Of a DNA stretch of 64,000 nt, positions 1 to 64,000 are shown piece after piece. Under the pieces are notes generated by a model. The model had not been told where the DNA came from and made no database searches. It was given only the letters and a program-made list of their open reading frames with translations. The stretch is from Bacteroidales bacterium (GTDB lineage Bacteria; Bacteroidota; Bacteroidia; Bacteroidales; JAADGE01). The position numbers were made by a program, and so were the translations under genes. The stretch covers positions 1-64,000 of the forward strand of contig JAIORQ010000049.1 in NCBI GenBank assembly GCA_021108035.1, given 5' to 3'. The first letter of the stretch is position 1, and each line of letters opens with the position of its first letter.

Positions 1-172
1 ATAAAAAGCATATAGGTAACAAATATACTAATATTTCTAAATTTTGAATAAAATAAAAGCAATTACGTTTTCACACAGCCTCTTAAGTCGTGGGTTGAAA
101 TCAAAACATTGATTATAACCGTTTTAACGGTTTTTGTGAATAATGCAGGTTAGGAGTCCCATAAAGATAAAT
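1..172. other. AT-rich window edge, no gene seen
   Basis: No open reading frame is supported here. A short palindrome with arms AACCGTT and AACGGTT lies at about 117-132 and is followed by a T run on the plus strand, so it could be a weak terminator for a gene reading in from the left. Nothing else was recognised. Confidence 0.4.
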
Positions 173-2116
173 TTATCTTGAGATTATAAATTTTGATACA
201 GAAGTTTGTTTTGTGCCGATAATCTTACAAATATAAATTCCGGGAATAAGGTTTGATATATTTATTTCAGAATTGGTCATATCAGTAATATATCTTTGAA
301 CTTGTCCGGAAATATTGTAAATAAAGACTTCATTAATTTTATCATTTTTATTAATTGAATGTATTTTAATAAAATTATCTGCCGGATTTGGAGATAATAA
401 AGTGTTATTTTCTGATATTAAATTATCAATATCTGTAATAAATGATAAAATTACATCTTCTGTTATATCCTGTTCAACTATGGATAAAGTTTCCGAATAA
501 TCATCATATCCGGCTTTTGTTACTGTATATTGAATATCATTTCCTGATGCAAGATTTGAAAAAACGGCTTGTCCGGAGGCATTTGTTAATTTGTCTTGTG
601 AAAGAAAGTTAACATTGGCATTTTCAATTGGATTTGTGCCGTCTGTTACATTAAAGGTAACTGAATAAGAATAGATTTGAGCAAGATATTCATATGCAGC
701 ATAAATATCAATGATACCCCAACCATAATAATTATTAGGAGCATCTGCATTGTTTGCTGTCATTTTAAGTGCTTCAAATATATCCATATTGCTTGCATTA
801 GGAACCATCTCCCACAGCAAAGCAGCAGCTCCGGCTGTTAAAGGACATGAAAATGAAGTACCGCTTGCAGTTGTATAATAATTTCCGTAGGTATCTGCTA
901 CATAAACATCTGATCCCATAGCCATAACTTCGGGTTTGATTCGACCGTCGCCTGTAGGTCCTACTGAGCTGAAAAAAGTTCTGCTGCCGTCAGAATATAC
1001 TGCTCCTATTGCTAATACGCTGTCTCCGTCAGCAGGAGCTCCAATTGTTGTTGTTCCTCCGCCTCCGTTACCGGCAGAATTTACAACGAGAATACCTTTG
1101 CCGGCTGCAATATCAGCTGCAATTGTTATAATTGCAGTATTTCCGTCAAGTTCGGCGGGAGAATATCCGGTACCATCATCAAAATCTATATAGCCTAATG
1201 ATGTTGAAGTTATGTCAACACCAAGCGCATCAGCCCATTCGGCTCCGGCTACCCAGTTATCTTCTTCAACTTGTGTCTCTGAATCTGTGTTTTCAGTTTT
1301 AGCCAATAAATATGTTGCACCAAAGGCAGGCCCGATTAATTGTCCTTCATAAAAACCGCCGATAGTACTTAATGTCATGGTGCCGTGACTTCCGCTTCCC
1401 ATATCGCCTTCATCATCAACATTTCCGTCATTATTTACAAAATCCCATTGATTGGCAATATTCATGCTTGTGAATGCTTGATGCTCTAAATTATTAAAAC
1501 CTGCATCTAATACACAAATAATCACTCCGTTACCGCTGTATCCAAGGTCATGTACAACAGGAACATTGATTTGTTCCAGTTGTGTGAGGGATGATCCGTA
1601 ATTAAAATCATACATGATGGACTTTATAAAATTTTCGGATATAACTCTATTTTTTGTAATGTCCTTTTTATCATATTTCCCTTTCCTGACAATGTCAATT
1701 TTTTTGACAATACTCAATTCTGCAATTTGTTCCAAATTTTCACTTGAAACTTCTGCTGATATTGCATTTAACCATCTTGATTGATGTCTTAATTTATTAA
1801 TAAAAGGAATAACTTGCTTAATATAGTTTTCTTCAACCGGGATGTCGCAGTAATCTGTTAAAGGTCCTTTTTTTATTAATTTTCGCCTTCTTTGTAATGA
1901 TCTTTTTGACAAGTTATCTTCAGCAGTATTAATTTTTGATTTTAAATCAGAACCTTTATCGGTAAAGAATATCCATACAGTAAATTCCGGATTGTTTTTG
2001 TTTATATCAATATTCTTTATTAATACATTTGATAATTTTTCAGATATTTGGGCATCAGCTGTGAAAAAGAAAAAAATCAAAAAAACTAATGTGAAAATTT
2101 TTGTCAGATACTTCAT
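173..2116 (-). CDS. Secreted subtilisin-like (S8) protease with type IX sorting domain
   Basis: A secreted serine endopeptidase of 647 residues. An N-terminal signal peptide (about 1-22) is followed by a pro-region (about 30-145) and an S8 catalytic domain. The catalytic residues are visible: Asp204 in VLDAGFNN, His244 in GSHGT, oxyanion Asn350 in NSAGN and Ser421 in GTSFSCP. A segment at about 485-560 looks like a carboxypeptidase-regulatory-type beta domain. The last 75 or so residues (SPNPADNF to KFIISR) match the Bacteroidota type IX sorting domain, so the product is probably exported and anchored at or released from the cell surface. It is a tandem paralogue of the next gene, which lacks the extra beta domain. 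The substrate is unknown. Confidence 0.9.
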   Translation of the reverse strand: MKYLTKIFTLVFLIFFFFTADAQISEKLSNVLIKNIDINKNNPEFTVWIFFTDKGSDLKSKINTAEDNLSKRSLQRRRKLIKKGPLTDYCDIPVEENYIKQVIPFINKLRHQSRWLNAISAEVSSENLEQIAELSIVKKIDIVRKGKYDKKDITKNRVISENFIKSIMYDFNYGSSLTQLEQINVPVVHDLGYSGNGVIICVLDAGFNNLEHQAFTSMNIANQWDFVNNDGNVDDEGDMGSGSHGTMTLSTIGGFYEGQLIGPAFGATYLLAKTENTDSETQVEEDNWVAGAEWADALGVDITSTSLGYIDFDDGTGYSPAELDGNTAIITIAADIAAGKGILVVNSAGNGGGGTTTIGAPADGDSVLAIGAVYSDGSRTFFSSVGPTGDGRIKPEVMAMGSDVYVADTYGNYYTTASGTSFSCPLTAGAAALLWEMVPNASNMDIFEALKMTANNADAPNNYYGWGIIDIYAAYEYLAQIYSYSVTFNVTDGTNPIENANVNFLSQDKLTNASGQAVFSNLASGNDIQYTVTKAGYDDYSETLSIVEQDITEDVILSFITDIDNLISENNTLLSPNPADNFIKIHSINKNDKINEVFIYNISGQVQRYITDMTNSEINISNLIPGIYICKIIGTKQTSVSKFIISR

Positions 2117-2226
2117 AATTAATATTTTAAATTATACACTTTGAAATACAGATAGCTTTTTGTTGTAAAGTTGCATGAATCTAATTATTAAATTGACAGA
2201 AGTTTGTGAATACTTTAAATCTGCAT

Positions 2227-2292
2227 GCGTGGCATGGATATTTCTGTTTATTAATATATTACATATACTTAAATAAGCGAATCGTGCCACGC
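2227..2292. repeat. Palindromic intergenic element between the two S8 genes
   Basis: The arms GCGTGGCA (2227-2234) and TGCCACGC (2285-2292) are perfect inverted repeats around about 50 AT-rich bases. This 245-bp gap between the paralogous proteases is otherwise empty. The element could be a REP-like repeat or a terminator with a long loop. No T run follows either arm. Confidence 0.4.
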
Positions 2293-2361
2293 TGAATATT
2301 TTAAAATTCAACACTTTACAAAAGGACTTGCTGATTTATGGGAATAATTCAGTATTGAAAT

Positions 2362-4044
2362 TTATCTTGCTATTACAAATTTCAATACTGAAGTTTGTTT
2401 AGTACTTATAACTTTACATAAATAAATTCCCGGTTTAAGTTTTGAAATATTTATTCTTGAATTAGTTATATTATTATAATGCTTTTGAACTTGGCCTGAT
2501 ATATTGTAAATCATAACTTCATTAATTTTTTCATTAATATCTATTGACCGAATATTAATGAAATTACCTGAAGGGTTTGGAGAAATATACAGTGAATTTG
2601 AGATATTTTGAAAAAGATATTCAAATGCAGCGTAAACATCAATAATGCCCCAACCGTATTGATTATTAGGTGAACTTGCATTATTTGCTGTTATTTTTAG
2701 TGCATTAAATATTTCCATATTATTTGCTGTTGGAATCATTTCCCATAATAAAGCAGCCGCCCCTGCTGTTAAAGGACAAGAAAATGAGGTGCCGCTTGAA
2801 GTTCTGTAATAATTTCCGTTGGTATCCGCTACATAAACGCCTGAGCCCATTGCCATAACTTCGGGTTTGATACGTCCGTCACCTGAAGGTCCTACTGAAC
2901 TGAAAGTAGTTCTTGTACCGTCAGAATATACTGCTCCTACTGCTAATACACTGTCTCCGTCAGAAGGGGCATTAATTGTTGTTGTTCCGTTGCCGCTGTT
3001 ACCGGCAGAATTTACAACGAGAATTCCTTTGCCGGCTGCAATATCAGCAGCAATGGTAATAATTGCAGTATTACCGTCAAGCTCAGCCGGAGAATATCCT
3101 GTTCCGTCATCAAAATTAACATAGCCCAATGATGTAGAAGTTATATCGGCTCCATGTGCATCAGCCCATTCTGCACCTGCAACCCAATTATCTTCTTCAA
3201 TTTGTGTTTCTGAATCTGTGTTTTCAGTTTTAGCCAATAAATATGTTGCACCATAAGCGGGTCCGATTAATTCTCCTTCATAAAAACCGCCGATAGTACT
3301 TAATGTTTTAGTGCCGTGACTTCCGCTTCCCATATCGTCTTCATCATCAACATTTCCGTCATTATTTACAAAATCCCGTTGACCGGCAATATCCATGCTT
3401 GTGAATACTTGATGTTCCAAATTATTGAAACCGGCATCTAATACACAAATAATTATTCCGTTACCGCTGTAACCGAGGTCATGTACAACAGGAACATTTA
3501 TCTGTTCTAATTGAGTCAGAGAAGAACCGTAATCTAAATTGTACATGCTTGATTTTGTATTATAAATTGAAGTTATCTTTTTATTTGCAATATACCTTTC
3601 ATCATACTTTCCTTTCCTTACAATATCAATCTTTTTAACAAAACTATATTTTGCGATTTGCTCTAAATTTTCTCTTGAAACTTCTGCTGATATTGCATTT
3701 AACCATCTTGATTGATGTCTTAATTTATTAATAAAAGGTATTACTTGCTCAATATAGTTTTCTTCAACCGGGATGTCATAATAATCGACAACAGGTCCGT
3801 TTTTTATCAGTTTTTGCCTTCTTTGTATTGATCTTTTTGACAAGTTATCTTCAGCAGTATTAATTTTTGATTTTAAATCAGACCCTTTATCGGTAAAGAA
3901 TATCCATACAGTAAATTCCGTATTGTTTTTATTTATACCGATGTTTTTAATTAAAGCATCGGAAATTTTATTATTATTTTGTGCATAAGCATCGAAAAAA
4001 CAAAAAAACATAATTAATATGGAAATGTATTTTAAATGCCTCAT
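2362..4044 (-). CDS. Secreted subtilisin-like (S8) protease, tandem paralogue
   Basis: A 560-residue S8 serine protease, very similar along the pro-region and catalytic domain to the gene just downstream. There is a signal peptide (about 1-22) and the predicted catalytic residues are Asp203, His243, Asn349 and Ser420, with the same motifs DAGFNN, GSHGT, NSAGN and GTSFSCP. A type IX sorting domain follows the catalytic domain directly (SPNPSGNF to KFVIAR), without the intervening beta domain of its sister. The pair most likely arose by local duplication followed by gain or loss of that domain. Both triads look intact, so both should be active. A role in extracellular protein or peptide breakdown is inferred. 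Confidence 0.9.
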   Translation of the reverse strand: MRHLKYISILIMFFCFFDAYAQNNNKISDALIKNIGINKNNTEFTVWIFFTDKGSDLKSKINTAEDNLSKRSIQRRQKLIKNGPVVDYYDIPVEENYIEQVIPFINKLRHQSRWLNAISAEVSRENLEQIAKYSFVKKIDIVRKGKYDERYIANKKITSIYNTKSSMYNLDYGSSLTQLEQINVPVVHDLGYSGNGIIICVLDAGFNNLEHQVFTSMDIAGQRDFVNNDGNVDDEDDMGSGSHGTKTLSTIGGFYEGELIGPAYGATYLLAKTENTDSETQIEEDNWVAGAEWADAHGADITSTSLGYVNFDDGTGYSPAELDGNTAIITIAADIAAGKGILVVNSAGNSGNGTTTINAPSDGDSVLAVGAVYSDGTRTTFSSVGPSGDGRIKPEVMAMGSGVYVADTNGNYYRTSSGTSFSCPLTAGAAALLWEMIPTANNMEIFNALKITANNASSPNNQYGWGIIDVYAAFEYLFQNISNSLYISPNPSGNFINIRSIDINEKINEVMIYNISGQVQKHYNNITNSRINISKLKPGIYLCKVISTKQTSVLKFVIAR

Positions 4045-4118
4045 AATAAGTGTTTTGTTATCAAATTATTAAAATGCAAGTGTTTTTAAAACCAAACTCA
4101 AAGTTACGAAAAACTAAA

Positions 4119-4841
4119 CTAAATTATTAAACTTTTTTCAGCTTCTAAAATATTTTCCGGTTTTCCAAGATCAAACCAGTAGTTATGTTTTGTTTCAAAT
4201 GCCGAAATTTTGTGATCTTCAGCTAATCGCAAATATAAGTCAATTATTGAGAATTTGCTTTTTTCAATTATGAATTTAAAAATACTTGAATTGATAATAT
4301 GAATTCCGCTGAAAGACCATGGTTGAAGTTTCCCGTTTGCTTTTCTTACTTCTTTAGTTTCATTTGTTTGATAATTTTTCCATTGGCAAAGTGCGTTTGT
4401 TTCATCAAAAAGCAACTTTCTTGAAGAATCTCTTTTTTGTACAACAAGTGTTGCTGTTGCATCATTTTTTCGATGTTCTTCGATAAGCTTATTCAGGTCA
4501 ATATCGCAAAAAATATCAACATTATGTATTATAAATATCTCCGAACTTTCAAGAAATCTTTTAGCTTTCAGCAAACCGCCGCCTGTTTCAAGAAGTTGTT
4601 TTCTTTCATCAGATATTTCAATATTTGCATTGAAGTTATTGTTTTTTTTCAGAAAGGATTCAATTTGATCGGCAAAATGATGCACATTAATAACTAAATC
4701 ATTGAAGCCTTGTTTTTTTAGTCTTAATATTAAATGTTCCAATACAGGCTTACCGTTCAACTCTACTAAAGCTTTAGGCTTATTATCAGTTAAAGGCTTA
4801 AGGCGAGTTCCCAAACCTGCAGCAAAGATCATTACTTTCAT
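4119..4841 (-). CDS. Sugar-1-phosphate nucleotidyltransferase
   Basis: A 240-residue cytosolic NTP_transferase-family enzyme that joins an NTP to a sugar 1-phosphate. The N-terminus has the family signature GLGTRLKPLT followed by KPKALVELNGKP, and there is a metal-binding-type Asp in IHNVDIFCD near residue 110. The size and sequence resemble MurU or mannose-1-phosphate guanylyltransferase-like proteins of Bacteroidota, used in cell-wall recycling or polysaccharide synthesis. The MurU partner kinase AmgK is not visible beside it, so the exact sugar is left open. The neighbouring NagZ-like hydrolase makes a role in amino-sugar recycling attractive, but that is inference. Confidence 0.85.
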   Translation of the reverse strand: MKVMIFAAGLGTRLKPLTDNKPKALVELNGKPVLEHLILRLKKQGFNDLVINVHHFADQIESFLKKNNNFNANIEISDERKQLLETGGGLLKAKRFLESSEIFIIHNVDIFCDIDLNKLIEEHRKNDATATLVVQKRDSSRKLLFDETNALCQWKNYQTNETKEVRKANGKLQPWSFSGIHIINSSIFKFIIEKSKFSIIDLYLRLAEDHKISAFETKHNYWFDLGKPENILEAEKSLII

Positions 4842-5254
4842 TTTATAAAAAATTATTACATTGTTTCATTGCTGAATTGTTTATTTATTTAATTCTAATT
4901 AACGACTTTACCCTTTTGGCGGTTATAAACCCCAAAAGTGGTTTCTTTGTTTATCCGCCGACAGGGTTTACAACTGCTGTCGCGGACATTCCGGTTAATT
5001 TTACAGCTTAATAACTTAAAGTTGTAAAGTAGAATTAAATATTTTTCAAAAATAAAAAATTCAAAGCAGTAATAAAATTCTTTTTTATACAATTTTTTTA
5101 TGCTGATCTGTTTATTTGTATTATTTGCAGATTGCTAAATGTTAGACTGTTAGAGTTCAACAATATAGCAATAAAGCAATTTAACAATGATAATAAAATT
5201 CAAAATTCCCGATAAAACCGACTTTTTCGATATCTCATGAAAAATCAATATTTT
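4842..5254. other. Intergenic region with a GC-rich inverted repeat
   Basis: This 413-bp stretch contains no convincing gene. An open frame at 4895-5092 lacks any family signature and shows the base composition of noncoding DNA. The region holds an inverted repeat at 4955-4985 (arms built on CGACAG and CTGTCG with one bulge), much richer in GC than its surroundings, and a run of degenerate CAATNNAA-type short repeats around 5158-5190 that also recurs in other gaps of this window. Confidence 0.45.
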
Positions 5255-8254
5255 TTACTGTAAATTTGCTGTAGTTTTTAATGTATCCAAATCAGGAAAT
5301 GATTTATAAAACAGATCTTGTACTTTTGTTCTTACATCCATTTTCAGTAATTTGTTATTTTCACTTGTAGGATGAATACGATTTGAAAGAAAGATATAAA
5401 TAAAATCATATTTAGGATCTATCCAAACTAAAGCACCGGTAAATCCTGAATGTCCGAAACTTTCATCGGATGCAAATTGTGAAGACGGTCCGCCTGTCGG
5501 TCTTAACGGCTTGTCAAAACCCAGCCCTCTTCTGTTGCCTGTTTTACAAAAAACACATGTTGAAAATAACTTTATTGTTCTTTTATTTAAATAACGCTCA
5601 CCACCGTATTTTCCGTATCCCAAATACATTTGCAGCAATTTTGCAAGATCATTTGCATTTGAAAATATTCCTGCATGTCCGTTTACATTACCGGTCATGG
5701 CAGCAGCATAATCATGAACATATCCTTGAATCAATTGTTTCCTGAAAAAGTTGTCATTTTCAGTAGGAACAATATCATTTTTTGAGTAATGTTCTAAAGG
5801 CAAGTACCCCAGTGTGTTTGCACCTAATTTATTATAGAAATTTTCTCTAACGTAATCTTCTTGCTGTTCTTTTGTAAGGTCTTCAATCATTTTATGAAAT
5901 AAAATAAAGCCGAGATCACTGTATTTATATTTCTTTTTTGTTCTTAGTTCAGAATTATATATCTTTTGATAAATTGTATCTCTGTATGATTTGGTGATAT
6001 ATAGATTATCTGCAACTTTTACAGAGAACTTATCATTTTTATATTTTGAATAAATCGTATTATTCAATATATTGTTTTCCTGATCTTTGTATGTTGTAAT
6101 ATAAAATGGTATCCAAGGTTTTAATTTGGCCTGATGAGCCAGTATATCTTTAATTATAATGTTTTCCTTATTTGTGCCGATTAATACCGGCATATATTCA
6201 GACAGTTTTTTATTTATATCAATCTTTTTTTCTTCATACAATTTCATTAATGAGGGTAGAGTAGAAGCAATTTTGGTTATGGATGCAAGATCATAAATAT
6301 CAAAATTATTTGTTTTGTGTTTTTTTGCATATGTATGATATCCCCATGATTTATAATAAAATACGGTTCCGTTCCTTACAGCCATTACGGTTGCTCCGGG
6401 AGTTGCATTTTGAATAATTGCATCTTTTATTACAGAGTCAATTTTCAGTAATGTATCAGTATTTAAACCTAAACTGAAAGCATCAGAATATCCAAGTCTC
6501 TTTTTTATAACTAAATCACCTTTACCGGCAGGGAACAGATCGCCTGCTGAAACAGGAAGTTGTCCTTGAGATGTGATGCCCCCGAATAACAATTGTGCAG
6601 AAAGATCACGTGTAAGTTGCCAATCGTTATAGGAAACTAAAACAGCTTTTAAGTTTTCGGGTTCTTTGAATCTTTTTAAAGCATAAGGATTGCCGAAAAG
6701 CACTAATATTACTTTTGTTTTTAATGATAATTTCCTTACAAATTCGACAGTATTGCCGTTTACTCCGAAATATGGCGGATTGTTGCTCATTTTGTGAATG
6801 CTCACAACAACTTTATCATATTTTGATAATTTATTTAATTGTTTATTGAAAACGCTCATTTCTGAACCTTTGTTTACGGCAAAGTTTGATACATCATCAT
6901 ACATTGCCAATCTTTTTTGGAAGTTGCTGATATAGCCGTTCCCTACTGATATTGAGGCAATTTTATCCTTATCAAGATTTTTAAAAGGAATAATATTATC
7001 TTTATTTAAAGCAAGTGTTAAGGATGATTCTATTAGCTTTCTGTTGAGTAATTTTGCATCTTCAGTATTAAGATCATTATAAATATTTTTTATTTCAACA
7101 GGTTTGTAGTTATTTAATCCAAATCGGTTTTTTACAGTTAAAATTTTCCTGCATCTTTCATCAATATCTTTTTGTGATAACTTTCCTTTTTTAATTGCTT
7201 TTTTGATCTTCTCAAAAGCAATCGGAATATTTTCGGGCATAAGCAAAACATCAACACCTGCAATTAATGCCGCTACTTCTGTTTCTCCGGGTTCATAATA
7301 TTTACTTACACCTTGCATACCGAGAGCATCAGTAAAAATTAAACCGTCAAAATTTATTTTATTTTTTAACAGTTCTGTTACAATTGGTTCTGAAAGACTT
7401 GAAGGTCTGTTTTCTTCTGAATCTAATGAAGGAATATGCAAATGAGCCATCATAATAGCTCCCAATCCCGAATTTATAAGCTCTTTAAAAGGGTAAAGTT
7501 CAATAGAGTCAAGACGGTTTATCGAATGTTTGATAATCGGTAAATCTTTATGAGAATCAACATCTGTATCACCGTGTCCGGGAAAATGTTTTCCGGTGGC
7601 AAGTATTCCGTTATCTTGCAAGCCAACCATGTATGCTAATCCTTTTTTAGCAACATTTTCTTTTATTTCTCCAAATGATCTGCTGTTGATAACCGGATTA
7701 TTTGCATTATTATTAACATCAATAACAGGTGCAAAATTTATATTAATGCCCAAACGTTTGCATTGTCTTGCAATTTCTACACCGAATTCATATATTAATA
7801 TATCGTTCTGTATTGCACCCAACATCATTTGTCTCGGGTACTTAACAGTACTGTCAAGCCTCATTGATAATCCCCATTCATAATCTCCTGCAATCATTAC
7901 AGGGATTTTTGAAATTGACTGATAATAGTTTGTTAATTTTGCTTGAGAAACAGGACCTCCTTTAAAAAAAATCAATCCGCCGATATTGTATTTATTTATA
8001 ACAGATGTAAGATGATCAATATTTGCTTTTCCTTGATTCGGGTATGCTGCAGCCATAAACAATTGACCTAATTTTTCATCATCAGTCATTGTATTCATAA
8101 GGGAATCAACCCATGAATCTGTATCAGTATAATTAATGTTACTTCTTTTTGCTTCTTTGTTATGTTTTTTTTCAATAGTTGTACTTTGTATGAAAAAAGC
8201 AGGTATTATTAATAATAATGCAGCAAAATATTTACTTATTCTTCCAAATCTCAT
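5255..8254 (-). CDS. NagZ-like GH3 glycosidase fused to a beta-lactamase-family hydrolase
   Basis: A 999-residue exported two-enzyme fusion. A hydrophobic N-terminus (about 8-25) suggests secretion to the periplasm. Residues about 45-400 form a glycoside hydrolase family 3 domain with the N-acetylglucosaminidase signature KHFPGHGDTDVDSH at 222-235 and nucleophile Asp309 in TDALGM. Residues about 400-590 look like the C-terminal alpha/beta sandwich. Residues about 600-985 are a serine beta-lactamase/penicillin-binding-like domain with Ser658-x-x-Lys661 (SITK), a YSD in the YxN position and a C-terminal HSG. This domain order is known in Bacteroidota. The likely job is trimming peptidoglycan amino sugars, with the second domain acting on muropeptides or esters. 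Confidence 0.92.
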   Translation of the reverse strand: MRFGRISKYFAALLLIIPAFFIQSTTIEKKHNKEAKRSNINYTDTDSWVDSLMNTMTDDEKLGQLFMAAAYPNQGKANIDHLTSVINKYNIGGLIFFKGGPVSQAKLTNYYQSISKIPVMIAGDYEWGLSMRLDSTVKYPRQMMLGAIQNDILIYEFGVEIARQCKRLGININFAPVIDVNNNANNPVINSRSFGEIKENVAKKGLAYMVGLQDNGILATGKHFPGHGDTDVDSHKDLPIIKHSINRLDSIELYPFKELINSGLGAIMMAHLHIPSLDSEENRPSSLSEPIVTELLKNKINFDGLIFTDALGMQGVSKYYEPGETEVAALIAGVDVLLMPENIPIAFEKIKKAIKKGKLSQKDIDERCRKILTVKNRFGLNNYKPVEIKNIYNDLNTEDAKLLNRKLIESSLTLALNKDNIIPFKNLDKDKIASISVGNGYISNFQKRLAMYDDVSNFAVNKGSEMSVFNKQLNKLSKYDKVVVSIHKMSNNPPYFGVNGNTVEFVRKLSLKTKVILVLFGNPYALKRFKEPENLKAVLVSYNDWQLTRDLSAQLLFGGITSQGQLPVSAGDLFPAGKGDLVIKKRLGYSDAFSLGLNTDTLLKIDSVIKDAIIQNATPGATVMAVRNGTVFYYKSWGYHTYAKKHKTNNFDIYDLASITKIASTLPSLMKLYEEKKIDINKKLSEYMPVLIGTNKENIIIKDILAHQAKLKPWIPFYITTYKDQENNILNNTIYSKYKNDKFSVKVADNLYITKSYRDTIYQKIYNSELRTKKKYKYSDLGFILFHKMIEDLTKEQQEDYVRENFYNKLGANTLGYLPLEHYSKNDIVPTENDNFFRKQLIQGYVHDYAAAMTGNVNGHAGIFSNANDLAKLLQMYLGYGKYGGERYLNKRTIKLFSTCVFCKTGNRRGLGFDKPLRPTGGPSSQFASDESFGHSGFTGALVWIDPKYDFIYIFLSNRIHPTSENNKLLKMDVRTKVQDLFYKSFPDLDTLKTTANLQ

Positions 8255-8319
8255 ATTTAGTCTTCTTTTATAAATTTAATATTTTCTTTAACATTCTGCA
8301 AAATTATAAAATGTATAAT

Positions 8320-8341
8320 AAAAAAGCCGCCAAAAGGCGGC
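8320..8341 (-). terminator. Intrinsic terminator of the 63-residue ORF
   Basis: Perfect 6-bp GC stem (GCCGCC/GGCGGC) with a 4-base loop. Read on the minus strand, it is followed by a run of six T residues. It lies about 24 bases past the stop of the small gene at 8365-8556 and separates it from the GH3 fusion. It is the cleanest intrinsic terminator in the window. Confidence 0.85.
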
Positions 8342-8364
8342 AATTTTACTTTCTGTTTAAAGTC

Positions 8365-8556
8365 TTATGAATCAGCGTATATTAATATTTTGTTAATAAC
8401 TTCTTTGCTCGGACTTAAACGAATTGAGTTTAATATCTCTGAAGTTTTGTAATATACTTTGTTAAGCGATAAATTGTTTGAATTAATAAAAATAATTTTT
8501 GATTCAGCTTCACTCTTTACAGAACAAAAAATAGTATAAAGTTTATTCATACACAA
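8365..8556 (-). CDS. Small conserved-looking protein, 63 residues
   Basis: A short hypothetical protein. Support comes from the strong terminator just after its stop, and from the C-terminal end (SPSKEVINKILIYADS), which resembles the ending PSxExIxxIxxYA/SxS of small Bacteroidota proteins of about 60 residues that I recall near regulatory genes. An internal Met3 could be the true start. There is no signal peptide or metal motif. It precedes no co-directional gene within 100 bp, so it is probably monocistronic. Function unknown. Confidence 0.6.
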   Translation of the reverse strand: MCMNKLYTIFCSVKSEAESKIIFINSNNLSLNKVYYKTSEILNSIRLSPSKEVINKILIYADS

Positions 8557-8662
8557 ATTGGGTTTAATTAAAAATGCTAATAATTCAACCTATAAACGTT
8601 TGTTTTTTATGAATATTTTATATATCAAAAATTTTAACAAATTTTAACAGAATTGTGAATGA

Positions 8663-9559
8663 TTAATCGGATGAATCATTTTCTGTAAGAAATTTTGTTG
8701 CTGTTACAACATTTCCTTTTCCTGAAAATTCAACTTTATCAAATAAAAACCGTGTAATAAAAATACCTCTTCCGCTTAATTCAAGTATATGATCTTGATC
8801 GGTAGGATTTGGAAGGAGGTTCCAATCAAAGCCTTCTCCTTCGTCAGTAATTGTCCAACGAACAATTTTATTATCAGTAAAGAAATCAACAAAAATTTTT
8901 CTGTTTCTGAATTTAGGATTATTTACTCTGTCTTCATACAATTCATCTAAAGTACCTTCATCTAAAGCTTTTTGCTTTTCATGATAGTCAATTGCCAAAT
9001 TTCCGTGTTCAATTGCATTTGTAATAAGTTCTACAAGACCTAATTCAATATTAACTTTAATATTATCATCAATTTCGAGGGAAGATTCTACAATAACTTT
9101 GTCAACTATCTTTGGAATTTTATTAAATTCACTTCTAAATTCAATTTGAAAATTTCTGTTAATTAAGTATCCGGGAAGAGCATCAGGTGAATATTTAGAA
9201 GTAATAATTGCTTTATATTTTTTTAATAATCTTAAAAGAGCTTGGCTTGATACAGGTTTCTTTAAATAATTGTTGGCTCCGAGATGAAGTGCCTGAATGG
9301 CATAATTCTCTGTGCCGAAGGCAGTTATTATTATAACAATAGCATCTGATTTTTTATCTCTTATTGCTTCAAGTAATTCAAGGCCGTCCATTATCGGCAT
9401 TTGAATATCTGTTAATACTAAGTCCGGTTTATATTCATCAAAAATGTTTAAACCTTCAATTCCGTTTGCTGCGGATCGAAAAGTATAACCGTTTGATTCT
9501 AACAAACTTTCTAAAAAAAATCTGGAGGCATTATCATCTTCTACAATGAGAACTTTCAT
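8663..9559 (-). CDS. Response regulator fused to a histidine-kinase-like ATPase domain
   Basis: A 298-residue cytosolic signalling protein. Residues 1-120 are a receiver domain with acidic pocket Glu7/Asp8/Asp9, phosphoacceptor Asp51 in LTDIQMP and Lys near 101 in LKKPVS. Residues about 140-295 are an HATPase_c domain of the anti-sigma (RsbW/SpoIIAB) type: an N-box in ELITNAIEHGN, a G1 box in DEGEGFDW and a G2 box in SGRGIFITRF. There is no dimerisation/phosphoacceptor histidine domain, so it is not an ordinary hybrid kinase. A phosphorylation-controlled serine kinase or partner-switching regulator is the likely role. No cognate STAS protein or sensor kinase is visible nearby. Confidence 0.88.
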   Translation of the reverse strand: MKVLIVEDDNASRFFLESLLESNGYTFRSAANGIEGLNIFDEYKPDLVLTDIQMPIMDGLELLEAIRDKKSDAIVIIITAFGTENYAIQALHLGANNYLKKPVSSQALLRLLKKYKAIITSKYSPDALPGYLINRNFQIEFRSEFNKIPKIVDKVIVESSLEIDDNIKVNIELGLVELITNAIEHGNLAIDYHEKQKALDEGTLDELYEDRVNNPKFRNRKIFVDFFTDNKIVRWTITDEGEGFDWNLLPNPTDQDHILELSGRGIFITRFLFDKVEFSGKGNVVTATKFLTENDSSD

Positions 9560-9637
9560 CTGTTTATTATATTTTGGTAAAGCCCGTAATAAATACTTAT
9601 TTATACTTCTACGATAATAATAATAATAAGTTGCAAT

Positions 9638-11341
9638 CTACTTAAAAAAATTTGTTTCAAAAACAGATTTATTATTTTTTTTATCAAATACAGTAATTAT
9701 TAATTTATGTTTTTTGTTAAATAATATATGATTATCAAAAGTATAACTGATTCTGTTATTTTTTTCGTCATATTCAAATATTATTTTTCTTCCGTCAATT
9801 TCTGCATAATAGTTATTTATTCCGGATAAATTATCATTAATAATAAATGAAATTTTTTTCTTTGCGGAATAATCATTATCAGAATTAGGCTTCTCTATTG
9901 TTATGGTAGGAGGTGTATTATCAACAGCAATTGCAAACTTCCCGAAATTCTTACTTCTTGCGGCAATAAAACCGGTTAGATAATTGCCTCCCAGCGGTAT
10001 ATATTTCCCGGTTTTATCTATATAAATAATTAAAGCTTTTGCAATAAGTTCTTTAGGAACATCTTCAGATCTGATTGCAATATGCATTTTATCGTGGATA
10101 GGTATGAAATGTGAGTTTAATTGGTATGTTTTTGAATACAGACCGTTTATTTCGGGCAAAATTTTATAATCAATTTCTGTGTTATCATACAAAGAACCTT
10201 TTTTTAAATATGCTCTGAAATCCTCTTTCACAAGATAGTTATCTTCATTATAAAAAAACTTTTCTTTAATTTGATTATTATTTACAGTAGCTTCAGTTCC
10301 CTTTATTTTAAACGATATATTCACACTGTTATTATAAAAGTCAGAAGCTGTAATTTTGACAAAATGAACATTGTTATCTTCATATTTAATAATTCCCGAA
10401 CCCAAACTTTTATCATAGATATCAAGTTTATTGCCGGGTTCTATGAAACATTTTTGAAATTTTTTTCTGTTAATCTGCCTCTCTTGATAATCAATAAAAC
10501 TGTTTATATATCTTGTGTCATAAAAACTTATTTTATCAAACTTATGTGAATATTTCGATTTACCGTCATATTCCATCTTTACGGAATATATACCTTGTGT
10601 ATTTTTTACGCCGTTTAAATAATCATAAGAACGAATTGAAAAACCGATTTCGCCGGAAAAATGAATAATTTTGTTTATATAATACCCTCTTTTCCCTTTA
10701 AAAATTTTTATTTTCTGCTTTTTGTGAGAACCGTTTACAGTACTGTTATCTCCAATAGGGTAGGCAATAAGTTCAAATATTTTTGGTTTTATGTTATCTT
10801 TAATATTAAAATTAAAATATAAAGGATTAACAGGAACATCTTTTTCAGTTTCTCTTATTTCAAAATGCAGATGCGGACCGTAAGATCTTCCGGTATTACC
10901 TGCATAACCTATAAGTTCTCCTTTTTTTACCGGAAATTCATTTGAGTCGGGATACATTGTGAATTCAAACTTATTTAATTCATATTGAATTTTTTCTGTG
11001 TATTCTTCAAGTTTACTGTTGAATTTTTGCATATGCCCGTAAACAGTCATTAAGCCGTTCGGATGATTTATATACAAAGCGTTTCCGTATCCTCCGGGAG
11101 ATTTTCTTATTCTGGAAACATATCCGTCGGCAGCAGCGAATAATTTAACACCGGAACAAGGTACTTTTATATCTATACCGGAATGAAAATGATTTGGTCT
11201 TATTTCTCCGAAATTGCCGACTAATCTTATCGGTATATCAACCGGAGATCGAAAATATTTTTTATCGTAATCTTGTGCTTTTAGAGATATACTTATTACA
11301 GAGATTATTATTAAAATTTTAATTCTTAATGAACGTTTCAT
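9638..11341 (-). CDS. M23-family metallopeptidase
   Basis: A 567-residue exported zinc peptidase. A signal peptide covers about 1-22. The LytM/M23 domain is near the N-terminus (about 35-170), with zinc ligands His53 and Asp57 in HFHSGID and the HxH motif His157-Leu-His159 in PHLHFEIRE. The remaining 390 residues form a beta-rich extension without a recognised motif, probably an immunoglobulin-like or substrate-positioning module. This family cleaves peptidoglycan cross-links or acts as a regulator of cell-wall hydrolases. All catalytic residues are present, so activity is expected. It is divergent from the thioredoxin gene that starts about 50 bp away. Confidence 0.9.
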   Translation of the reverse strand: MKRSLRIKILIIISVISISLKAQDYDKKYFRSPVDIPIRLVGNFGEIRPNHFHSGIDIKVPCSGVKLFAAADGYVSRIRKSPGGYGNALYINHPNGLMTVYGHMQKFNSKLEEYTEKIQYELNKFEFTMYPDSNEFPVKKGELIGYAGNTGRSYGPHLHFEIRETEKDVPVNPLYFNFNIKDNIKPKIFELIAYPIGDNSTVNGSHKKQKIKIFKGKRGYYINKIIHFSGEIGFSIRSYDYLNGVKNTQGIYSVKMEYDGKSKYSHKFDKISFYDTRYINSFIDYQERQINRKKFQKCFIEPGNKLDIYDKSLGSGIIKYEDNNVHFVKITASDFYNNSVNISFKIKGTEATVNNNQIKEKFFYNEDNYLVKEDFRAYLKKGSLYDNTEIDYKILPEINGLYSKTYQLNSHFIPIHDKMHIAIRSEDVPKELIAKALIIYIDKTGKYIPLGGNYLTGFIAARSKNFGKFAIAVDNTPPTITIEKPNSDNDYSAKKKISFIINDNLSGINNYYAEIDGRKIIFEYDEKNNRISYTFDNHILFNKKHKLIITVFDKKNNKSVFETNFFK

Positions 11342-11392
11342 ATATTTTTATTATTCTTGTTTTTTAAACAGCAGGCAAATTTATTTTTAATT

Positions 11393-12445
11393 ATGAATAT
11401 ACGAAAATATACATTATTGTTTTTTTTTATTTTTTCAATATTAATAATAAGATCTCAAATAATTGTTGAACCAAGTCCAATTAAATGGTTTACTGTAGAA
11501 CAAGCAGACAGTATGTTTGATAAAATACCTAAACCAATTTTGATTGATATTTATACAGATTGGTGTGGTTGGTGTAATCATATGATGAAGACAACTTTTT
11601 CAAATCCGGGTATTGCATCATATATCAATACTAATTTTTATCCTGTAAGATTTAATGCAGAAGCTTATGATACCATATATTATCAAAATAATACTTATAT
11701 TAATAAAGGTGAGGGAAATAAACCTAAACACGATTTTGCAAAATTCATATTAAACAGCAGATTTTCATTTCCTACAATTGTATATTCAGATACAAAAAGG
11801 AATATGTACCAAATTCCGGGTTATATGAATATTAGAGAAATTGAACCATTATTAGTTTATTTTTCTGAAGAAATAAATTATAATGTAAATTATGATGATT
11901 GGAAAATCTTGTATTATTTTAATTATTCTGCAAATTATAAAGATGAAATAAAGAAAACAGAAAAGAATAAACATCCTGATACATTAGGAATTATTAATTG
12001 GAAAAGTTTTAAAGAAGCAACCGAATCTTGTTTAAATGATAATAAACCAATGTTTATATATTTTTATTCTGATTGGTGTCAGTCATGCAAAATAACTTCA
12101 GGCATGGTTTTTACAAATACAATAATTGCAAAATTACTAAATGAAAATTTTCATCCCGTGATGTTTAATGCTGCATCTCAAACGGATGAGATATTTTTCG
12201 GACAAACATTACCGGGAACAGGTGAAGGGAAACCGCATAAATTAGTATATGCATTATTACAGCAAAGTTTTAAATTTCCTGCTTTTATAATTATTGACTC
12301 AAAAAAACAAAAGTTGAATGAAATTCATGGATTTATGTTGCCTTATCAAACAGAAGTAATAATAAATTATTTTATTACCGGAAATTACAAAAAGCAAAAG
12401 TTTAACGAATTTGTAAAAACATTTAAAGGAGAGCTTAATAATTAA
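11393..12445 (+). CDS. Exported protein with two thioredoxin-like domains
   Basis: About 350 residues when started at the ATG at 11393, which places a signal peptide (MNIRKYTLLFFF) directly at the N-terminus; the upstream in-frame ATG at 11357 would put extra polar residues before it. Two thioredoxin-like (DUF255/thioredoxin_7-type) domains follow, each with a CxxC redox motif: WCGWC in the first, near residue 50, and WCQSC in the second, near residue 225. Each domain has the FPT or FPA cis-proline region (FSFPTIVY and FKFPAFII). It probably works as a periplasmic thiol-disulfide reductase or isomerase. The substrate is unknown. Confidence 0.85.
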   Translation: MNIRKYTLLFFFIFSILIIRSQIIVEPSPIKWFTVEQADSMFDKIPKPILIDIYTDWCGWCNHMMKTTFSNPGIASYINTNFYPVRFNAEAYDTIYYQNNTYINKGEGNKPKHDFAKFILNSRFSFPTIVYSDTKRNMYQIPGYMNIREIEPLLVYFSEEINYNVNYDDWKILYYFNYSANYKDEIKKTEKNKHPDTLGIINWKSFKEATESCLNDNKPMFIYFYSDWCQSCKITSGMVFTNTIIAKLLNENFHPVMFNAASQTDEIFFGQTLPGTGEGKPHKLVYALLQQSFKFPAFIIIDSKKQKLNEIHGFMLPYQTEVIINYFITGNYKKQKFNEFVKTFKGELNN

Positions 12446-12474
12446 TTTTTCCGGTAAAATAACAGTAGAACCGT

Positions 12475-13431
12475 TTAAACAAATTTGCAAAGATTTATTT
12501 CATTACTTTTCCCGGCTGTAAATAATTTAATATTGTTACTAATACCTTCAACTAATTTTTGTCTTGCTTCAAAAGAAGTCCATGCAATATGCGGTGTAAT
12601 CATAATATTCGGTGCTTTAAACAGAATATTATCGTCTTTTGGCGGTTCTTGTGTTAAAACATCAGTGGCTGTATATCTTATTTCTTTATTTACGAGTGCT
12701 TCATAAAGATTTTGTTCATTTATAATCCCGCCTCTTGCAGCATTAATTAGTATAGCAGAGTTTTTCATTAATTTCAATTCTTTTGCTGTTATCAAATCTT
12801 TTGTTTTGTCAGTCAGTGGTGTGTGAATTGTTATGATATCAGATTGTTGCAATAAATCATTGAAAGATAGTCGAGTAGGATCTTTCTTTTGACTTTCCAA
12901 ACTTTCTGAAATTAAAATATCCATCCCCATAACTTTCCCTATTTCAGCAACACGTTTTCCAATAGATCCATAGCCGATAATGCCCAATTTTTTTCCTTTC
13001 AGTTCAATGAACGGATGATTCAGCATGGTAAATACGGGAGATTGTTGCCATAATCCTTTTTTTATATCATTAGAAACAGCAATTATAGAATTCATGATGG
13101 TAAAAATGAAACCGAAAATAGTTTGGGCAACTGATTCTGTTGAATATCCTTTAACATTTGCTACAACTATATTCCTTTTTTTTGCTTCTTCAATGTCAAT
13201 ATTATTATATCCGGTGGCGGCAACACAAATTAGTTTTAGATTACCGGCAATATCCATTTCTTCTTTTCCTATAACAACTTTGTTTGTGATGATAATATCT
13301 GCATCAGAAATTCTTTGCAATACTTCTTTTGCATCAGTTGTATTATATGAAATTAATTTGCACTGATTTTCAATCTCCTGCAATGAAACATCATTTCCTA
13401 TTGTTGCTTTGTCTAATAATACAGCTTTCAT
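12475..13431 (-). CDS. D-2-hydroxyacid dehydrogenase
   Basis: A 318-residue cytosolic NAD(P)-dependent oxidoreductase that interconverts 2-hydroxyacids and 2-oxoacids. The Rossmann glycine motif is GYGSIG at 153-158. The catalytic set is Arg233 in NAARGG, Glu262 in TQEPP and His281 in ITPHIAW, all intact. Length and motifs fit the glycerate/hydroxypyruvate dehydrogenase group, but the substrate cannot be fixed from sequence. It is convergent with the thioredoxin gene, with only 29 bp between their stops. The upstream gap contains a solitary end of the MITE family described at 13501. Confidence 0.9.
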   Translation of the reverse strand: MKAVLLDKATIGNDVSLQEIENQCKLISYNTTDAKEVLQRISDADIIITNKVVIGKEEMDIAGNLKLICVAATGYNNIDIEEAKKRNIVVANVKGYSTESVAQTIFGFIFTIMNSIIAVSNDIKKGLWQQSPVFTMLNHPFIELKGKKLGIIGYGSIGKRVAEIGKVMGMDILISESLESQKKDPTRLSFNDLLQQSDIITIHTPLTDKTKDLITAKELKLMKNSAILINAARGGIINEQNLYEALVNKEIRYTATDVLTQEPPKDDNILFKAPNIMITPHIAWTSFEARQKLVEGISNNIKLFTAGKSNEINLCKFV

Positions 13432-13500
13432 GTTTATTTTTTTTGAATTTTTGTGTTTTCGTGTCTTTACCGTTTTGACGGGACAGGTAGTGGCAAAAAA

Positions 13501-13519
13501 ACTTTTCGGAGCGGACTCA
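13501..13519. repeat. Solitary terminal inverted repeat of the 132-bp MITE family
   Basis: ACTTTTCGGAGCGGACTCA differs by one base from the reverse complement of the left end of the element at 40067. No matching opposite end is found within 150 bp; that position would fall inside the dehydrogenase coding sequence. This is therefore a truncated or decayed copy. It is followed by degenerate CAATNNAA short repeats (13520-13568), as also follow the copy at 23215. Confidence 0.6.
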
Positions 13520-13571
13520 ACAATTTAACAATAAAACAATGTAACAATTCAGCAATGTAACAATGTAAATA

Positions 13572-15629
13572 TCATCTTTCAATCCTAATCCTCGCATCAA
13601 CAGCAATCACATCTTTCAATGTACCCAGTAAAGGATTCAAATCCATTTCTGTAATTTCAGGAGCTGCTTCTAATAATGCTGAAAGTCGGATAATAATATC
13701 AGCAAATTTCTCTTGATTAATGCCTTCTTGCCCTCTTGTGCCTTCAATTAGTTTGTAGGATTTTAAGGATTTAATCATCTTTTCTGCTTCCTTTTTACTG
13801 ACCGGTGATAATACGGATGAAACGTCTTTGAACACTTCAATAAAAATACCGCCCATTCCGGCCAAAACAAGATGTCCGAATTTATCTTCATATTTTGCAC
13901 CGGCAAATAATTCCGTTCCGCTTAACATAGGTTGCATTAGAATAGCTGTCGTATCTTTTATTTGAATCATTCGCTTGAATTCTTTGCTCAATTGTTCTTC
14001 ATTCTTAATATTTAAAACAACTCCGCCGACATCAGATTTATGTACCGGGCCGACAACTTTCATTACAACAGGAAAATTTATTTCCTTTACTTTTTGTAAG
14101 GCATCTTCAAGAGTTTCAGATACAAATTCTTTTGCTCTGTTTATACCGGAAGCATCTAATAATTGTTGAACTTTTTCCGGTTCTAAATAACCCGAATCGG
14201 ATGTATCAATGATGTTTCTGATTGTTTTTGTATTAACTTCGGGTAATTGAATATTTATCTCTGCCGGTTTTTGTGTATAAAATACTTTTGATAAAGCATT
14301 TCCGAGTAATACTTCTTCCGGAAAGAAAACCCTGTTTTTTGAGATAAAAGCTTCAATTTCTTCTTTTGCTTCGTTTAAAGACGGCAGAATAGGGTAAATC
14401 GGCTTTTTGCATGTCTTCATTTTTTCATCAATAACATCATAAGCATCAAATACTTTGCTTAAACCCGGTGTGCCGAATATGACAGCCGCAGCATCAATTT
14501 CTTTAAATTCATTTTCGCAATAATCAATAATATCTGCCAATTGTTCTGCTGAACCTGTTGCCAAAAAATCTATGGGATTTGCAACTGATGAACCCGGATA
14601 TAATTTTTCAAGAAGTTTATCTGCTTTTTTTCCTTCAATTTCAGGAACATTCAGACCCCCTTTTTCAAGAGCATCGGTAAGCATAACTGCCGGACCGCCT
14701 GCATGTGTAATAATTCCGATGTTTTTTCCTTTCAGTTCAGGATGCATAAATACACAAGCAACTGTAATTAATTCTTGTCTTCCGTAACAACGAACAATGC
14801 CCGCTTTTTTAAATAATGCATCAACAGCAACATCCGAACTTGCCAAAGCACCTGTGTGTGAAGATGCAGCACGACTTCCCGCATCAGAACTTCCGGCTTT
14901 AACGGCTGCAATTTTGCATCCTTTGCGAATTAATGAACTTGCATGTTTTAACAACTTTTGCGGCTTATCAATTTGCTCCAAATACAGAAGTTTTATTTTC
15001 GGACTGACTCCTTCTTTATAATTAATATCAATATATTCTAAAACTTCCTCTACACCTGTTTGCGCACTGTTTCCTACCGAATAAACACTTGCAAATGTTA
15101 ATCCGTTAGGAATACCGAGTTCCATTATAAAAACTGCGGTTGCTCCTGAACCGGAAACAAAGTCAACACCTTGCGGGTCTAATTTCGGAATGGGAGAGGT
15201 GAACACACCGTGATAATTGGGTGTTAATACACCTATTCCGTTAGGCCCTATTAATACTCCGTTCACAGAATTAATAATATCAACAATTTCTTGTTCAATT
15301 ATTGCACCTTGTTCACTTGTTTCGCTAAAACCGGCAGAAATAATAATAAATGCTTTTGTGTTTTTATCGTTTGCAAGTATTTTAACAGCATCAACACAAA
15401 ATTTTGCCGGAATTGCCAGAATTGCCAAATCTGTTTCAGGAAGTTCGTTTAAATCTTTATATGATTTTAATCCTTGAACATTATCGCTTTTCGGATTTGA
15501 TACATATAACTTGCCTTTAAAATTTCCCTTAATTAAATTCAGTAAAATTTTTCCGCCCGGTTTACGAACATCATCAGAACCGCCTATTACGGCAATGCTT
15601 TTCGGATTTAGTAATTGTTGGTTTATCAT
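13572..15629 (-). CDS. Acetate-CoA ligase (ADP-forming), fused alpha and beta domains
   Basis: About 685 residues from the ATG at 15629; a longer frame to 15803 adds 58 residues lacking family resemblance and would overlap the divergent ATPase gene, so the internal start is preferred. The N-terminal half has a CoA-binding Rossmann domain (SIAVIGGSDDVRKPGG) and a succinyl-CoA-synthetase-like ligase domain with the phosphohistidine motif SSHTGAL. The C-terminal third is an ATP-grasp domain (KVVGPVHKSDVGGV, then DLNPLL). The enzyme makes ATP from acyl-CoA, ADP and phosphate while releasing acetate or another acid, a substrate-level phosphorylation step typical of anaerobic amino-acid or sugar fermenters. 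Confidence 0.92.
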   Translation of the reverse strand: MINQQLLNPKSIAVIGGSDDVRKPGGKILLNLIKGNFKGKLYVSNPKSDNVQGLKSYKDLNELPETDLAILAIPAKFCVDAVKILANDKNTKAFIIISAGFSETSEQGAIIEQEIVDIINSVNGVLIGPNGIGVLTPNYHGVFTSPIPKLDPQGVDFVSGSGATAVFIMELGIPNGLTFASVYSVGNSAQTGVEEVLEYIDINYKEGVSPKIKLLYLEQIDKPQKLLKHASSLIRKGCKIAAVKAGSSDAGSRAASSHTGALASSDVAVDALFKKAGIVRCYGRQELITVACVFMHPELKGKNIGIITHAGGPAVMLTDALEKGGLNVPEIEGKKADKLLEKLYPGSSVANPIDFLATGSAEQLADIIDYCENEFKEIDAAAVIFGTPGLSKVFDAYDVIDEKMKTCKKPIYPILPSLNEAKEEIEAFISKNRVFFPEEVLLGNALSKVFYTQKPAEINIQLPEVNTKTIRNIIDTSDSGYLEPEKVQQLLDASGINRAKEFVSETLEDALQKVKEINFPVVMKVVGPVHKSDVGGVVLNIKNEEQLSKEFKRMIQIKDTTAILMQPMLSGTELFAGAKYEDKFGHLVLAGMGGIFIEVFKDVSSVLSPVSKKEAEKMIKSLKSYKLIEGTRGQEGINQEKFADIIIRLSALLEAAPEITEMDLNPLLGTLKDVIAVDARIRIER

Positions 15630-15714
15630 GTTATTTTTTTTGAACAAAAATATAATTTTTTTTGATAAGTAAGGAATGATATAATCATTATTTATTCGCT
15701 GTAATATGAAATAT

Positions 15715-15760
15715 AATTCGCAAAAATACGCAATTTTGCGAATTAAAATTAGTAAATTTG
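15715..15760 (+). promoter_or_regulatory. Palindromic operator and promoter of the AAA/DUF4143 gene
   Basis: A perfect 11-bp inverted repeat (AATTCGCAAAA at 15715-15725, TTTTGCGAATT at 15734-15744) lies just upstream of a -7 element TAAATTTG at 15753-15760, which matches the Bacteroidota form TAnnTTTG. The start codon is 16 bp downstream. The overlap of palindrome and promoter suggests repression by a dimer, possibly autoregulation, which is inferred. Confidence 0.6.
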
Positions 15761-15776
15761 CAATAAATTTAAAAAG

Positions 15777-17060
15777 ATGCTTACTTATAACCAACTTATT
15801 CAAATAATTATTGATAGTACAAAGTTAACAATTGAAGGTATTGAACGTAATCTTGAGGTTGAAATAAATCAAGTTCTTTATAAGCCTAAACCTTTAAAGG
15901 TAATTACAGGTATAAGAAGAAGCGGAAAATCTTTTTTGTTAAAACGACTTTACAGAACTCTAATAAAAAACAAAATACCCTCTGAAAATATTTTATTTCT
16001 GAATTTTGAAGATGACAGGTTGAACAATTATCTTTCAATTAATAAATTACGAAATATATATGAGTTATTTATATCATCTGTTCAAAAAGATAAAGCTGTT
16101 TATTTATTTTTAGACGAAATTCAGAATATCAGCAATTGGGAAAAGTTTATACGTACAATTTATGACAATACTGATAATCATATATTTATTACAGGTTCAA
16201 ATGCACAATTATTATCAAAAGAATTTTCGAGTACTCTTGGCGGAAGATTGCTTGAATATACATTGTATCCTTTTTCATTCAACGAAATTTTGAATACAAA
16301 AAAACTTCCTTTTAATAATGCTTTTAAATTAGCTGAAAATAAAAACAGTATTAACAAAACACTTATTGAATATTTAAATTACGGTGGTTTATTTGAAACA
16401 TTCAATTTACCTGATGAAGCAAAAATTACTTACAGAAAATCTTTGATTGATAAAATAATTATAAATGATATTGTTTCGAGGTATAAATTAGAATCTGTAG
16501 AATTATTACAAAACATTTTACACTTTCTTGAGAAAAATGCCGGTAATATTATTAGTTACAGAAAAATAGCAAATGTGGCTCAATCTAATGAAAATACTGT
16601 TGAAAAATATGTTTCTTATTTAGAAAATGCTTTTATAATTGGAAAATTAAAGAAATTTTCTTGGAAAACAAAAAGTGTATTTGATATAAATAAAAAATTT
16701 TATTTTACGGATAATATTTTTTGTATGTATGCTGATATTGAAGATAAATTAGAAAATATTTGTTACTTGCATCTTATCCGAAAATACGGACAACAGAATA
16801 TTTTTTTGGGAAGAGATGATAAAGGAAAAGAAATTGATTTTGTTGTAAAAAGAACAGACGACAGTTTGTTAGCCGTGCAAGTTTGTTACGAGTTAAACGA
16901 TAATAATTTAAAAAGAGAAATTTCAAGTTTAAATTTATTAAAGAAGCATATAAATAATCCTGAAAACGAATATCGAATAATTACGATGTATAATATACTT
17001 ACAAAACCAATTACAGAGAAAATTGAAATTATTAATCTAATTGATTTTTTATTGGAATAA
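15777..17060 (+). CDS. AAA ATPase with C-terminal DUF4143 nuclease-like domain
   Basis: A 427-residue protein of the AAA_14/DUF4143 family. The P-loop is at about 45-52 (GIRRSGKS), followed by a Walker B-type motif (YLFLDEIQNI) and sensor-like TGSNAQLL. The C-terminal DUF4143 part (about 205-400) contains the restriction-endonuclease-like residues D, ExK-like and QVCYEL near 365-375 (EIDFVV then LLAVQVCYEL). Many copies of this family occur per Bacteroidota genome, and their function is poorly established; proposals include toxin-like or mobile-element-linked roles. The palindrome in its promoter suggests tight control. A truncated relative lies at 24295-25188. Confidence 0.88.
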   Translation: MLTYNQLIQIIIDSTKLTIEGIERNLEVEINQVLYKPKPLKVITGIRRSGKSFLLKRLYRTLIKNKIPSENILFLNFEDDRLNNYLSINKLRNIYELFISSVQKDKAVYLFLDEIQNISNWEKFIRTIYDNTDNHIFITGSNAQLLSKEFSSTLGGRLLEYTLYPFSFNEILNTKKLPFNNAFKLAENKNSINKTLIEYLNYGGLFETFNLPDEAKITYRKSLIDKIIINDIVSRYKLESVELLQNILHFLEKNAGNIISYRKIANVAQSNENTVEKYVSYLENAFIIGKLKKFSWKTKSVFDINKKFYFTDNIFCMYADIEDKLENICYLHLIRKYGQQNIFLGRDDKGKEIDFVVKRTDDSLLAVQVCYELNDNNLKREISSLNLLKKHINNPENEYRIITMYNILTKPITEKIEIINLIDFLLE

Positions 17061-17090
17061 AGTAAAGCATTTTGTCAAAAGGCTCAACAA

Positions 17091-17118
17091 AAAAAGACAG
17101 CCGTTTTCGACTGTCTTT
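17091..17118. terminator. Bidirectional terminator
   Basis: Inverted repeat AAAGACAG/CTGTCTTT around a 10-base centre, with A and T runs on either side. It lies between the convergent ATPase (stop at 17060) and papain-like gene (stop at 17141) and can serve both. Confidence 0.75.
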
Positions 17119-17140
17119 ATAAATAAAATTCAGGAATAAA

Positions 17141-18772
17141 CTAATTATTACTCTTAACACCACTGTTTGATTTGTCAAATAAATCAGCTTTTCTTTGAAT
17201 ATCACCTGTCTCAAGTCTGTTCATGATTAAAGCTCGAATTTCTCTTGTTGTATATGTATTCAAATTTTGCTCTGTCCTCACAGATTGCATTGGAGAATCA
17301 TCACCTTTTTGCGGATTCATGTTTTTAGTATAATTTTTCGCAGGATTTTCTTGCATAATTCCATTTACAAAACTGATTGGACCTCCGTTAGCATCTGTTA
17401 AATAAAAATAATTGTTGGATTCATCAAATTCGCTGATTACATCATATCCGTCAACCATAAGTACTAAATAATACTCACCTGTAATTTCCGGCATAGTATA
17501 TGGCCATTGAAAACGATCTTCAGTAGGGTCAACACCATATAATGCATGTGCGATACTAACTGCTGCAGGAACATCAATATGATTATACCAATTTTGGTCA
17601 CCGTCACCGACACCATATTCATCCCATAAATCACCATCACTACCATATTCACCATAGTCATCAGAATAATAATCATACAACATTATACCATAATCATTCG
17701 CATCATATGCATTATAATATATATATAACATATTCCAATCATCAGTTGCCGGAATAGCTTCATCGCCAACATTATAAGCATTATATTTTGCTATACGGCT
17801 TAATCCGCCACCATAATCTTCATCATATAATTCCCAAGCCATTAAATCTTTGCCTGAATTCGGATCATCAACATCACCATCTTCTCCTCCGTCTTCGTCA
17901 GGGTCTGTTTGAATATTTGTTCCTGCAAATGCACAGAAAGCAAAATCATCTACAAAGAAATTTTGATCAACCCAAATATAACCGCCGTCACCCCAACTTG
18001 TACCCCATGAGTTAACTACTCTGAAAGCACCGGCAGTACCTCTGCTGTCGTCATAACCGCAAAGAGTCATTGCATGGTAAGCATGTTGACCGTTATAAGT
18101 ATCAGTATCATCGTAGAGAACACTTGAAGAATTCCAACTCATAAAATTTTCACCTAACTTAGCCCCGAATGATAAAGCTCTGCCTTGTGATAAATATTGC
18201 TTTAAAGTAGTTATATCCACTTCAACTTCTCTGTAAGATTGAATTTTATGATCAGCAGCATCACCGTCCCATGATGAAGTAGAACCGGAGCAATCACCAA
18301 GATCGGTATATGGTGTTGTTGCCAAATTTGTTATTCCGCTCCCAAGGAGTATATCATAAGCCGGTTCAAAACCTGTTCCGTTACAGTCAGCACCTTTTTG
18401 TGAGGGATCAATTTTCCAAAATAAATATTTGGGACTGAACTTTTGATTATCAGTGAAAGTAGTTCTGTCCTCTGCAGCAGCATCCATATATGATTTATGG
18501 TTGTATCCTACTGCCCATGCAACACATGTACCGTATTGCCCTTGATCACCAATTGGGGGAAAATGATTCGACAGATCAATACTTGCCGGAGGATCTCCTT
18601 GCCCGAAGTTAATATCATCTTCAATATTTTCAAGGTCTTCATCTTCCCCAAACCACCCAAGAGCTTGTTCAATAAAACTTGGATCGTCAGGATCTTTTTT
18701 GCAACTTGAAAAATTAAAAATAAAGTTAAGTAATATTATACTTGAAATAAAAACTGTTAAAATCTTTTTCAT
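17141..18772 (-). CDS. Papain-like (C1) cysteine protease lipoprotein
   Basis: A 543-residue lipoprotein: a signal peptide ends at the lipobox around Cys24 (FSSCKKD). The C1A peptidase domain covers about 60-275, with oxyanion Gln77 and catalytic Cys83 in DQGQYGTCVAWA, catalytic His near 234 in GQHAYHAM and Asn in VVNSWGTSWGDGGY near 258. The distal part (about 280-470) is very rich in Asp, Tyr and Gly and could bind calcium. An unordered polar tail follows. No propeptide of the usual papain type is evident, so activation may differ. It is probably a surface or periplasmic protease used in protein feeding; that is inferred. Confidence 0.88.
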   Translation of the reverse strand: MKKILTVFISSIILLNFIFNFSSCKKDPDDPSFIEQALGWFGEDEDLENIEDDINFGQGDPPASIDLSNHFPPIGDQGQYGTCVAWAVGYNHKSYMDAAAEDRTTFTDNQKFSPKYLFWKIDPSQKGADCNGTGFEPAYDILLGSGITNLATTPYTDLGDCSGSTSSWDGDAADHKIQSYREVEVDITTLKQYLSQGRALSFGAKLGENFMSWNSSSVLYDDTDTYNGQHAYHAMTLCGYDDSRGTAGAFRVVNSWGTSWGDGGYIWVDQNFFVDDFAFCAFAGTNIQTDPDEDGGEDGDVDDPNSGKDLMAWELYDEDYGGGLSRIAKYNAYNVGDEAIPATDDWNMLYIYYNAYDANDYGIMLYDYYSDDYGEYGSDGDLWDEYGVGDGDQNWYNHIDVPAAVSIAHALYGVDPTEDRFQWPYTMPEITGEYYLVLMVDGYDVISEFDESNNYFYLTDANGGPISFVNGIMQENPAKNYTKNMNPQKGDDSPMQSVRTEQNLNTYTTREIRALIMNRLETGDIQRKADLFDKSNSGVKSNN

Positions 18773-18866
18773 ATTATAAAGTTTGAGTTAATAATTCATT
18801 TAAATAGTAAAGTTATTAAAAAAATGTTTATCCTGTTTGTAATTAGTTAAATATTTTGCTTATTTG

Positions 18867-19309
18867 GGCTAAATTTCTTTATGAGGTGCTGTGAAAAATA
18901 CATTTCAGTCCCGTTAGGGACTAAATATTGGTAAAAAAACAATCCGTTTATCCTCCGTGCCGTTAGGTACGGTATATAATACACTTACAAAACCATATTT
19001 TAAGACAAAAGATATTTTATAATTAATATCCCGTACCTAACGGCACGGCAACCAATCAAGTTTAAACCTTTTTACCAATATGGTAATTGCTGTTGCAATT
19101 AATCTATCGGGACAAGTTTGTATAAAACTAACCATAATAAAACTTTATTATTTGATTGATATTTCTTGTGTTATATCATTTATATCTGAAGACAGTGTAA
19201 AAAGAATCTGCCTTATCACCAAAGAGTATATATGTCTGAATAATTGAACTCATACTTTCACTTTAAAATGTGTAACTATTTTCACAGCACCTCAAAAAGA
19301 AATTTAGCC
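18867..19309. mobile_element. MITE-like element with 31-bp terminal inverted repeats
   Basis: The ends 18867-18897 and 19279-19309 are inverted copies with 30 of 31 matches, each running from GGCTAAATTTCTTT inward to TGAGGTGCTGTGAAAA. Inside lie further nested inverted pairs: ATATTGGTAAAAA (18925-18937) with its complement at 19069-19081, and an 18-bp perfect pair (18955-18972 and 19031-19048) built on CCGTGCCGTTAGGTACGG. There is no transposase gene. The right end coincides with the stop codon of the pentapeptide-like gene. No clear target duplication was found. It could also be read as REP/BIME-type repeats enclosed by an inverted duplication. Confidence 0.7.
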
Positions 19310-20268
19310 TACTTTCCGGCAGTAATAAAATCAGTACCTTTTTTGATGTTGAACTCTTCTTTATCAGGTTCCGATAATAAAAAATTACTTCCTTCAAAAG
19401 TAAAAACTCCGATTAACTCTGAATTATTGTATTTAGTTTCTCCGAGAAACAAACAATCTTTAAATTCTGAAATAAAGTTAAATTTACTTTTTATAAATTC
19501 AGTTCTTCCTCTGAATACTGAATTATTAAAGATTACTTTCTTCATAAATTCAGCATAATTAAAAAATACATCATCATAAAATTTCACACTTGAAAACACA
19601 CTGTTTTTGTTGAACTTTGCAGCACCAAATTGAACCGGGTCATTAAATTTTGATAATTGAAAAATGACGTTACCGTCAAAAATTGTTTCAAAAAAACTCA
19701 TATTCCCGTCTGCTTTTATTAAATTAAACATTACATCTTTATAGAAATGAGCTTTATTAAAATAATTTCTTCGGTATTTAAAATATGATGATTTAAAAGT
19801 TGCAAATTCTTGAAAAACAGAACCTGAAAAGTTTACAAGATCATTAAAATCACATGAAGTGAAATTTACTGTATCCTGAAACGTACATTCAATAAATGTC
19901 AGATTCTTTTTGAAACCGGAAACTTCACTATTATTTTTATACGTTTTATATGCAAAAATGTTTCCCTTAAATGTACAATTATAGAAAATAACGGAAGAAT
20001 TAATTTCGTGCTTAAGCAATTGGGGGCTTAAAAGATATTTTTCTTCTGAAACCAAAAAGTTAATATCACCGATAATTGTCGCATTCTTATATTTAATATT
20101 TTCTCCGTTTTCGATTTTTTTATTAATCTCCGATGCATTAATGATTTGATTTCTTGAATCAGTCAGATTTTCAACTGATTGATCGGATTGATCTGATGTA
20201 TCTTTTTTGCATGTAAAAGTCATTAAAGCAAAAAATATAATAAACGATATGTAAAGAAATTTTTTCAT
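19309..20268 (-). CDS. Pentapeptide-repeat-like lipoprotein
   Basis: A 319-residue lipoprotein with a signal peptide and lipobox (LMTFTCKK, Cys20). From about residue 90 to 300 it repeats short units of the form xFxxxxF with Asn, Ser or Asp between, such as NFTSCDFNDLVNFSGSVF and QFGAAKFNKNSVFSSVKF. This resembles the pentapeptide-repeat right-handed beta-helix fold. No catalytic motif is seen, so a scaffold or binding role on the membrane is likely. The stop codon abuts the right end of the 443-bp inverted-repeat element, so the native C-terminus could have been altered by that insertion. Confidence 0.78.
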   Translation of the reverse strand: MKKFLYISFIIFFALMTFTCKKDTSDQSDQSVENLTDSRNQIINASEINKKIENGENIKYKNATIIGDINFLVSEEKYLLSPQLLKHEINSSVIFYNCTFKGNIFAYKTYKNNSEVSGFKKNLTFIECTFQDTVNFTSCDFNDLVNFSGSVFQEFATFKSSYFKYRRNYFNKAHFYKDVMFNLIKADGNMSFFETIFDGNVIFQLSKFNDPVQFGAAKFNKNSVFSSVKFYDDVFFNYAEFMKKVIFNNSVFRGRTEFIKSKFNFISEFKDCLFLGETKYNNSELIGVFTFEGSNFLLSEPDKEEFNIKKGTDFITAGK

Positions 20269-20284
20269 TTTTTCTGTATTTATT

Positions 20285-20860
20285 TTACAAATTTAACAAT
20301 ATCTGTCCGGCTTCTTTCATAGATTTGCCTATGGAAATAAAACCATGATTTTTCAGAACAGCAAATTTACCGGTTTTTAAAATATTTACAGCACTTTTTG
20401 CTAATTCAACAGTGCCGTAAGGCAGTTCCTTTTCTGTTACGGGTAAATTTAATTGTTTTGCTTTATTCATAATTTCTTTAGAATGACCGTGAAAAACAGC
20501 ATTGATTTCAGGAAAATTTTTATAGATCAAATAATGCATAAATGATTCGGAAGAAGGTGGTTTTATACCGGTTGCCGTAATAATTTTTTCTTCAAGGATA
20601 CATTCTGTTACTTCAGAGAAATCACTATTGAGCATTTTCTTGCTTAATGCTGTATGGCTGCATGTGATAATAAACAGATTGCTGCCGGGTTTTGACCTGA
20701 AACTTAAATTGCCTGATGATCCGCCGGAATATGCCGGTGCAAAGTTTTTTTCAAAAAAGATATTACACCATTCTTTTAATTTATGCAAATTATTATGATT
20801 TGGTGAAGAGCTTTGTTTTTCAATATATTTATACTTAATTCCGGAGTATTGTTCTGCCAT
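20285..20860 (-). CDS. Class II aldolase/adducin-family protein
   Basis: A 191-residue cytosolic protein of the class II aldolase/adducin family, whose members are zinc-dependent sugar-phosphate aldolases, epimerases or dehydratases (fuculose-phosphate aldolase, methylthioribulose dehydratase). Visible are the N-terminal GGSSGNLSFR, the metal-site HGHS near 124-127, and the later NHGFISIG near 171 that gives the third histidine. The usual acidic catalytic residue would be in PPSSES. The substrate is not determinable. It sits 16 bp before the lipoprotein gene on the same strand and may be transcribed with it, although the two have no obvious shared pathway. Confidence 0.85.
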   Translation of the reverse strand: MAEQYSGIKYKYIEKQSSSPNHNNLHKLKEWCNIFFEKNFAPAYSGGSSGNLSFRSKPGSNLFIITCSHTALSKKMLNSDFSEVTECILEEKIITATGIKPPSSESFMHYLIYKNFPEINAVFHGHSKEIMNKAKQLNLPVTEKELPYGTVELAKSAVNILKTGKFAVLKNHGFISIGKSMKEAGQILLNL

Positions 20861-20891
20861 TGTTTAATTTTTTGATAAATGTAAATTAATT

Positions 20892-20924
20892 TTTGTTAAA
20901 TATTGATTCATAATCTTATTTTTG
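20892..20924 (+). promoter_or_regulatory. Promoter of the bat-like locus
   Basis: TTTG at 20892-20895, then 21 bp, then TATTTTTG at 20917-20924, fitting the Bacteroidota promoter form TTTG-N19-21-TAnnTTTG. The start codon is 18 bp downstream. Confidence 0.6.
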
Positions 20925-20941
20925 CATGTTAATTCTTTCAA

Positions 20942-21907
20942 ATGATGAAAAAATCAATTTTACTTATCATTTTTATATCAAGCTTTAATGTTCTTATTGC
21001 TCAAAGGGCTTCATTTGAAAAAGACGAAATTTTTATCGGAGATCAAATTGAATTAATTCTTGAAATACCAAAAAATATCGGTAATGATATTCTTTTTCCT
21101 GTATTTGAAAATGTAATAATTGAAGGTATTGAGATTCTTGAAACTTCTGAAGTCGAATTTATTGAGCCGGAAAATCTGTTAAGGCAGACATATGTAATTA
21201 CATCTTTTGAAGATTCGTTGTTTTTATTGTACCCGTTTGAATTTAAGGTTGATAATAAGATTATTAAAACAAATCCTTTAAGATTGCAAGTATCATATTA
21301 TAAACCTGATTCAATATTAATGAGTAAAATTGATACAACAGGTAAATTAAGAATTGTTGATATAAAACCTCCCGTAGAAACTCCGATGACATTTAAAGAG
21401 TTTATTAACAGATTCGGAATATATATTATTGCATTTCTGATTGTTGTGATATTAATTTTTGTAGTAAGATATTTTTATAAAAAAAGAAAAGATAATAAAC
21501 TTGTATTCACTAAACCAAAACCAAAGATTCCTGTGCATGTACATACTTTAGAACAACTTAAGGTATTAAAAAAGAAAGAATTACATAAAAAGGAAATATT
21601 AAAGCCGTTTTACACCGAATTAAGTTTTATTATTCGATCTTATATTGAAAACAGATTCAAAATTGAGGCTTTGGAGTCAATTACAAATGAGATTATTGAT
21701 GAATTCAGTAAAACAGAATTTGCAAATGATGAAACAATAAGTAAACTTGAAGAACTTCTTTCTTTGTCTGATTTAGTAAAGTTTGCAAAGAACAGACCAA
21801 ATGAGCATGAAAACGAATTAATGATTGAATATGCGTTTTCTTTTGTGAATTTGACCAAACAAGAAGAACTTGCTGAACAAGAAATTAAAAATCAAGAAAT
21901 AATTTAA
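20942..21907 (+). CDS. Membrane protein preceding BatA (BatD/DUF4381-like)
   Basis: A 321-residue membrane protein. A signal peptide (about 1-20) leads to a periplasmic beta-rich domain, then one transmembrane helix at about 153-175 (IYIIAFLIVVILIFVV) and a cytosolic helical tail starting KKRKDNK. This layout matches proteins encoded directly before BatA in the Bacteroidota aerotolerance (bat) loci. It ends 2 bp before the BatA start, so translational coupling is likely. Members are thought to form a complex with the VWA proteins in the envelope. The exact family name is tentative. Confidence 0.75.
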   Translation: MMKKSILLIIFISSFNVLIAQRASFEKDEIFIGDQIELILEIPKNIGNDILFPVFENVIIEGIEILETSEVEFIEPENLLRQTYVITSFEDSLFLLYPFEFKVDNKIIKTNPLRLQVSYYKPDSILMSKIDTTGKLRIVDIKPPVETPMTFKEFINRFGIYIIAFLIVVILIFVVRYFYKKRKDNKLVFTKPKPKIPVHVHTLEQLKVLKKKELHKKEILKPFYTELSFIIRSYIENRFKIEALESITNEIIDEFSKTEFANDETISKLEELLSLSDLVKFAKNRPNEHENELMIEYAFSFVNLTKQEELAEQEIKNQEII

Positions 21908-21909
21908 AA

Positions 21910-22890
21910 ATGATATTTGCCGCACCGAAATATTTTTGGCTCTTATTAGGTTTAATACCTGTTATTATATGGTATATATATAAAAAAAGAAACTCGCAAG
22001 CAACTGTTAAGATTTCTTCCTTAAATAATATTGCAAACCAAAAAAAGCCGATAAAGCAATATCTGCGGCATCTTTTATTTTTATTGAGGCTGTCAGTATT
22101 TGCTCTGTTAATTATTATTTTAGCAAGACCTCAATCTGAAACTTATGATGATGAGATAACAGAGGGAATTGATATTGTTATTGCTTTGGATATTTCAGGC
22201 AGTATGTTGGCAAGAGATTTTAAGCCAAACAGATTGGAAGCTTCAAAAGATATTGCAATTGAGTTTATAAATAAACAAGAATATGACAGGATAGGTCTCG
22301 TAGTTTTCAGTGCTGAAAGCTTTACTCAATGCCCCGTAACAATTGATCATACGGTATTGATTAATATGTTTAAAGATATAAAGCAAGGATTGATTGATGA
22401 CGGAACAGCAATAGGTTACGGACTGGCAACTGCCGTAAATAATATTAAAGAAAGTAAGTCGAAAAGTAAGATCATTATTTTGCTGACAGACGGCGAAAAT
22501 AATGCCGGAGATATAGATCCGTTGATTGCTGCTGATTTAGCGGCAAAATATGATATAAAAGTATATACCATAGGTGTTGGAAAAAACGGCTTTGCTGATA
22601 TGCCTGTTCAATCAATTTTCGGAGAGAGTATTCAAAAAGTTGAAGTTAAGATAGATGAAGAAACTTTGAAAATTATTTCCGAGAAAACAGGAGGCAAATA
22701 TTTCAGAGCAACTGATAACATGAAACTTAAGGAGATTTATGAGGAAATTGATAAATTAGAAAAAGATGAGATAAGAGAAAAGTCGCAAAAGATCAGAGAG
22801 GAAAAATTCATGATCTTTTTAATTCCTGCTTTAATCCTTTTTGTATCAGAGATTTTATTGAGATTAACAATTTTCAGGAATATTCCTTGA
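21910..22890 (+). CDS. BatA-like VWA-domain membrane protein
   Basis: A 326-residue inner-membrane protein: an N-terminal helix pair (about 7-24 and 53-72), a von Willebrand A domain (about 85-290) and a C-terminal transmembrane helix (about 300-320). The metal-ion-dependent adhesion site is complete: Asp94-x-Ser96-x-Ser98 in DISGSM, the Thr in QCPVTID and Asp in LTDGEN. This is the BatA type from the bat operon linked to stress tolerance in Bacteroides. MoxR ATPase and DUF58 partners, which usually come upstream, are not in this locus; the upstream neighbour is a divergent aldolase-family gene. Confidence 0.88.
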   Translation: MIFAAPKYFWLLLGLIPVIIWYIYKKRNSQATVKISSLNNIANQKKPIKQYLRHLLFLLRLSVFALLIIILARPQSETYDDEITEGIDIVIALDISGSMLARDFKPNRLEASKDIAIEFINKQEYDRIGLVVFSAESFTQCPVTIDHTVLINMFKDIKQGLIDDGTAIGYGLATAVNNIKESKSKSKIIILLTDGENNAGDIDPLIAADLAAKYDIKVYTIGVGKNGFADMPVQSIFGESIQKVEVKIDEETLKIISEKTGGKYFRATDNMKLKEIYEEIDKLEKDEIREKSQKIREEKFMIFLIPALILFVSEILLRLTIFRNIP

Positions 22891-22936
22891 AATTTGACAT
22901 TAGAAAATTGTGTTAAGTCAAATCTGAAACTTCGGG

Positions 22937-23016
22937 TTAGCTTTTAAGCGGTTCTAACCGCTAAAAAGCGCATGTGAAGCATACTTTTTAGCGGTTTTAA
23001 TCCGCTTAAAAGTTAA
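22937..23016. repeat. Long imperfect palindrome between BatA and BatB genes
   Basis: The left arm at 22937-22968 and right arm at 22984-23016 pair over about 30 bases with few mismatches. Each arm itself contains a smaller inverted repeat (AAGCGGTTCTAACCGCTAA). The hairpin could attenuate or terminate transcription between the two VWA genes, or be a REP-like repeat. Confidence 0.65.
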
Positions 23017-23083
23017 TTTGACACCCTAAATTCAATATTTGACATGACAATAGATTTTAGTAACCGAATAAACAATTAAACAG

Positions 23084-23215
23084 TGAGTCCACTCTGAAAA
23101 GTAATATTTCGCATAAAAAGGTGCATAGCAACTTTATTAATTGACTGACAATAAGTCTGCTGTGTTTTTGAATTTTGCAGAATTAGTTGCTTTGCACCTT
23201 TTCGGAGTAGTCTCA
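23084..23215. mobile_element. 132-bp MITE-like element in the bat locus
   Basis: The left end TGAGTCCACTCTGAAAAGT (23084-23102) and right end (23198-23215) are inverted repeats with 15 of 18 matches. A second nested inverted pair, AAGGTGCATAGCAACT (23119-23134) and its complement (23185-23200), lies inside. The ends match those of the 133-bp element at 40067 and the solitary end at 13501. It carries no gene. Together with the palindrome before it, it separates BatA from BatB by 362 bp, although these genes are normally close together. Confidence 0.75.
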
Positions 23216-23252
23216 ACAATAAAGCAATGCAACAATTTAACAATGAAAAAAA

Positions 23253-24272
23253 ATGAATCTGTTTCAATTTAAAAATCCTGAATATTTTTGGCTTCTGTCG
23301 GTATTGCCTATTCTTTTAGTATTGTATCTTTTTTCTCAATATTTTAAAAAAAGAGCAATAAGCAGATTTAGTAACGAAAGATTGTTTTTAAGGTTAATAC
23401 CCGATTACTCAAAATATCGAATTATATTTAAATACATTCTGCTTAGCATCGCTTTATTTTTTATGATTATTGCATTAACAAGGCCTCAATCCGGAAGCAA
23501 GATTAAAACAGAAACAAATAAAAACAGAGAGATCATAATTGCTTTGGACGTATCAAACAGTATGTTGGCTGAAGATGTTGTACCAAATCGTTTGAAAAGA
23601 GCAAAACAAATTATTACTGACTTGTTCCGAAATAATCCGGCAGACAGATTCGGTTTAATTGTTTTTGCAGGTGATGCTTTTGTCCAAATACCCGTAACAA
23701 CAAGTATATCTTCTATTGATGTTTTTTTAGAATCTGTTAGTACAGAGACCGTTCCGGTGCAAGGAACTAATATTTCCAAAGCAATTGAAATGGGAATTGC
23801 ACTGTTTGACAAAACATCAAACAGTGAAAAATTAATTTTAATATTAACCGATGGTGAAAATCACGAACAAAAGGCAATTGATGCCGCTAAAACGGCATTA
23901 GACAAAGGGATTATAGTTTCCACTGTAGGAATAGGTAAGAAAAGTTCAACTCCGATTCCTGATCCGGTAACGGGTGAATATAAAAAGAAAGATAATAAGG
24001 TAGTATTAACAAAACTGAATGATATTTTATTAACCCAAATTGCTAATGCCGGCGGAGGACAGTATTTTGAAACAGGGAACTTTACTTCGGATGTCAGAAA
24101 AATCCAATCTCAAATTGATAATCTCGGAAGTATTAACGGAGAAACTGAAATTGAGGAATATGCTGACCTTTTCAAGTATTTTATTGTCATTGCACTATTC
24201 TTTCTGCTTATTGAGTTCTGTCTTCTTGAAAAGAGAAATCAAAAATTGTCTAATTTGAGGATTTTCAAGTGA
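23253..24272 (+). CDS. BatB-like VWA-domain membrane protein
   Basis: A 339-residue inner-membrane protein with helices at about 10-30 and 58-76, a VWA domain (about 90-290) and a C-terminal helix (about 308-325). The adhesion-site residues are Asp99-x-Ser101-x-Ser103 in DVSNSM, Thr in QIPVTTS and Asp in LTDGEN. It is related to but distinct from the BatA-like gene before it and corresponds to BatB of bat loci. The usual following gene, the TPR protein BatC, is missing: the next gene is on the opposite strand and unrelated. The locus therefore appears reduced or broken up, unless the rest lies elsewhere. Confidence 0.88.
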   Translation: MNLFQFKNPEYFWLLSVLPILLVLYLFSQYFKKRAISRFSNERLFLRLIPDYSKYRIIFKYILLSIALFFMIIALTRPQSGSKIKTETNKNREIIIALDVSNSMLAEDVVPNRLKRAKQIITDLFRNNPADRFGLIVFAGDAFVQIPVTTSISSIDVFLESVSTETVPVQGTNISKAIEMGIALFDKTSNSEKLILILTDGENHEQKAIDAAKTALDKGIIVSTVGIGKKSSTPIPDPVTGEYKKKDNKVVLTKLNDILLTQIANAGGGQYFETGNFTSDVRKIQSQIDNLGSINGETEIEEYADLFKYFIVIALFFLLIEFCLLEKRNQKLSNLRIFK

Positions 24273-24294
24273 AATCTAATATTATGAAGCAATA

Positions 24295-25188
24295 TTAAAA
24301 AAAATAGCTGTATGGCAATAAATAGAGTGGAAATTCATCAATTTTAAGTGCTGAAATGTCATTGCCTCCATAAAAAATATACATTGCTTTTATATTTTTT
24401 TCATAATTTCGTTTAAAACTTCGTAATCCTTTTAAATCATTATTTGTAATGTTTTGTGCACTTTTTACTTCAATACAAATTATTTCTTTCTTTTCATTTT
24501 CAATAATAAAATCAACTTCAAAAGTTTTATTGTCTCTGAAATAATATATTTCAAAATCCTTCTCTGAAAAAGAAATACTTTTCTTTAATTCATTATATAT
24601 ATAATTTTCAAGCAATTGTCCGAATAGTTGTCTGTCTGTTAATAGTTTATCTTTTGAAATTTTTGATAAATGACTGATAAAACCGGTATCTGTAAAATAT
24701 AACTTGCTCATTTTCTTCACTTGTTTGCCGATATTTTTATCATAAGGTTTTAATCTTTCAATTATAAACATGGCTTCAAGTAAAAAAATGTAGTTTTCTG
24801 CTGTGGCAAAACTAATTTTTAATTTATTTGACAGATTGCTTACATTAAGTAAATCAGATGATTGTATAGACAATAGTTTCAATAATCCGGGAATTTTATC
24901 TGCTTTTCGTAAACTATGTTCTGTCAGACTGTGGATATCTTTATTAATTCTTGCTTTTAAATAATTTGCGAACCATTTTTTGTGCATATCAATATTAATT
25001 GATTGAATTTCCGGAAAGCTGCCCGTAATTAATCTTTTAGATATAGTATCATAATTTGGAGCTTCAATATTTTCAAAATACTTATAAAAATCTGATGTGA
25101 ATAATATTTCCGTTAGATTATAAGTTTCATTATTTAATTCTGTATAAGAAAATGGATAAAGTGTATATCCAACCATTCTACCGGCCAA
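24295..25188 (-). pseudogene. 5'-truncated AAA/DUF4143 ATPase
   Basis: The 297-residue frame starts at the point that would be near residue 130 of a full protein: SLAGRMVGYTLYPFSYTEL corresponds to the family's region just after the sensor motif. The whole P-loop and Walker B part is absent, while the DUF4143 end is present (FEVDFIIENEKKEIICIEVKSAQN). In the same frame upstream, coding similarity continues only to VKINESLAG and then stops at the 22-nt repeat array. Compare the complete relative at 15777-17060. The stub cannot bind ATP in the normal way and is probably not functional, although the nuclease-like domain is intact. Confidence 0.8.
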
Positions 25189-25219
25189 ACTTTCATTAAT
25201 TTTTACTGATTTAAATATG

Positions 25220-25415
25220 AAATAACACCACGATAAATACGGAATTACTCTCCTTAAAATAAAATATTACACCATCTTAAATGAGAAATAACACTATATA
25301 AAATATAGAAATATACCATATAAAAATAGTAATGTATCCGGATAAAATATGTTTTTACACCACCTTAAATGAGGAATAGCCCCAATTGAAATATAGAATT
25401 GCACTAATAGGAATT
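25220..25415. repeat. 22-nt periodic degenerate repeat array
   Basis: Nine successive units have exact 22-nt spacing: the anchor (consensus ACACCA) begins at 25225, 25247, 25269, 25291, 25313, 25335, 25357, 25379 and 25401. The unit reads roughly ACACCAYNTTAAATA followed by an RGAAAT-like end. The best copies are at 25269 and 25357. Individual units are degenerate but the spacing is not. The array fills the gap between the truncated ATPase and the HD-domain gene. It may be a terminal repeat region of a lost IS21-like element, a set of protein-binding sites, or iteron-like DNA. Confidence 0.7.
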
Positions 25416-25452
25416 AAGAAGAACTCTGTTTTTTCCATTTATTAATAATGAT

Positions 25453-25460
25453 TATATTTG
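25453..25460 (+). promoter_or_regulatory. Candidate -7 element of the HD-hydrolase gene
   Basis: TATATTTG fits TAnnTTTG. It lies only 4 bp before the start codon, so the transcript would have almost no leader. No good -33 TTTG was found. Confidence 0.35.
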
Positions 25461-25464
25461 AAAC

Positions 25465-26118
25465 ATGAAAAAAGCAGAAATCATCCAAAAAACAACAACC
25501 TTCGTAAAACAAACCCTTTCAGAAGCTGAAGGAGCACACGATTGGTGGCATATATACAGAGTTTGGAAAAACACACAACTGATTTTAAAAATCGAAAAAG
25601 CAAATCCTTTAATTTGTGAACTTGCAGCATTATTGCATGATATTGCAGACCATAAATTTAATAACGGTAATGAAAGCATCGGGCCGCAAAAAGCAAGAGT
25701 TTTTCTTAATTCATTAAATATTGAAAATGAGATTATTGAGGGCGTAATAAAAATAATTGAAAATATTTCTTTTCTCGGCGGAAATGAAAAGAAGGACTAT
25801 CAATCACCGGAACTTGATATTGTCCAAGATGCTGACAGGTTAGATGCAATAGGTGCAATAGGAATTGCTCGTACATTTAATTACGGAGGTTTCAAAAAAA
25901 GAGAGATTTATAACCCGGAAATAAAACCTAATTTGCACATGAGTAAAGAAGAATATAAATACAACACTGCACCGACAATTAATCATTTCTACGAAAAACT
26001 ATTGACACTTAAAGACCGAATGAATACCGAAACCGGAAAAAAAACGGCACAAAACAGACATGATTTTATGGAACTGTTTCTTAATCAGTTTTATAAAGAG
26101 TGGGAGGGGAAAGTATAA
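25465..26118 (+). CDS. HD-superfamily metal-dependent phosphohydrolase
   Basis: A 217-residue cytosolic protein of the HD superfamily, YedJ-like by length and arrangement. Metal-binding motifs are visible: His in AHDWWHIYRV (about 24-33), the HD pair in LLHDIADHK (about 57-65) and Asp in VQDADRLDAIGAIG (about 125). Such proteins hydrolyse nucleotides or other phosphate esters; the substrate is unknown. It appears to be a single-gene unit next to the repeat array. Base usage is like that of its neighbours, with no sign of transfer. Confidence 0.88.
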   Translation: MKKAEIIQKTTTFVKQTLSEAEGAHDWWHIYRVWKNTQLILKIEKANPLICELAALLHDIADHKFNNGNESIGPQKARVFLNSLNIENEIIEGVIKIIENISFLGGNEKKDYQSPELDIVQDADRLDAIGAIGIARTFNYGGFKKREIYNPEIKPNLHMSKEEYKYNTAPTINHFYEKLLTLKDRMNTETGKKTAQNRHDFMELFLNQFYKEWEGKV

Positions 26119-26364
26119 TATAAATAGGTATTACTATCAATTTTACCGGAATTATTTTTTATAAATGCAATTATATGACTGATTGAAATGATTAAATGCT
26201 ATAATGATTTAATGCTTAAATAATTAAATTACATATACGTTTAAAGTAATAATATTAGTGTGTTATTTTGTAATTATTACTTTTTTATTACAGCATTATG
26301 GCATTTAATTATTGTAGCATTAGTAGTTATTTCACAATATTCAGTAATTTATAAAATTCATAAA

Positions 26365-28158
26365 ATGATAAAAATAGAAAAACCGGATAATCTTGTTGAA
26401 CATTTTGAAATATCAACTGAAAAATTCAAAAACAATAAGCTTTTCGGCACAAAAAATAAAGAAACAGGAGAATATGAATGGATAACTTATAATGATGTCA
26501 GAAAAAGAGTTGATGACTTCAGAGGCGGGCTGGCATCCATAAATATAAAAAAAGGAGATCCCGTAGCAATTATTGCAAATAATTGTGTAGAATGGGCAGT
26601 TGCAGCTTTTGCATCATATGGCCTCGGTGTTCGTTTTGTACCAATGTACGAAAACGAAATCTTTAAAACATGGGAATACATTACAAATGATGCTGATATA
26701 AAATTTTTATTAGTCTCAAACAAAGAGATTTATGAGCAAGTAAAACATTTTAAAGATGAAATTAGTTCTTTGGAACATATATATATTATTGAAGATGACA
26801 GTGAAGCAAGTATGGAACATCTTGAAAATATCGGTAAAGAAAATCAGGTTACTTCCATAATTCCGAATGTTGATGATATTGCTGCATTAATATATACTTC
26901 AGGGACAACTGATGATCCGAAAGGTGTCTTATTAACTCACGGAAATTTTGTTTCAAATGCAAGAGCAGGATTTCGAAGATACAGTAATTTATTGAATGAA
27001 ACTTCAAGAAGTTTATCAATTCTTCCTTGGGCACACAGCTACGGACAAACAGCCGAGTTATACAACTGGTTTTTTGCAGGTGGTTCAATCGGTTTTATGG
27101 AAAGCATTGATACACTGGCAGAAGACTTGCTGAAAGTACAACCTACTTTTTTAATAGCTGTTCCTCGTGTTTTTAATAAGATTTATGACGGAATTTGGGC
27201 AAAAATGAATGAAGCCGGAGGCATTAAAAAGAAATTATTTAAGATGTCAGTTAATGCTGCAAAAAAATATCGTGAACAAAAAGGGAATGTTGGTTTCGGA
27301 ACAAAATTTAAATTAAAAATCGGAAATAAACTTGTATTCTCTAAAATTAAAACAAAATTCGGCGGCAAATTAATTGCTTCCATTACTGCAAGTGCAAAAA
27401 TGAATAATGAAATTTCTTATTTCTTTTCAGATATCGGACTGCCTGTTTATGACTGCTACGGTTTAAGTGAAACATCTCCGGCAATTACAATGAACAGCCC
27501 GGAATTAAACAAACCGGGAAGTGTAGGTTCACCTTTGGAATTTATTGAAGTAAGAATTGATTGCTCAATGATTGATGATAAAAGTGAAGACGGTGAAATA
27601 CAAGTTAAAGGGCCGAATTTGATGGTAGGATACCATAATAAACCGGAAGCCACAAAAGAAGTTTTTACAGAAGACGGTTGGTTTAAAACAGGTGACAGAG
27701 GAACAATTGACAAAGATGGTTATGTTTTTATTACCGGAAGAATTAAAGAGCAGTATAAATTGGAAAACGGTAAATATGTTTTTCCTTCAGCACTGGAGGA
27801 AGATATTCGTTTATTGCCTTATGTTGAGAATGTTATGATATACGGCGATGAAAAACCATACAATATATGTATTGTAATTCCGGATTATGCTGTTTTAGAA
27901 AAGACTGCCGAAATATTAAAAATGAAAACTACTGTTGATCAATTAATTCATTCACCTATTGTTCAGGAATTTATGAGTATTGAAATTTGTAAGAATTTGA
28001 AAGGGAATTACGGTAACTATGAAATACCAAAAAAGTTTATCTTTACAGATGAAAATTTCACGATAGAAAACGGAATGTTAACACAAACCCTAAAACTTAA
28101 ACGAAGAGTTGTTATTGAAAAATATAAAGAGCAAATTGAAGAGCTTTATCAAGAGTAA
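26365..28158 (+). CDS. Long-chain fatty acid-CoA ligase (AMP-forming)
   Basis: About 597 residues from the ATG at 26365, chosen because the preceding in-frame residues (from 26260) are hydrophobic and unlike the family, whereas MIKIEKPDNLVEHF is a typical beginning. The AMP-binding signature YTSGTTDDPKGVLLTH lies near residue 180, the adenylate motif YGLSETSP near 370, and TGDRGTIDKDGYVFITGRIKE near 450. It activates long-chain fatty acids to acyl-CoA for membrane lipid synthesis or degradation. The catalytic region is complete. It is followed by a small lipoprotein gene 33 bp downstream that may share its transcript. Confidence 0.92.
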   Translation: MIKIEKPDNLVEHFEISTEKFKNNKLFGTKNKETGEYEWITYNDVRKRVDDFRGGLASINIKKGDPVAIIANNCVEWAVAAFASYGLGVRFVPMYENEIFKTWEYITNDADIKFLLVSNKEIYEQVKHFKDEISSLEHIYIIEDDSEASMEHLENIGKENQVTSIIPNVDDIAALIYTSGTTDDPKGVLLTHGNFVSNARAGFRRYSNLLNETSRSLSILPWAHSYGQTAELYNWFFAGGSIGFMESIDTLAEDLLKVQPTFLIAVPRVFNKIYDGIWAKMNEAGGIKKKLFKMSVNAAKKYREQKGNVGFGTKFKLKIGNKLVFSKIKTKFGGKLIASITASAKMNNEISYFFSDIGLPVYDCYGLSETSPAITMNSPELNKPGSVGSPLEFIEVRIDCSMIDDKSEDGEIQVKGPNLMVGYHNKPEATKEVFTEDGWFKTGDRGTIDKDGYVFITGRIKEQYKLENGKYVFPSALEEDIRLLPYVENVMIYGDEKPYNICIVIPDYAVLEKTAEILKMKTTVDQLIHSPIVQEFMSIEICKNLKGNYGNYEIPKKFIFTDENFTIENGMLTQTLKLKRRVVIEKYKEQIEELYQE

Positions 28159-28191
28159 TAATAATCAAAAACTCATCTTAATAATTTACAT

Positions 28192-28674
28192 ATGAGAAAT
28201 CTAATTTTTTTGTTGATATTAAGCTTCTTCGCCTGCAACACAAAAACCGTTGTCATATCAGAAGATGACAAAACAAATCAAACACAAACTATAAATCAAT
28301 TTCTTAATGATTGGCATAAAGCTGCCACAGATTCCGATTTAGATGCTTATTTTAATAAAATGTCAGATGATGCAATCTATCTCGGAACTGATGCAAGTGA
28401 GCGTTGGACTAAAGATAAATTCTATAAATTTTGTAAACCATATTTTGATAAAGGTAAAACTTGGGATTTTAAACCTAAAAACAGAACTGTCTATTTCAGT
28501 GAAAATTATAAAACGGCTTGGTTTGAAGAGACTTTGGATACTTGGATGGGAGAGTGCAGAGGATCAGGAGTTCTATTGTATAAGAAAAAGGTTTGGAAAA
28601 TTATTCATTATAACTTGGCTGTTGCTGTTCCGAATGATGTTATTAAGGAATATATTGATTTGTTATCAGAATAA
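28192..28674 (+). CDS. SnoaL/NTF2-like lipoprotein
   Basis: A 160-residue lipoprotein with lipobox Cys15 in SFFACNT. The rest resembles the SnoaL/DUF4440 group of the NTF2-like fold: INQFLNDWHKAATDSDLDAYFNKMSDDAIYLG is the usual opening helix, followed by WTKDKF and a curved sheet ending KKVWKIIHYNLAVAVPN. Such domains bind small molecules or act as simple enzymes, but no catalytic residues can be assigned. It lies directly after the acyl-CoA ligase gene on the same strand. Confidence 0.82.
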   Translation: MRNLIFLLILSFFACNTKTVVISEDDKTNQTQTINQFLNDWHKAATDSDLDAYFNKMSDDAIYLGTDASERWTKDKFYKFCKPYFDKGKTWDFKPKNRTVYFSENYKTAWFEETLDTWMGECRGSGVLLYKKKVWKIIHYNLAVAVPNDVIKEYIDLLSE

Positions 28675-29117
28675 AGTAGTGGATAAAGTAAAAATAATAA
28701 ATATCAATACTCAAAAAACAAATCCGTCTGCCGTCTGCAGGCAGGTTTGAGATTTGTTGCTTGTAATTTGGATTTTATTAATTCCGTCCGGTAAAATATC
28801 ATTAAAACCAAAAAGACCAATGTCAAAAGACACCGGTCTTAAAGAATTATACATATTATTTTTTTGCTGCCTTTACATTATCAGCAAATTAACCTGCATT
28901 ATTCATAAAAATTTAAAAAAATCAGTTATTTTGCAGATTATCATGCTTCTACAGTTTTTTCATGTTAAAACTGAATTTTTAAATTTTTACCAAAGGCACA
29001 TTAAAATTTTGCCGTACTTTTCGTTGCAAACCTTTCGCAGTATTAATATACAGCTTCAAGGTTTGACACCTCAATTACGACAAAATTTTAATGCGTGCAT
29101 AATGCAAATTAAATTTT
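28675..29117. repeat. 443-bp noncoding gap with nested inverted repeats
   Basis: No convincing gene: an open frame at 28754-29134 has no family signature and runs through palindromic DNA into the next gene's end. Three inverted structures are present. AACAAATC/GATTTGTT (28719-28757) encloses a GC-rich core with CTGCAG. AAGACCAATGTC/GACACCGGTCTT lies at 28811-28840 and could terminate transcription. The arms at 28995-29016 and 29077-29099, around ATTAAAATTTTG, pair over about 20 bases and enclose GCAAACCTT/AAGGTTTG. The last resembles a small transposon-derived element. Confidence 0.55.
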
Positions 29118-32100
29118 TCAATGTTTTACTATGAGTTTCTTTGAAATTTGTTTGTTTTCAAATATTAGATTGATAATATAAACTCCTTCCGGATAATCAG
29201 ATGTGTTAAGAATATAGTTGCATTTTATAATATTTTCCTCAAACATTTTCTTTCCGGTAATATTATAAACAGAAACGCCTTTAATATTTAAGCTTGAATT
29301 TATATATAAAAGACCGTTAACAGGATTAGGAAAAATTTTAATATCTTTTTCAGTTATCGAATTAACAAATATTTCCGGTTCAGTTGTAAAACTCCAGACT
29401 TCACTCCATTCTGAAAACAGACTGCCGTCAGTAGCTTGAACTCTCCAGAAATATTCAGTTTCATATTCCAATCCTGAAATCATAACTTCTGTATTTGAAG
29501 TTGTTCCGTTTTCATAAGTTGAAAAAGCAATATCAGTACTGTATTGATATTCATAACTTGTTGCTTCGGAAACTGAATTCCAATCAAGTGTAAGTTCAAT
29601 TAGTTGATTTACAGCACCGTTTACAGGGCTGATCAGAACGGGAGCATCTAAAGATTCCGTTTCCGTTGTAAAACTCCAGACTTCACTCCATTCTGAAAAT
29701 TGAATGCCGTCAGTAGCTTGAACTCTCCAGAAATATTCAGTTTCATATTCCAATTCTGAAATTATAACTTCTGTATTTGAAGTTGTTCCGCTTTCATAAG
29801 TTGAAAAAGCAATATCAGTACTGTATTGATATTCATAGCTTGTTGCTTCGGTAACTGAATTCCAATCAAGTGTAAGTTCTGTTAGTTGATTTACAGCACC
29901 GTTAACAGGGCTGATCAGAGCGGGAGCATCTAAAGATTCCGTTTCCGTTGTAAAACTCCAAACTTCACTCCATTCTGAAAACAGACTGCCGTCAGTAGCT
30001 TGAACTCTCCAGAAATATTCAGTTTCATATTCCAATCCTGAAATCATAACTTCTGTATTTGAAGTTGTTCCGCTTTCATATGTTGAAAAAGTGATATCCG
30101 TACTGTATTGATACTCATAACTTGTTGCTCCGGAAACTGAATTCCAATCTAATGTAAGTTCAGTTAATTGATCAGTTGAACCGTTTGAAGGACTTATTAA
30201 TACAGGGGCATCTAAAGATTCCGTTTCCGTTGTAAAATTCCAAATTTCGCTCCATTCCGAAAATTGACTGCCGTCAGTTGCTTGAACTCTCCAAAAATAT
30301 TGTGTACCGAAATCTAAACTTGATATCAATATTTCTGTATTTGAAGTTGTTCCGTTTTCATAAGTTGTAAAAGTGATATCCGTACTGTATTGATACTCGT
30401 AACTTGTTGCTCCGGAAACTGAATTCCAATCTAATGTTAGTTCAGTTAATTGATCAGTTGAACCGTCTGCAGGGCTTACTAACACAGGAGCATCCAAAGG
30501 TTCTAATCCTGTTGTAAAACTCCAAATTTCTGACCATTCCGAAATATTTGTTCCGTCAGAAGAATAAACTCGCCAGTAATAAGTTTGATCTAATGTTAAT
30601 CCTGAAACCGGATATTCTGATACAGCACTTGTATTTTGAATTGAAGCAGTAAATTCCGGATTATCAGCATATTCAATAAAATATTCTGTAGCATTTGCAG
30701 CATCTTCCCAGTCAAAAGTAATATCAGTCGGTTGATTAACTGCACTGTTTGCAGGACTTAATAAAATTGGAATTTCAGGTAAATAAAGTGGATCGTTACC
30801 TGTACTGAACCATCTTGTTGTCCAAGCACAAGTATCAACAGCATTTCTTGCTCTGACTCTCCAAAAATATATTGTATTTTCATCTAAAATTCCTGTATGA
30901 TGATAAGTATCGGCATTAATATTAGAAGAATTAATATAGACTGTTGATATTTGTTGTAAATCAACAGAATTAAATTGATTAGTTTTGTCAAATTCTAAAT
31001 CATAAAAAGCAACTCCGCAATGCGAGTTCCAATCTAAACCAATTCCGCTTGTGTTGATATTCAAAGACTCGTTTGTCGGGGTATTTAAAGTTACATAATC
31101 TCTTGTATTAAATGTTCTTGATGCCCATTCGCAAGTATCATTATCATGTATTGCACGAACTCGCCAGTAATAGGTTTGACCAAAAAACAGAGTGTCTGAC
31201 AGATATTGTTCAGTATCAGCATTTGAACTTGATGAATTAATATAATCTTTTTGCCCTTCAATTAAAACATCTGAATCAAAGGTATTTACAGTATCAACTT
31301 GATATTGATATGAATTTACACTAACCATTGAATTCCAATTGATAAACATCCCTGTCCATACATCATCACCGTTATTCGGAGACGCTAATGTAAGAGTTTC
31401 TTTAACCGTAAAATTCCATGCTTCTGTCCATTCTGTAGTATCAACTGCATGTCGTCCTCTTGCTCGCCAATAATATTTTTGCCCGAAACGAAGGTTGTAT
31501 AAAGCTTTACCGCTGAAAGTATCATCATGAGAATGTTCTTCAAGCAGAGGTGAATTAAAATTTGCCGAAGTATCCACTTGATAATCATAAAAGTCTATTC
31601 CTGTTTTTGGATTAATATAAACAGCTGTTTGCGGGTTTTGATTTGTTGCTCCGTTTGTTGGTGAACTTTGAGTAATTGTATTTATAATTGTAAAATTCCA
31701 AGTCTCTGTCCATTCAGAAGTATCAACTGCATGTCGTCCTCTTGCACGCCAATAATATTTTTGCCCGAAACGCAGGTCGTATAAACTTTTACCGCTAAAA
31801 GTATCATCATGTGAATATTCTTCTAATAAGGGAGAGTTAAAATTTGCCGAAGTATCTATTTGATAATCGTAAAAATCTATTCCTGTTTTTTTATTAATAT
31901 AAACAGCTGTTTGCGGGTTTTGATTTGTTGCTCCGTTTGTTGGTGAACTTTGAGTAATTGTATTTATAATTGTAAAATTCCAAGTCTCTGTCCATTCAGA
32001 AGTATCAACTGCATGTCGTCCTCTTGCACGCCAATAATATTTTTGCCCGAAACGCAGGTCGTATAAACTTTTACCGCTAAAAGTATCATCATGTGAATAT

Positions 32101-32594
32101 TCTTCTAATAAGGGAGAGTTAAAATTTGCCGAAGTATCTATTTGATAATCGTAAAAATCTATTCCTGTCCTTTTATTGATAAAAACAGCAGTTTGCGGAT
32201 TTTGGTCTGTCGCACCGTTTGTCGGAGAACTTTGAGTTATAGTATTCATAACCGTAAAATTCCAAGTTACAGACCATATTGATGTATCAGGTATTGCATT
32301 TCTTGATCTGACTCGCCAGTAATATTTTTTATTAAAATGTAAATTTTCAAAACTCTTACCCCAAAAACCTGCATCAATTGTATGTTCTATTAACGCGGGA
32401 GAATCAAAGCCGGAAGATGTATCTGCCTGAAAATCATAATAAACAGCTCCGGATACTTGTTCGCTAATTGTTAAAGAAATTTTCGAGTTTACATCGACAG
32501 AGCTATTCGCAGGTAAACTTTGAGGCGGAGGATCTATTGCAAAAATATTAATTGCAATAAATAAATTGAATAATAAAATTAAAATAGTTTTCAT
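29118..32594 (-). CDS. Large secreted fibronectin-III-like repeat protein with type IX sorting domain
   Basis: A 1158-residue surface protein. It has a signal peptide (about 1-19), then about eleven beta-sandwich repeats of the fibronectin III type and a C-terminal type IX sorting domain (IFPNPVNGLLYIN to KKLIVKH). The first group of repeats is of the form SPTNGATNQNPQTAVYIN ending in HAVDTSEWTETWNF. The second group, of about 94 residues, contains LTLDWNSVSGATSYEYQY and WRVQATDG. Two successive units of the first group have the same DNA with a 282-bp period (about 31612-31888 and 31894-32169), which means recent duplication. No enzyme domain is present, so adhesion or surface-layer use is likely. 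It shares an upstream leader with the next gene. Confidence 0.88.
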   Translation of the reverse strand: MKTILILLFNLFIAINIFAIDPPPQSLPANSSVDVNSKISLTISEQVSGAVYYDFQADTSSGFDSPALIEHTIDAGFWGKSFENLHFNKKYYWRVRSRNAIPDTSIWSVTWNFTVMNTITQSSPTNGATDQNPQTAVFINKRTGIDFYDYQIDTSANFNSPLLEEYSHDDTFSGKSLYDLRFGQKYYWRARGRHAVDTSEWTETWNFTIINTITQSSPTNGATNQNPQTAVYINKKTGIDFYDYQIDTSANFNSPLLEEYSHDDTFSGKSLYDLRFGQKYYWRARGRHAVDTSEWTETWNFTIINTITQSSPTNGATNQNPQTAVYINPKTGIDFYDYQVDTSANFNSPLLEEHSHDDTFSGKALYNLRFGQKYYWRARGRHAVDTTEWTEAWNFTVKETLTLASPNNGDDVWTGMFINWNSMVSVNSYQYQVDTVNTFDSDVLIEGQKDYINSSSSNADTEQYLSDTLFFGQTYYWRVRAIHDNDTCEWASRTFNTRDYVTLNTPTNESLNINTSGIGLDWNSHCGVAFYDLEFDKTNQFNSVDLQQISTVYINSSNINADTYHHTGILDENTIYFWRVRARNAVDTCAWTTRWFSTGNDPLYLPEIPILLSPANSAVNQPTDITFDWEDAANATEYFIEYADNPEFTASIQNTSAVSEYPVSGLTLDQTYYWRVYSSDGTNISEWSEIWSFTTGLEPLDAPVLVSPADGSTDQLTELTLDWNSVSGATSYEYQYSTDITFTTYENGTTSNTEILISSLDFGTQYFWRVQATDGSQFSEWSEIWNFTTETESLDAPVLISPSNGSTDQLTELTLDWNSVSGATSYEYQYSTDITFSTYESGTTSNTEVMISGLEYETEYFWRVQATDGSLFSEWSEVWSFTTETESLDAPALISPVNGAVNQLTELTLDWNSVTEATSYEYQYSTDIAFSTYESGTTSNTEVIISELEYETEYFWRVQATDGIQFSEWSEVWSFTTETESLDAPVLISPVNGAVNQLIELTLDWNSVSEATSYEYQYSTDIAFSTYENGTTSNTEVMISGLEYETEYFWRVQATDGSLFSEWSEVWSFTTEPEIFVNSITEKDIKIFPNPVNGLLYINSSLNIKGVSVYNITGKKMFEENIIKCNYILNTSDYPEGVYIINLIFENKQISKKLIVKH

Positions 32595-32622
32595 TTTTAT
32601 ATTTTTTTAGGTTTTGTTAGTA

Positions 32623-32780
32623 AATTTGATGCAACATTACAACAGTTTTATACTTTAAGCAAATTTTTATTACCGTTTTAATAACTACAAGTAATTTTTT
32701 AATTATTGTAATATCACAACAATTGATATGTTAAAGTGTTGATATTATGAGGTTTGAAAAACTGCAAATCACAACTTTAT
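32623..32780 (-). promoter_or_regulatory. Shared 158-bp leader, copy A
   Basis: This region, 29 bp before the start of the repeat-protein gene, is about 80% identical over its whole 158 bp to 34023-34180, which precedes the Ig-like lipoprotein gene by 28 bp. Conserved blocks include GATGCAACATTAC, TTAATAACTACAAGT and AACTGCAAATCACAACTTTAT. The equal length and equal distance to each start point to a shared promoter or regulatory leader. The mechanism is unknown. Confidence 0.7.
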
Positions 32781-32786
32781 TTCAGA

Positions 32787-33995
32787 TTAATAATCAAATT
32801 TAACCATAACCATTGAAGCACCAACAGAATTAAGATTATTCGGATCATAAGCAAAGACAAAACCCATCATACCAATAAGTGCATCATTTTTTACAGTAAC
32901 AAGCCCGGTATTATCAACAGTTCCGATATCAAACATTTCAAACCCCGGTCCGAAATCCGGTATCATCCAAGACAAATTTACATTATACTCTTCAAGCGGA
33001 AATGTTCTGCTTGCTTTGTAGGCTTTTGCAGTAAATTGGTATGAAGAACCTTGCGCAATTTCGGCATAAATAGGTGTAACAAAAACCATAGTATCAGGAT
33101 AAACCGTAACTTCTGCCTGATCAAACATACCCTCACAAGTGGCTCTGACATAAGTAATACCGGGCGATACAGGTGTAATTTTACCTGTTTGATCAACATC
33201 GGCAATATTTGAATTTGAACTTGACCATTCAAAAGTTTTGCCTGTAACTTCTCCGTCAAGATTATAGGCTTTAGCAGTTAATTGATCTGTTTCATCTTTG
33301 AGTAAATTAACAGAATTTTTGTTCAATTTAACGTAAGTTACAGGAAGCACGACTTCAGGAAGTTCAAAAACAACAACAGGAACGTAAAAAGCAGGATTTC
33401 CGTCAAGATTTGCAGTTACGGTAATAACGCAACTGCCTTCGCCTACAAACGAAACTAAGCCTGTTGAATTAACTGATGCAACTGATGTATTGTTTGATGA
33501 ATATGTGTATGAAGGCGATTGACTGCTTGTTGAGAAATAAACAGCTTCAAGTTGCAACTCACCGCCTTTTTCATACAGAATTGCAGACGGAGCTACAACA
33601 AAAAGACTTGGCATTTGAATAGCGAGAGGTACTGATGCAGTAAATGTTACATCTTCAACAGTTACAGATGCCGTAATTGTAACAGAACCGGCAGTTTTAA
33701 CTGTAATACTGCCGTTTGCTGCAATTGTAAGAATATCACTGTCTGAAGAACTCCAAGTTACGTCAAAATTGTGAGTTACATTTCCGTCTTGATCAACTAA
33801 TGCTGCCGTATATATAACATTTTGATTGCTTTTTGAATTATTATCCAATTCAATTGATTGTGCACCGTTTTCAATTACAAGCACATAATTATTTTTTAGA
33901 ATATTGTCCGGGTCTGTATCTTTATCTTTTTTACAAGACGAGAACATTACACTAACAGCTGTTATTATAAACAGCGAAAAAATTAAATTTTTCAT
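32787..33995 (-). CDS. Lipoprotein with bacterial Ig-like (BIG_2) domains
   Basis: About 402 residues from the ATG at 33995, which gives a lipoprotein signal MKNLIFSLFI with lipobox Cys21 (FSSCKKDKD). A longer frame to 34070 would begin inside the shared leader and is rejected. Three or more BIG_2-type beta domains follow, recognised by VDQDGNVTHNFDVTWSSS and DIADVDQTG-like units: WSSSDSDILTIAANGSITV, VASVNSTGLVSFVGEGSCVITV and WSSSNSNIADVDQTGKITPV. They suggest a cell-surface binding protein. It is encoded just upstream of the large fibronectin-like protein on the same strand with a matching leader, so the two are probably co-regulated. Confidence 0.87.
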   Translation of the reverse strand: MKNLIFSLFIITAVSVMFSSCKKDKDTDPDNILKNNYVLVIENGAQSIELDNNSKSNQNVIYTAALVDQDGNVTHNFDVTWSSSDSDILTIAANGSITVKTAGSVTITASVTVEDVTFTASVPLAIQMPSLFVVAPSAILYEKGGELQLEAVYFSTSSQSPSYTYSSNNTSVASVNSTGLVSFVGEGSCVITVTANLDGNPAFYVPVVVFELPEVVLPVTYVKLNKNSVNLLKDETDQLTAKAYNLDGEVTGKTFEWSSSNSNIADVDQTGKITPVSPGITYVRATCEGMFDQAEVTVYPDTMVFVTPIYAEIAQGSSYQFTAKAYKASRTFPLEEYNVNLSWMIPDFGPGFEMFDIGTVDNTGLVTVKNDALIGMMGFVFAYDPNNLNSVGASMVMVKFDY

Positions 33996-34022
33996 AGTTA
34001 ATATTTTTTTAGATTTATAAAT

Positions 34023-34180
34023 AATTTGATGCAACATTACGACTGTTTTAAGTTTCAGGCAAATTTTCACTACCGTCTTAATAACTACAAGTGTTTTTTA
34101 AATTACGGTAATATCACAACAGCCGATAAGTTAAAGAGCTGATATTGAGAGGTTAGAAAAACTGCAAATCACAACTTTAT
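34023..34180 (-). promoter_or_regulatory. Shared 158-bp leader, copy B
   Basis: Second copy of the leader described at 32623-32780, placed 28 bp before the start of the Ig-like lipoprotein gene and 7 bp past the stop of the TPR-LuxR regulator gene. Equal spacing in both copies argues for a functional unit and not random duplication. Confidence 0.7.
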
Positions 34181-34186
34181 TGCAAC

Positions 34187-36130
34187 TTACAAATTTTTAA
34201 AGAATTCATTAAGATTAACATCTTGGTTAAGATTCATCTTTTTTCTTAAGCGATATCTGTTAGTGTCAACGCTTTTTGGTGTTATATGTAATATTGAAGC
34301 AATTTCTTTTGATAATAAACCAATTTTTAATAAAGAAGCCAATCTTTGTTCATTTTCTGATATTTCAGGATACTTTTCCTTTAATTTATAGTAAAAATTA
34401 CTGTTTATTTGATCAACATGAGCAAGGAACTCTTCATTTTCTCTTTCTGATATTACTTTGTTATTTATTTCAGTCAATACTGATTGTAAATAGCTGTCTG
34501 AATTCTTTTCCGAAATATTTTTCTTTACTTTTTTAAGATCATTTTGAATTTTTACAATGAATTCATTTTTATCAACAATATATTGTGCAAAGTTTTGTAA
34601 TTCTTTGTTTTTATATTCGATTTCGTGTCCAAGTTGATTTGCTTTAAATTCATTTGATTTAATATCTAATTCTAATATCTTTTTTTCTGTATCTGCTATC
34701 TCTTTGTTTTTAGCAGCAAGTTCATTATTACGTTTTATTTTACTTTTAAAGAAGATAATAATAAAAACAATTATTACTAAAAATAAGAAAATACCGATGA
34801 TTAATGCATAATTCTTTATAGTTCCGAGTTTTTTCTGTTTTTCAAGTAATTCAATTTTCTGATTTTTAATTTTTAACTCCTTTTCTTTATTTTCCAAAGA
34901 AAATTTATTTTTCATTTCTTCAATAATCCCTGAATTTTCTGCATTAAAAATGCTGTCATTAATATTATGATATGTTTTATAATATTTGAGAGATTTTTTA
35001 TAATCAGACATATCTTCATAGATGTTTGATAACTGAAGTGCTGATGCATGGGCAGTTTCTGCCAAACCGAGATTACTCGCTAAATCAAAAGCATTTTTTG
35101 TGTAGTTTACGGCAGTATAATAGTTCCCTGTTTCATAATAAAGTTGTCCGATTAAAAAATTAACATTAACAATTCCGTAATTATCATTCATTTCTGAATA
35201 TAATGTATTTGCTTCATTTAAGTTTTCTTTAGCTTTGTTGTAGTTTTTTTCTTTAATATTAATGCCTGCAAGATTTGATAATGTCATGGCAATTCCTTTG
35301 GGGTAGTTTATTTCGCGGCTAAATTTTAATGCCTTATTATAATATTCTTTTGCTTTAGAAAAATTGCTGTTTTTCTCATAAATTACAGCTAAATTATTTA
35401 TAATTTTCAGCTCTCCGTGTTTGTTTTGTAATTTTTTGTATATATCAAGCGATTTATTATAATATTCAATTGCAGATATTTCATCATTAAGATTACTATA
35501 TACAATTGCAATATTATTGTAATTACTTGCAATGCTGTTTTCATTTTCATTTTTTTCACAATATTCATTAGATTTCAGAAACATTTCAAGAGCTTCGGTA
35601 TATTTTCCTTGCTCAGTATAAATAACTCCCAATATCATATAGTTTATCTCCAAGTCATTAATTATTTTGTTTTTTTGTTTCAGATCAATAGATTTTTGTG
35701 TGTAATCAACAGCTTTTTTATAATCTTGTTTTGTGTAATAGATTTGTGCTGTTGTAGCATAGCTTTTAGCTATTTTATAATTATCCTGCAATATTTCAAA
35801 AATTGCAAGAGATTTATTTATATTTATTAATGCATCATCCGGTTTTCCCATACGTATTAGCGCATATGCTTTATGTGTATAGGAAACTGCAATTCCTTTC
35901 TTAAAAGATACTTTTTGAGATATTTTTAAAGCACTGTCAGCATACTCATAAGCTTTTTCAAAATCAGATTTATTATATAACCAACTTAATTCGTTGAAAA
36001 TATTAACTTTTGCAGTATCTGTAACAGAAGTCTTTAGTGCATTGAACAAACTGTCAGCAGTGTTTGAGTTTTGTGAGAAACCTGACAAAAGGAAAAATGA
36101 AAATATTGGAATAATTAATATTTTTTTCAT
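34187..36130 (-). CDS. Membrane TPR protein with LuxR-type DNA-binding domain
   Basis: A 647-residue regulator. A signal-like N-terminus (about 1-20) is followed by a series of tetratricopeptide repeats (about 30-400; for example YYNKSLDIYKKLQNKHGELKIINNLAVIYE). A transmembrane helix is at about 440-462 (ALIIGIFLFLVIIVFIII), then a coiled coil, then a LuxR-type helix-turn-helix at the C-terminus (EQRLASLLKIGLLSKEIASILHITPKSVDTNRYRLRKKM). It thus joins an extracytoplasmic sensing region to a cytosolic DNA-binding domain without a kinase. It lies directly upstream of the two genes with duplicated leaders, which makes it their best candidate regulator. Confidence 0.85.
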   Translation of the reverse strand: MKKILIIPIFSFFLLSGFSQNSNTADSLFNALKTSVTDTAKVNIFNELSWLYNKSDFEKAYEYADSALKISQKVSFKKGIAVSYTHKAYALIRMGKPDDALININKSLAIFEILQDNYKIAKSYATTAQIYYTKQDYKKAVDYTQKSIDLKQKNKIINDLEINYMILGVIYTEQGKYTEALEMFLKSNEYCEKNENENSIASNYNNIAIVYSNLNDEISAIEYYNKSLDIYKKLQNKHGELKIINNLAVIYEKNSNFSKAKEYYNKALKFSREINYPKGIAMTLSNLAGINIKEKNYNKAKENLNEANTLYSEMNDNYGIVNVNFLIGQLYYETGNYYTAVNYTKNAFDLASNLGLAETAHASALQLSNIYEDMSDYKKSLKYYKTYHNINDSIFNAENSGIIEEMKNKFSLENKEKELKIKNQKIELLEKQKKLGTIKNYALIIGIFLFLVIIVFIIIFFKSKIKRNNELAAKNKEIADTEKKILELDIKSNEFKANQLGHEIEYKNKELQNFAQYIVDKNEFIVKIQNDLKKVKKNISEKNSDSYLQSVLTEINNKVISERENEEFLAHVDQINSNFYYKLKEKYPEISENEQRLASLLKIGLLSKEIASILHITPKSVDTNRYRLRKKMNLNQDVNLNEFFKNL

Positions 36131-36164
36131 CTGAATTTAATTTATCTTTACAAACATACTATAA

Positions 36165-36172
36165 TATCTTTG
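36165..36172 (+). promoter_or_regulatory. Candidate -7 element of the deformylase gene
   Basis: TATCTTTG matches TAnnTTTG, 17 bp before the start codon. The -33 region is not clear. Confidence 0.4.
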
Positions 36173-36189
36173 AATTTTATTTATCAGTT

Positions 36190-36834
36190 ATGAAAAGATT
36201 TTTAAATTTCATATTTTTATTACTTTTTTTTGCGATAAGTTGTAATACTGCAAAATTCAGTTTGAGAGAAAGAAGAATTTTAAAAAAAGAATATGAAAAA
36301 AATATAATGCCTTTGATGTTGGTGTCAAATAAAAAAGATTCTGTAATCCTTTATAAAAGAAGCAATTTTTTTGATGCTGATTCAACAGACAGGAAACTTA
36401 ACAAATTGGTCAACTTAATGTATTATACATGTATTGATCCGTTAAATCCCGGTGTCGGTATTGCAGCTCCTCAAGTGGGTATTAACAAACGTATAATTTG
36501 GGTGCAAAGATTTGATAAAGAAAAAAATCCGTTTGAAGTTTATTTTAATACCGAAATTTTGTATTTTTCATCTTCAAAATCAGAGGGGTGGGAAGGATGT
36601 CTTTCGGTTCCCGGATACAGAGGACTCGTTAGCAGGTCGGATACCGTAATTTTAAAATATGATACTTTTGATAAGAAAAATTATATTGACACGATAAACG
36701 GTTTCACTGCTGTGATTTTTCAACATGAAATTGATCATCTTGAAGGAATACTTTATACAGACAGAATTTCTGACAAAACAAAAATATTTACTGAAGAAGA
36801 ATACAAAAGTTTAAACAAGGGTAAAAAAAAATAA
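36190..36834 (+). CDS. Peptide deformylase-like lipoprotein
   Basis: A 214-residue protein with a complete deformylase core: motif I GVGIAAPQVG (88-97), motif II EGCLSVP with metal ligand Cys137, and motif III HEIDH with His179, Glu180 and His183. The enzyme class removes the formyl group from the N-terminal Met of new proteins in the cytosol. This copy starts with a hydrophobic signal and lipobox (FAISCNT, Cys18), so it is predicted to be exported and lipid-anchored, where no ribosome-bound substrate exists. It may act on secreted peptides or have a new role. Cytosolic retention of an uncleaved N-terminus cannot be ruled out. No gene symbol is given because the housekeeping def gene is probably elsewhere. 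Confidence 0.85.
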   Translation: MKRFLNFIFLLLFFAISCNTAKFSLRERRILKKEYEKNIMPLMLVSNKKDSVILYKRSNFFDADSTDRKLNKLVNLMYYTCIDPLNPGVGIAAPQVGINKRIIWVQRFDKEKNPFEVYFNTEILYFSSSKSEGWEGCLSVPGYRGLVSRSDTVILKYDTFDKKNYIDTINGFTAVIFQHEIDHLEGILYTDRISDKTKIFTEEEYKSLNKGKKK

Positions 36835-36863
36835 AAACCAACGGGATAACTCGTTGGTTTTTA
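36833..36863. terminator. Bidirectional terminator
   Basis: Stem CCAACG/CGTTGG (36838-36843 and 36852-36857) with an 8-base loop, an A run before and a T run after. It closes both the deformylase gene and the convergent rhodanese gene. Confidence 0.8.
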
Positions 36864-36893
36864 TTGTTTAACAAAAATTGATGTATAAAAGAA

Positions 36894-37727
36894 CTATTTT
36901 TCTACTTTATTTGCTTTTACCCATTCATTTAATGCACCGTCGTAAACTTTAACAGTAGGATAACTTAAAATTGATTTTAATGCTAAGAAAACAATTCCTG
37001 CTCTTGTACTTGTTTTGCAATATAATATAATCTTTTTATCAGAAGTTATACCTGCAGCTTTAAATAAACTCAACAATTCAGTTTTAGATTTTAATTTTCC
37101 GGAACCACTCAATACTTTGGTATAAGGGAAATTAATTGCTCCGGGAATATGACCTCCTTGACTTTTTTCGCTTGATCCGTCAAACTCATTAAGAGGACGA
37201 ACATCAACAATCAGATATTTACCCGATTTAACATCACTGAGTTTTGCTGAATATGCATAATTGAGTTTTGCTGTAAATGTTGCTTTCGGTAAATTTACAG
37301 TTGTTTTAGAATAAGGTTTTCTTGCTGCATACCACGATTTATAACCACCGTTCAGTATTTTAACATCTTTACATCCTAAGTATTTTAAAACCCAATACAT
37401 TCTGCCTGCATATTTGCCTTTACCTTCATCATAAACTACGATCATATTTGTGTTGCTTACACCTTTATTACCAAATATTGTAGCTATGGCTGAAGATGAT
37501 TTTAACTTTCCGAAAGATGATGAATTTAGATCACTGTAAGGTATATTTACGGCACCTTTAATATGAACTTTATTAAATTTATCAGCTTTTTCCGCAGAAA
37601 TTACGATACAATTTTTATCTTTCATCTTTACAGATAAGTCTTTCGCTGATATTAGAGCTTGTGCATTTATATTTACACTTGATAATATAAATATTAATAC
37701 AGCGGTAATTGAAATAAATTTTTTCAT
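36894..37727 (-). CDS. Exported two-domain rhodanese (sulfurtransferase)
   Basis: A 277-residue protein with a signal peptide (about 1-22). Two rhodanese domains follow. The first (about 30-135) has Asp100 in VVYDEGKGKYAG where the active-site Cys would be, so it is probably structural. The second (about 165-275) has Cys237 in LYCKTSTRAG and should be active. This is the usual domain plan of thiosulfate:cyanide sulfurtransferases. Its place in a cluster with a porin and another rhodanese, all reading in the same direction, suggests periplasmic sulfane-sulfur handling. It is the last gene of the three. Confidence 0.88.
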   Translation of the reverse strand: MKKFISITAVLIFILSSVNINAQALISAKDLSVKMKDKNCIVISAEKADKFNKVHIKGAVNIPYSDLNSSSFGKLKSSSAIATIFGNKGVSNTNMIVVYDEGKGKYAGRMYWVLKYLGCKDVKILNGGYKSWYAARKPYSKTTVNLPKATFTAKLNYAYSAKLSDVKSGKYLIVDVRPLNEFDGSSEKSQGGHIPGAINFPYTKVLSGSGKLKSKTELLSLFKAAGITSDKKIILYCKTSTRAGIVFLALKSILSYPTVKVYDGALNEWVKANKVEK

Positions 37728-37738
37728 TTTTTTTAAAT

Positions 37739-38800
37739 TTAGAATTTGATTTGTAATTGCATTAATAATGCGTCATTAAGTTCCTCAACGAATACACCGT
37801 CAACTCCTTTTTCTGCATTATATAAATAGTTAATTTGTAACCTTGTATTATCATTAAAGAAATAATTAATACCGGCTGTTATCGTATAAGCGTAATCAAC
37901 ATTTGAGATTGTAAGGTCATTATTCATGTCTTGGTCAAACATACCAAATTTAACAACAGGTTGCAGATTAAACGGTGTCATATACATTGCTTGCACAAAA
38001 AAACCACTTCTGTCTTCACCAAGCATTACAGGATCTGCTCCGCATCCGCCTCCGCCTCTTACATAATGACCTTGGTCACCAATATATTCACCTTGTAATA
38101 TAAAATCACCGTATTTTACTTCTATTTCACCGGCATAACTTGTTCTGCTTGAATCCGGATCAACTGTCGGGAAACCGTATCTGAAACTTCCGCCAACTCT
38201 TAAAAAATCAAGAGGTTTAAAAGTCAGCCTTCCGATAAAATCTTTTGAAGTGTTATTATCTTTAATTCCGAGACCGCTTCCGTTCATCACTGCAAATGCA
38301 TATTTAACAAGAGTTTCATTATCTCCGCCAAGAACCATTATTCCCATATCTCTTTGAGGTGATACGATTTGATCTGAAACCCCGGCTCTGTTAATTGTAT
38401 GAAGCGAATGACATGCAGTATTTACTTCTAAACCGAAAGGTTGTTTAAATGATCCTACAGAAATTTTTGCCCATTTAAACCTTGAATAAGTAATAAAAGC
38501 ATCCAATAAATACGGATTGCCTGTACCACTCACAAAAGCACTGTTTTCAAGAACTACATAATATTTAAAATCATAAGGAATATTTCCTTTTAAGCCTATT
38601 CTTGCTCTTTTAAATTTAAATGTATTTGTTTCGTCTTCAGTAAAATGATATTCATATTGTGGTTGAATAAACCCGAATAATTTCGGTTTTCCTTCATCAT
38701 CAGTTGATGCTTCATCATCATCACCGCATCCTTGTGCAAATACAGTACCTGCCGAAAAAATAAAAAGTAAAGAAAGCACTGTTAATATAAACTTTTTCAT
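37739..38800 (-). CDS. Outer-membrane porin (OprO/OprP-like)
   Basis: A 353-residue outer-membrane beta-barrel protein. A signal peptide (about 1-22) precedes an acidic linker, then alternating amphipathic strands typical of the phosphate-selective porin O/P family: FIQPQYEYHF, FKFKRARIGLKGNIPYDFKYYVVLE and KISVGSFKQPFGLE. The C-terminus ends in an aromatic strand, ALLMQLQIKF. It is encoded 11 bp upstream of the rhodanese gene at 36894 and downstream of the rhodanese lipoprotein gene. The transported anion is unknown; the context hints at a sulfur anion such as thiosulfate. Confidence 0.88.
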   Translation of the reverse strand: MKKFILTVLSLLFIFSAGTVFAQGCGDDDEASTDDEGKPKLFGFIQPQYEYHFTEDETNTFKFKRARIGLKGNIPYDFKYYVVLENSAFVSGTGNPYLLDAFITYSRFKWAKISVGSFKQPFGLEVNTACHSLHTINRAGVSDQIVSPQRDMGIMVLGGDNETLVKYAFAVMNGSGLGIKDNNTSKDFIGRLTFKPLDFLRVGGSFRYGFPTVDPDSSRTSYAGEIEVKYGDFILQGEYIGDQGHYVRGGGGCGADPVMLGEDRSGFFVQAMYMTPFNLQPVVKFGMFDQDMNNDLTISNVDYAYTITAGINYFFNDNTRLQINYLYNAEKGVDGVFVEELNDALLMQLQIKF

Positions 38801-38866
38801 AATTATAAATTTATTAAAAATAACCGTGACTAAACTAAAAGGTTATTTATTGATTAAAAAAAGATT

Positions 38867-39853
38867 TTATTTAGTAACGTAAGGTAAATCTGCAGGAACA
38901 GTACTACTCCATTGGTTTGAAGTCCATGCAGGATTTAAATTCCATAATCCGTTCATACCGAATTTTAAGCTGTATGCATCATATCCCAAAACGTTTAAGT
39001 AAGCAGTAATTACAGCAGAAGTTTGTCCTGTATAACAATATGTTACAACTTTTCCATTAGTATCCGGATCTAAATTGTTGTATTCTTTGCCGGCTAAAGT
39101 CAAAGGATTAATCCTGTAAGCACCGTCAATGTGTCCAAAAGCTGTGTAATCTGCTTCTGAAAAGTAATTATTAATGAAATAATTTCCGGGGTTATCAAGA
39201 ACATCACCTGCACCAACACCTTTAAATTCGTCTGTAACAACAGCAGCAATTCTTGCATCAAGAAGAGCAGCACCGTCAGTTAAAGTTTCAGATAATTCAG
39301 GATCACTGAATGTAAGACTTGCGGTTGCAGTAGTTACCAATTTTCCGTCAGCAATATTTCCGATACCGCCATCCCATTTAAATGCAAAATCAGTATGCCA
39401 TCCGCTCATTCCCCATTTTAATGCTTGAGTATCTGATTGCCCTGCTAATCTTAGTAATGCAGTTGCATAACATGCAGTTTGACCTGTGTAACAAACTACG
39501 AGTATTTGTTTTGAAGCTGCATTTCCTTCCGTAATAATATCGCTGAAAACAATATTTTTTGCACCTGAAATATGTCCGGTTGCAAAATCATCAGCTTTTC
39601 TGATATCAAGAATAGTATATTTTGCTAAAAAAGCTGTAAGATCTGCTTCTGCAGGTGGTTTAGTTGCAAAAAAAGTTGATGTACCACTTTGTCCCATAAT
39701 ATCAGTTAAATCCATTGCATTTGCAGATAAGTAATCTGTTAAAACTGTAAATGCCGGATCAGGTGTATCAATTGGTGCTTTATCCTTGCAACTCGTAAGC
39801 ACAAATGCCGGAATAATAAATAAAGCGATAAAATAAATTGATAATTTTTTCAT
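38867..39853 (-). CDS. Rhodanese-domain lipoprotein with two active sites
   Basis: A 328-residue lipoprotein (lipobox Cys22 in VLTSCKDK) with two rhodanese domains. Both carry an active-site Cys in the same loop, CYTGQT: Cys121 in the first domain and Cys273 in the second. Each domain has the following structural motif (KWGMSGWHTDF; KFGMNGLWNLNPAW). In contrast, the neighbouring rhodanese at 36894 has only one Cys. Being anchored in the envelope and first in the cluster, it could pass sulfur between two sites. The reaction and partner are not determinable from sequence. Confidence 0.87.
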   Translation of the reverse strand: MKKLSIYFIALFIIPAFVLTSCKDKAPIDTPDPAFTVLTDYLSANAMDLTDIMGQSGTSTFFATKPPAEADLTAFLAKYTILDIRKADDFATGHISGAKNIVFSDIITEGNAASKQILVVCYTGQTACYATALLRLAGQSDTQALKWGMSGWHTDFAFKWDGGIGNIADGKLVTTATASLTFSDPELSETLTDGAALLDARIAAVVTDEFKGVGAGDVLDNPGNYFINNYFSEADYTAFGHIDGAYRINPLTLAGKEYNNLDPDTNGKVVTYCYTGQTSAVITAYLNVLGYDAYSLKFGMNGLWNLNPAWTSNQWSSTVPADLPYVTK

Positions 39854-40066
39854 TTTCTTTAGTATTTAATTTAGTTAATAATTAATAAAACTTATTATTA
39901 TTTTCGGATGCAAATATCTGTATTTTTAAAGGAGCTGCAAAAAAACTGACAGTGAAACAAATTATGTTTTCAGTTGTAAATTCACAATAATAAAATTGAT
40001 ATGTATCATTATATTATGTGATTTATATTACTTTTTCAATTTAAATTTTTTTGAATATTTTATGGT
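39854..40066. other. Upstream region of the rhodanese cluster
   Basis: This AT-rich stretch before the rhodanese lipoprotein gene is the left part of a 520-bp gap and probably holds its promoter. No clear TAnnTTTG element was fixed on the minus strand. The rest of the gap is taken up by two inverted-repeat elements. Confidence 0.35.
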
Positions 40067-40199
40067 TGAGTCCACTCCGAAAAGTCGAAATATGCATTAA
40101 TATCGGTCTGACGGGTTTTCTAATTAACTGAAAATAAGACATTAAACTTATTCTGTTTTTGCAAATATACCCGTCTGACCAGTTTTCGGAGCAGACTTA
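40067..40199. mobile_element. 133-bp MITE-like element, second copy
   Basis: The left end TGAGTCCACTCCGAAAAGT (40067-40085) and the right end (40181-40199) are inverted with 15 of 19 matches. The direct repeat TTATGGTT (40060-40067 and 40197-40204) surrounds it; the part outside the ends, TGGT, may be the target duplication. A second inverted pair inside contains TCTGACGGGT and its complement. Length and ends agree with the element at 23084-23215. No coding capacity. Confidence 0.75.
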
Positions 40200-40217
40200 T
40201 GGTTAAAAAGTAACTAA

Positions 40218-40376
40218 GGCTTTGTGAATAAATAAGTTGACCGGAACAGGTAAAGTTATTTTGTGCAATAGCAAAGCTAAAAAACGTAGTAACAGCATTA
40301 GCTGCGGTGAGGCTTTTAGTGAAGTAAGCGTGCAAAAGAACGAGCTTAAATGGTTAAGTTATTTGTTCTCAAAGCC
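40218..40376. mobile_element. 159-bp inverted-repeat element next to the MerR gene
   Basis: The ends, GGCTTTGTGAATAAATAAG onward and its approximate complement ending CAAAGCC, pair over 25 bases with four or five mismatches. They differ from the TGAGTCC family, so this is a different element, inserted next to the previous one. The right end falls on the last base of the MerR stop codon. There is no transposase. Confidence 0.6.
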
Positions 40377-40705
40377 TAAATAGAGTCTCTTATTTCCAAC
40401 AACATGGTTTTAATATTCTTTAATTTTTTTACAACTTCAAAGTTCTGAAAAGTATCTTCTTTATTCTCTTTGAGCTTAAGTTTTGCACCTTCCAAAGTTA
40501 GTTTTCTTTCTTTAACGAGATGATAGATCAAATGGAGATTATCAATGTCTTTCGGTGTAAATAAACGATTTCCTTTTTTGTTTTTTTTCGGCTTTAATAT
40601 GCTGAATTGATTTTCCCAGTATCTGATTAAAGATACATTTACATCAAACATGCCGGCAACTTCTCCTATTGTATAATATAATTTGTCTTTATTTTGTGTG
40701 TCCAT
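40376..40705 (-). CDS. MerR-family transcriptional regulator
   Basis: About 109 residues from the ATG at 40705; an upstream in-frame start at 40780 adds hydrophobic residues not expected in this family. The MerR-type helix-turn-helix is at the N-terminus: YYTIGEVAGMFDVNVSLIRYWENQF, followed by the wing RLFTPKDIDNLHLIYHLVKERKLTLEGAK. There is no effector domain with metal-binding Cys, only a short helical tail, as in the small MerR proteins common in Bacteroidota. The target is unknown. The stop abuts the 159-bp element, which could have trimmed the C-terminus. Confidence 0.85.
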   Translation of the reverse strand: MDTQNKDKLYYTIGEVAGMFDVNVSLIRYWENQFSILKPKKNKKGNRLFTPKDIDNLHLIYHLVKERKLTLEGAKLKLKENKEDTFQNFEVVKKLKNIKTMLLEIRDSI

Positions 40706-40804
40706 ATCAAAGTAATAAATTCGCAATATACAAAAAAAATATTTTATTAAAATTGAATGAGATTGTATTTGTTCAATCAATTTTTGATTATTATTTGAAA
40801 ATAA

Positions 40805-41491
40805 TTAATCAGTCAAGTTTTCATATAAATCCGGTCTTAAAAGTTTTGTTCTGTTCAAAGATTGATCAAGTTTCCATTTCTCAATTTCTTTAAAATTTCC
40901 TGATAATAATACATCAGGTACTTTCATGCCTTTGTAAACGGCAGGCCTTGTATAAACAGGCGGAGCAAGTAAGTTATCTTGAAAAGAATCTGATAAAGCC
41001 GATGTTTCATCGGAAATACTGCCGGGAATTAATCTTACTACACTGTCAACAATAACTGCTGCTGCCAATTCACCTCCGGTCAATACAAAATCACCAATTG
41101 ACAGTTCTTTTGTAATCAGTGAATCACGTATCCTTTGATCAATACCTTTATAGTGGCCGCAAAGAATCAGTATATTTTTATTGCAAGATAAGATGTTTGC
41201 TGTTTTTTGATCAAATTTTTCTCCGTCAGGTGAAGTATATATTATTTCATCATAATCTCTTTCAGATATAAAATGAGAAACAGCTTTATCAACCGGTTCA
41301 ATTTTCATTACCATACCTGCATCACCTCCAAAAGAGTAATCATCCACTCTTTTATGTTTATCTTCTGAAAAGTCTCTTAAGTTATGGATATAAATTTCTA
41401 CAATACCTTTTTCTTTTGCTCTTTTGACAATTGAATGATTAAAGGGACTTTCCAGTAACTCAGGCAAAACCGTAAGAATATCAATTCTCAT
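40805..41491 (-). CDS. trmD: tRNA (guanine37-N1)-methyltransferase
   Basis: A 228-residue SPOUT-family methyltransferase that makes m1G37 in tRNAs with a G36, preventing frameshifting. The characteristic trefoil-knot motifs are present: [14 protein letters not shown] near 110-123 and [14 protein letters not shown] near 130-143, with the N-terminal start [12 protein letters not shown] typical of TrmD. The usual companions in an operon (rpsP, rimM, rplS) are absent here. Its leader contains short tandem repeats. Confidence 0.96.
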
Positions 41492-41510
41492 AATTAATTC
41501 AATTTTAGCT

Positions 41511-41649
41511 GTTTAGTTGTTTAGTTGTTTAGTTGTTTAGTTGTTTAGTTGTTTAGTTGTTTAGTTGTTTAACTGTTTAACTGTTTTGTTGTCTAACTTC
41601 TAATATCTAACTTCTAATATCTAACTTCTAATATCTAACTTCTAATATC
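41511..41649. repeat. Two adjacent tandem repeat tracts
   Basis: An 8-bp unit GTTTAGTT is repeated seven times perfectly at 41511-41566, then three degenerate copies to 41590. It is followed by a 14-bp unit TAACTTCTAATATC repeated four times perfectly at 41594-41649. The second tract ends on the stop codon of the CPBP protease gene. Such tracts can change length by replication slippage and may affect the leader of trmD. Confidence 0.9.
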
Positions 41650-42587
41650 TATCCGTAAAAATGTTGCAATACAGCAGCAATTTCCATAATATAAGCTATT
41701 CCGACATGTATAATTATTCCGCCGAAAATATTTTTTTTAGCTAAAGCATGAACGCCCAAAATAAAACCTCCGAAAAATGAACTGACAGCTTCTCCTGCAG
41801 GTTTTCCGAAATGAATTATAACATATGCAGCTGCCATAGGTAATACAGCTTCTTTTCCGAGAACTTTTGCCATTCCGACTATCAAAGCTCCTCTGTACAT
41901 AAGTTCAACACTCACAAAATCCAGACCGTAAGCTAATTCAAATACCCCCATGGTTTGCTTTGGTGTCATTCCGAATGCTCCTTCGTAATACCAAAATTTA
42001 TATTGAGGATAAGTTTTTTGAAAATCAGGTTGATAAGAAGCTAATGTAATCAGAGGAATCATAAGTATGAGCATAAGAAAAAAAGGTCTGTAATTCATTC
42101 CTTTGTATCTTAATCCGAATAAATGATTATCTTCTTTATCATAGAATGATTTTACAGCAAAAAATATTATTATAAAAGGAATAATTCTCTTTAAGTTGAA
42201 TGCTAAATTATGAATAAATACAGTTTCACTCGCATTCATTTTCGAAAAGTCAATAAACGGTCTGTATTGCCAAAAAGCAACCATCATTCCAAACGTTCCG
42301 AAAAAAATTATGCTTTTAACCCAAAATTCAGTTTTGAGAAGTTTGTGTTGCTGTTTTTTTATAAATAATACAGGAATAACTACAATATAATAAGGTGTAA
42401 TATAATAAAGCGGATAAATTAAATAACTTATCGGTTTCATATAATATCCGTCAACATATCCGTCTTCAAAATTATATTCATAATTAAATATTAAAGCAGC
42501 AGTTAAAAACAAAATAGTGTATAAATAAGCATATATATTGAAATCAGCTTTTAAGAAGTCTCGTATTTCAAATATTATTTCCTTCAT
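41649..42587 (-). CDS. CPBP-family intramembrane metalloprotease
   Basis: A 312-residue integral membrane protein with about eight hydrophobic segments. The CPBP (Abi/Rce1-like) active-site motifs are visible toward the C-terminus: an ExxxR-type site in SVELMYRGAL, a second-motif His in VIIHFGKPAGE, and HVGIAYIMEI with another histidine. The family includes prenyl-protein proteases and bacteriocin self-immunity proteins. The role here is not known. The stop lies directly at the 14-bp tandem repeat tract. Confidence 0.85.
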   Translation of the reverse strand: MKEIIFEIRDFLKADFNIYAYLYTILFLTAALIFNYEYNFEDGYVDGYYMKPISYLIYPLYYITPYYIVVIPVLFIKKQQHKLLKTEFWVKSIIFFGTFGMMVAFWQYRPFIDFSKMNASETVFIHNLAFNLKRIIPFIIIFFAVKSFYDKEDNHLFGLRYKGMNYRPFFLMLILMIPLITLASYQPDFQKTYPQYKFWYYEGAFGMTPKQTMGVFELAYGLDFVSVELMYRGALIVGMAKVLGKEAVLPMAAAYVIIHFGKPAGEAVSSFFGGFILGVHALAKKNIFGGIIIHVGIAYIMEIAAVLQHFYG

Positions 42588-42967
42588 TAAAATTATTGAA
42601 AATTAATCCTCAAAATTAAAAAAAAAACAGAGAATATACTTGTAAGTTGATATTGTTTGTAATTATCAGTAAATCAATAAAATAATAATAGCAATTGTTT
42701 AGAAAATACTAATTATATGTTTTAATAAATAAACAATCTGTAAATAAATCTTTAAGTTTTTTTTTTCAATTAAAACTTTATATTTATACTTGCATAATAA
42801 TTACAATAATCCTTATCATACTTCACATTGATAATGACCGTTTGATATTATCTGTTTATCCTTTCAATTTCAATTGTAAATTTTTATATATTAAAATGTA
42901 ATTTCTTCGATTTTATTTAAATATAAATACTTCATATTTTTATTATTATTAATCAAAAAAAAAATAA
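42588..42967. other. Leader and upstream region of rho
   Basis: A 380-bp, very AT-rich gap between the divergent CPBP and rho genes, with no gene. It must contain promoters for both. No convincing TAnnTTTG with a -33 partner was found, and no stable hairpin was recognised. The length is enough for the autoregulated leader often found before rho, which is inferred. Confidence 0.4.
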
Positions 42968-44722
42968 ATGTACGACATTCTGGAACTTCAACAAATGAAA
43001 GTAGTTGAATTGCGTTCTACTGCGAAAGAACTCGGAATCAAAAAAGTTGAAAAATTCAAAAAGCAAGATTTAATTTATGAAATATTAGATCAAGCAGCTA
43101 TAAAAGGTGTTAAGGGAAAATCTCAAAAACCTGAAAAAACACAAAGAAGCGATAATCGACCTAAAAAAGACAATGAAAACAAACAAACTTCGTCTAAAGT
43201 TGATTCTGAAAAAACTAAAAAAGATCAAAACAAGATAAAAGAAAAACCTTTTTCCGACAAGGATAGAGATGAAAAAAAGACTTATGAGAAAAAGTCTTAC
43301 GATAAGAAACCTGAAGATAATAAATCTTACGATAAGAAACCATATGAGAAGAAATCTGAAGATAATAAATCTTACGATAAGAAACCATATGAGAAAAAAA
43401 CTGAAGATAAGAAATCTTATGATAAGAAACCATATGAGAAAAAACCTGAAGATAAGAAATCTTATGATAAGAAACCATATGAGAAAAAAACTGAAGATAA
43501 AAAATACATTAAAAGCAACGGTTATCAAAAGGATCATTACAAAAAACAAAAAAGCGAAGATTCTTATGAAAAAAACAGAGGATTCAATCCTAAATTTGAA
43601 TTTGATGCAATTATTCAGAGTTCCGGAGTGTTGGAGGTTATGCCTGACGGATACGGTTTCTTAAGATCCGCTGATTATAATTATTTTAATTCTCCGGATG
43701 ATATTTATGTATCACAATCTCAAATTAAGTTATTTGGTTTAAAAACAGGTGATACAGTAAAAGGACAAATCAGACCACCAAAAGACAGTGAAAAATATTT
43801 TCCGCTAATTAAGGTTGAAGGTATAAACGGAAGAAAATCTGAAGACATAAGAGACAGAATTCATTTTGAGCATCTTACACCTTTATTTCCGGATGAGAAA
43901 TTTAATATAACCGGTAACAATCCTAATCTTTCCGCCAGAGTAATTGATCTTTTTTCTCCAATTGGTAAAGGTCAAAGAGGTTTGATAGTTGCACAACCCA
44001 AAACAGGTAAAACTGTTCTGTTAAAAGACATTGCAAATGCAATATCAGCTAATCATCCTGAAGTTTATATGATTATTTTATTAATTGATGAACGTCCGGA
44101 AGAAGTAACGGATATGGAACGAAGTGTTAACGCAGAAGTTATTGCATCTACTTTTGATGAACCTGCTGATAAACATGTTAAAGTTTCTGAAATTGTAATT
44201 CAAAAAGCAAAAAGATTGGTGGAATCAGGTCATGATGTTGTTATACTGCTTGATTCAATTACCAGATTAGCAAGAGCTTATAATACTGTTTCACCTTCAT
44301 CCGGTAAAGTTTTATCAGGAGGAGTTGAAGCAAGTGCACTTCATAAACCTAAACGTTTCTTTGGTGCTGCCAGAAATATTGAGAACGGAGGATCATTAAC
44401 TATTATTGCAACTGCTTTAATTGATACCGGCTCAAAAATGGATGAAGTAATCTTTGAGGAATTCAAAGGAACAGGTAATATGGAACTTCAGTTAGACAGG
44501 AATCTGACGAATAAAAGAATTTATCCTTCTGTAAACATTAATGCATCCGGTACAAGACGTGAAGACCTGCTGTTTTCAAAAAATATGTTAAATAAAATGT
44601 GGATACTAAGGAAGTATTTATCGGATATGAATCCTGTTGAAGCAATGGAATTTATGAAAGAAAGAATTGAAAGAACCAAAAATAACGAAGAGTTTATTAT
44701 TTCTATGAATTCAGACTTATAA
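42968..44722 (+). CDS. rho: Transcription termination factor Rho with charged repeat insertion
   Basis: A 584-residue hexameric RNA-dependent ATPase that ends transcription. The N-terminus is a Rho_N domain ([18 protein letters not shown]). Residues about 50-195 are a Lys/Asp/Glu-rich insertion with 45-bp repeats (see 43295-43504). The RNA-binding domain starts near 210 ([15 protein letters not shown]) and the ATPase contains the P-loop QPKTGKT near 345 and [13 protein letters not shown]. Insertion domains of this kind are common in Bacteroidota Rho and can drive condensation. The remainder is canonical and intact. Confidence 0.96.
43295..43504 (+). repeat. 45-bp coding repeats in the Rho insertion
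   Basis: One shortened unit of 30 bp and four full units of 45 bp each, in frame, encoding variants of [18 protein letters not shown] identity between units is high, which suggests expansion by unequal exchange. The unit number could vary between strains without shifting the frame. Confidence 0.9.
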
Positions 44723-44754
44723 TTTATTTCTTTAATAGAGATCAATATAGGTTT

Positions 44755-44811
44755 AAAACTGTTTTAGGTTTAATTTTTGTATATAAAATTACACCGTAAA
44801 CAGTTTTTTTT
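44755..44811 (+). terminator. Intrinsic terminator after rho
   Basis: The outer arms AAAACTGTTT and its complement, with an inner pair GGTTTAATTTT and AAAATTACACC, form a long hairpin followed by a run of eight T residues. It lies about 30 bp past the rho stop. Confidence 0.75.
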
Positions 44812-44846
44812 GTATTAAAGTTAAGCAATTATTATTAAAAACACAG

Positions 44847-47234
44847 ATGAAAAATTATTTCTTTGCAATATCCTTTTTGTTATTCTCATATATTTCATTT
44901 TCACAAACAGTTACAGTTCTTGACGAAATACATTTGGAACCTGTTGAAAATGTTTTGATCTTCAATGAAACGGAATCAGTAATCACAAATATTTCAGGTA
45001 AAGTTCAAATAAATACCTTTAATATTGAAAAGGACATTGTATTTAAACATACTTCATACAAAGATTTGCATTTAAGTTACTATGAACTTAAAGAACTGGA
45101 TTTTACAGTTAAATTAAAAGAAAGTATTTTTGATATTAATGAGGTTGTTGTTTCTGCAAGCAGTTGGGAGCAAAATAAAAGTGAAGTTCCGAACAGAATA
45201 TCTGTTATATCAAAAAATACGATAAAGTTTTCTAATTCTCAAACTTCAGCAGATTTATTGAAACTTTCCGGTGAAGTATTTATTCAAAAAAGTCAATTAG
45301 GAGGCGGGAGTCCAATGATAAGAGGCTTTTCCGCTAACAGAGTTTTGCTGGTGGTAGATGGTGTAAGAATGAATAATGCGATATTCAGAAGCGGCAATTT
45401 ACAAAATGTAATTTCATTGGATGCCAACAGTATCGAAAGTTCTGAGATAATATTTGGTCCGGGTTCTGTTATATACGGAAGTGATGCTCTTGGAGGAGTG
45501 ATGGATTTTCATACAATAAGGCCTCGCTTATCAGATACAAGTAAGCTCAAGTTTTCAGGTAAAGCAATGATGAGATTTTCGTCTGCAAATAAAGAAAAGA
45601 CCGGACATATTGATTTTAATATTGCTTCGAAAAAATTTGCATCTTTAACCGCAATAACATACAGCGATTATGATGATTTAATAATGGGTAATCATGGAAA
45701 TGATTCTTATGTCAGACCTGAATATGTTGATTTTATTGACGGGGTAGATGTTATTCTTAAAAACATAAATGGAAATGTTCAAAAGCATTCAGCTTATGAT
45801 CAATTAAATATATTACAGAAGTTCAGATTTCAACCAAATAAAAAGTGGGAACTAAATTACGGATTTTATTATTCGGTAACATCTGATATTCCCAGATATG
45901 ACAGACTTATACAATACAAAGATGATGAGTTAAAATATGCTGAATGGTATTACGGACCGCAGGAATGGATGATGAACAGTTTGAAAATTAAATATACTGA
46001 AAAAACAATATTTTTTGATAATGTAAGATTTATTTCAGCATATCAAGATTATACAGAAAGCAGGCATGACAGGAAGTTCAGAAATGAAGAAATAAGGAGC
46101 AGAACCGAGAATGTTAAAATATTAACAAATAATTTGGATTTTGAAAAGAAGATAAATGCTAAATCTTTTTTATTTTACGGAACGGATGTTTATTATAATA
46201 AAATTTTTTCAAGCGGATATATTTCAAATATAAGTACAGGAATTGAAAGCAGCACATCAAGCAGATATCCTGATCAATCTTTATATATGTCTTTTTCAGG
46301 ATATGTTAGTTATAAGAATAACTTTAATAAAAAATTAACATTAAACACAGGTATCAGGTACAATAAAGTTCTGGCGTTTGCAGATTTAGATACGGTATAT
46401 TTTGATTTTCCTTTTGAAACAATTAATTTAAATACAAGTGCTGTTAACGGAAGTTTCGGTTTGGTATATAAACCCGTAACTTGGCAATTCAGCTTAAATG
46501 CATCTTCCGGTTTCAGAGCACCAAACATTGATGATTTAGCAAAAGTATTTGATTCAGAACCCGGCAATGTTGTTGTACCAAATGATGATCTTAAACCCGA
46601 AACTGCTTATAATTTGGATATCGGAATATTAAAAAGATTTAATGATAAAGTCCAAATTGACGGAGCAATATACTATACATACCTTGATAATGCCTTAATA
46701 AGAAGTGATTATACATTTAACGGAGCAGATTCAATATTATATGACGGAGAAATGAGCAAAGTTCAAGCTGTTGTTAATGCTGATAATGCAATAATTTATG
46801 GTTTTCAAATTTCTTTAAATGCTGAAATTGCAAATTTTTTAAGCATAAAATCAAATTATAACTATACTCAAGGGGAAGATTCAAAAAACAACCCTTTAAG
46901 ACATGTTGCACCCTCTTTCGGCAGTACACATTTGATCTTTAAAAAAGAAAAAATTAAGATTGATTTTTTTTCAGAATATAACTCTGAAATGCCTTACGAA
47001 AAATTAGCTGAATCCGAAAGAAGCAAACCATATATGTATGCAGTTAATGATAACGGAGACCCGTATTCACCGTCTTGGTTTACATTTAATTTCAATATGA
47101 GTTATCAGTTAAACAGAAATTTCAGATTACACGGAGGGATTGAAAATATTTTTGATCAAAGATATCGACCTTATTCTTCGGGTATTATTGCTCCGGGAAG
47201 AAATTTTATTTTTTCGGTGCTTGTGAGAATTTGA
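44847..47234 (+). CDS. TonB-dependent outer-membrane receptor
   Basis: A 795-residue receptor. A signal peptide (about 1-20) is followed by a carboxypeptidase-regulatory-like N-terminal extension (about 22-90), a plug domain (QLGGGSPMIRGFSANRVLLVVDGVRMNN at about 150-178), and a 22-strand barrel ending in an aromatic residue pattern (NFIFSVLVRI). The plug has FGPGSVIYGSDALGGVMDF, typical of heme and siderophore receptors of the HmuR kind. The ligand is unknown; a heme-like or metal complex is the best guess. It is monocistronic, and ends 4 bp before the convergent aminotransferase gene. Confidence 0.92.
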   Translation: MKNYFFAISFLLFSYISFSQTVTVLDEIHLEPVENVLIFNETESVITNISGKVQINTFNIEKDIVFKHTSYKDLHLSYYELKELDFTVKLKESIFDINEVVVSASSWEQNKSEVPNRISVISKNTIKFSNSQTSADLLKLSGEVFIQKSQLGGGSPMIRGFSANRVLLVVDGVRMNNAIFRSGNLQNVISLDANSIESSEIIFGPGSVIYGSDALGGVMDFHTIRPRLSDTSKLKFSGKAMMRFSSANKEKTGHIDFNIASKKFASLTAITYSDYDDLIMGNHGNDSYVRPEYVDFIDGVDVILKNINGNVQKHSAYDQLNILQKFRFQPNKKWELNYGFYYSVTSDIPRYDRLIQYKDDELKYAEWYYGPQEWMMNSLKIKYTEKTIFFDNVRFISAYQDYTESRHDRKFRNEEIRSRTENVKILTNNLDFEKKINAKSFLFYGTDVYYNKIFSSGYISNISTGIESSTSSRYPDQSLYMSFSGYVSYKNNFNKKLTLNTGIRYNKVLAFADLDTVYFDFPFETINLNTSAVNGSFGLVYKPVTWQFSLNASSGFRAPNIDDLAKVFDSEPGNVVVPNDDLKPETAYNLDIGILKRFNDKVQIDGAIYYTYLDNALIRSDYTFNGADSILYDGEMSKVQAVVNADNAIIYGFQISLNAEIANFLSIKSNYNYTQGEDSKNNPLRHVAPSFGSTHLIFKKEKIKIDFFSEYNSEMPYEKLAESERSKPYMYAVNDNGDPYSPSWFTFNFNMSYQLNRNFRLHGGIENIFDQRYRPYSSGIIAPGRNFIFSVLVRI

Positions 47235-47237
47235 TTT

Positions 47238-48077
47238 CTACAGTTTTATTTTTTTTGTTATTAAGGCTGCTTCAATGTACTTTTCAGTGATTGACTTGTA
47301 AGAAACGCTTATTTTATTCAGTATTATATTATTTCTGTTTAATTTTATATCATCAATCATAACAACACTTAATATACCGATTGAAGTTCCGGTGATGAAT
47401 GCAGAATCGTATTTTTTAAGTTCATTATAGAAAATATCAGTCTCAATTAACGGAATATTTTTTTCTTCACAAATTTTTAAAACATAACTTCTTGTTATTC
47501 CTATCAATACATCTTTTGAATATGTAGTGTAAACTTTATTATCTTTAATGAAAAAAATATTGGATTTGCTGCATTCGGTTATTTTACCGGAATTATTTAC
47601 TAATAAAGTTTCATATACTTTTTTTTCTTTTATGAGATTCTTTAAACGTATCCTAAGCTTGTAATTAATAACTTTGGCATTCGGATTTAATCGTTCATGA
47701 TTTTCAGAAATAATTTTTACTCCTTTTATGTATTCTTTATCGGAAGGTTGAATATCATCCAACCAAAAACAAATGAATTTATTTCCGGATTTATGATATC
47801 TCAATGCAAATTTCAATCTGCCTTTTTTTATTTTGTTAATCTTGATAATTTCAGATACTTTTATTTTAATATAATCATCACTACACCAAACTTTTTTTTG
47901 TTTTATTGATGCAGAGAAATGCAGTCGTTCAATATGATTTTCTAAAAATAAAGGGATACGATTAACGATTTTTACAACCTCATAAACGGAAAATCCTTCT
48001 TCTAATACGGAAATATCAAAATCTTCCGTAGGAAAAATATCATTATCAATTATAAAATATTCTGCTGAACACGACAT
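47238..48077 (-). CDS. Class IV PLP-dependent aminotransferase
   Basis: A 279-residue cytosolic enzyme of fold-type IV, a family that includes branched-chain aminotransferases, D-amino-acid transaminase and aminodeoxychorismate lyase. PLP-binding Lys is in the motif VINYKLRIRLKN near 146. GKITECSKSNIFFIKDNKVYT near 170-190 is the usual phosphate-binding and substrate region, and ITRSYVLKICEEKNI is typical. Length and weak conservation leave the substrate open. Its start is 121 bp from the lptB start in the opposite direction. Confidence 0.88.
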   Translation of the reverse strand: MSCSAEYFIIDNDIFPTEDFDISVLEEGFSVYEVVKIVNRIPLFLENHIERLHFSASIKQKKVWCSDDYIKIKVSEIIKINKIKKGRLKFALRYHKSGNKFICFWLDDIQPSDKEYIKGVKIISENHERLNPNAKVINYKLRIRLKNLIKEKKVYETLLVNNSGKITECSKSNIFFIKDNKVYTTYSKDVLIGITRSYVLKICEEKNIPLIETDIFYNELKKYDSAFITGTSIGILSVVMIDDIKLNRNNIILNKISVSYKSITEKYIEAALITKKIKL

Positions 48078-48145
48078 AGTTTGTATTGAAATATCTGCAA
48101 AATAAAATATTAATTCGTAAAAATTGTTAAATATTATAAGAATAA

Positions 48146-48175
48146 TTGCAGTTAAATAAATGTTTGATATTTTTG
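48146..48175 (+). promoter_or_regulatory. Promoter of lptB
   Basis: TTG at 48146-48148, then 19 bp, then TATTTTTG at 48168-48175, matching the Bacteroidota form TTTG-N19-21-TAnnTTTG. The start codon is 23 bp downstream. Confidence 0.55.
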
Positions 48176-48197
48176 ATAAAAATTAAATCAATAAAAA

Positions 48198-48920
48198 ATG
48201 AAGTTATATACAAATTCTGTTGTTAAGAAATATGGTAAAAGGACTGTTGTTAAAGGTGTTTCATTAGAGGTTAATAATGGCGAAATTGTTGGTTTATTAG
48301 GACCGAACGGAGCAGGTAAGACGACTACATTTTATATGATCGTAGGTTTTATTAAACCGAATAAAGGTCGTGTTTATTTGGATAATGAAGATTTAACTTC
48401 TCTTCCCATGTACAAAAGAGCAAAAAGGGGAATTGGTTATTTGCCTCAAGAAGCATCAGTTTTCAGAAAAATGTCAGTAGAAAATAATATTTTGAGCGTT
48501 TTACAAATGACCAATTTAACTCGTAAAGAACAGAAAGAGAAAACAGAAAGATTATTGGAAGAGTTCGGATTAATGCATGTTAGAAAAAGTAAAGGAATAC
48601 AACTTTCCGGCGGAGAAAGAAGAAGAACTGAAATTGCCAGAGCTTTGGCAATTGATCCGGCATTTATATTACTTGATGAACCTTTTGCAGGTGTTGATCC
48701 TATTGCGGTTGAAGATATACAAACTATTGTCTCTAAATTGAAAGAAAGAAACATAGGAGTATTAATTACAGACCATAATGTACACGAAACATTAAGTATT
48801 ACAGACCGTGCATATTTGCTTTACGAAGGAAATATTCTTGAATCAGGCACGGCACACGACCTTGCATCAAATCCTGAAGTAAGAGAAAAATATTTGGGTC
48901 TGAATTTTGAGTTACGATGA
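48198..48920 (+). CDS. lptB: Lipopolysaccharide export ABC transporter ATP-binding protein
   Basis: A 240-residue cytosolic ATPase that powers LPS extraction from the inner membrane with LptFG. Motifs: Walker [10 protein letters not shown] near 35-43, Q-loop [12 protein letters not shown], signature LSGGERRR near 138, Walker [13 protein letters not shown] near 158-169 and switch His in ITDHN. The FAGVDP variant after Walker B and the Q-loop sequence are typical of LptB. LptC and LptA are not adjacent, as is usual outside Proteobacteria. Confidence 0.95.
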
Positions 48921-49185
48921 GTTTTGATTCTTTATTAATATTGATTTAGCTTATAATTTATTGCAAATTATATATAATAGTAATAAATACTTGGAAAGAT
49001 TAAAAAAAAGACACTACAATACAAAAATAAACCCCGTTAAAACAAATGTTTATTCAACCGTTACCCAACATAAATAAAAAATATGAAAACAATTTGTTTT
49101 TTCTTATAAAAAGTTCGGAAAACATAAAATTAGTCTTAACTTTATGTCAAATAGATTAACAGCAATTTTCACAAATTAGATTATT

Positions 49186-50229
49186 ATGAGAAAATTTTAC
49201 AGCACAACAGCAATATCTGTATTACTGATAAGCATTATTTTATGCTCATGCAGTTCAAAAAACTTATTAACTTTAAGCGTTACAGAACCGGCCTCGGTAT
49301 ATATTTCTTCAAACATTAAAACAATTGGTATTATTGACAGAAGTTTGCCTTCGGAAAAAAATAAAAAAATGGACAAACTTGATAAAATTTTATCTGTAGA
49401 AGGCAAAAATTTGGATAAAGACGGAGCACATGAATCTGTTGTCGGTCTGTTTGATGAACTAACAAATAATAATAGATTTTCTGAAGTGAAAATAATTGAT
49501 AACGTTGATGTAAGGAGTCCGGGACTTGGTATTTTTCCGTCAGCACTTTCTTGGAAAACAATTGAACAAATTTGTAATGAAAATAATGTAGATGCCATCT
49601 TTGTATTATCATTTTATGATACAGATGCAAAAATTGATTATAAAGTTGTTCCAATTGAAATTATCGGTCCTTTAGGTGTGAAAGTTCCGGCTGTTGAACA
49701 TCATGCAACAATTGCTACCTTAATAAAAACCGGATGGAGAATTTATGATCCTGTAAACAAATTAATTCAGGATGAATATTTGGTAAATGAGAATGTGGTA
49801 TTAAAAGGTATCGGAATTAATCCGGTAAAAGCTGCTAAAGCAATAATGGGAAGAAAAGAGGCCGTTTTACAAGTAAGTAATGAAATTGGCCATAATTATG
49901 CATTAAGAATACTTCCTTACAGTATAAGAGTTTCCAGACACTATTATGTCAGAGGAACAAATAATTTCAAAACAGCAAAACGCAGAGCACAAACAGGTAA
50001 CTGGAACGGAGCAGCTGAACTGTGGGAAAAAGAAGTTTCAAACCCTAAAAGAAAGGTAGCCGGCAGAGCTTGTTATAATATGGCAATTATCAATGAAATT
50101 AACGGTGATCTTAATGCTGCTGTTGAATGGGCAACAAAATCTTATACCGATTATAAAGACAAAATGGCTCTTCGGTATCTCAATGTGCTTAAATACAGAA
50201 TTGAAAAAAACAAACAATTACAGCAATAA
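49186..50229 (+). CDS. DUF6340-like lipoprotein
   Basis: A 347-residue lipoprotein: signal peptide and lipobox (LCSCSSKN, Cys22). Following it, LTLSVTEPASVYISSNIKTIGIIDRS is a typical opening of this Bacteroidota family, and a TPR-like helical region is at the C-terminus (about 265-340; AELWEKEVSNPKRKVAGRACYNMAIINEINGDLNAAVEWATKSY). No catalytic motif is visible. Envelope assembly or a scaffolding function is possible, but the function is unknown. A 20-bp palindrome lies directly after the gene. Confidence 0.75.
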   Translation: MRKFYSTTAISVLLISIILCSCSSKNLLTLSVTEPASVYISSNIKTIGIIDRSLPSEKNKKMDKLDKILSVEGKNLDKDGAHESVVGLFDELTNNNRFSEVKIIDNVDVRSPGLGIFPSALSWKTIEQICNENNVDAIFVLSFYDTDAKIDYKVVPIEIIGPLGVKVPAVEHHATIATLIKTGWRIYDPVNKLIQDEYLVNENVVLKGIGINPVKAAKAIMGRKEAVLQVSNEIGHNYALRILPYSIRVSRHYYVRGTNNFKTAKRRAQTGNWNGAAELWEKEVSNPKRKVAGRACYNMAIINEINGDLNAAVEWATKSYTDYKDKMALRYLNVLKYRIEKNKQLQQ

Positions 50230-50235
50230 ACAGAA

Positions 50236-50284
50236 TCACTATCGTACCATTTAAATTCTTCGGGTTTAAATGGTACGATAGTGA
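50236..50284. terminator. Perfect 20-bp inverted repeat with 9-base loop
   Basis: The arms 50236-50255 and 50265-50284 are fully complementary over 20 bp (TCACTATCGTACCATTTAAA and its complement). This is the strongest hairpin in the window. It lies 7 bp past the stop of the DUF6340-like gene. The plus-strand 3' side has A residues and no T run, so if it is a terminator it is atypical. It may instead protect the RNA 3' end or mark the edge of the accessory region. Confidence 0.7.
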
Positions 50285-50476
50285 TAAAAAAATCTTATCT
50301 TATTTGCAGCAAATACACTCTAAACATAATTTGCAGCGAGTTCAAAATTAATGATAAATTATAATTACCTTCAATAAATCATATAGAACATATAATTTTT
50401 CCAAATACAATGAATAATGTAATTGGCTTAATATCTGCGATTTAATAATGTTTTTTTTGAAAAACATAATAACTCA

Positions 50477-50622
50477 ATACAATACCTATAAGAGGCATAG
50501 TTCAACTGCATTCTCTAAACAATTGTTTACAAATTATTTTGAATCATATCTTTTTAACAGTATTTTTTGTTAATTTTGAGTACTCGCATTCTGTTTGTTG
50601 CAACTGTTGACAGAATGCTTAA
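50477..50622. repeat. Direct repeat of about 145 bp, copy 1
   Basis: About 90% identical to 51990-52133 in the same orientation, 1.51 kb apart. Together they flank the 413-residue gene. Each has GTTCAAC near its left end (50500-50506), an internal pair GCATTCTGT/ACAGAATGC near its right end (50586-50594 and 50610-50618), and a GTTRRRY-like heptamer just past the end (GTTAAAT at 50625). This recalls integron attC sites, although the spacers are unequal. Alternatively it is a duplicated promoter region. Confidence 0.7.
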
Positions 50623-50640
50623 GCGTTAAATGTTAAAACA

Positions 50641-51882
50641 ATGATTAGGAAAACTCTCAAAATAATAAGAAACCTATTATTATTATTACTAATCCCTATT
50701 TTGATTATTGGTATAATCTATATAATTAATCCAAAATATATTGAAAATAAGGCTATGGATTTATTCTGTCCTACTGTAAACATTAATGATGAATACTTAA
50801 ATAAAATAGTCGTTGAAACACCGGAAGTGTACGAATTGATGCAAATAGCCTGTAGTCTGACAGAAACTTTTCAAGCTGATGAAAATTTGATTTTCAAGGG
50901 AACATACTATAAGGAAGTTGAAACTTATTTTATACCGTTTAAAAATCACGAATTAATAAGTAAACTTAACGAGTATTTCAAAGCCAACCCATACGGAAAC
51001 AGTCAACATACTATTAGAATACTTAGCTTAAATTATAAAATAAATAATAATAATGAATTAATTTACAGTGAGATAATTAAAGTTAAAACAATCTTACTTA
51101 AATTATTTAAAACAAAAGTATTTTTAGTCCCTGAAAATTTAGATTTAATAGAGAGTTTTGCTAAAAAATCAAATTTTAAAGATTTCTACAACAACCATAA
51201 AGATTACTATTCAAAACTAATATCAAATTATCATAAGCTCTGTAATTTTGAACATATGAAAAATTGGTTAGAAAGTAAATTTTCAGTTGAATACCAATCA
51301 TATCGTATTGTTTTTTCTCCGCTGACAGGAGGTTTTCACAGCACAACAAAATTTAAAGACAAAGTAAAAAATATTGAACAAACATTTATGTATGTTAGTG
51401 CTCCTTATGAAAATATTGAGGGACTGTCAGACAAAGATTTTGAAATAAAAGCAGGAGGAAAGGCAAGAGAAGTATTTTCTGAAATAGACCATAACTACGT
51501 AAACCCATTAACCGATAAGTATCTTAAAGAATTAGAAAAAGCTATGCCTGATTATTTATTTTGGAATAATCAAAAATCTAAATCAAGTTCATATAAATCA
51601 AGCTATGGCACATTTAATGAATATATGACTTGGGGTGTTTTTAGTTTGTATGCAATTGACACATATAGTGAAGAAAATGTTGATACTATTATTAAAATAC
51701 AGGCTGATATTATTAATGACAACAGAAAGTTTAACCGGTTCAGAGAATTTAATGATGAATTAATCAAGCAATATAAAGAAAACTCAAAACCGGAAATTGA
51801 AAAACTTTATGTTCCAATGTTAGAATGGATGAAGAAGAAATCTGCACCTAAAAATGTAAATAGCAAACAGGGCGTTCAGTAA
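50641..51882 (+). CDS. Unknown protein with transmembrane anchor and zincin-like motif
   Basis: A 413-residue protein without a confident family. One N-terminal transmembrane helix (about 9-30) would leave the rest outside the cytosol. The segment EVFSEIDHNYVNPLTDKY (277-294) resembles the metal site of DUF4932-like putative metallopeptidases, whose usual pattern is HExxH followed by xxxNP; here the first His is replaced by Ser280, leaving Glu281 and His284. Activity is therefore uncertain. The preceding SPLTGGFHSTTKF would be a typical strand and substrate region of that group. It lies between two direct repeats, and no gene on either side is obviously co-functional. Confidence 0.65.
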   Translation: MIRKTLKIIRNLLLLLLIPILIIGIIYIINPKYIENKAMDLFCPTVNINDEYLNKIVVETPEVYELMQIACSLTETFQADENLIFKGTYYKEVETYFIPFKNHELISKLNEYFKANPYGNSQHTIRILSLNYKINNNNELIYSEIIKVKTILLKLFKTKVFLVPENLDLIESFAKKSNFKDFYNNHKDYYSKLISNYHKLCNFEHMKNWLESKFSVEYQSYRIVFSPLTGGFHSTTKFKDKVKNIEQTFMYVSAPYENIEGLSDKDFEIKAGGKAREVFSEIDHNYVNPLTDKYLKELEKAMPDYLFWNNQKSKSSSYKSSYGTFNEYMTWGVFSLYAIDTYSEENVDTIIKIQADIINDNRKFNRFREFNDELIKQYKENSKPEIEKLYVPMLEWMKKKSAPKNVNSKQGVQ

Positions 51883-51989
51883 TAAACTGAAAGTTCAGTG
51901 CTTTTTACTGCTTTACTTTACTTGCCATATACTAAACATTAAAACCGACAACCGAAGTGAAATCCCTTTTTTCAAATCCTGAAAAACAG

Positions 51990-52133
51990 ATACAATAGCC
52001 ATAAGAACATAGTTCAACTACATTCTCTCAACAATTGTTTACAAATTATTTTGAATCGTATCTTTTTAACAGTATTTTTTGTTAATTTTGAGTACTCGCA
52101 TTTTGCATGTCGCAACTGTCGATAGAATGCTTA
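51990..52133. repeat. Direct repeat of about 145 bp, copy 2
   Basis: Counterpart of 50477-50622. GTTCAAC is at 52012-52018 and a GTTRRRY-like GTTGAGT at 52137-52143. The two copies diverge immediately after the common GAATGCTTA, just before these heptamers. Between the copies is one gene; after this copy comes the remnant at 52163. Confidence 0.7.
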
Positions 52134-52162
52134 TATGTTGAGTAATATTAAAAAAAATATTT

Positions 52163-52423
52163 ATGAAAACTAAAACAATCTTTTTTTCATTAATTTTCTC
52201 TCTGATAATCTTTTTTTGTTCAAATATATTTGGACAGGGGGAATAAAATTGAAGATAATAGTTACACATCAGACAGAAACATTGAAAAAAATATACTTAT
52301 AAATATGACAGCAAAGGAAATGTAATTGAAAATAACTGTTACACATATGACGGAAGTTTACTCCGTAAATATTCCTACAATTATAAATATATTATTGAAA
52401 GAGAAATCGAATATTATAAGTAA
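52163..52423 (+). pseudogene. Decayed secreted YD-repeat-like protein
   Basis: A signal peptide (MKTKTIFFSLIFSLIIFF, then CSNIFGQGE) is followed at once by a frame break. The next pieces can be read in other frames: KIEDNSYTSDRN, then KYDSKGNVIENNCYTYDGSLLRKY ending IEYYK and a stop. The pattern KYDxKGNxIE with YTYDGSL is that of short RHS/YD-like repeats in secreted Bacteroidota proteins. At least two frameshifts and loss of most repeats make a product unlikely. Confidence 0.65.
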
Positions 52424-52466
52424 TATTGCCTAATAATTATAAATAGTATTTTAAAAATATAAACTA

Positions 52467-53735
52467 ATGAAACCAAAAATAATATTAACAATAATATCCA
52501 TTGTTATAAGTAATTTTGTCATATCACAAAACACTATAAAGAGTTGTCCCTCTGTAAGCAACGATTTGCAACAAGCTTTCGGCAATAAAATTATTAAAAT
52601 AAATCAAACTGATTTAAGAGAAGATTTTAAAGATTTAGAGTTTCTAAAAAAGATTATAGGCAATAAAAGATTTGTTTTATTAGGAGAAAGTAGCCACGGT
52701 GTGGAAGAATACAGTATGATAAAAGAAAGATTGATTAAATTTCTTCATCAAGAAATGGGATTTGAAGTAATTTTATTTGAGAGTGATTTATTTGACTGTA
52801 ATACCTCTTATATGATTTGTGACAGCTTTAACACAGCTGAATTTATGAAAAATTCAATATATAATGCTTGGCATACTGATATTAACTTGAAACTTTTTAA
52901 ATATATAAAAGAAAAAAAGAACAGTGATAATCCTTTATTTCTGTCCGGCTTTGATATTAAAACAGGTATAAATAAAGTGACTGCAAATTATAAACTATAT
53001 GATTATTATAAAAAGTATTTCTCAACAGAAGGTTTTATAGAATTTGTTACATTAGATTCAATTACTAATAATTATTTCAGAAATGTAATACTATACGGAA
53101 GAGAAAAAGATTTTAATGATTCATTATCATCAAGTTTGTTTAACAGGTATAACAAATTGCTTAATCATATTAATAAAAATACAGAAGATATTAACAAGAA
53201 AATTATTGAACGAGTTATTCTTAATAAAAAGTGTTTAATAAACATAATTAATACAGCAAAAAACGATCCTTCTAAATATCTTGCAATGCGTGATAAGTGT
53301 ATGGCTGAAAATATTGAATGGATTGCCGGTAATTTATTTCCTGAAAAAAAAATTATCATTTGGGCACATAACGGACATATAAGAAAAAATATGGATCACA
53401 GGAAAAATATTCCCACTATGGGCTTCCTTCTTTCAGAAGAAATCAAAGAACAATCATATATTATCGGGCTATATTGTCTCAAGGGTTCTCTTGCAGGAGG
53501 AGGAGACAGGAGAGTATATAACGTAAATTGTTTAAGAAAGAATAGTTTAGAAGCAATTATCTGTAATACAGACTACGAAATTTCATTTATTGATTTTACT
53601 AAAAAGTATAGCATAAACCCTAATAAAAAAATTTTTCTGTTTAAACAGAAAAAAACGATTAGCCAAGTAAAGCAATCATATGACGGGTTATTGTTTATTA
53701 AGAATATTTCCCCGCCGAATTATATTAAAAATTGA
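52467..53735 (+). CDS. Erythromycin-esterase-family protein, copy 1 (motif intact)
   Basis: A 422-residue protein with a signal peptide (about 1-20), probably periplasmic. It belongs to the erythromycin esterase family (PF05139): VLLGESSHGVEE (71-81) carries Glu74 and the catalytic-base His77 (equivalent to His46 of EreB), VILFESDLFDCN has the next acidic residue, and WAHNGHIRKN near 296-305 holds the later His pair. The family hydrolyses macrolide lactones or, more generally, unknown esters in Bacteroidota. Secretion and low similarity make macrolide activity uncertain. A near-duplicate follows, with a 522-bp identical tract (52698-53219). Confidence 0.85.
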   Translation: MKPKIILTIISIVISNFVISQNTIKSCPSVSNDLQQAFGNKIIKINQTDLREDFKDLEFLKKIIGNKRFVLLGESSHGVEEYSMIKERLIKFLHQEMGFEVILFESDLFDCNTSYMICDSFNTAEFMKNSIYNAWHTDINLKLFKYIKEKKNSDNPLFLSGFDIKTGINKVTANYKLYDYYKKYFSTEGFIEFVTLDSITNNYFRNVILYGREKDFNDSLSSSLFNRYNKLLNHINKNTEDINKKIIERVILNKKCLINIINTAKNDPSKYLAMRDKCMAENIEWIAGNLFPEKKIIIWAHNGHIRKNMDHRKNIPTMGFLLSEEIKEQSYIIGLYCLKGSLAGGGDRRVYNVNCLRKNSLEAIICNTDYEISFIDFTKKYSINPNKKIFLFKQKKTISQVKQSYDGLLFIKNISPPNYIKN

Positions 53736-53885
53736 AAAGTTATAGGCACTAATTATACATATTGTTATATATCTTCACAGCTTATTAGAACTAAAGAATC
53801 AGGAGCCGGACATGTATACATTTGCCCTTTTTAATGGCATAAAGATTGTTATTTATCAATAAATATTATCTAAAAGAACAAGAAA

Positions 53886-55172
53886 ATGAGAAAAAAGGGA
53901 GTATTATTTTTAGTAAGTTTTATTATTAGTTTTGTTACTTTATCACAAACAAATAGTGGAAAAAAAATATCAGCCTATATAAAGTGTCCGTCTGTAAGTA
54001 ATGATTTAAAACTTGCATTTAATAAAAATATTTTTGAAATAAACACTACAGATTCTGTCGAAGATTTTAAAAATTTTAATTTTTTAAAAAAAATCATAGG
54101 CAATAAAAGATTTGTTTTATTGGGAGAAAGTAGTCAAGGTGTGGAAGAATACAGTATGATAAAAGAAAGATTGATTAAATTTCTTCATCAAGAAATGGGA
54201 TTTGAAGTAATTTTATTTGAGAGTGATTTATTTGACTGTAATACCTCTTATATGATTTGTGACAGCTTTAACACAGCTGAATTTATGAAAAATTCAATAT
54301 ATAATGCTTGGCATACTGATATTAACTTGAAACTTTTTAAATATATAAAAGAAAAAAAGAACAGTGATAATCCTTTATTTCTGTCCGGCTTTGATATTAA
54401 AACAGGTATAAATAAAGTGACTGCAAATTATAAACTATATGATTATTATAAAAAGTATTTCTCAACAGAAGGTTTTATAGAATTTGTTACATTAGATTCA
54501 ATTACTAATAATTATTTCAGAAATGTAATACTATACGGAAGAGAAAAAGATTTTAATGATTCATTATCATCAAGTTTGTTTAACAGGTATAACAAATTGC
54601 TTAATCATATTAATAAAAATACAGAAGATATTAACAAGAAAATTATTGAACGAGTTATTTATAATAAAAAGTGTTTAATAAACATAATTAATACAGCAAA
54701 AAACGATCCTGTTAAATATTATGCAATGCGTGGTAAGTGTATGGCTGAAAATATTGAATGGATTGCCGGTAATTTATTTCCTGATAAAAAAATTATCGTC
54801 TGGGCACATAACAAACATATAAGAAGAAATATGGATCACAGGAAAAACATTCCAACTATGGGCTTTCTTCTTTCAGAAGAAATCAAAGAACAATCATATA
54901 TTATAGGGCTGTATGGTCTCAAGGGTTCTCTTGCAAGAGGAGACAGAAGCGTATACAATGCAAATTATTTAAGAAAGAATAGTTTAGAAGCAATTATCTG
55001 TAATACAGACTACGAAATTTCATTTATTGATTTTACTAAAAAGTATAGCATAGATCCCAATAAACAATTTTTTCTGTGTAAAGAGAAAAAAACGATTAGT
55101 CAAGTAAAGCAATCATATGACGGGTTATTGTTTATTAGGAATATTTCCCCCCCGAATTATATTAATAATTGA
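53886..55172 (+). CDS. Erythromycin-esterase-family protein, copy 2 (catalytic His replaced)
   Basis: A 428-residue paralogue with signal peptide (about 1-20). The motif is GESSQGVEE, with Gln84 in the place of the catalytic His (codon CAA versus CAC), while Glu81, the next acidic segment and the His pair in WAHNKHIRRN remain. The protein is therefore probably inactive as an esterase, or acts differently. The DNA at 54138-54659 is identical to 52698-53219 with a constant 1440-bp offset, whereas the signal peptide, the N-terminal part and the C-terminal part have clearly diverged. This mosaic is the mark of gene conversion between older duplicates. Confidence 0.85.
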   Translation: MRKKGVLFLVSFIISFVTLSQTNSGKKISAYIKCPSVSNDLKLAFNKNIFEINTTDSVEDFKNFNFLKKIIGNKRFVLLGESSQGVEEYSMIKERLIKFLHQEMGFEVILFESDLFDCNTSYMICDSFNTAEFMKNSIYNAWHTDINLKLFKYIKEKKNSDNPLFLSGFDIKTGINKVTANYKLYDYYKKYFSTEGFIEFVTLDSITNNYFRNVILYGREKDFNDSLSSSLFNRYNKLLNHINKNTEDINKKIIERVIYNKKCLINIINTAKNDPVKYYAMRGKCMAENIEWIAGNLFPDKKIIVWAHNKHIRRNMDHRKNIPTMGFLLSEEIKEQSYIIGLYGLKGSLARGDRSVYNANYLRKNSLEAIICNTDYEISFIDFTKKYSIDPNKQFFLCKEKKTISQVKQSYDGLLFIRNISPPNYINN

Positions 55173-55184
55173 TAAGTAAGTTTT

Positions 55185-55368
55185 GAAAAAAATGTTGCTC
55201 TTTGGAATGCTTCTCAAATCATGCAAAACAAAGACCGAGAAAATAAAGCATTTTTACAGCACTAACAGATAAGATTTGATTAGAAACAGTGTTATAGATG
55301 CCGGTTTATGTCACGGAGCAACAGGTACAGCACACATTTTTTTGAACAAACCCGTCCGACAGCTTTGA
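55185..55368 (+). pseudogene. Remnant of a LanC-like lanthionine cyclase
   Basis: In the frame starting at 55273, the peptide DLIRNSVIDAGLCHGATG followed by TAHIFLNK ends at a stop at 55366. GLCHG with the following G and A is the zinc-site region typical of LanC-type cyclases, where Cys and His are metal ligands. The preceding pieces (for example LWNASQIMQNKDREN, ALTDKI) fit the same family only after frame changes, and an in-frame stop lies at 55270. Only a fragment of a normally about 400-residue protein is left. No LanB or precursor peptide is visible nearby. Confidence 0.55.
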
Positions 55369-55380
55369 GCAGTCAGACGG
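55352..55380. repeat. Small GC-rich palindrome at the end of the LanC remnant
   Basis: CCGTCCGAC and GTCAGACGG pair as an imperfect inverted repeat around 11 bases. The same kind of CCGTC(T/C)GAC sequence occurs within the element at 40067-40199. It may be a leftover of an inserted element. Confidence 0.45.
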
Positions 55381-55448
55381 ATTAAGTTTACAATCTACCT
55401 AATTATAACAAATTATCAAGGTGTAATATGCTGTTTATAAGTAAACCA

Positions 55449-55467
55449 CCACCTTCTGAGAAGGTGG
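55449..55467. repeat. Palindrome resembling an IS200/IS605 end
   Basis: CCACCTTC-TGA-GAAGGTGG is a perfect 8-bp stem with a three-base loop, followed by GCTTTAGTTAC. Subterminal hairpins of this kind mark the ends of IS200/IS605-type elements, but no tnpA or tnpB remains. It could also be an isolated terminator. Confidence 0.35.
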
Positions 55468-55572
55468 CTTTAGTTACAGAACCCTATAAAAGAGGGCAAG
55501 ATGTCAGAGATTACTCATGTAAATAGGTAAATGTAAGTTTCAAAAATAGTTGTTTGGTCGTTTTCACTCCGG

Positions 55573-56145
55573 TTAATTATCAACCTCATTAATCAACTTA
55601 AATTCCTTAAACAAAACAGCATAGTCTGCAGCTTTTTTTATTCCTGATTTTGAATTTTTCAGATCACTTTGCGAAAAATTATTTGATCTTGTATAATCGT
55701 GAGAACCACCGTCTTCATCGCTTCCTTTTACAATGCATTTTATTAATTTTTCATTATTGTAATAGTATCTTTTTTGGTAATTACCGTATATACCTTCTGC
55801 ATTTTCAAAATAAAAAATCAGTTGCTCTTTATTATTATATAAATATTCATAGGTGAAAAAACTGCTTGCACTTACGTTAAATTTCACTTTAACTTTTAAG
55901 AGTGTAAAATCTAAATCGTAGGGATCTCTTTCCGGATCAGCTTGTTCCGATACATGATAAAATCTAATTGTTTTGGTCGTTTCTCCTACAGCCGGTAAAA
56001 TATAATTCATGGTGAGATCATGGTGATTATATTCATTTTCAGAGATTGAATAATATTGTCCTTTAATTTCTTCTATAATGTCGTCTTGTGCAAAAAGTGA
56101 TATGTTCAGCATTAAAATTAAAATAAAAGAAAATAAGTGTTTCAT
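55573..56145 (-). CDS. Secreted protein of unknown function
   Basis: A 190-residue protein with a signal peptide (about 1-20, ending SLFAQDD). The mature part is a likely beta-rich domain with many Tyr and Asn (YYSISENEYNHHDLTMNYILP; FTYEYLYNNKEQLIFYFENAEGIYGNYQKRYYYNNEKLIKCIVKG). No family or motif is recognised. It lies in the right-hand part of the accessory region, convergent with the remnants before it. It is expressed, if at all, as a single gene. Confidence 0.7.
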   Translation of the reverse strand: MKHLFSFILILMLNISLFAQDDIIEEIKGQYYSISENEYNHHDLTMNYILPAVGETTKTIRFYHVSEQADPERDPYDLDFTLLKVKVKFNVSASSFFTYEYLYNNKEQLIFYFENAEGIYGNYQKRYYYNNEKLIKCIVKGSDEDGGSHDYTRSNNFSQSDLKNSKSGIKKAADYAVLFKEFKLINEVDN

Positions 56146-56216
56146 AATATTTAAGTTTTATTAAAGTTTAATAATTATGCAGTAAATATAATTAGTATTA
56201 TTAAAATAAAATAATC

Positions 56217-56224
56217 TATTTTTG
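56217..56224 (+). promoter_or_regulatory. -7 element of the S9 peptidase gene
   Basis: TATTTTTG fits TAnnTTTG. It ends 1 bp before an ATG at 56226, so transcription would start after that codon. This favours the in-frame ATG at 56259 as the real start of the peptidase. Confidence 0.45.
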
Positions 56225-56258
56225 TATGCTTTTTAAAAAAAAGTCGAAAATTCAGAGG

Positions 56259-58385
56259 ATGTTCCGACAACTATACTTTACAATTATTATATTTTTAATA
56301 TTGAATATTATGATGACAAGTTCGTGCAGAATTAATGATGAAGTTCAAGCTCCCGATGCAAAAAAAATAAAAAAAGAATTAAAAATTCATAATGATATCA
56401 GAATTGATAATTACTATTGGTTGAGAGATAAGGATAATCCTGAAGTGATTAAATACCTTGAGGATGAAAACAAATACACTGAACAATGTCTTCAACATAC
56501 CGAAGATCTTCAAGAAGTGATTTTTGATGAAATTACAAGCAGAATAAGAGCAAGAGACAGATCTGTTCCTTATAAAGATAACGGATATTATTATTATCAC
56601 AGATATGAAGACGGAAAAGAACATCCGATATATTGCAGAAAAAAGAATGATCTTAATAATAGGGAAGAAGTTCTGTTGGATGTAAATGAAATGTCAGAAG
56701 GTTATCCGTATTTTCATATATCAGATTTCAGTATAAGTGATAATAATAAGTTTATGGCATTTAGTGTCGATACACTCGGAAATCTTAAATATGAATTAAG
56801 GTTCAAAGATTTAGAAACCGGAGAAGTTCTTAATGACAGAATTAGTGATACAGACGGTGAATCTGAATGGGCATCGGATAATAAAACAGTATTCTACATT
56901 AAAAAAGATGAAACAACTCACAGAGAATATCAGTTGTGGAAGCATATAACAGGTACTTTTGTCGGTGATGATAAATTGATTTATGAAGAAAAAGATGAGT
57001 CTTTTTATATTTCAGTGTTTAAAAGTAAGTCTGACAAAATTATCTTTCTCGGTTCATACAATACTATTTCAACAGAGTACAGATTTTTACCGACAGATAA
57101 GCCCGATGATGATTTTAAGTTATTGATTCCGAGACAAAAGAATCATGAATATTTTGCAGCTGCACACGGGAAAGATTTGTTTATATTGACTAATTATGCC
57201 GATGCACCAAATTTCAAGATAGTTAAATCGGATATAAATAATCCGGATATAAATTCTTGGAAAGAAATTGTTCCCCATAATAAAGATATTTTCATTGAAG
57301 ATTTTGAAGTTTTTAAAGATTACCTTGTTGTAAATGAAAGAAAAAACGGACTGGTTTACTTAAAGATAATTAATCTGAAAGATAATTCGGAGCACTATTT
57401 AGAATGTAAAGAAGATGTACATGAGATTTGGATTTCAGATAATGATGAATACGATTCGGAAATACTCAGGTACGGATACAGTTCATTAACAACACCTTCT
57501 TCATATTTTGATTATAATATGAGAACAAAAGAGAATGTTTTGTTAAAACAAAAATATGCCGGAAATGACTTTAATTCAGATGATTATAAATCAGAACGAT
57601 TATATGCAAAGAGTAACAACGGAGTTAAGATTCCGATTTCAATTGTTTACAGAAAAGGCATTGTTTTAAACGGTGAAAATCCTTTATTAATCTATGCATA
57701 CGGATCTTACGGATACAGCTCCGATACAAATTTTCAGCCTTCAATATTAAGTTTATTAAACAGAGGTTTTGTATTTGCTGTAGCACATGTTAGGGGAGGG
57801 CAGGAACTTGGCAGATCTTGGTATGAAGACGGGAAATTATTGAAAAAGAAAAACACTTTTAACGACTTTATTACATGCACTGAGTTTCTGCATCAATTAA
57901 ACTGGTCAAAACCGGAAAAAACATTTGCAACAGGAGCAAGTGCAGGAGGTTTATTGACAGGTGCAGTATCAAATATGCGACCCGATTTATATGCCGGTAT
58001 AATTTCCGAAGTTCCCTTTGTTGACCCTGTAACAACAATGCTTGACGAAACAATTCCTCTCACTACAGAAGAATATGAAGAATGGGGAAATCCTGCTGAT
58101 AAAGAGTATTATGATTATATGTTGTCTTATTCTCCTTATGATCAGGTGAAGAAACAAGATTATCCGGCTATGTTTATTACAGCCGGTATAAATGATTCGC
58201 AAGTACAATATTGGGAACCTGCAAAATGGACTGCAAAATTAAGAGATTATAATACAGGCTATCGGCCGATTTATTTTCATACAACTATGGATGCCGGCCA
58301 CAGTGGTATGTCGGGCAGGTATAAAACCTATAAGGAAACTGCAATGATCTATGCTTTTATTCTTGATGTTTTGGGGGATGAGTGA
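56259..58385 (+). CDS. S9 family prolyl oligopeptidase (oligopeptidase B-like)
   Basis: About 708 residues from the ATG at 56259. A hydrophobic N-terminus ends in a lipobox-like TSSC, so an envelope lipoprotein is predicted. The N-terminal seven-bladed propeller domain (about 60-430) begins IDNYYWLRDKDNPEVIKYL, typical of oligopeptidase B. The C-terminal hydrolase has the catalytic Ser in TGASAGGLLTG, Asp in GINDSQVQYWEPAKW and His in DAGHSGMSGR, all intact. These enzymes cut peptides of up to about 30 residues, often after basic residues. Membrane anchoring and export fit a role in peptide nutrition. Confidence 0.9.
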   Translation: MFRQLYFTIIIFLILNIMMTSSCRINDEVQAPDAKKIKKELKIHNDIRIDNYYWLRDKDNPEVIKYLEDENKYTEQCLQHTEDLQEVIFDEITSRIRARDRSVPYKDNGYYYYHRYEDGKEHPIYCRKKNDLNNREEVLLDVNEMSEGYPYFHISDFSISDNNKFMAFSVDTLGNLKYELRFKDLETGEVLNDRISDTDGESEWASDNKTVFYIKKDETTHREYQLWKHITGTFVGDDKLIYEEKDESFYISVFKSKSDKIIFLGSYNTISTEYRFLPTDKPDDDFKLLIPRQKNHEYFAAAHGKDLFILTNYADAPNFKIVKSDINNPDINSWKEIVPHNKDIFIEDFEVFKDYLVVNERKNGLVYLKIINLKDNSEHYLECKEDVHEIWISDNDEYDSEILRYGYSSLTTPSSYFDYNMRTKENVLLKQKYAGNDFNSDDYKSERLYAKSNNGVKIPISIVYRKGIVLNGENPLLIYAYGSYGYSSDTNFQPSILSLLNRGFVFAVAHVRGGQELGRSWYEDGKLLKKKNTFNDFITCTEFLHQLNWSKPEKTFATGASAGGLLTGAVSNMRPDLYAGIISEVPFVDPVTTMLDETIPLTTEEYEEWGNPADKEYYDYMLSYSPYDQVKKQDYPAMFITAGINDSQVQYWEPAKWTAKLRDYNTGYRPIYFHTTMDAGHSGMSGRYKTYKETAMIYAFILDVLGDE

Positions 58386-58415
58386 AGACAGATGAAAAAT
58401 TGATACTGTTTTAAT

Positions 58416-58892
58416 TTATTCCCACCTTGTATGTAACTTCCCGGTTGAAAATGATTCTTCAGCTATTTTTATAAATGATTTATGACAACCGTTTCGATTG
58501 CATATACAAATACAATCAGTAAAATCTTTTTTGTCGGTAGAGAATAATGCAATTAATGAACCCCCGCATGTGCAATTTGAATAAACCGGTAGTTTTGTGT
58601 TGCATTCCGGACAGTATAAATTGTATAGTTCATCTTCTTTTAATTCAATATCCATGATGATTCTTGATTGATCACCGCAAATCGGACTCAGAGCAATTAT
58701 TCCGCTGTCAGTTTTATCTTCATTTTCAATCTTCATCATTATTCCGCTAAATCCATTGAAATTTGCTTTGCCGGTCACCAAATTATGTCCTTCCGGACAA
58801 TAACAATTTTCGGCAACTAATATATTTTCATCACTTTCTTCTAAATCAGGACAAGGAAAAACCATCATTCCTTTTTTATTAAATCTTATCAT
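58416..58892 (-). CDS. Cys-rich protein, candidate hydrogenase accessory factor
   Basis: A 158-residue protein of unknown family. Twelve Cys are present, largely in pairs: ENCYCPEGH, PICGD, LYCPECNTK, NCTCGG and DCICICNRNGCHKSF. This predicts two or more metal sites, such as zinc ribbons or an iron-sulfur cluster. No signal peptide or transmembrane helix is seen. Its ATG overlaps the stop of the hydrogenase maturation protease gene by 4 bp, so the two are translated together, and it is the last gene of the hydrogenase run. The role is likely in assembly, delivery or electron transfer for that enzyme; this is inferred from position. Confidence 0.75.
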   Translation of the reverse strand: MIRFNKKGMMVFPCPDLEESDENILVAENCYCPEGHNLVTGKANFNGFSGIMMKIENEDKTDSGIIALSPICGDQSRIIMDIELKEDELYNLYCPECNTKLPVYSNCTCGGSLIALFSTDKKDFTDCICICNRNGCHKSFIKIAEESFSTGKLHTRWE

Positions 58893-59413
58893 AATATTTT
58901 ATTTTGGTTTATTATCTTAACATCATCAGTTTTATTTATTGAAAGTTTATGAATAAATTCTCGAACTTCTTTATATATTTCTTCATACTTTTCTTGTATA
59001 GCTTGAGAGAAAGAATCACTGAAAATAAGATCTTCAACAATCTCAACTGCAATAATATGTACTTGTTTCGGTATTTCTAAACCGAGTTTTTTTCCTAATT
59101 CAAATGCAGTAATAAAAGATATATCATGGACATTAGACAAATGCAAAGTTTCTTTAAAGTTAGATAAGCCTAATTGATACACATCACCCGGAATTCCGTT
59201 TCTTGTTCTGATGGCATCAATAAAAACAACTGTTTCATAGCCTTGAATGTATTCTAAAAGCTCCATCCCGCCCAAAAAAGCTGTATCATAGTCAATACCT
59301 GAATGAGTAAATTCCTTTTGTAATCGCTTAACCAACTTCGGACCGATACCGTCATCTGTCAATATTTCATTCCCGACACCAAAAACTAATATGTCATTTG
59401 TCTTGTTTTCCAA
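58889..59413 (-). CDS. [NiFe]-hydrogenase maturation protease
   Basis: A 174-residue cytosolic endopeptidase of the HyaD/HycI/FrcD family that removes the C-terminal tail of the hydrogenase large subunit after nickel insertion. The signature GVGNEILTDDGIG (12-24) gives the first metal ligand, Glu16. Asp in VVFIDAIRT near 67 and His in LSNVHDIS near 96 complete the nickel-sensing site. It is encoded 76 bp after the large subunit gene, whose C-terminus has the expected tail, so that protein is its probable substrate. The last four bases overlap the Cys-rich gene. Confidence 0.9.
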   Translation of the reverse strand: MENKTNDILVFGVGNEILTDDGIGPKLVKRLQKEFTHSGIDYDTAFLGGMELLEYIQGYETVVFIDAIRTRNGIPGDVYQLGLSNFKETLHLSNVHDISFITAFELGKKLGLEIPKQVHIIAVEIVEDLIFSDSFSQAIQEKYEEIYKEVREFIHKLSINKTDDVKIINQNKIL

Positions 59414-59489
59414 TATTTAAAAGTTGACAGTAAAAATCATAAATCAATTCTAAATTCAAAGATAAGATATAAATTCTAAATTACAAATC

Positions 59490-60956
59490 CTAATCGTCTC
59501 TTTTAACTGTTCTTATAATCTTTCCGTCTTTTTCTCTGAAGTTTACAATTAAAGGCATTTTACCCGGTAAGGAATGTGTTGCACAAGAGAAACACGGATC
59601 ATATGCTCTGAAAGCCATTTCGATCATATTGAGAATTCCTTGATCTACATCTACATTCTTTTGAATCAATCGTTGTGCAGCCTTTTTTAATGACATGCAA
59701 ATAGGTGCATTGTTATTGGTTGTTCCTACTATAATATTAACTTTTTCTACAATACCTTTTTTATCTGTCCAATAATGGTGTGTTAATGTACCTCTTTGTG
59801 CTTCAACAATGCCTACACCTTCTCCGGGAATGTTACCAAGTTGTGCTCTTAATTCTGTTCCGATAATATCGGAATCTTGGGCTAATTGTAAACTGCGTTC
59901 TGCCGAATACAGCAGTTCAATTAATCTTGCCCAATGCATAGCCAAAGTGTTATGAACAGGTTTTCCGCCGAGAGTTTTATACATCTTTTCATATTCAATC
60001 TGTGCAAGCGGTGTTGCCATTCCGTCGGCAACATTTAAACGAGACAACGGAGTTGCATGATATACGCCGGAATCTTGACCTTCTGAAAATCCGTTCCAAC
60101 CTACTTTTTTCAAATAAGGGAATTTTAAGTAACTCCATGGCTCAACACGTTCTGCTACCCATTCTCTGTAATCTTCCGGAGAATATTTGCAATGTTCTTT
60201 TCCAAGTGTATCAACTACACGTACTTTACCGTCGTAGAAGTTGACTTTATTATTTTCATCAACCAATCCCATAGAATAAATGTTCAATTTATAGGGGCCG
60301 TTCAGAATAATATCCACATATTCATCATTTCCGAGTACTACATCTTCAAAGAGTTTGAGAGAGAATTTGGAAAATTCAATAAAGCCTTCAGCCTGTTTTA
60401 CAATTTGATCCCTTTCTTCCGGTTTCAGGGCTTTTCTTACACCACCCGGAACGTTCATCACTACATGTGTTTGATGTCCGCCTAATAATGCTTGTATTTC
60501 TTGTGCAATCCGTCTTTGCTTTAAGACTTCGGTACCGATCTCTTTACCTACTTTACCTATCACACCTAAAACATTCCTTTCAGCCGGATCTGCAGTCGGA
60601 CCCACAACAAAGTCAGGTGCTGCTAATGCAAAAAAATGAGCAATGTGGCTGTGAACGAAATGAGCCATATAGAATAATTCTCTTAACTTTCTTGCTGTTG
60701 GCGTCGGTTCCACTCCAAAAACGGCATCGGTTGCTTTTCCTGCTGCCATATGATGACATCCGGGGCAAACCCCGCAAATTTTTGTAACAATTTGAGAAAG
60801 TTCTTCAACGGCACGTCCTTCACAGAATTTTTCAAAACCTCTTAATTCAGGCACTTGAAAATAAACATTGTCAACATCGCCTTCATCATTTAAGAAAATT
60901 TCAATCTTTCCGTGGCCTTCAAGTCTGGTAATGGGATCTATTGTAATTCGTTTCAT
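59490..60956 (-). CDS. mvhA: F420-non-reducing-type [NiFe]-hydrogenase large subunit (MvhA-like)
   Basis: A 488-residue catalytic subunit of a group 3 [NiFe]-hydrogenase, most like MvhA. The N-terminal nickel ligands are Cys61 and Cys64 in KICGVCPGCHH; the C-terminal pair are Cys455 and Cys458 in DPCFSCATH. After His461, 27 residues follow (starting SLPGKMPL), which would be removed by the maturation protease. It oxidises or produces H2 in the cytosol together with MvhG and MvhD. Gene order with HdrA upstream on the same strand supports group 3c, the electron-bifurcating MvhADG-Hdr complex. Confidence 0.92.
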   Translation of the reverse strand: MKRITIDPITRLEGHGKIEIFLNDEGDVDNVYFQVPELRGFEKFCEGRAVEELSQIVTKICGVCPGCHHMAAGKATDAVFGVEPTPTARKLRELFYMAHFVHSHIAHFFALAAPDFVVGPTADPAERNVLGVIGKVGKEIGTEVLKQRRIAQEIQALLGGHQTHVVMNVPGGVRKALKPEERDQIVKQAEGFIEFSKFSLKLFEDVVLGNDEYVDIILNGPYKLNIYSMGLVDENNKVNFYDGKVRVVDTLGKEHCKYSPEDYREWVAERVEPWSYLKFPYLKKVGWNGFSEGQDSGVYHATPLSRLNVADGMATPLAQIEYEKMYKTLGGKPVHNTLAMHWARLIELLYSAERSLQLAQDSDIIGTELRAQLGNIPGEGVGIVEAQRGTLTHHYWTDKKGIVEKVNIIVGTTNNNAPICMSLKKAAQRLIQKNVDVDQGILNMIEMAFRAYDPCFSCATHSLPGKMPLIVNFREKDGKIIRTVKRDD

Positions 60957-60957
60957 T

Positions 60958-60995
60958 TAGAAATTAGATTTTAGATTTTAGAAATTAGATTTTAG
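60958..60995. repeat. Short tandem repeat between the hydrogenase subunit genes
   Basis: The unit TTAGAAATTAGATTTTAGA recurs with slight change (TTTAGAAATTAGATTTTAG twice, joined by ATTTTAG). It fills part of the 106-bp gap between mvhG and mvhA. Confidence 0.6.
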
Positions 60996-61062
60996 ACAGT
61001 TTGCTATATTTAATATTTTTATTTTATCATTTAAGCATTCTGTCATTTAAGCATTTTTCAAA

Positions 61063-62055
61063 TTAAGTTAAAACAACTTCTTTAATGATCTTTCTGCGGA
61101 TGATCGCAGACGGTAAACTGAATCTGTAAAAAGTTCCTGCTGTATCTGCAATATCATCAATGATCTTTTCTATCTCATCCGGATCATCACTGTCTATTAC
61201 TGATGCTATAGCTGAAAGCATTTTTGCTCCCGGATCAATTACATCAGAAGTAGGCCCGTAACAACCTCTGCACGGAGCATTTCCTATAACACATCGTGCC
61301 TCACCGCAACCGCCTCTTGTTGCAGGCCCCATGCAAATAACACCTTGTTCTAAAAAGCAAGTTTCACCATCATCTTCAATTTCCCACGGGCGATAGAACT
61401 TTTTAACTTTCTTTTTATCTGTTTTTTCCCTTCGGCAATCATCACATTGTGGTTTTTCAAGTGCTCCTACAACCGAACCCGGAGGAGGAAGTTCGGCTCC
61501 GGTAACAATTGCCGTGAATACTTCTACCAAACGCTCCGTTTGCGGCGGGCATCCCGGAAGATAATAGTCAACATCAACAACTTGATTTAATGTTAAAACA
61601 TCATTATAAAATTTAGGTAAAGTTAATGTTCCTTCTTTGACTTTATATTCAGTAACCGGGAAGATTTTGTCAGGATTTTCAGTTGATTCACTTTCAATAT
61701 AAGCCCTGTTGAATAGAGTTTCTTTTGTTGAGAAGTTTGCCAATCCGGGAATGCCGCCCATATGCGCACATGAACCGTATGCAACCAATACTTTGGTTTT
61801 CTGTCTTAAAAGCTTTGCCATATGTTCATTTTCACTATTCCTCACTGCACCGTTAAACAGGCAAACATCAATATGTCCGTCGGGCATGGCTTCTACATCT
61901 TTATATTTAAAATCTAATGCGATCGGCCAAAAGACAAGATTGGCAGAATCAACAACAGTGAATAAGCTTTCGTGAACATCCAAAACAGATACACAACAAC
62001 CACCGCATGCAGCTCCCCAATATACTGCTAAATTTATTTTAGGTTTATTTTCCAT
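61063..62055 (-). CDS. mvhG: [NiFe]-hydrogenase small subunit (MvhG-like)
   Basis: A 330-residue electron-transfer subunit with iron-sulfur clusters. The proximal cluster binding region starts with WGAACGGCCVSVLD (Cys17, Cys20 and Cys21), and later Cys positions occur in AYGSCAHMGG, LPGCPPQTE, and GVICMGPATRGGCGEARCVIGNAPCRGCYGP. No twin-arginine signal is present, in agreement with a cytosolic group 3 enzyme. The C-terminal half carries extra Cys pairs (CDDCRREK), which suggests an additional cluster or zinc site. It lies upstream of mvhA in transcription order. Confidence 0.92.
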   Translation of the reverse strand: MENKPKINLAVYWGAACGGCCVSVLDVHESLFTVVDSANLVFWPIALDFKYKDVEAMPDGHIDVCLFNGAVRNSENEHMAKLLRQKTKVLVAYGSCAHMGGIPGLANFSTKETLFNRAYIESESTENPDKIFPVTEYKVKEGTLTLPKFYNDVLTLNQVVDVDYYLPGCPPQTERLVEVFTAIVTGAELPPPGSVVGALEKPQCDDCRREKTDKKKVKKFYRPWEIEDDGETCFLEQGVICMGPATRGGCGEARCVIGNAPCRGCYGPTSDVIDPGAKMLSAIASVIDSDDPDEIEKIIDDIADTAGTFYRFSLPSAIIRRKIIKEVVLT

Positions 62056-62124
62056 AATATTTTTATACTATTATTCTGTAAAACTCTGTTTTTAATAATC
62101 CTTTTTTTGGTATTTATATTTTAT

Positions 62125-62205
62125 TAGTTGTTCAATTGTTGCATTGTTAAATTGTTAAAAAAACAACAATGAAGCAATTGAACAATGCAACAATGCAACA
62201 ATTAT
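62125..62205. repeat. Inverted short-repeat tract between mvhG and mvhD
   Basis: AATTGTTGCATTGTT and its complement AACAATGCAACAATT face each other around an A run, each within CAATNNAA-type degenerate repeats. The same degenerate repeats occur at 5158-5190, 13520-13568 and 23216-23245, so they are a general intergenic feature of this genome. Confidence 0.6.
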
Positions 62206-62267
62206 ATTCATTATTTATACACACATTGTCGGTTTTTGTGTTAATATTTTTTTTGTATATTTCTATC

Positions 62268-62693
62268 TTATGAAAATGTTTCCATTTCTGATTTTACATT
62301 ACAAGGGCCGAGTTTTTTTATCTGTTCAGCCATTTCATCAACCAGATCGGCAAATTCCCTGCCTTCACTGGCACTTACCCATTCCAATCTTAATCGGGTT
62401 TCATCAATGCCCATTTCTTTAATATACTTCTTTAATAAATGAAATCTTCTTAAACATTTATAATTCCCTTCATGATAATGACAATCACCCGGATGGCAAC
62501 CGCATATTAAAACACCGTCTGCTCCTTTTCTGAATGATTCCAATACAAAGGTCGGATCAACTCTTCCGGAACACATTACTCGAATGACTCTAATATTATC
62601 GGCATATTTCATACGAGAAGTACCGGCAAGATCCGCTCCGGTATATGAACACCAATTGCATAAGAATGAGACTATTTTTGGTTTATATTCCAT
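62268..62693 (-). CDS. mvhD: Hydrogenase iron-sulfur subunit (MvhD-like)
   Basis: A 141-residue [2Fe-2S] protein that links the hydrogenase to HdrA. The Cys pattern is Cys12 and Cys15 in LCNWCSYTGAD, Cys41 in MCSGRVDP, and Cys64, Cys66 and Cys71 in ICGCHPGDCHYHEGNYKC, all conserved in the MvhD/FlpD family. It is placed between the HdrA and MvhG genes as in methanogens and sulfate reducers. The intergenic regions on both sides are unusually long for such an operon (266 and 212 bp) and contain simple repeats. Confidence 0.9.
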   Translation of the reverse strand: MEYKPKIVSFLCNWCSYTGADLAGTSRMKYADNIRVIRVMCSGRVDPTFVLESFRKGADGVLICGCHPGDCHYHEGNYKCLRRFHLLKKYIKEMGIDETRLRLEWVSASEGREFADLVDEMAEQIKKLGPCNVKSEMETFS

Positions 62694-62959
62694 ATTCTTT
62701 GGTTTATATTATTGATTTCTTGTTTGCTAAAATATTTGTGTTTTATTTAATATTGTTATTTTTAGTTTTCAGTCCACAGTCTTCGGTCCACAGTTATTAT
62801 TAATATAGTTTTATTTTGAATTTATAGAAATAGTTCATCATACAATTTAAAAGTTTCCCTTTTTCTTCTGATTTTTTTTGACTGCCTACTGCCTACTGTT
62901 TATTAACATCTGTTTTGTTATAATTTGCTTTTCTGACCATATAAAGTCCGTATCTTGCT
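62694..62959. other. Gap between the HdrA and MvhD genes
   Basis: No gene is seen in these 266 bp. Short direct repeats of the types CAGTCCACAGTCTTCGGTCCACAG and ACTGCCTACTGCCTACTG occur, but no terminator hairpin with a T run. A separate promoter for mvhD may exist here. Confidence 0.4.
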
Positions 62960-64000
62960 TTATGCTAACACTTCATCTGTTGCAAATTCCATCTCCATCA
63001 ATCCGTTTATCTGTGAAAGGATTTGATGATCGGTGAAATGTTTACTTTTAATTGCCCCGCTCGGACATGTTGATCCGCATGTACCGCATCCTTTACATAA
63101 TATTTCATTAACAATTGAAACACCTTTTTCTTCATCAAAGTGGATTGCAGTATAAGGACACATACTGATACAAAATTGACATCCGCAACAAATATCTTCA
63201 TTTACTACTGCAGTTGTTGATTCTACTTGTACTTCACCTTGAAGTATGGTAGCTAATACTCTGGCTGCTGCTGCTTTTGCTTGTGAAACCGAATCAGGTA
63301 TATCTTTAGTTCCTTGGCAGCTTCCTACAATATATACACCTCCTGTTGTGGTTGCGACCGGGTCTAATTTCGGATGTTTTTCGATGAAGAAACCATCGCT
63401 GCCCATGCTGACACCAATCTTATGTGAAATGGCTTTCGCATCTTCTCTTGCTTCCATGCCTACCATCAGGATAATCAGATCGGCAGGTATTTCAATATTC
63501 TCTCCGGATAATTTTTCGTTCATTTCAATAATCATTTTACAGTTATCGGTTTCGTTTGCCTTTTTGATGACAGGAAGATCGTTTTGTTGATCAAACATCA
63601 GGAACATTACTTTTCTTTTGGCTGTATCAGCATAAAATTCTTCGCATCCGTTACCGAAAGCTCTCATATCGGCATATAACTCGTATACATTTGATTTTGG
63701 AAGAATACTTTTAATTTGATTTGAATACTTAAGAGCGGTCATGCAACAAGTTCTTGAACAATATTCATTATGGTCTTTATTTCTGCTTCCGACACAATGA
63801 ATTACTGCCACATGTTTAGGCTCTTTTCCGTCTTTTGTAAGTACTTTTCCGTTCAAAAGCATTTTTTCAAATTCAAAGGAAGTAACGACATTTGGTAATG
63901 TGCCGTATCCGTAATTTGTAATATTGCTCGGATCAATGGGTTTTAATCCTGTTGCAGCAATGATATTACCAAATTTCAGCTCTGATTTTTTTTCTGAACC
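62960..64000 (-). CDS. hdrA: Heterodisulfide reductase subunit A-like protein (partial, cut by window edge)
   Basis: The C-terminal 347 codons of a large FAD/iron-sulfur protein; the frame is open to the last base of the window, so the N-terminus lies outside. Visible are NIIAATGLKPIDPSNITNYG, VVTSFEFEKMLLNGK (an HdrA hallmark), HCVGSRNKDHNEYCSRTCC with the clustered Cys, a FAD/NAD-binding GVYIVGSCQGTKDIPDSVSQAKAAA, and two ferredoxin-type [4Fe-4S] motifs: CCGCQFCISMCP and CKGCGTCGSTCP near the end. The protein bifurcates electrons between ferredoxin and another acceptor in methanogens, with the Mvh hydrogenase as electron source. HdrB and HdrC are not seen in this window. Confidence 0.93.
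   Translation of the reverse strand, partial: GSEKKSELKFGNIIAATGLKPIDPSNITNYGYGTLPNVVTSFEFEKMLLNGKVLTKDGKEPKHVAVIHCVGSRNKDHNEYCSRTCCMTALKYSNQIKSILPKSNVYELYADMRAFGNGCEEFYADTAKRKVMFLMFDQQNDLPVIKKANETDNCKMIIEMNEKLSGENIEIPADLIILMVGMEAREDAKAISHKIGVSMGSDGFFIEKHPKLDPVATTTGGVYIVGSCQGTKDIPDSVSQAKAAAARVLATILQGEVQVESTTAVVNEDICCGCQFCISMCPYTAIHFDEEKGVSIVNEILCKGCGTCGSTCPSGAIKSKHFTDHQILSQINGLMEMEFATDEVLA

What the first reader, a model, noticed from the sequence alone, without database searches (positions are those of the whole stretch)
52467..55172. Esterase-family pair homogenised by gene conversion, ending at a lost catalytic His
522 bp (52698-53219 and 54138-54659) are identical with constant 1440-bp offset, while both outer parts have diverged strongly. 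The last differing position on the left is the third base of the codon that is CAC (His77) in copy 1 and CAA (Gln84) in copy 2. This His corresponds to the general base of erythromycin esterases. The conversion tract starts 1 base after it, so a catalytically dead copy is being kept alongside an active one, or the difference has been protected from conversion.
Basis: partly seen in the sequence, partly recalled or inferred. Interest (0 to 1): 0.65.

Follow-up and report, generated by a model that had tools for sequence, protein, structure and literature searches.

The report
Gene-converted esterase pair, one missing histidine
Two neighbouring secreted esterase-like genes in a Bacteroidales-type genome have repeatedly copied DNA from each other, and one of them has lost a histidine that every relative examined keeps for catalysis; this is a clear but fairly ordinary case of gene conversion beside a probable inactive enzyme copy.

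Summary
A 522-bp stretch (52698-53219 = 54138-54659) is identical in two PF05139 (erythromycin-esterase-superfamily) genes, copy 1 (52467-53735) and copy 2 (53886-55172). It is far beyond chance (0 of 20,000 permutations) and does not reflect constraint: the same stretch is 27% different in a third paralogue. Two corrections. (1) The outer parts are not equally diverged: the right side differs by only 7%, the left by 37%. (2) The left edge is mainly a mosaic junction. The first ~190 bp of copy 1 are 92% identical to a third gene on another contig (C84), and from about 52656-52662 on copy 1 is copy-2-like. The genes are thus old paralogues with non-homologous flanks, overwritten in at least two episodes, the latest being the 522-bp tract. 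The lost His is real: the position equals EreC His50 (catalytic base), is His in 72 of 72 other homologues examined and Gln only in copy 2, which also has Asp-to-Gly beside the catalytic Arg. Copy 2 is intact, predicted to fold well, and not evolving faster than copy 1. The one-base adjacency of tract and His codon needs no 'protection'. In passing: dispersed 126- and ~165-bp repeats here look like integron attC sites.

The parts
52467..53735 (+). copy 1: secreted erythromycin-esterase-superfamily protein, 422 aa, predicted active
   Evidence: PF05139 1.8e-28; keeps His77, Glu74, Glu105, Arg275, His304
53886..55172 (+). copy 2: paralogue, 428 aa, Gln at the catalytic-base position; probable pseudoenzyme
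   Evidence: PF05139 1.4e-24; Gln84 and Gly283 unique among homologues; AlphaFold2 pLDDT 92
52698..53219 (+). identical tract in copy 1 (latest conversion)
54138..54659 (+). identical tract in copy 2
52467..52655 (+). 5' block of copy 1 (signal peptide and first ~63 codons), 92% identical to the C84 paralogue, 63% to copy 2
52656..52697 (+). short copy-2-like block between the mosaic junction (52655/52662) and the tract; 3 differences, the last being the His/Gln base
53220..53735 (+). right block, 7.3% different from copy 2; similarity stops at the stop codon (older conversion)
52695..52697 (+). codon CAC, His77 (EreC H50 equivalent)
54135..54137 (+). codon CAA, Gln84
54732..54734 (+). codon GGT, Gly283 in copy 2 (Asp276 in copy 1); neighbour of the Arg equivalent to EreC R261

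Best explanation
Copies 1 and 2 are old paralogous secreted hydrolases of the erythromycin-esterase superfamily lying in tandem. Homologous recombination without crossing-over (gene conversion) has overwritten one with the other at least twice: an older event covering about 52656 to the stop codon, since diverged by about 7%, and a recent one covering 522 bp in the middle, not yet diverged. The 5' block of copy 1 shares its origin with a third paralogue on contig C84, so copy 1 is a mosaic. Copy 2 has independently lost the general-base histidine and the aspartate beside the catalytic arginine and is most likely an esterase with little or no activity that is still able to fold. Shown: identity, mosaic, conservation of the residues, predicted fold. 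Inferred: direction and timing of the events, loss of activity.
For: Identical tract beyond chance. Copy 1 versus the C84 paralogue: 92% in the 5' block but 73% in the tract and 71% in the right block; copy 1 versus copy 2: 63%, 100% and 93%. Tract dS is 0 between the copies but 0.80 against C84, so it is not constrained. Informative sites switch from C84-like to copy-2-like between 52655 and 52662. Upstream and downstream flanks of the three genes are not detectably homologous and similarity ends at the stop codon, against a recent tandem duplication. His at this position in 72 of 72 other homologues with a residue there, Asp276 in 63 of 72. EreC H50 is the catalytic base and its mutation cuts activity about 1000-fold (PMC7979712). 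The copy 2 model matches BcR135/BcR136 and EreC (Foldseek E 6e-24 to 1.5e-16). A same-genus genome (G009) has two partial members 96% identical in their overlap.
Against: Which copy was donor cannot be told: polarised changes are 14 in each copy, 12 unresolved. The relative age of the C84-type 5' exchange and the older body conversion is not resolved (Fisher P 0.28). Unequal crossing-over with loss of an intermediate copy would leave similar marks. The genome is a fragmented assembly with contigs that end inside 126-bp repeats, so a 522-bp exact repeat inside one contig had to be resolved by the assembler.
Confidence: 0.72

Rival explanations
1. Unequal crossing-over in a former array of three or more tandem members, followed by deletion, rather than non-reciprocal conversion, produced the chimeric copies.
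For: The two genes are direct repeats 1.44 kb apart, which supports such exchange; at least three source sequences are visible.
Against: A two-edged internal tract with older similarity on both sides needs a double exchange or conversion; flanks of the copies show no shared remnants.
Confidence: 0.15
2. Assembly artefact: the assembler collapsed two similar regions into one consensus and used it twice.
For: Short-read-like assembly that breaks at 126-bp repeats; an exact 522-bp repeat inside a contig is hard for such data.
Against: Both ORFs are intact across all four junctions; the neighbouring 93%-identical right flank was not collapsed; a few hidden SNPs would not change the conclusion (P < 1e-11 with 5 hidden differences).
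Confidence: 0.08
3. The His/Gln difference is protected: selection keeps copy 2 as a non-catalytic partner and conversion events that cross the codon are removed.
For: The tract edge abuts the codon; copy 2 is intact, not accelerated (14 versus 14 derived changes), right-flank dN/dS 0.41; two active-site positions are changed in the same copy.
Against: A tract always ends at a difference; the codon is one of 14 between junction and tract, so adjacency has a chance of roughly 1 in 14; the mosaic junction 36-42 bp upstream already limits the homology. dN/dS 0.41 is a pairwise mean of both copies.
Confidence: 0.15
4. Copy 2 is active despite Gln84, with altered chemistry or substrate.
For: The remaining catalytic positions (Glu81, Glu112, Arg282, His311) are conserved.
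Against: Gln is not expected to act as a general base; mutation of this His lowers Ere activity about 1000-fold (PMC7979712); no other homologue has Gln.
Confidence: 0.12

Closest known systems
BcR136 / BcR135 (Bacillus cereus, PDB 2QGM, 3B55/2RAD), erythromycin-esterase superfamily
   Same: Same fold and two-lobe architecture; best sequence and structure matches; reported to cleave p-nitrophenyl butyrate, BcR136 not macrolides (PMC6109786)
   Different: About 17% identity in the structural alignment; secreted tandem paralogues here; copy 2 lacks the motif His
EreA-EreD macrolide esterases (EreC PDB 6XCQ/6XCS)
   Same: Catalytic residues E47, H50, E78, R261, H289 of EreC map to E74, H77, E105, R275, H304 of copy 1
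   Different: Far below the NCBIfam cut-offs for EreA and EreB (26-48 versus 750 bits); no reason to call it macrolide resistance
Gene conversion between the tuf genes of Salmonella (PMC5485169)
   Same: Intragenic conversion between two similar genes of one chromosome; a modelled average walk length of 500 nt fits a 522-bp tract
   Different: tuf copies are nearly identical and functionally redundant; here the copies differ at the active site

Membership tests
Erythromycin esterase superfamily (PF05139) | Profile match over the curated cut-off | tested here: met
   100.7 and 87.9 bits versus 26.4
Erythromycin esterase superfamily (PF05139) | Fold of BcR135/BcR136/EreC | tested here: met
   Copy 2 model, Foldseek probability 1.00, TM 0.64-0.76
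Active Ere-type esterase (copy 1) | Catalytic-base His (EreC H50) | tested here: met
   His77
Active Ere-type esterase (copy 2) | Catalytic-base His (EreC H50) | tested here: not met
   Gln84; 72 of 72 other homologues have His. Copy 2 is filed as a homologue, not as an active esterase
Active Ere-type esterase (both copies) | Ester hydrolysis | not testable with these tools
   No assay
Ere macrolide-resistance esterases | NCBIfam EreA/EreB score over cut-off | tested here: not met
   Copy 1 47.6 and 26 bits, copy 2 38.1 and 21.3 bits, versus 750
Gene conversion between paralogues | Identical tract too long for the divergence of its flanks | tested here: met
   0 of 20,000 permutations
Gene conversion between paralogues | Tract not explained by constraint | tested here: met
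   Same stretch 73% identical, dS 0.80, against the C84 paralogue
Gene conversion between paralogues | Non-reciprocal transfer seen by comparing strains | not testable with these tools
   No second genome of the species held; only 2 of 14 genomes of the genus carry this subfamily
Integron attC sites (repeats at 50495 and 52007) | Inverse core RYYYAAC, paired L boxes, core beginning GTT, ORF following on the same strand | tested here: met
Integron attC sites (repeats at 50495 and 52007) | Integron integrase in the same genome | tested here: not met
   No TIGR02249 match over cut-off in the own genome; best candidate C90:5213-6319 has 199 of 265 bits and lacks model positions 180-238
Integron attC sites (repeats at 50495 and 52007) | Stable folded bottom strand | tested here: inconclusive
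   Bottom strand lower in most copies but only by a few kcal/mol; z-scores -1.65 and -1.12 for the two window copies

The most novel reading that the evidence does not exclude
Copy 2 is a selected pseudoenzyme partner of copy 1: conversion keeps the shared central part (and so the common fold or interface) identical while the active-site differences are kept apart, a mixed concerted/divergent evolution that would let cells keep an active and a non-catalytic version of one secreted protein.
Probability: 0.13. Interest if true: 0.55.

Novelty: new member of a known kind. Interest (0 to 1): 0.3.

Why it matters
It is a clean natural example of repeated conversion within a bacterial paralogue pair, with a third-gene mosaic, in which an apparently catalytically disabled copy persists next to an intact one. 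It matters mainly as a caution: automatic annotation would call both genes 'erythromycin esterase', although neither is near the resistance enzymes and one lacks the catalytic base.

Tried and rejected
Recent tandem duplication followed by one conversion: rejected because the flanks share nothing and the 5' parts are about dS 1.2 apart. Identity by constraint: rejected (dS 0.80 for the same stretch against C84). Donor direction by polarising changes: unresolved (14/14/12). Pseudogene decay of copy 2: no stop, no frameshift, no faster change. Phage or plasmid origin: no phage match, only remote plasmid matches (under 38% identity). Rfam: nothing credible. Integrase in relative G003 (426 bits): no copies of the two repeat families beside it, so not linked to the repeats.

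Full report
What was checked. The two ORFs (52467-53735 and 53886-55172) and the 522-bp identity were confirmed to the base. Both proteins match PF05139 and begin with a signal-peptide-like stretch. The identical run is not chance: with 40 differences over the 1074 aligned columns from 52656 to the end, none of 20,000 permutations gave a run of 522 (longest 311), nor of 215 third positions (longest 185).

Correction of the flanks. The right flank differs at 37 of 510 columns (7.3%), the left at 70 of 189 (37%), and the 42 bp just left of the tract at 3. So the strongly diverged part is only the first ~190 bp.

A third gene explains the left part. The own genome holds a third close member on contig C84 (L015, minus strand, next to the contig end) and a remote fourth on C42. 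Copy 1 is 92% identical to the C84 gene up to 52655, then 73% (tract) and 71% (right block); against copy 2 it is 63%, then 93-100%. Sites that tell the two sources apart switch between 52655 and 52662. Copy 1 is thus a mosaic. Since 145 bp upstream and downstream of the genes show no homology beyond shuffled controls (79 bp upstream for the C84 gene, whose contig ends there), and the similarity of copies 1 and 2 ends at the stop codon, they are not a recent tandem duplicate. The simplest history: old paralogues; an older conversion from about 52656 to the gene end (now 7% apart, dS 0.15); a recent one of about 522 bp (dS 0). The order relative to the C84-type 5' exchange (dS 0.27) is not resolved (Fisher P 0.28).

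Constraint is excluded as the cause: the tract region is 27% different (dS 0.80) from the C84 gene and 33% from the G009 gene.

Assembly. The genome is 116 contigs, several ending inside 126-bp repeats, so an exact 522-bp repeat within one contig deserves caution. But even 5 hidden differences would leave P < 1e-11 against the flank rate.

The histidine. In the phmmer alignment to EreC copy 1 His77, Glu74, Glu105, Arg275 and His304 correspond to EreC H50, E47, E78, R261 and H289 (the crystallised protein is H289N, which is why that position reads N in the alignment). PMC7979712 names H50 as the base that activates water, with about 1000-fold loss on mutation. In an alignment of 75 members, most from the same phylum, copy 2 is the only one with another residue there (72 of 72 others are His). 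Copy 2 also has Gly instead of Asp beside the catalytic Arg (Asp in 63 of 72) and Lys where copy 1 has Gly in AHNGH, a variable position. Codons at the His position are CAC, CAA, CAT (C84) and a His codon in G009, so Gln is derived. Copy 1 also has derived changes (for example Cys at 337 where the close relatives have Gly); polarised changes are 14 in each, so copy 2 is not decaying faster. Its model is confident (pLDDT 92.2, pTM 0.89) and matches BcR135/136 and EreC.

Does the edge at the His codon mean anything? A tract must end at a difference, and only three exist between the mosaic junction and the tract. Being in one of 14 codons is not remarkable. Protection by selection is not excluded but has no positive evidence.

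Distribution. Only 2 of 14 genomes of the genus have the subfamily; in the other (G009) two partial copies, both cut by contig ends, are 95.9% identical over 438 nt, hinting that pairs arise or are homogenised repeatedly; strain variation in that assembly is an alternative.

Surroundings. The pair lies downstream of two copies of a 126-133-bp dispersed repeat (50495-50627, 52007-52139) that flank a DUF4932 gene. This repeat has at least 23 matches in the genome, and a second ~165-bp family lies 25 bp before the C84 gene. Both have the layout of integron attC sites: inverse core, paired L boxes, core GTT with divergence right after it, and in most cases an ORF on the same strand shortly after. 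No integron integrase over cut-off is in this genome. Complete integrons are reported as rare in Bacteroidetes (PMC9024848). The conversion junctions lie inside coding sequence, so these sites do not explain them.

Verdict. A real, well-supported gene-conversion mosaic with a probable pseudoenzyme copy. Ordinary in mechanism, moderately interesting in detail.

Noticed in passing
50495-50627 and 52007-52139; G000 contigs C16, C24, C29, C42, C43, C46, C49, C50, C56, C58, C79, C84, C89, C102 and others: A dispersed 126-133-bp repeat (at least 23 matches) with integron attC layout (inverse core RYYYAAC, paired L boxes GCATTCT/AGAATGC, core GTT followed by variable bases), usually followed shortly by an ORF on the same strand; several contigs end in it. 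Suggests a large or scattered cassette array in a Bacteroidales-type genome.
   Followed up: partly
C84:85780-85858 (L015/L100 end), L114 6843-7008, L115 5552-5716 and 6110-6274: A second ~165-bp repeat family with R/L-box symmetry (ATAAC-AAGA-GCTAAAAA ... TTTTTAGC-CAATC-GTT), at least 12 matches, one 25 bp before the C84 esterase paralogue; in a 558-bp tandem unit at the ends of C90 and C96.
   Followed up: partly
L114 5213-6319 (G000:C90): Tyrosine recombinase of 368 aa with an extra N-terminal domain, 199 bits to the integron-integrase model (cut-off 265) but lacking its positions 180-238, about 0.5 kb from a ~165-bp repeat site at a contig end; similar proteins in other genomes of the genus.
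   Followed up: partly
L128 / L132 (G003:C39:3418-4353): A clear integron integrase (426 bits) in a same-genus genome, on a small 5.2-kb contig without the two repeat families; true member or contamination not settled.
   Followed up: partly
52164-52422: Relic reading frame after the second repeat: a lipoprotein-like start (MKTKTIFFSLIFSLIIFFCSNIFGQGE) that soon stops, with a degenerate 77-bp-spaced internal repeat.
   Followed up: no
55278-55345: Short intergenic stretch reading roughly NSVIDAGLCHGATGTAHIF, resembling a fragment of a LanC-like protein; the region downstream of copy 2 looks like gene debris.
   Followed up: no
50235-50285: Perfect 21-bp inverted repeat with a 9-bp loop just after the ORF 49186-50229; no credible Rfam match.
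   Followed up: no
L098 and L099 (G009 C244, C284): Two partial esterase paralogues, each cut by a contig end, 95.9% identical over 438 nt, with identical runs of 53-88 nt: perhaps another homogenised pair.
   Followed up: partly
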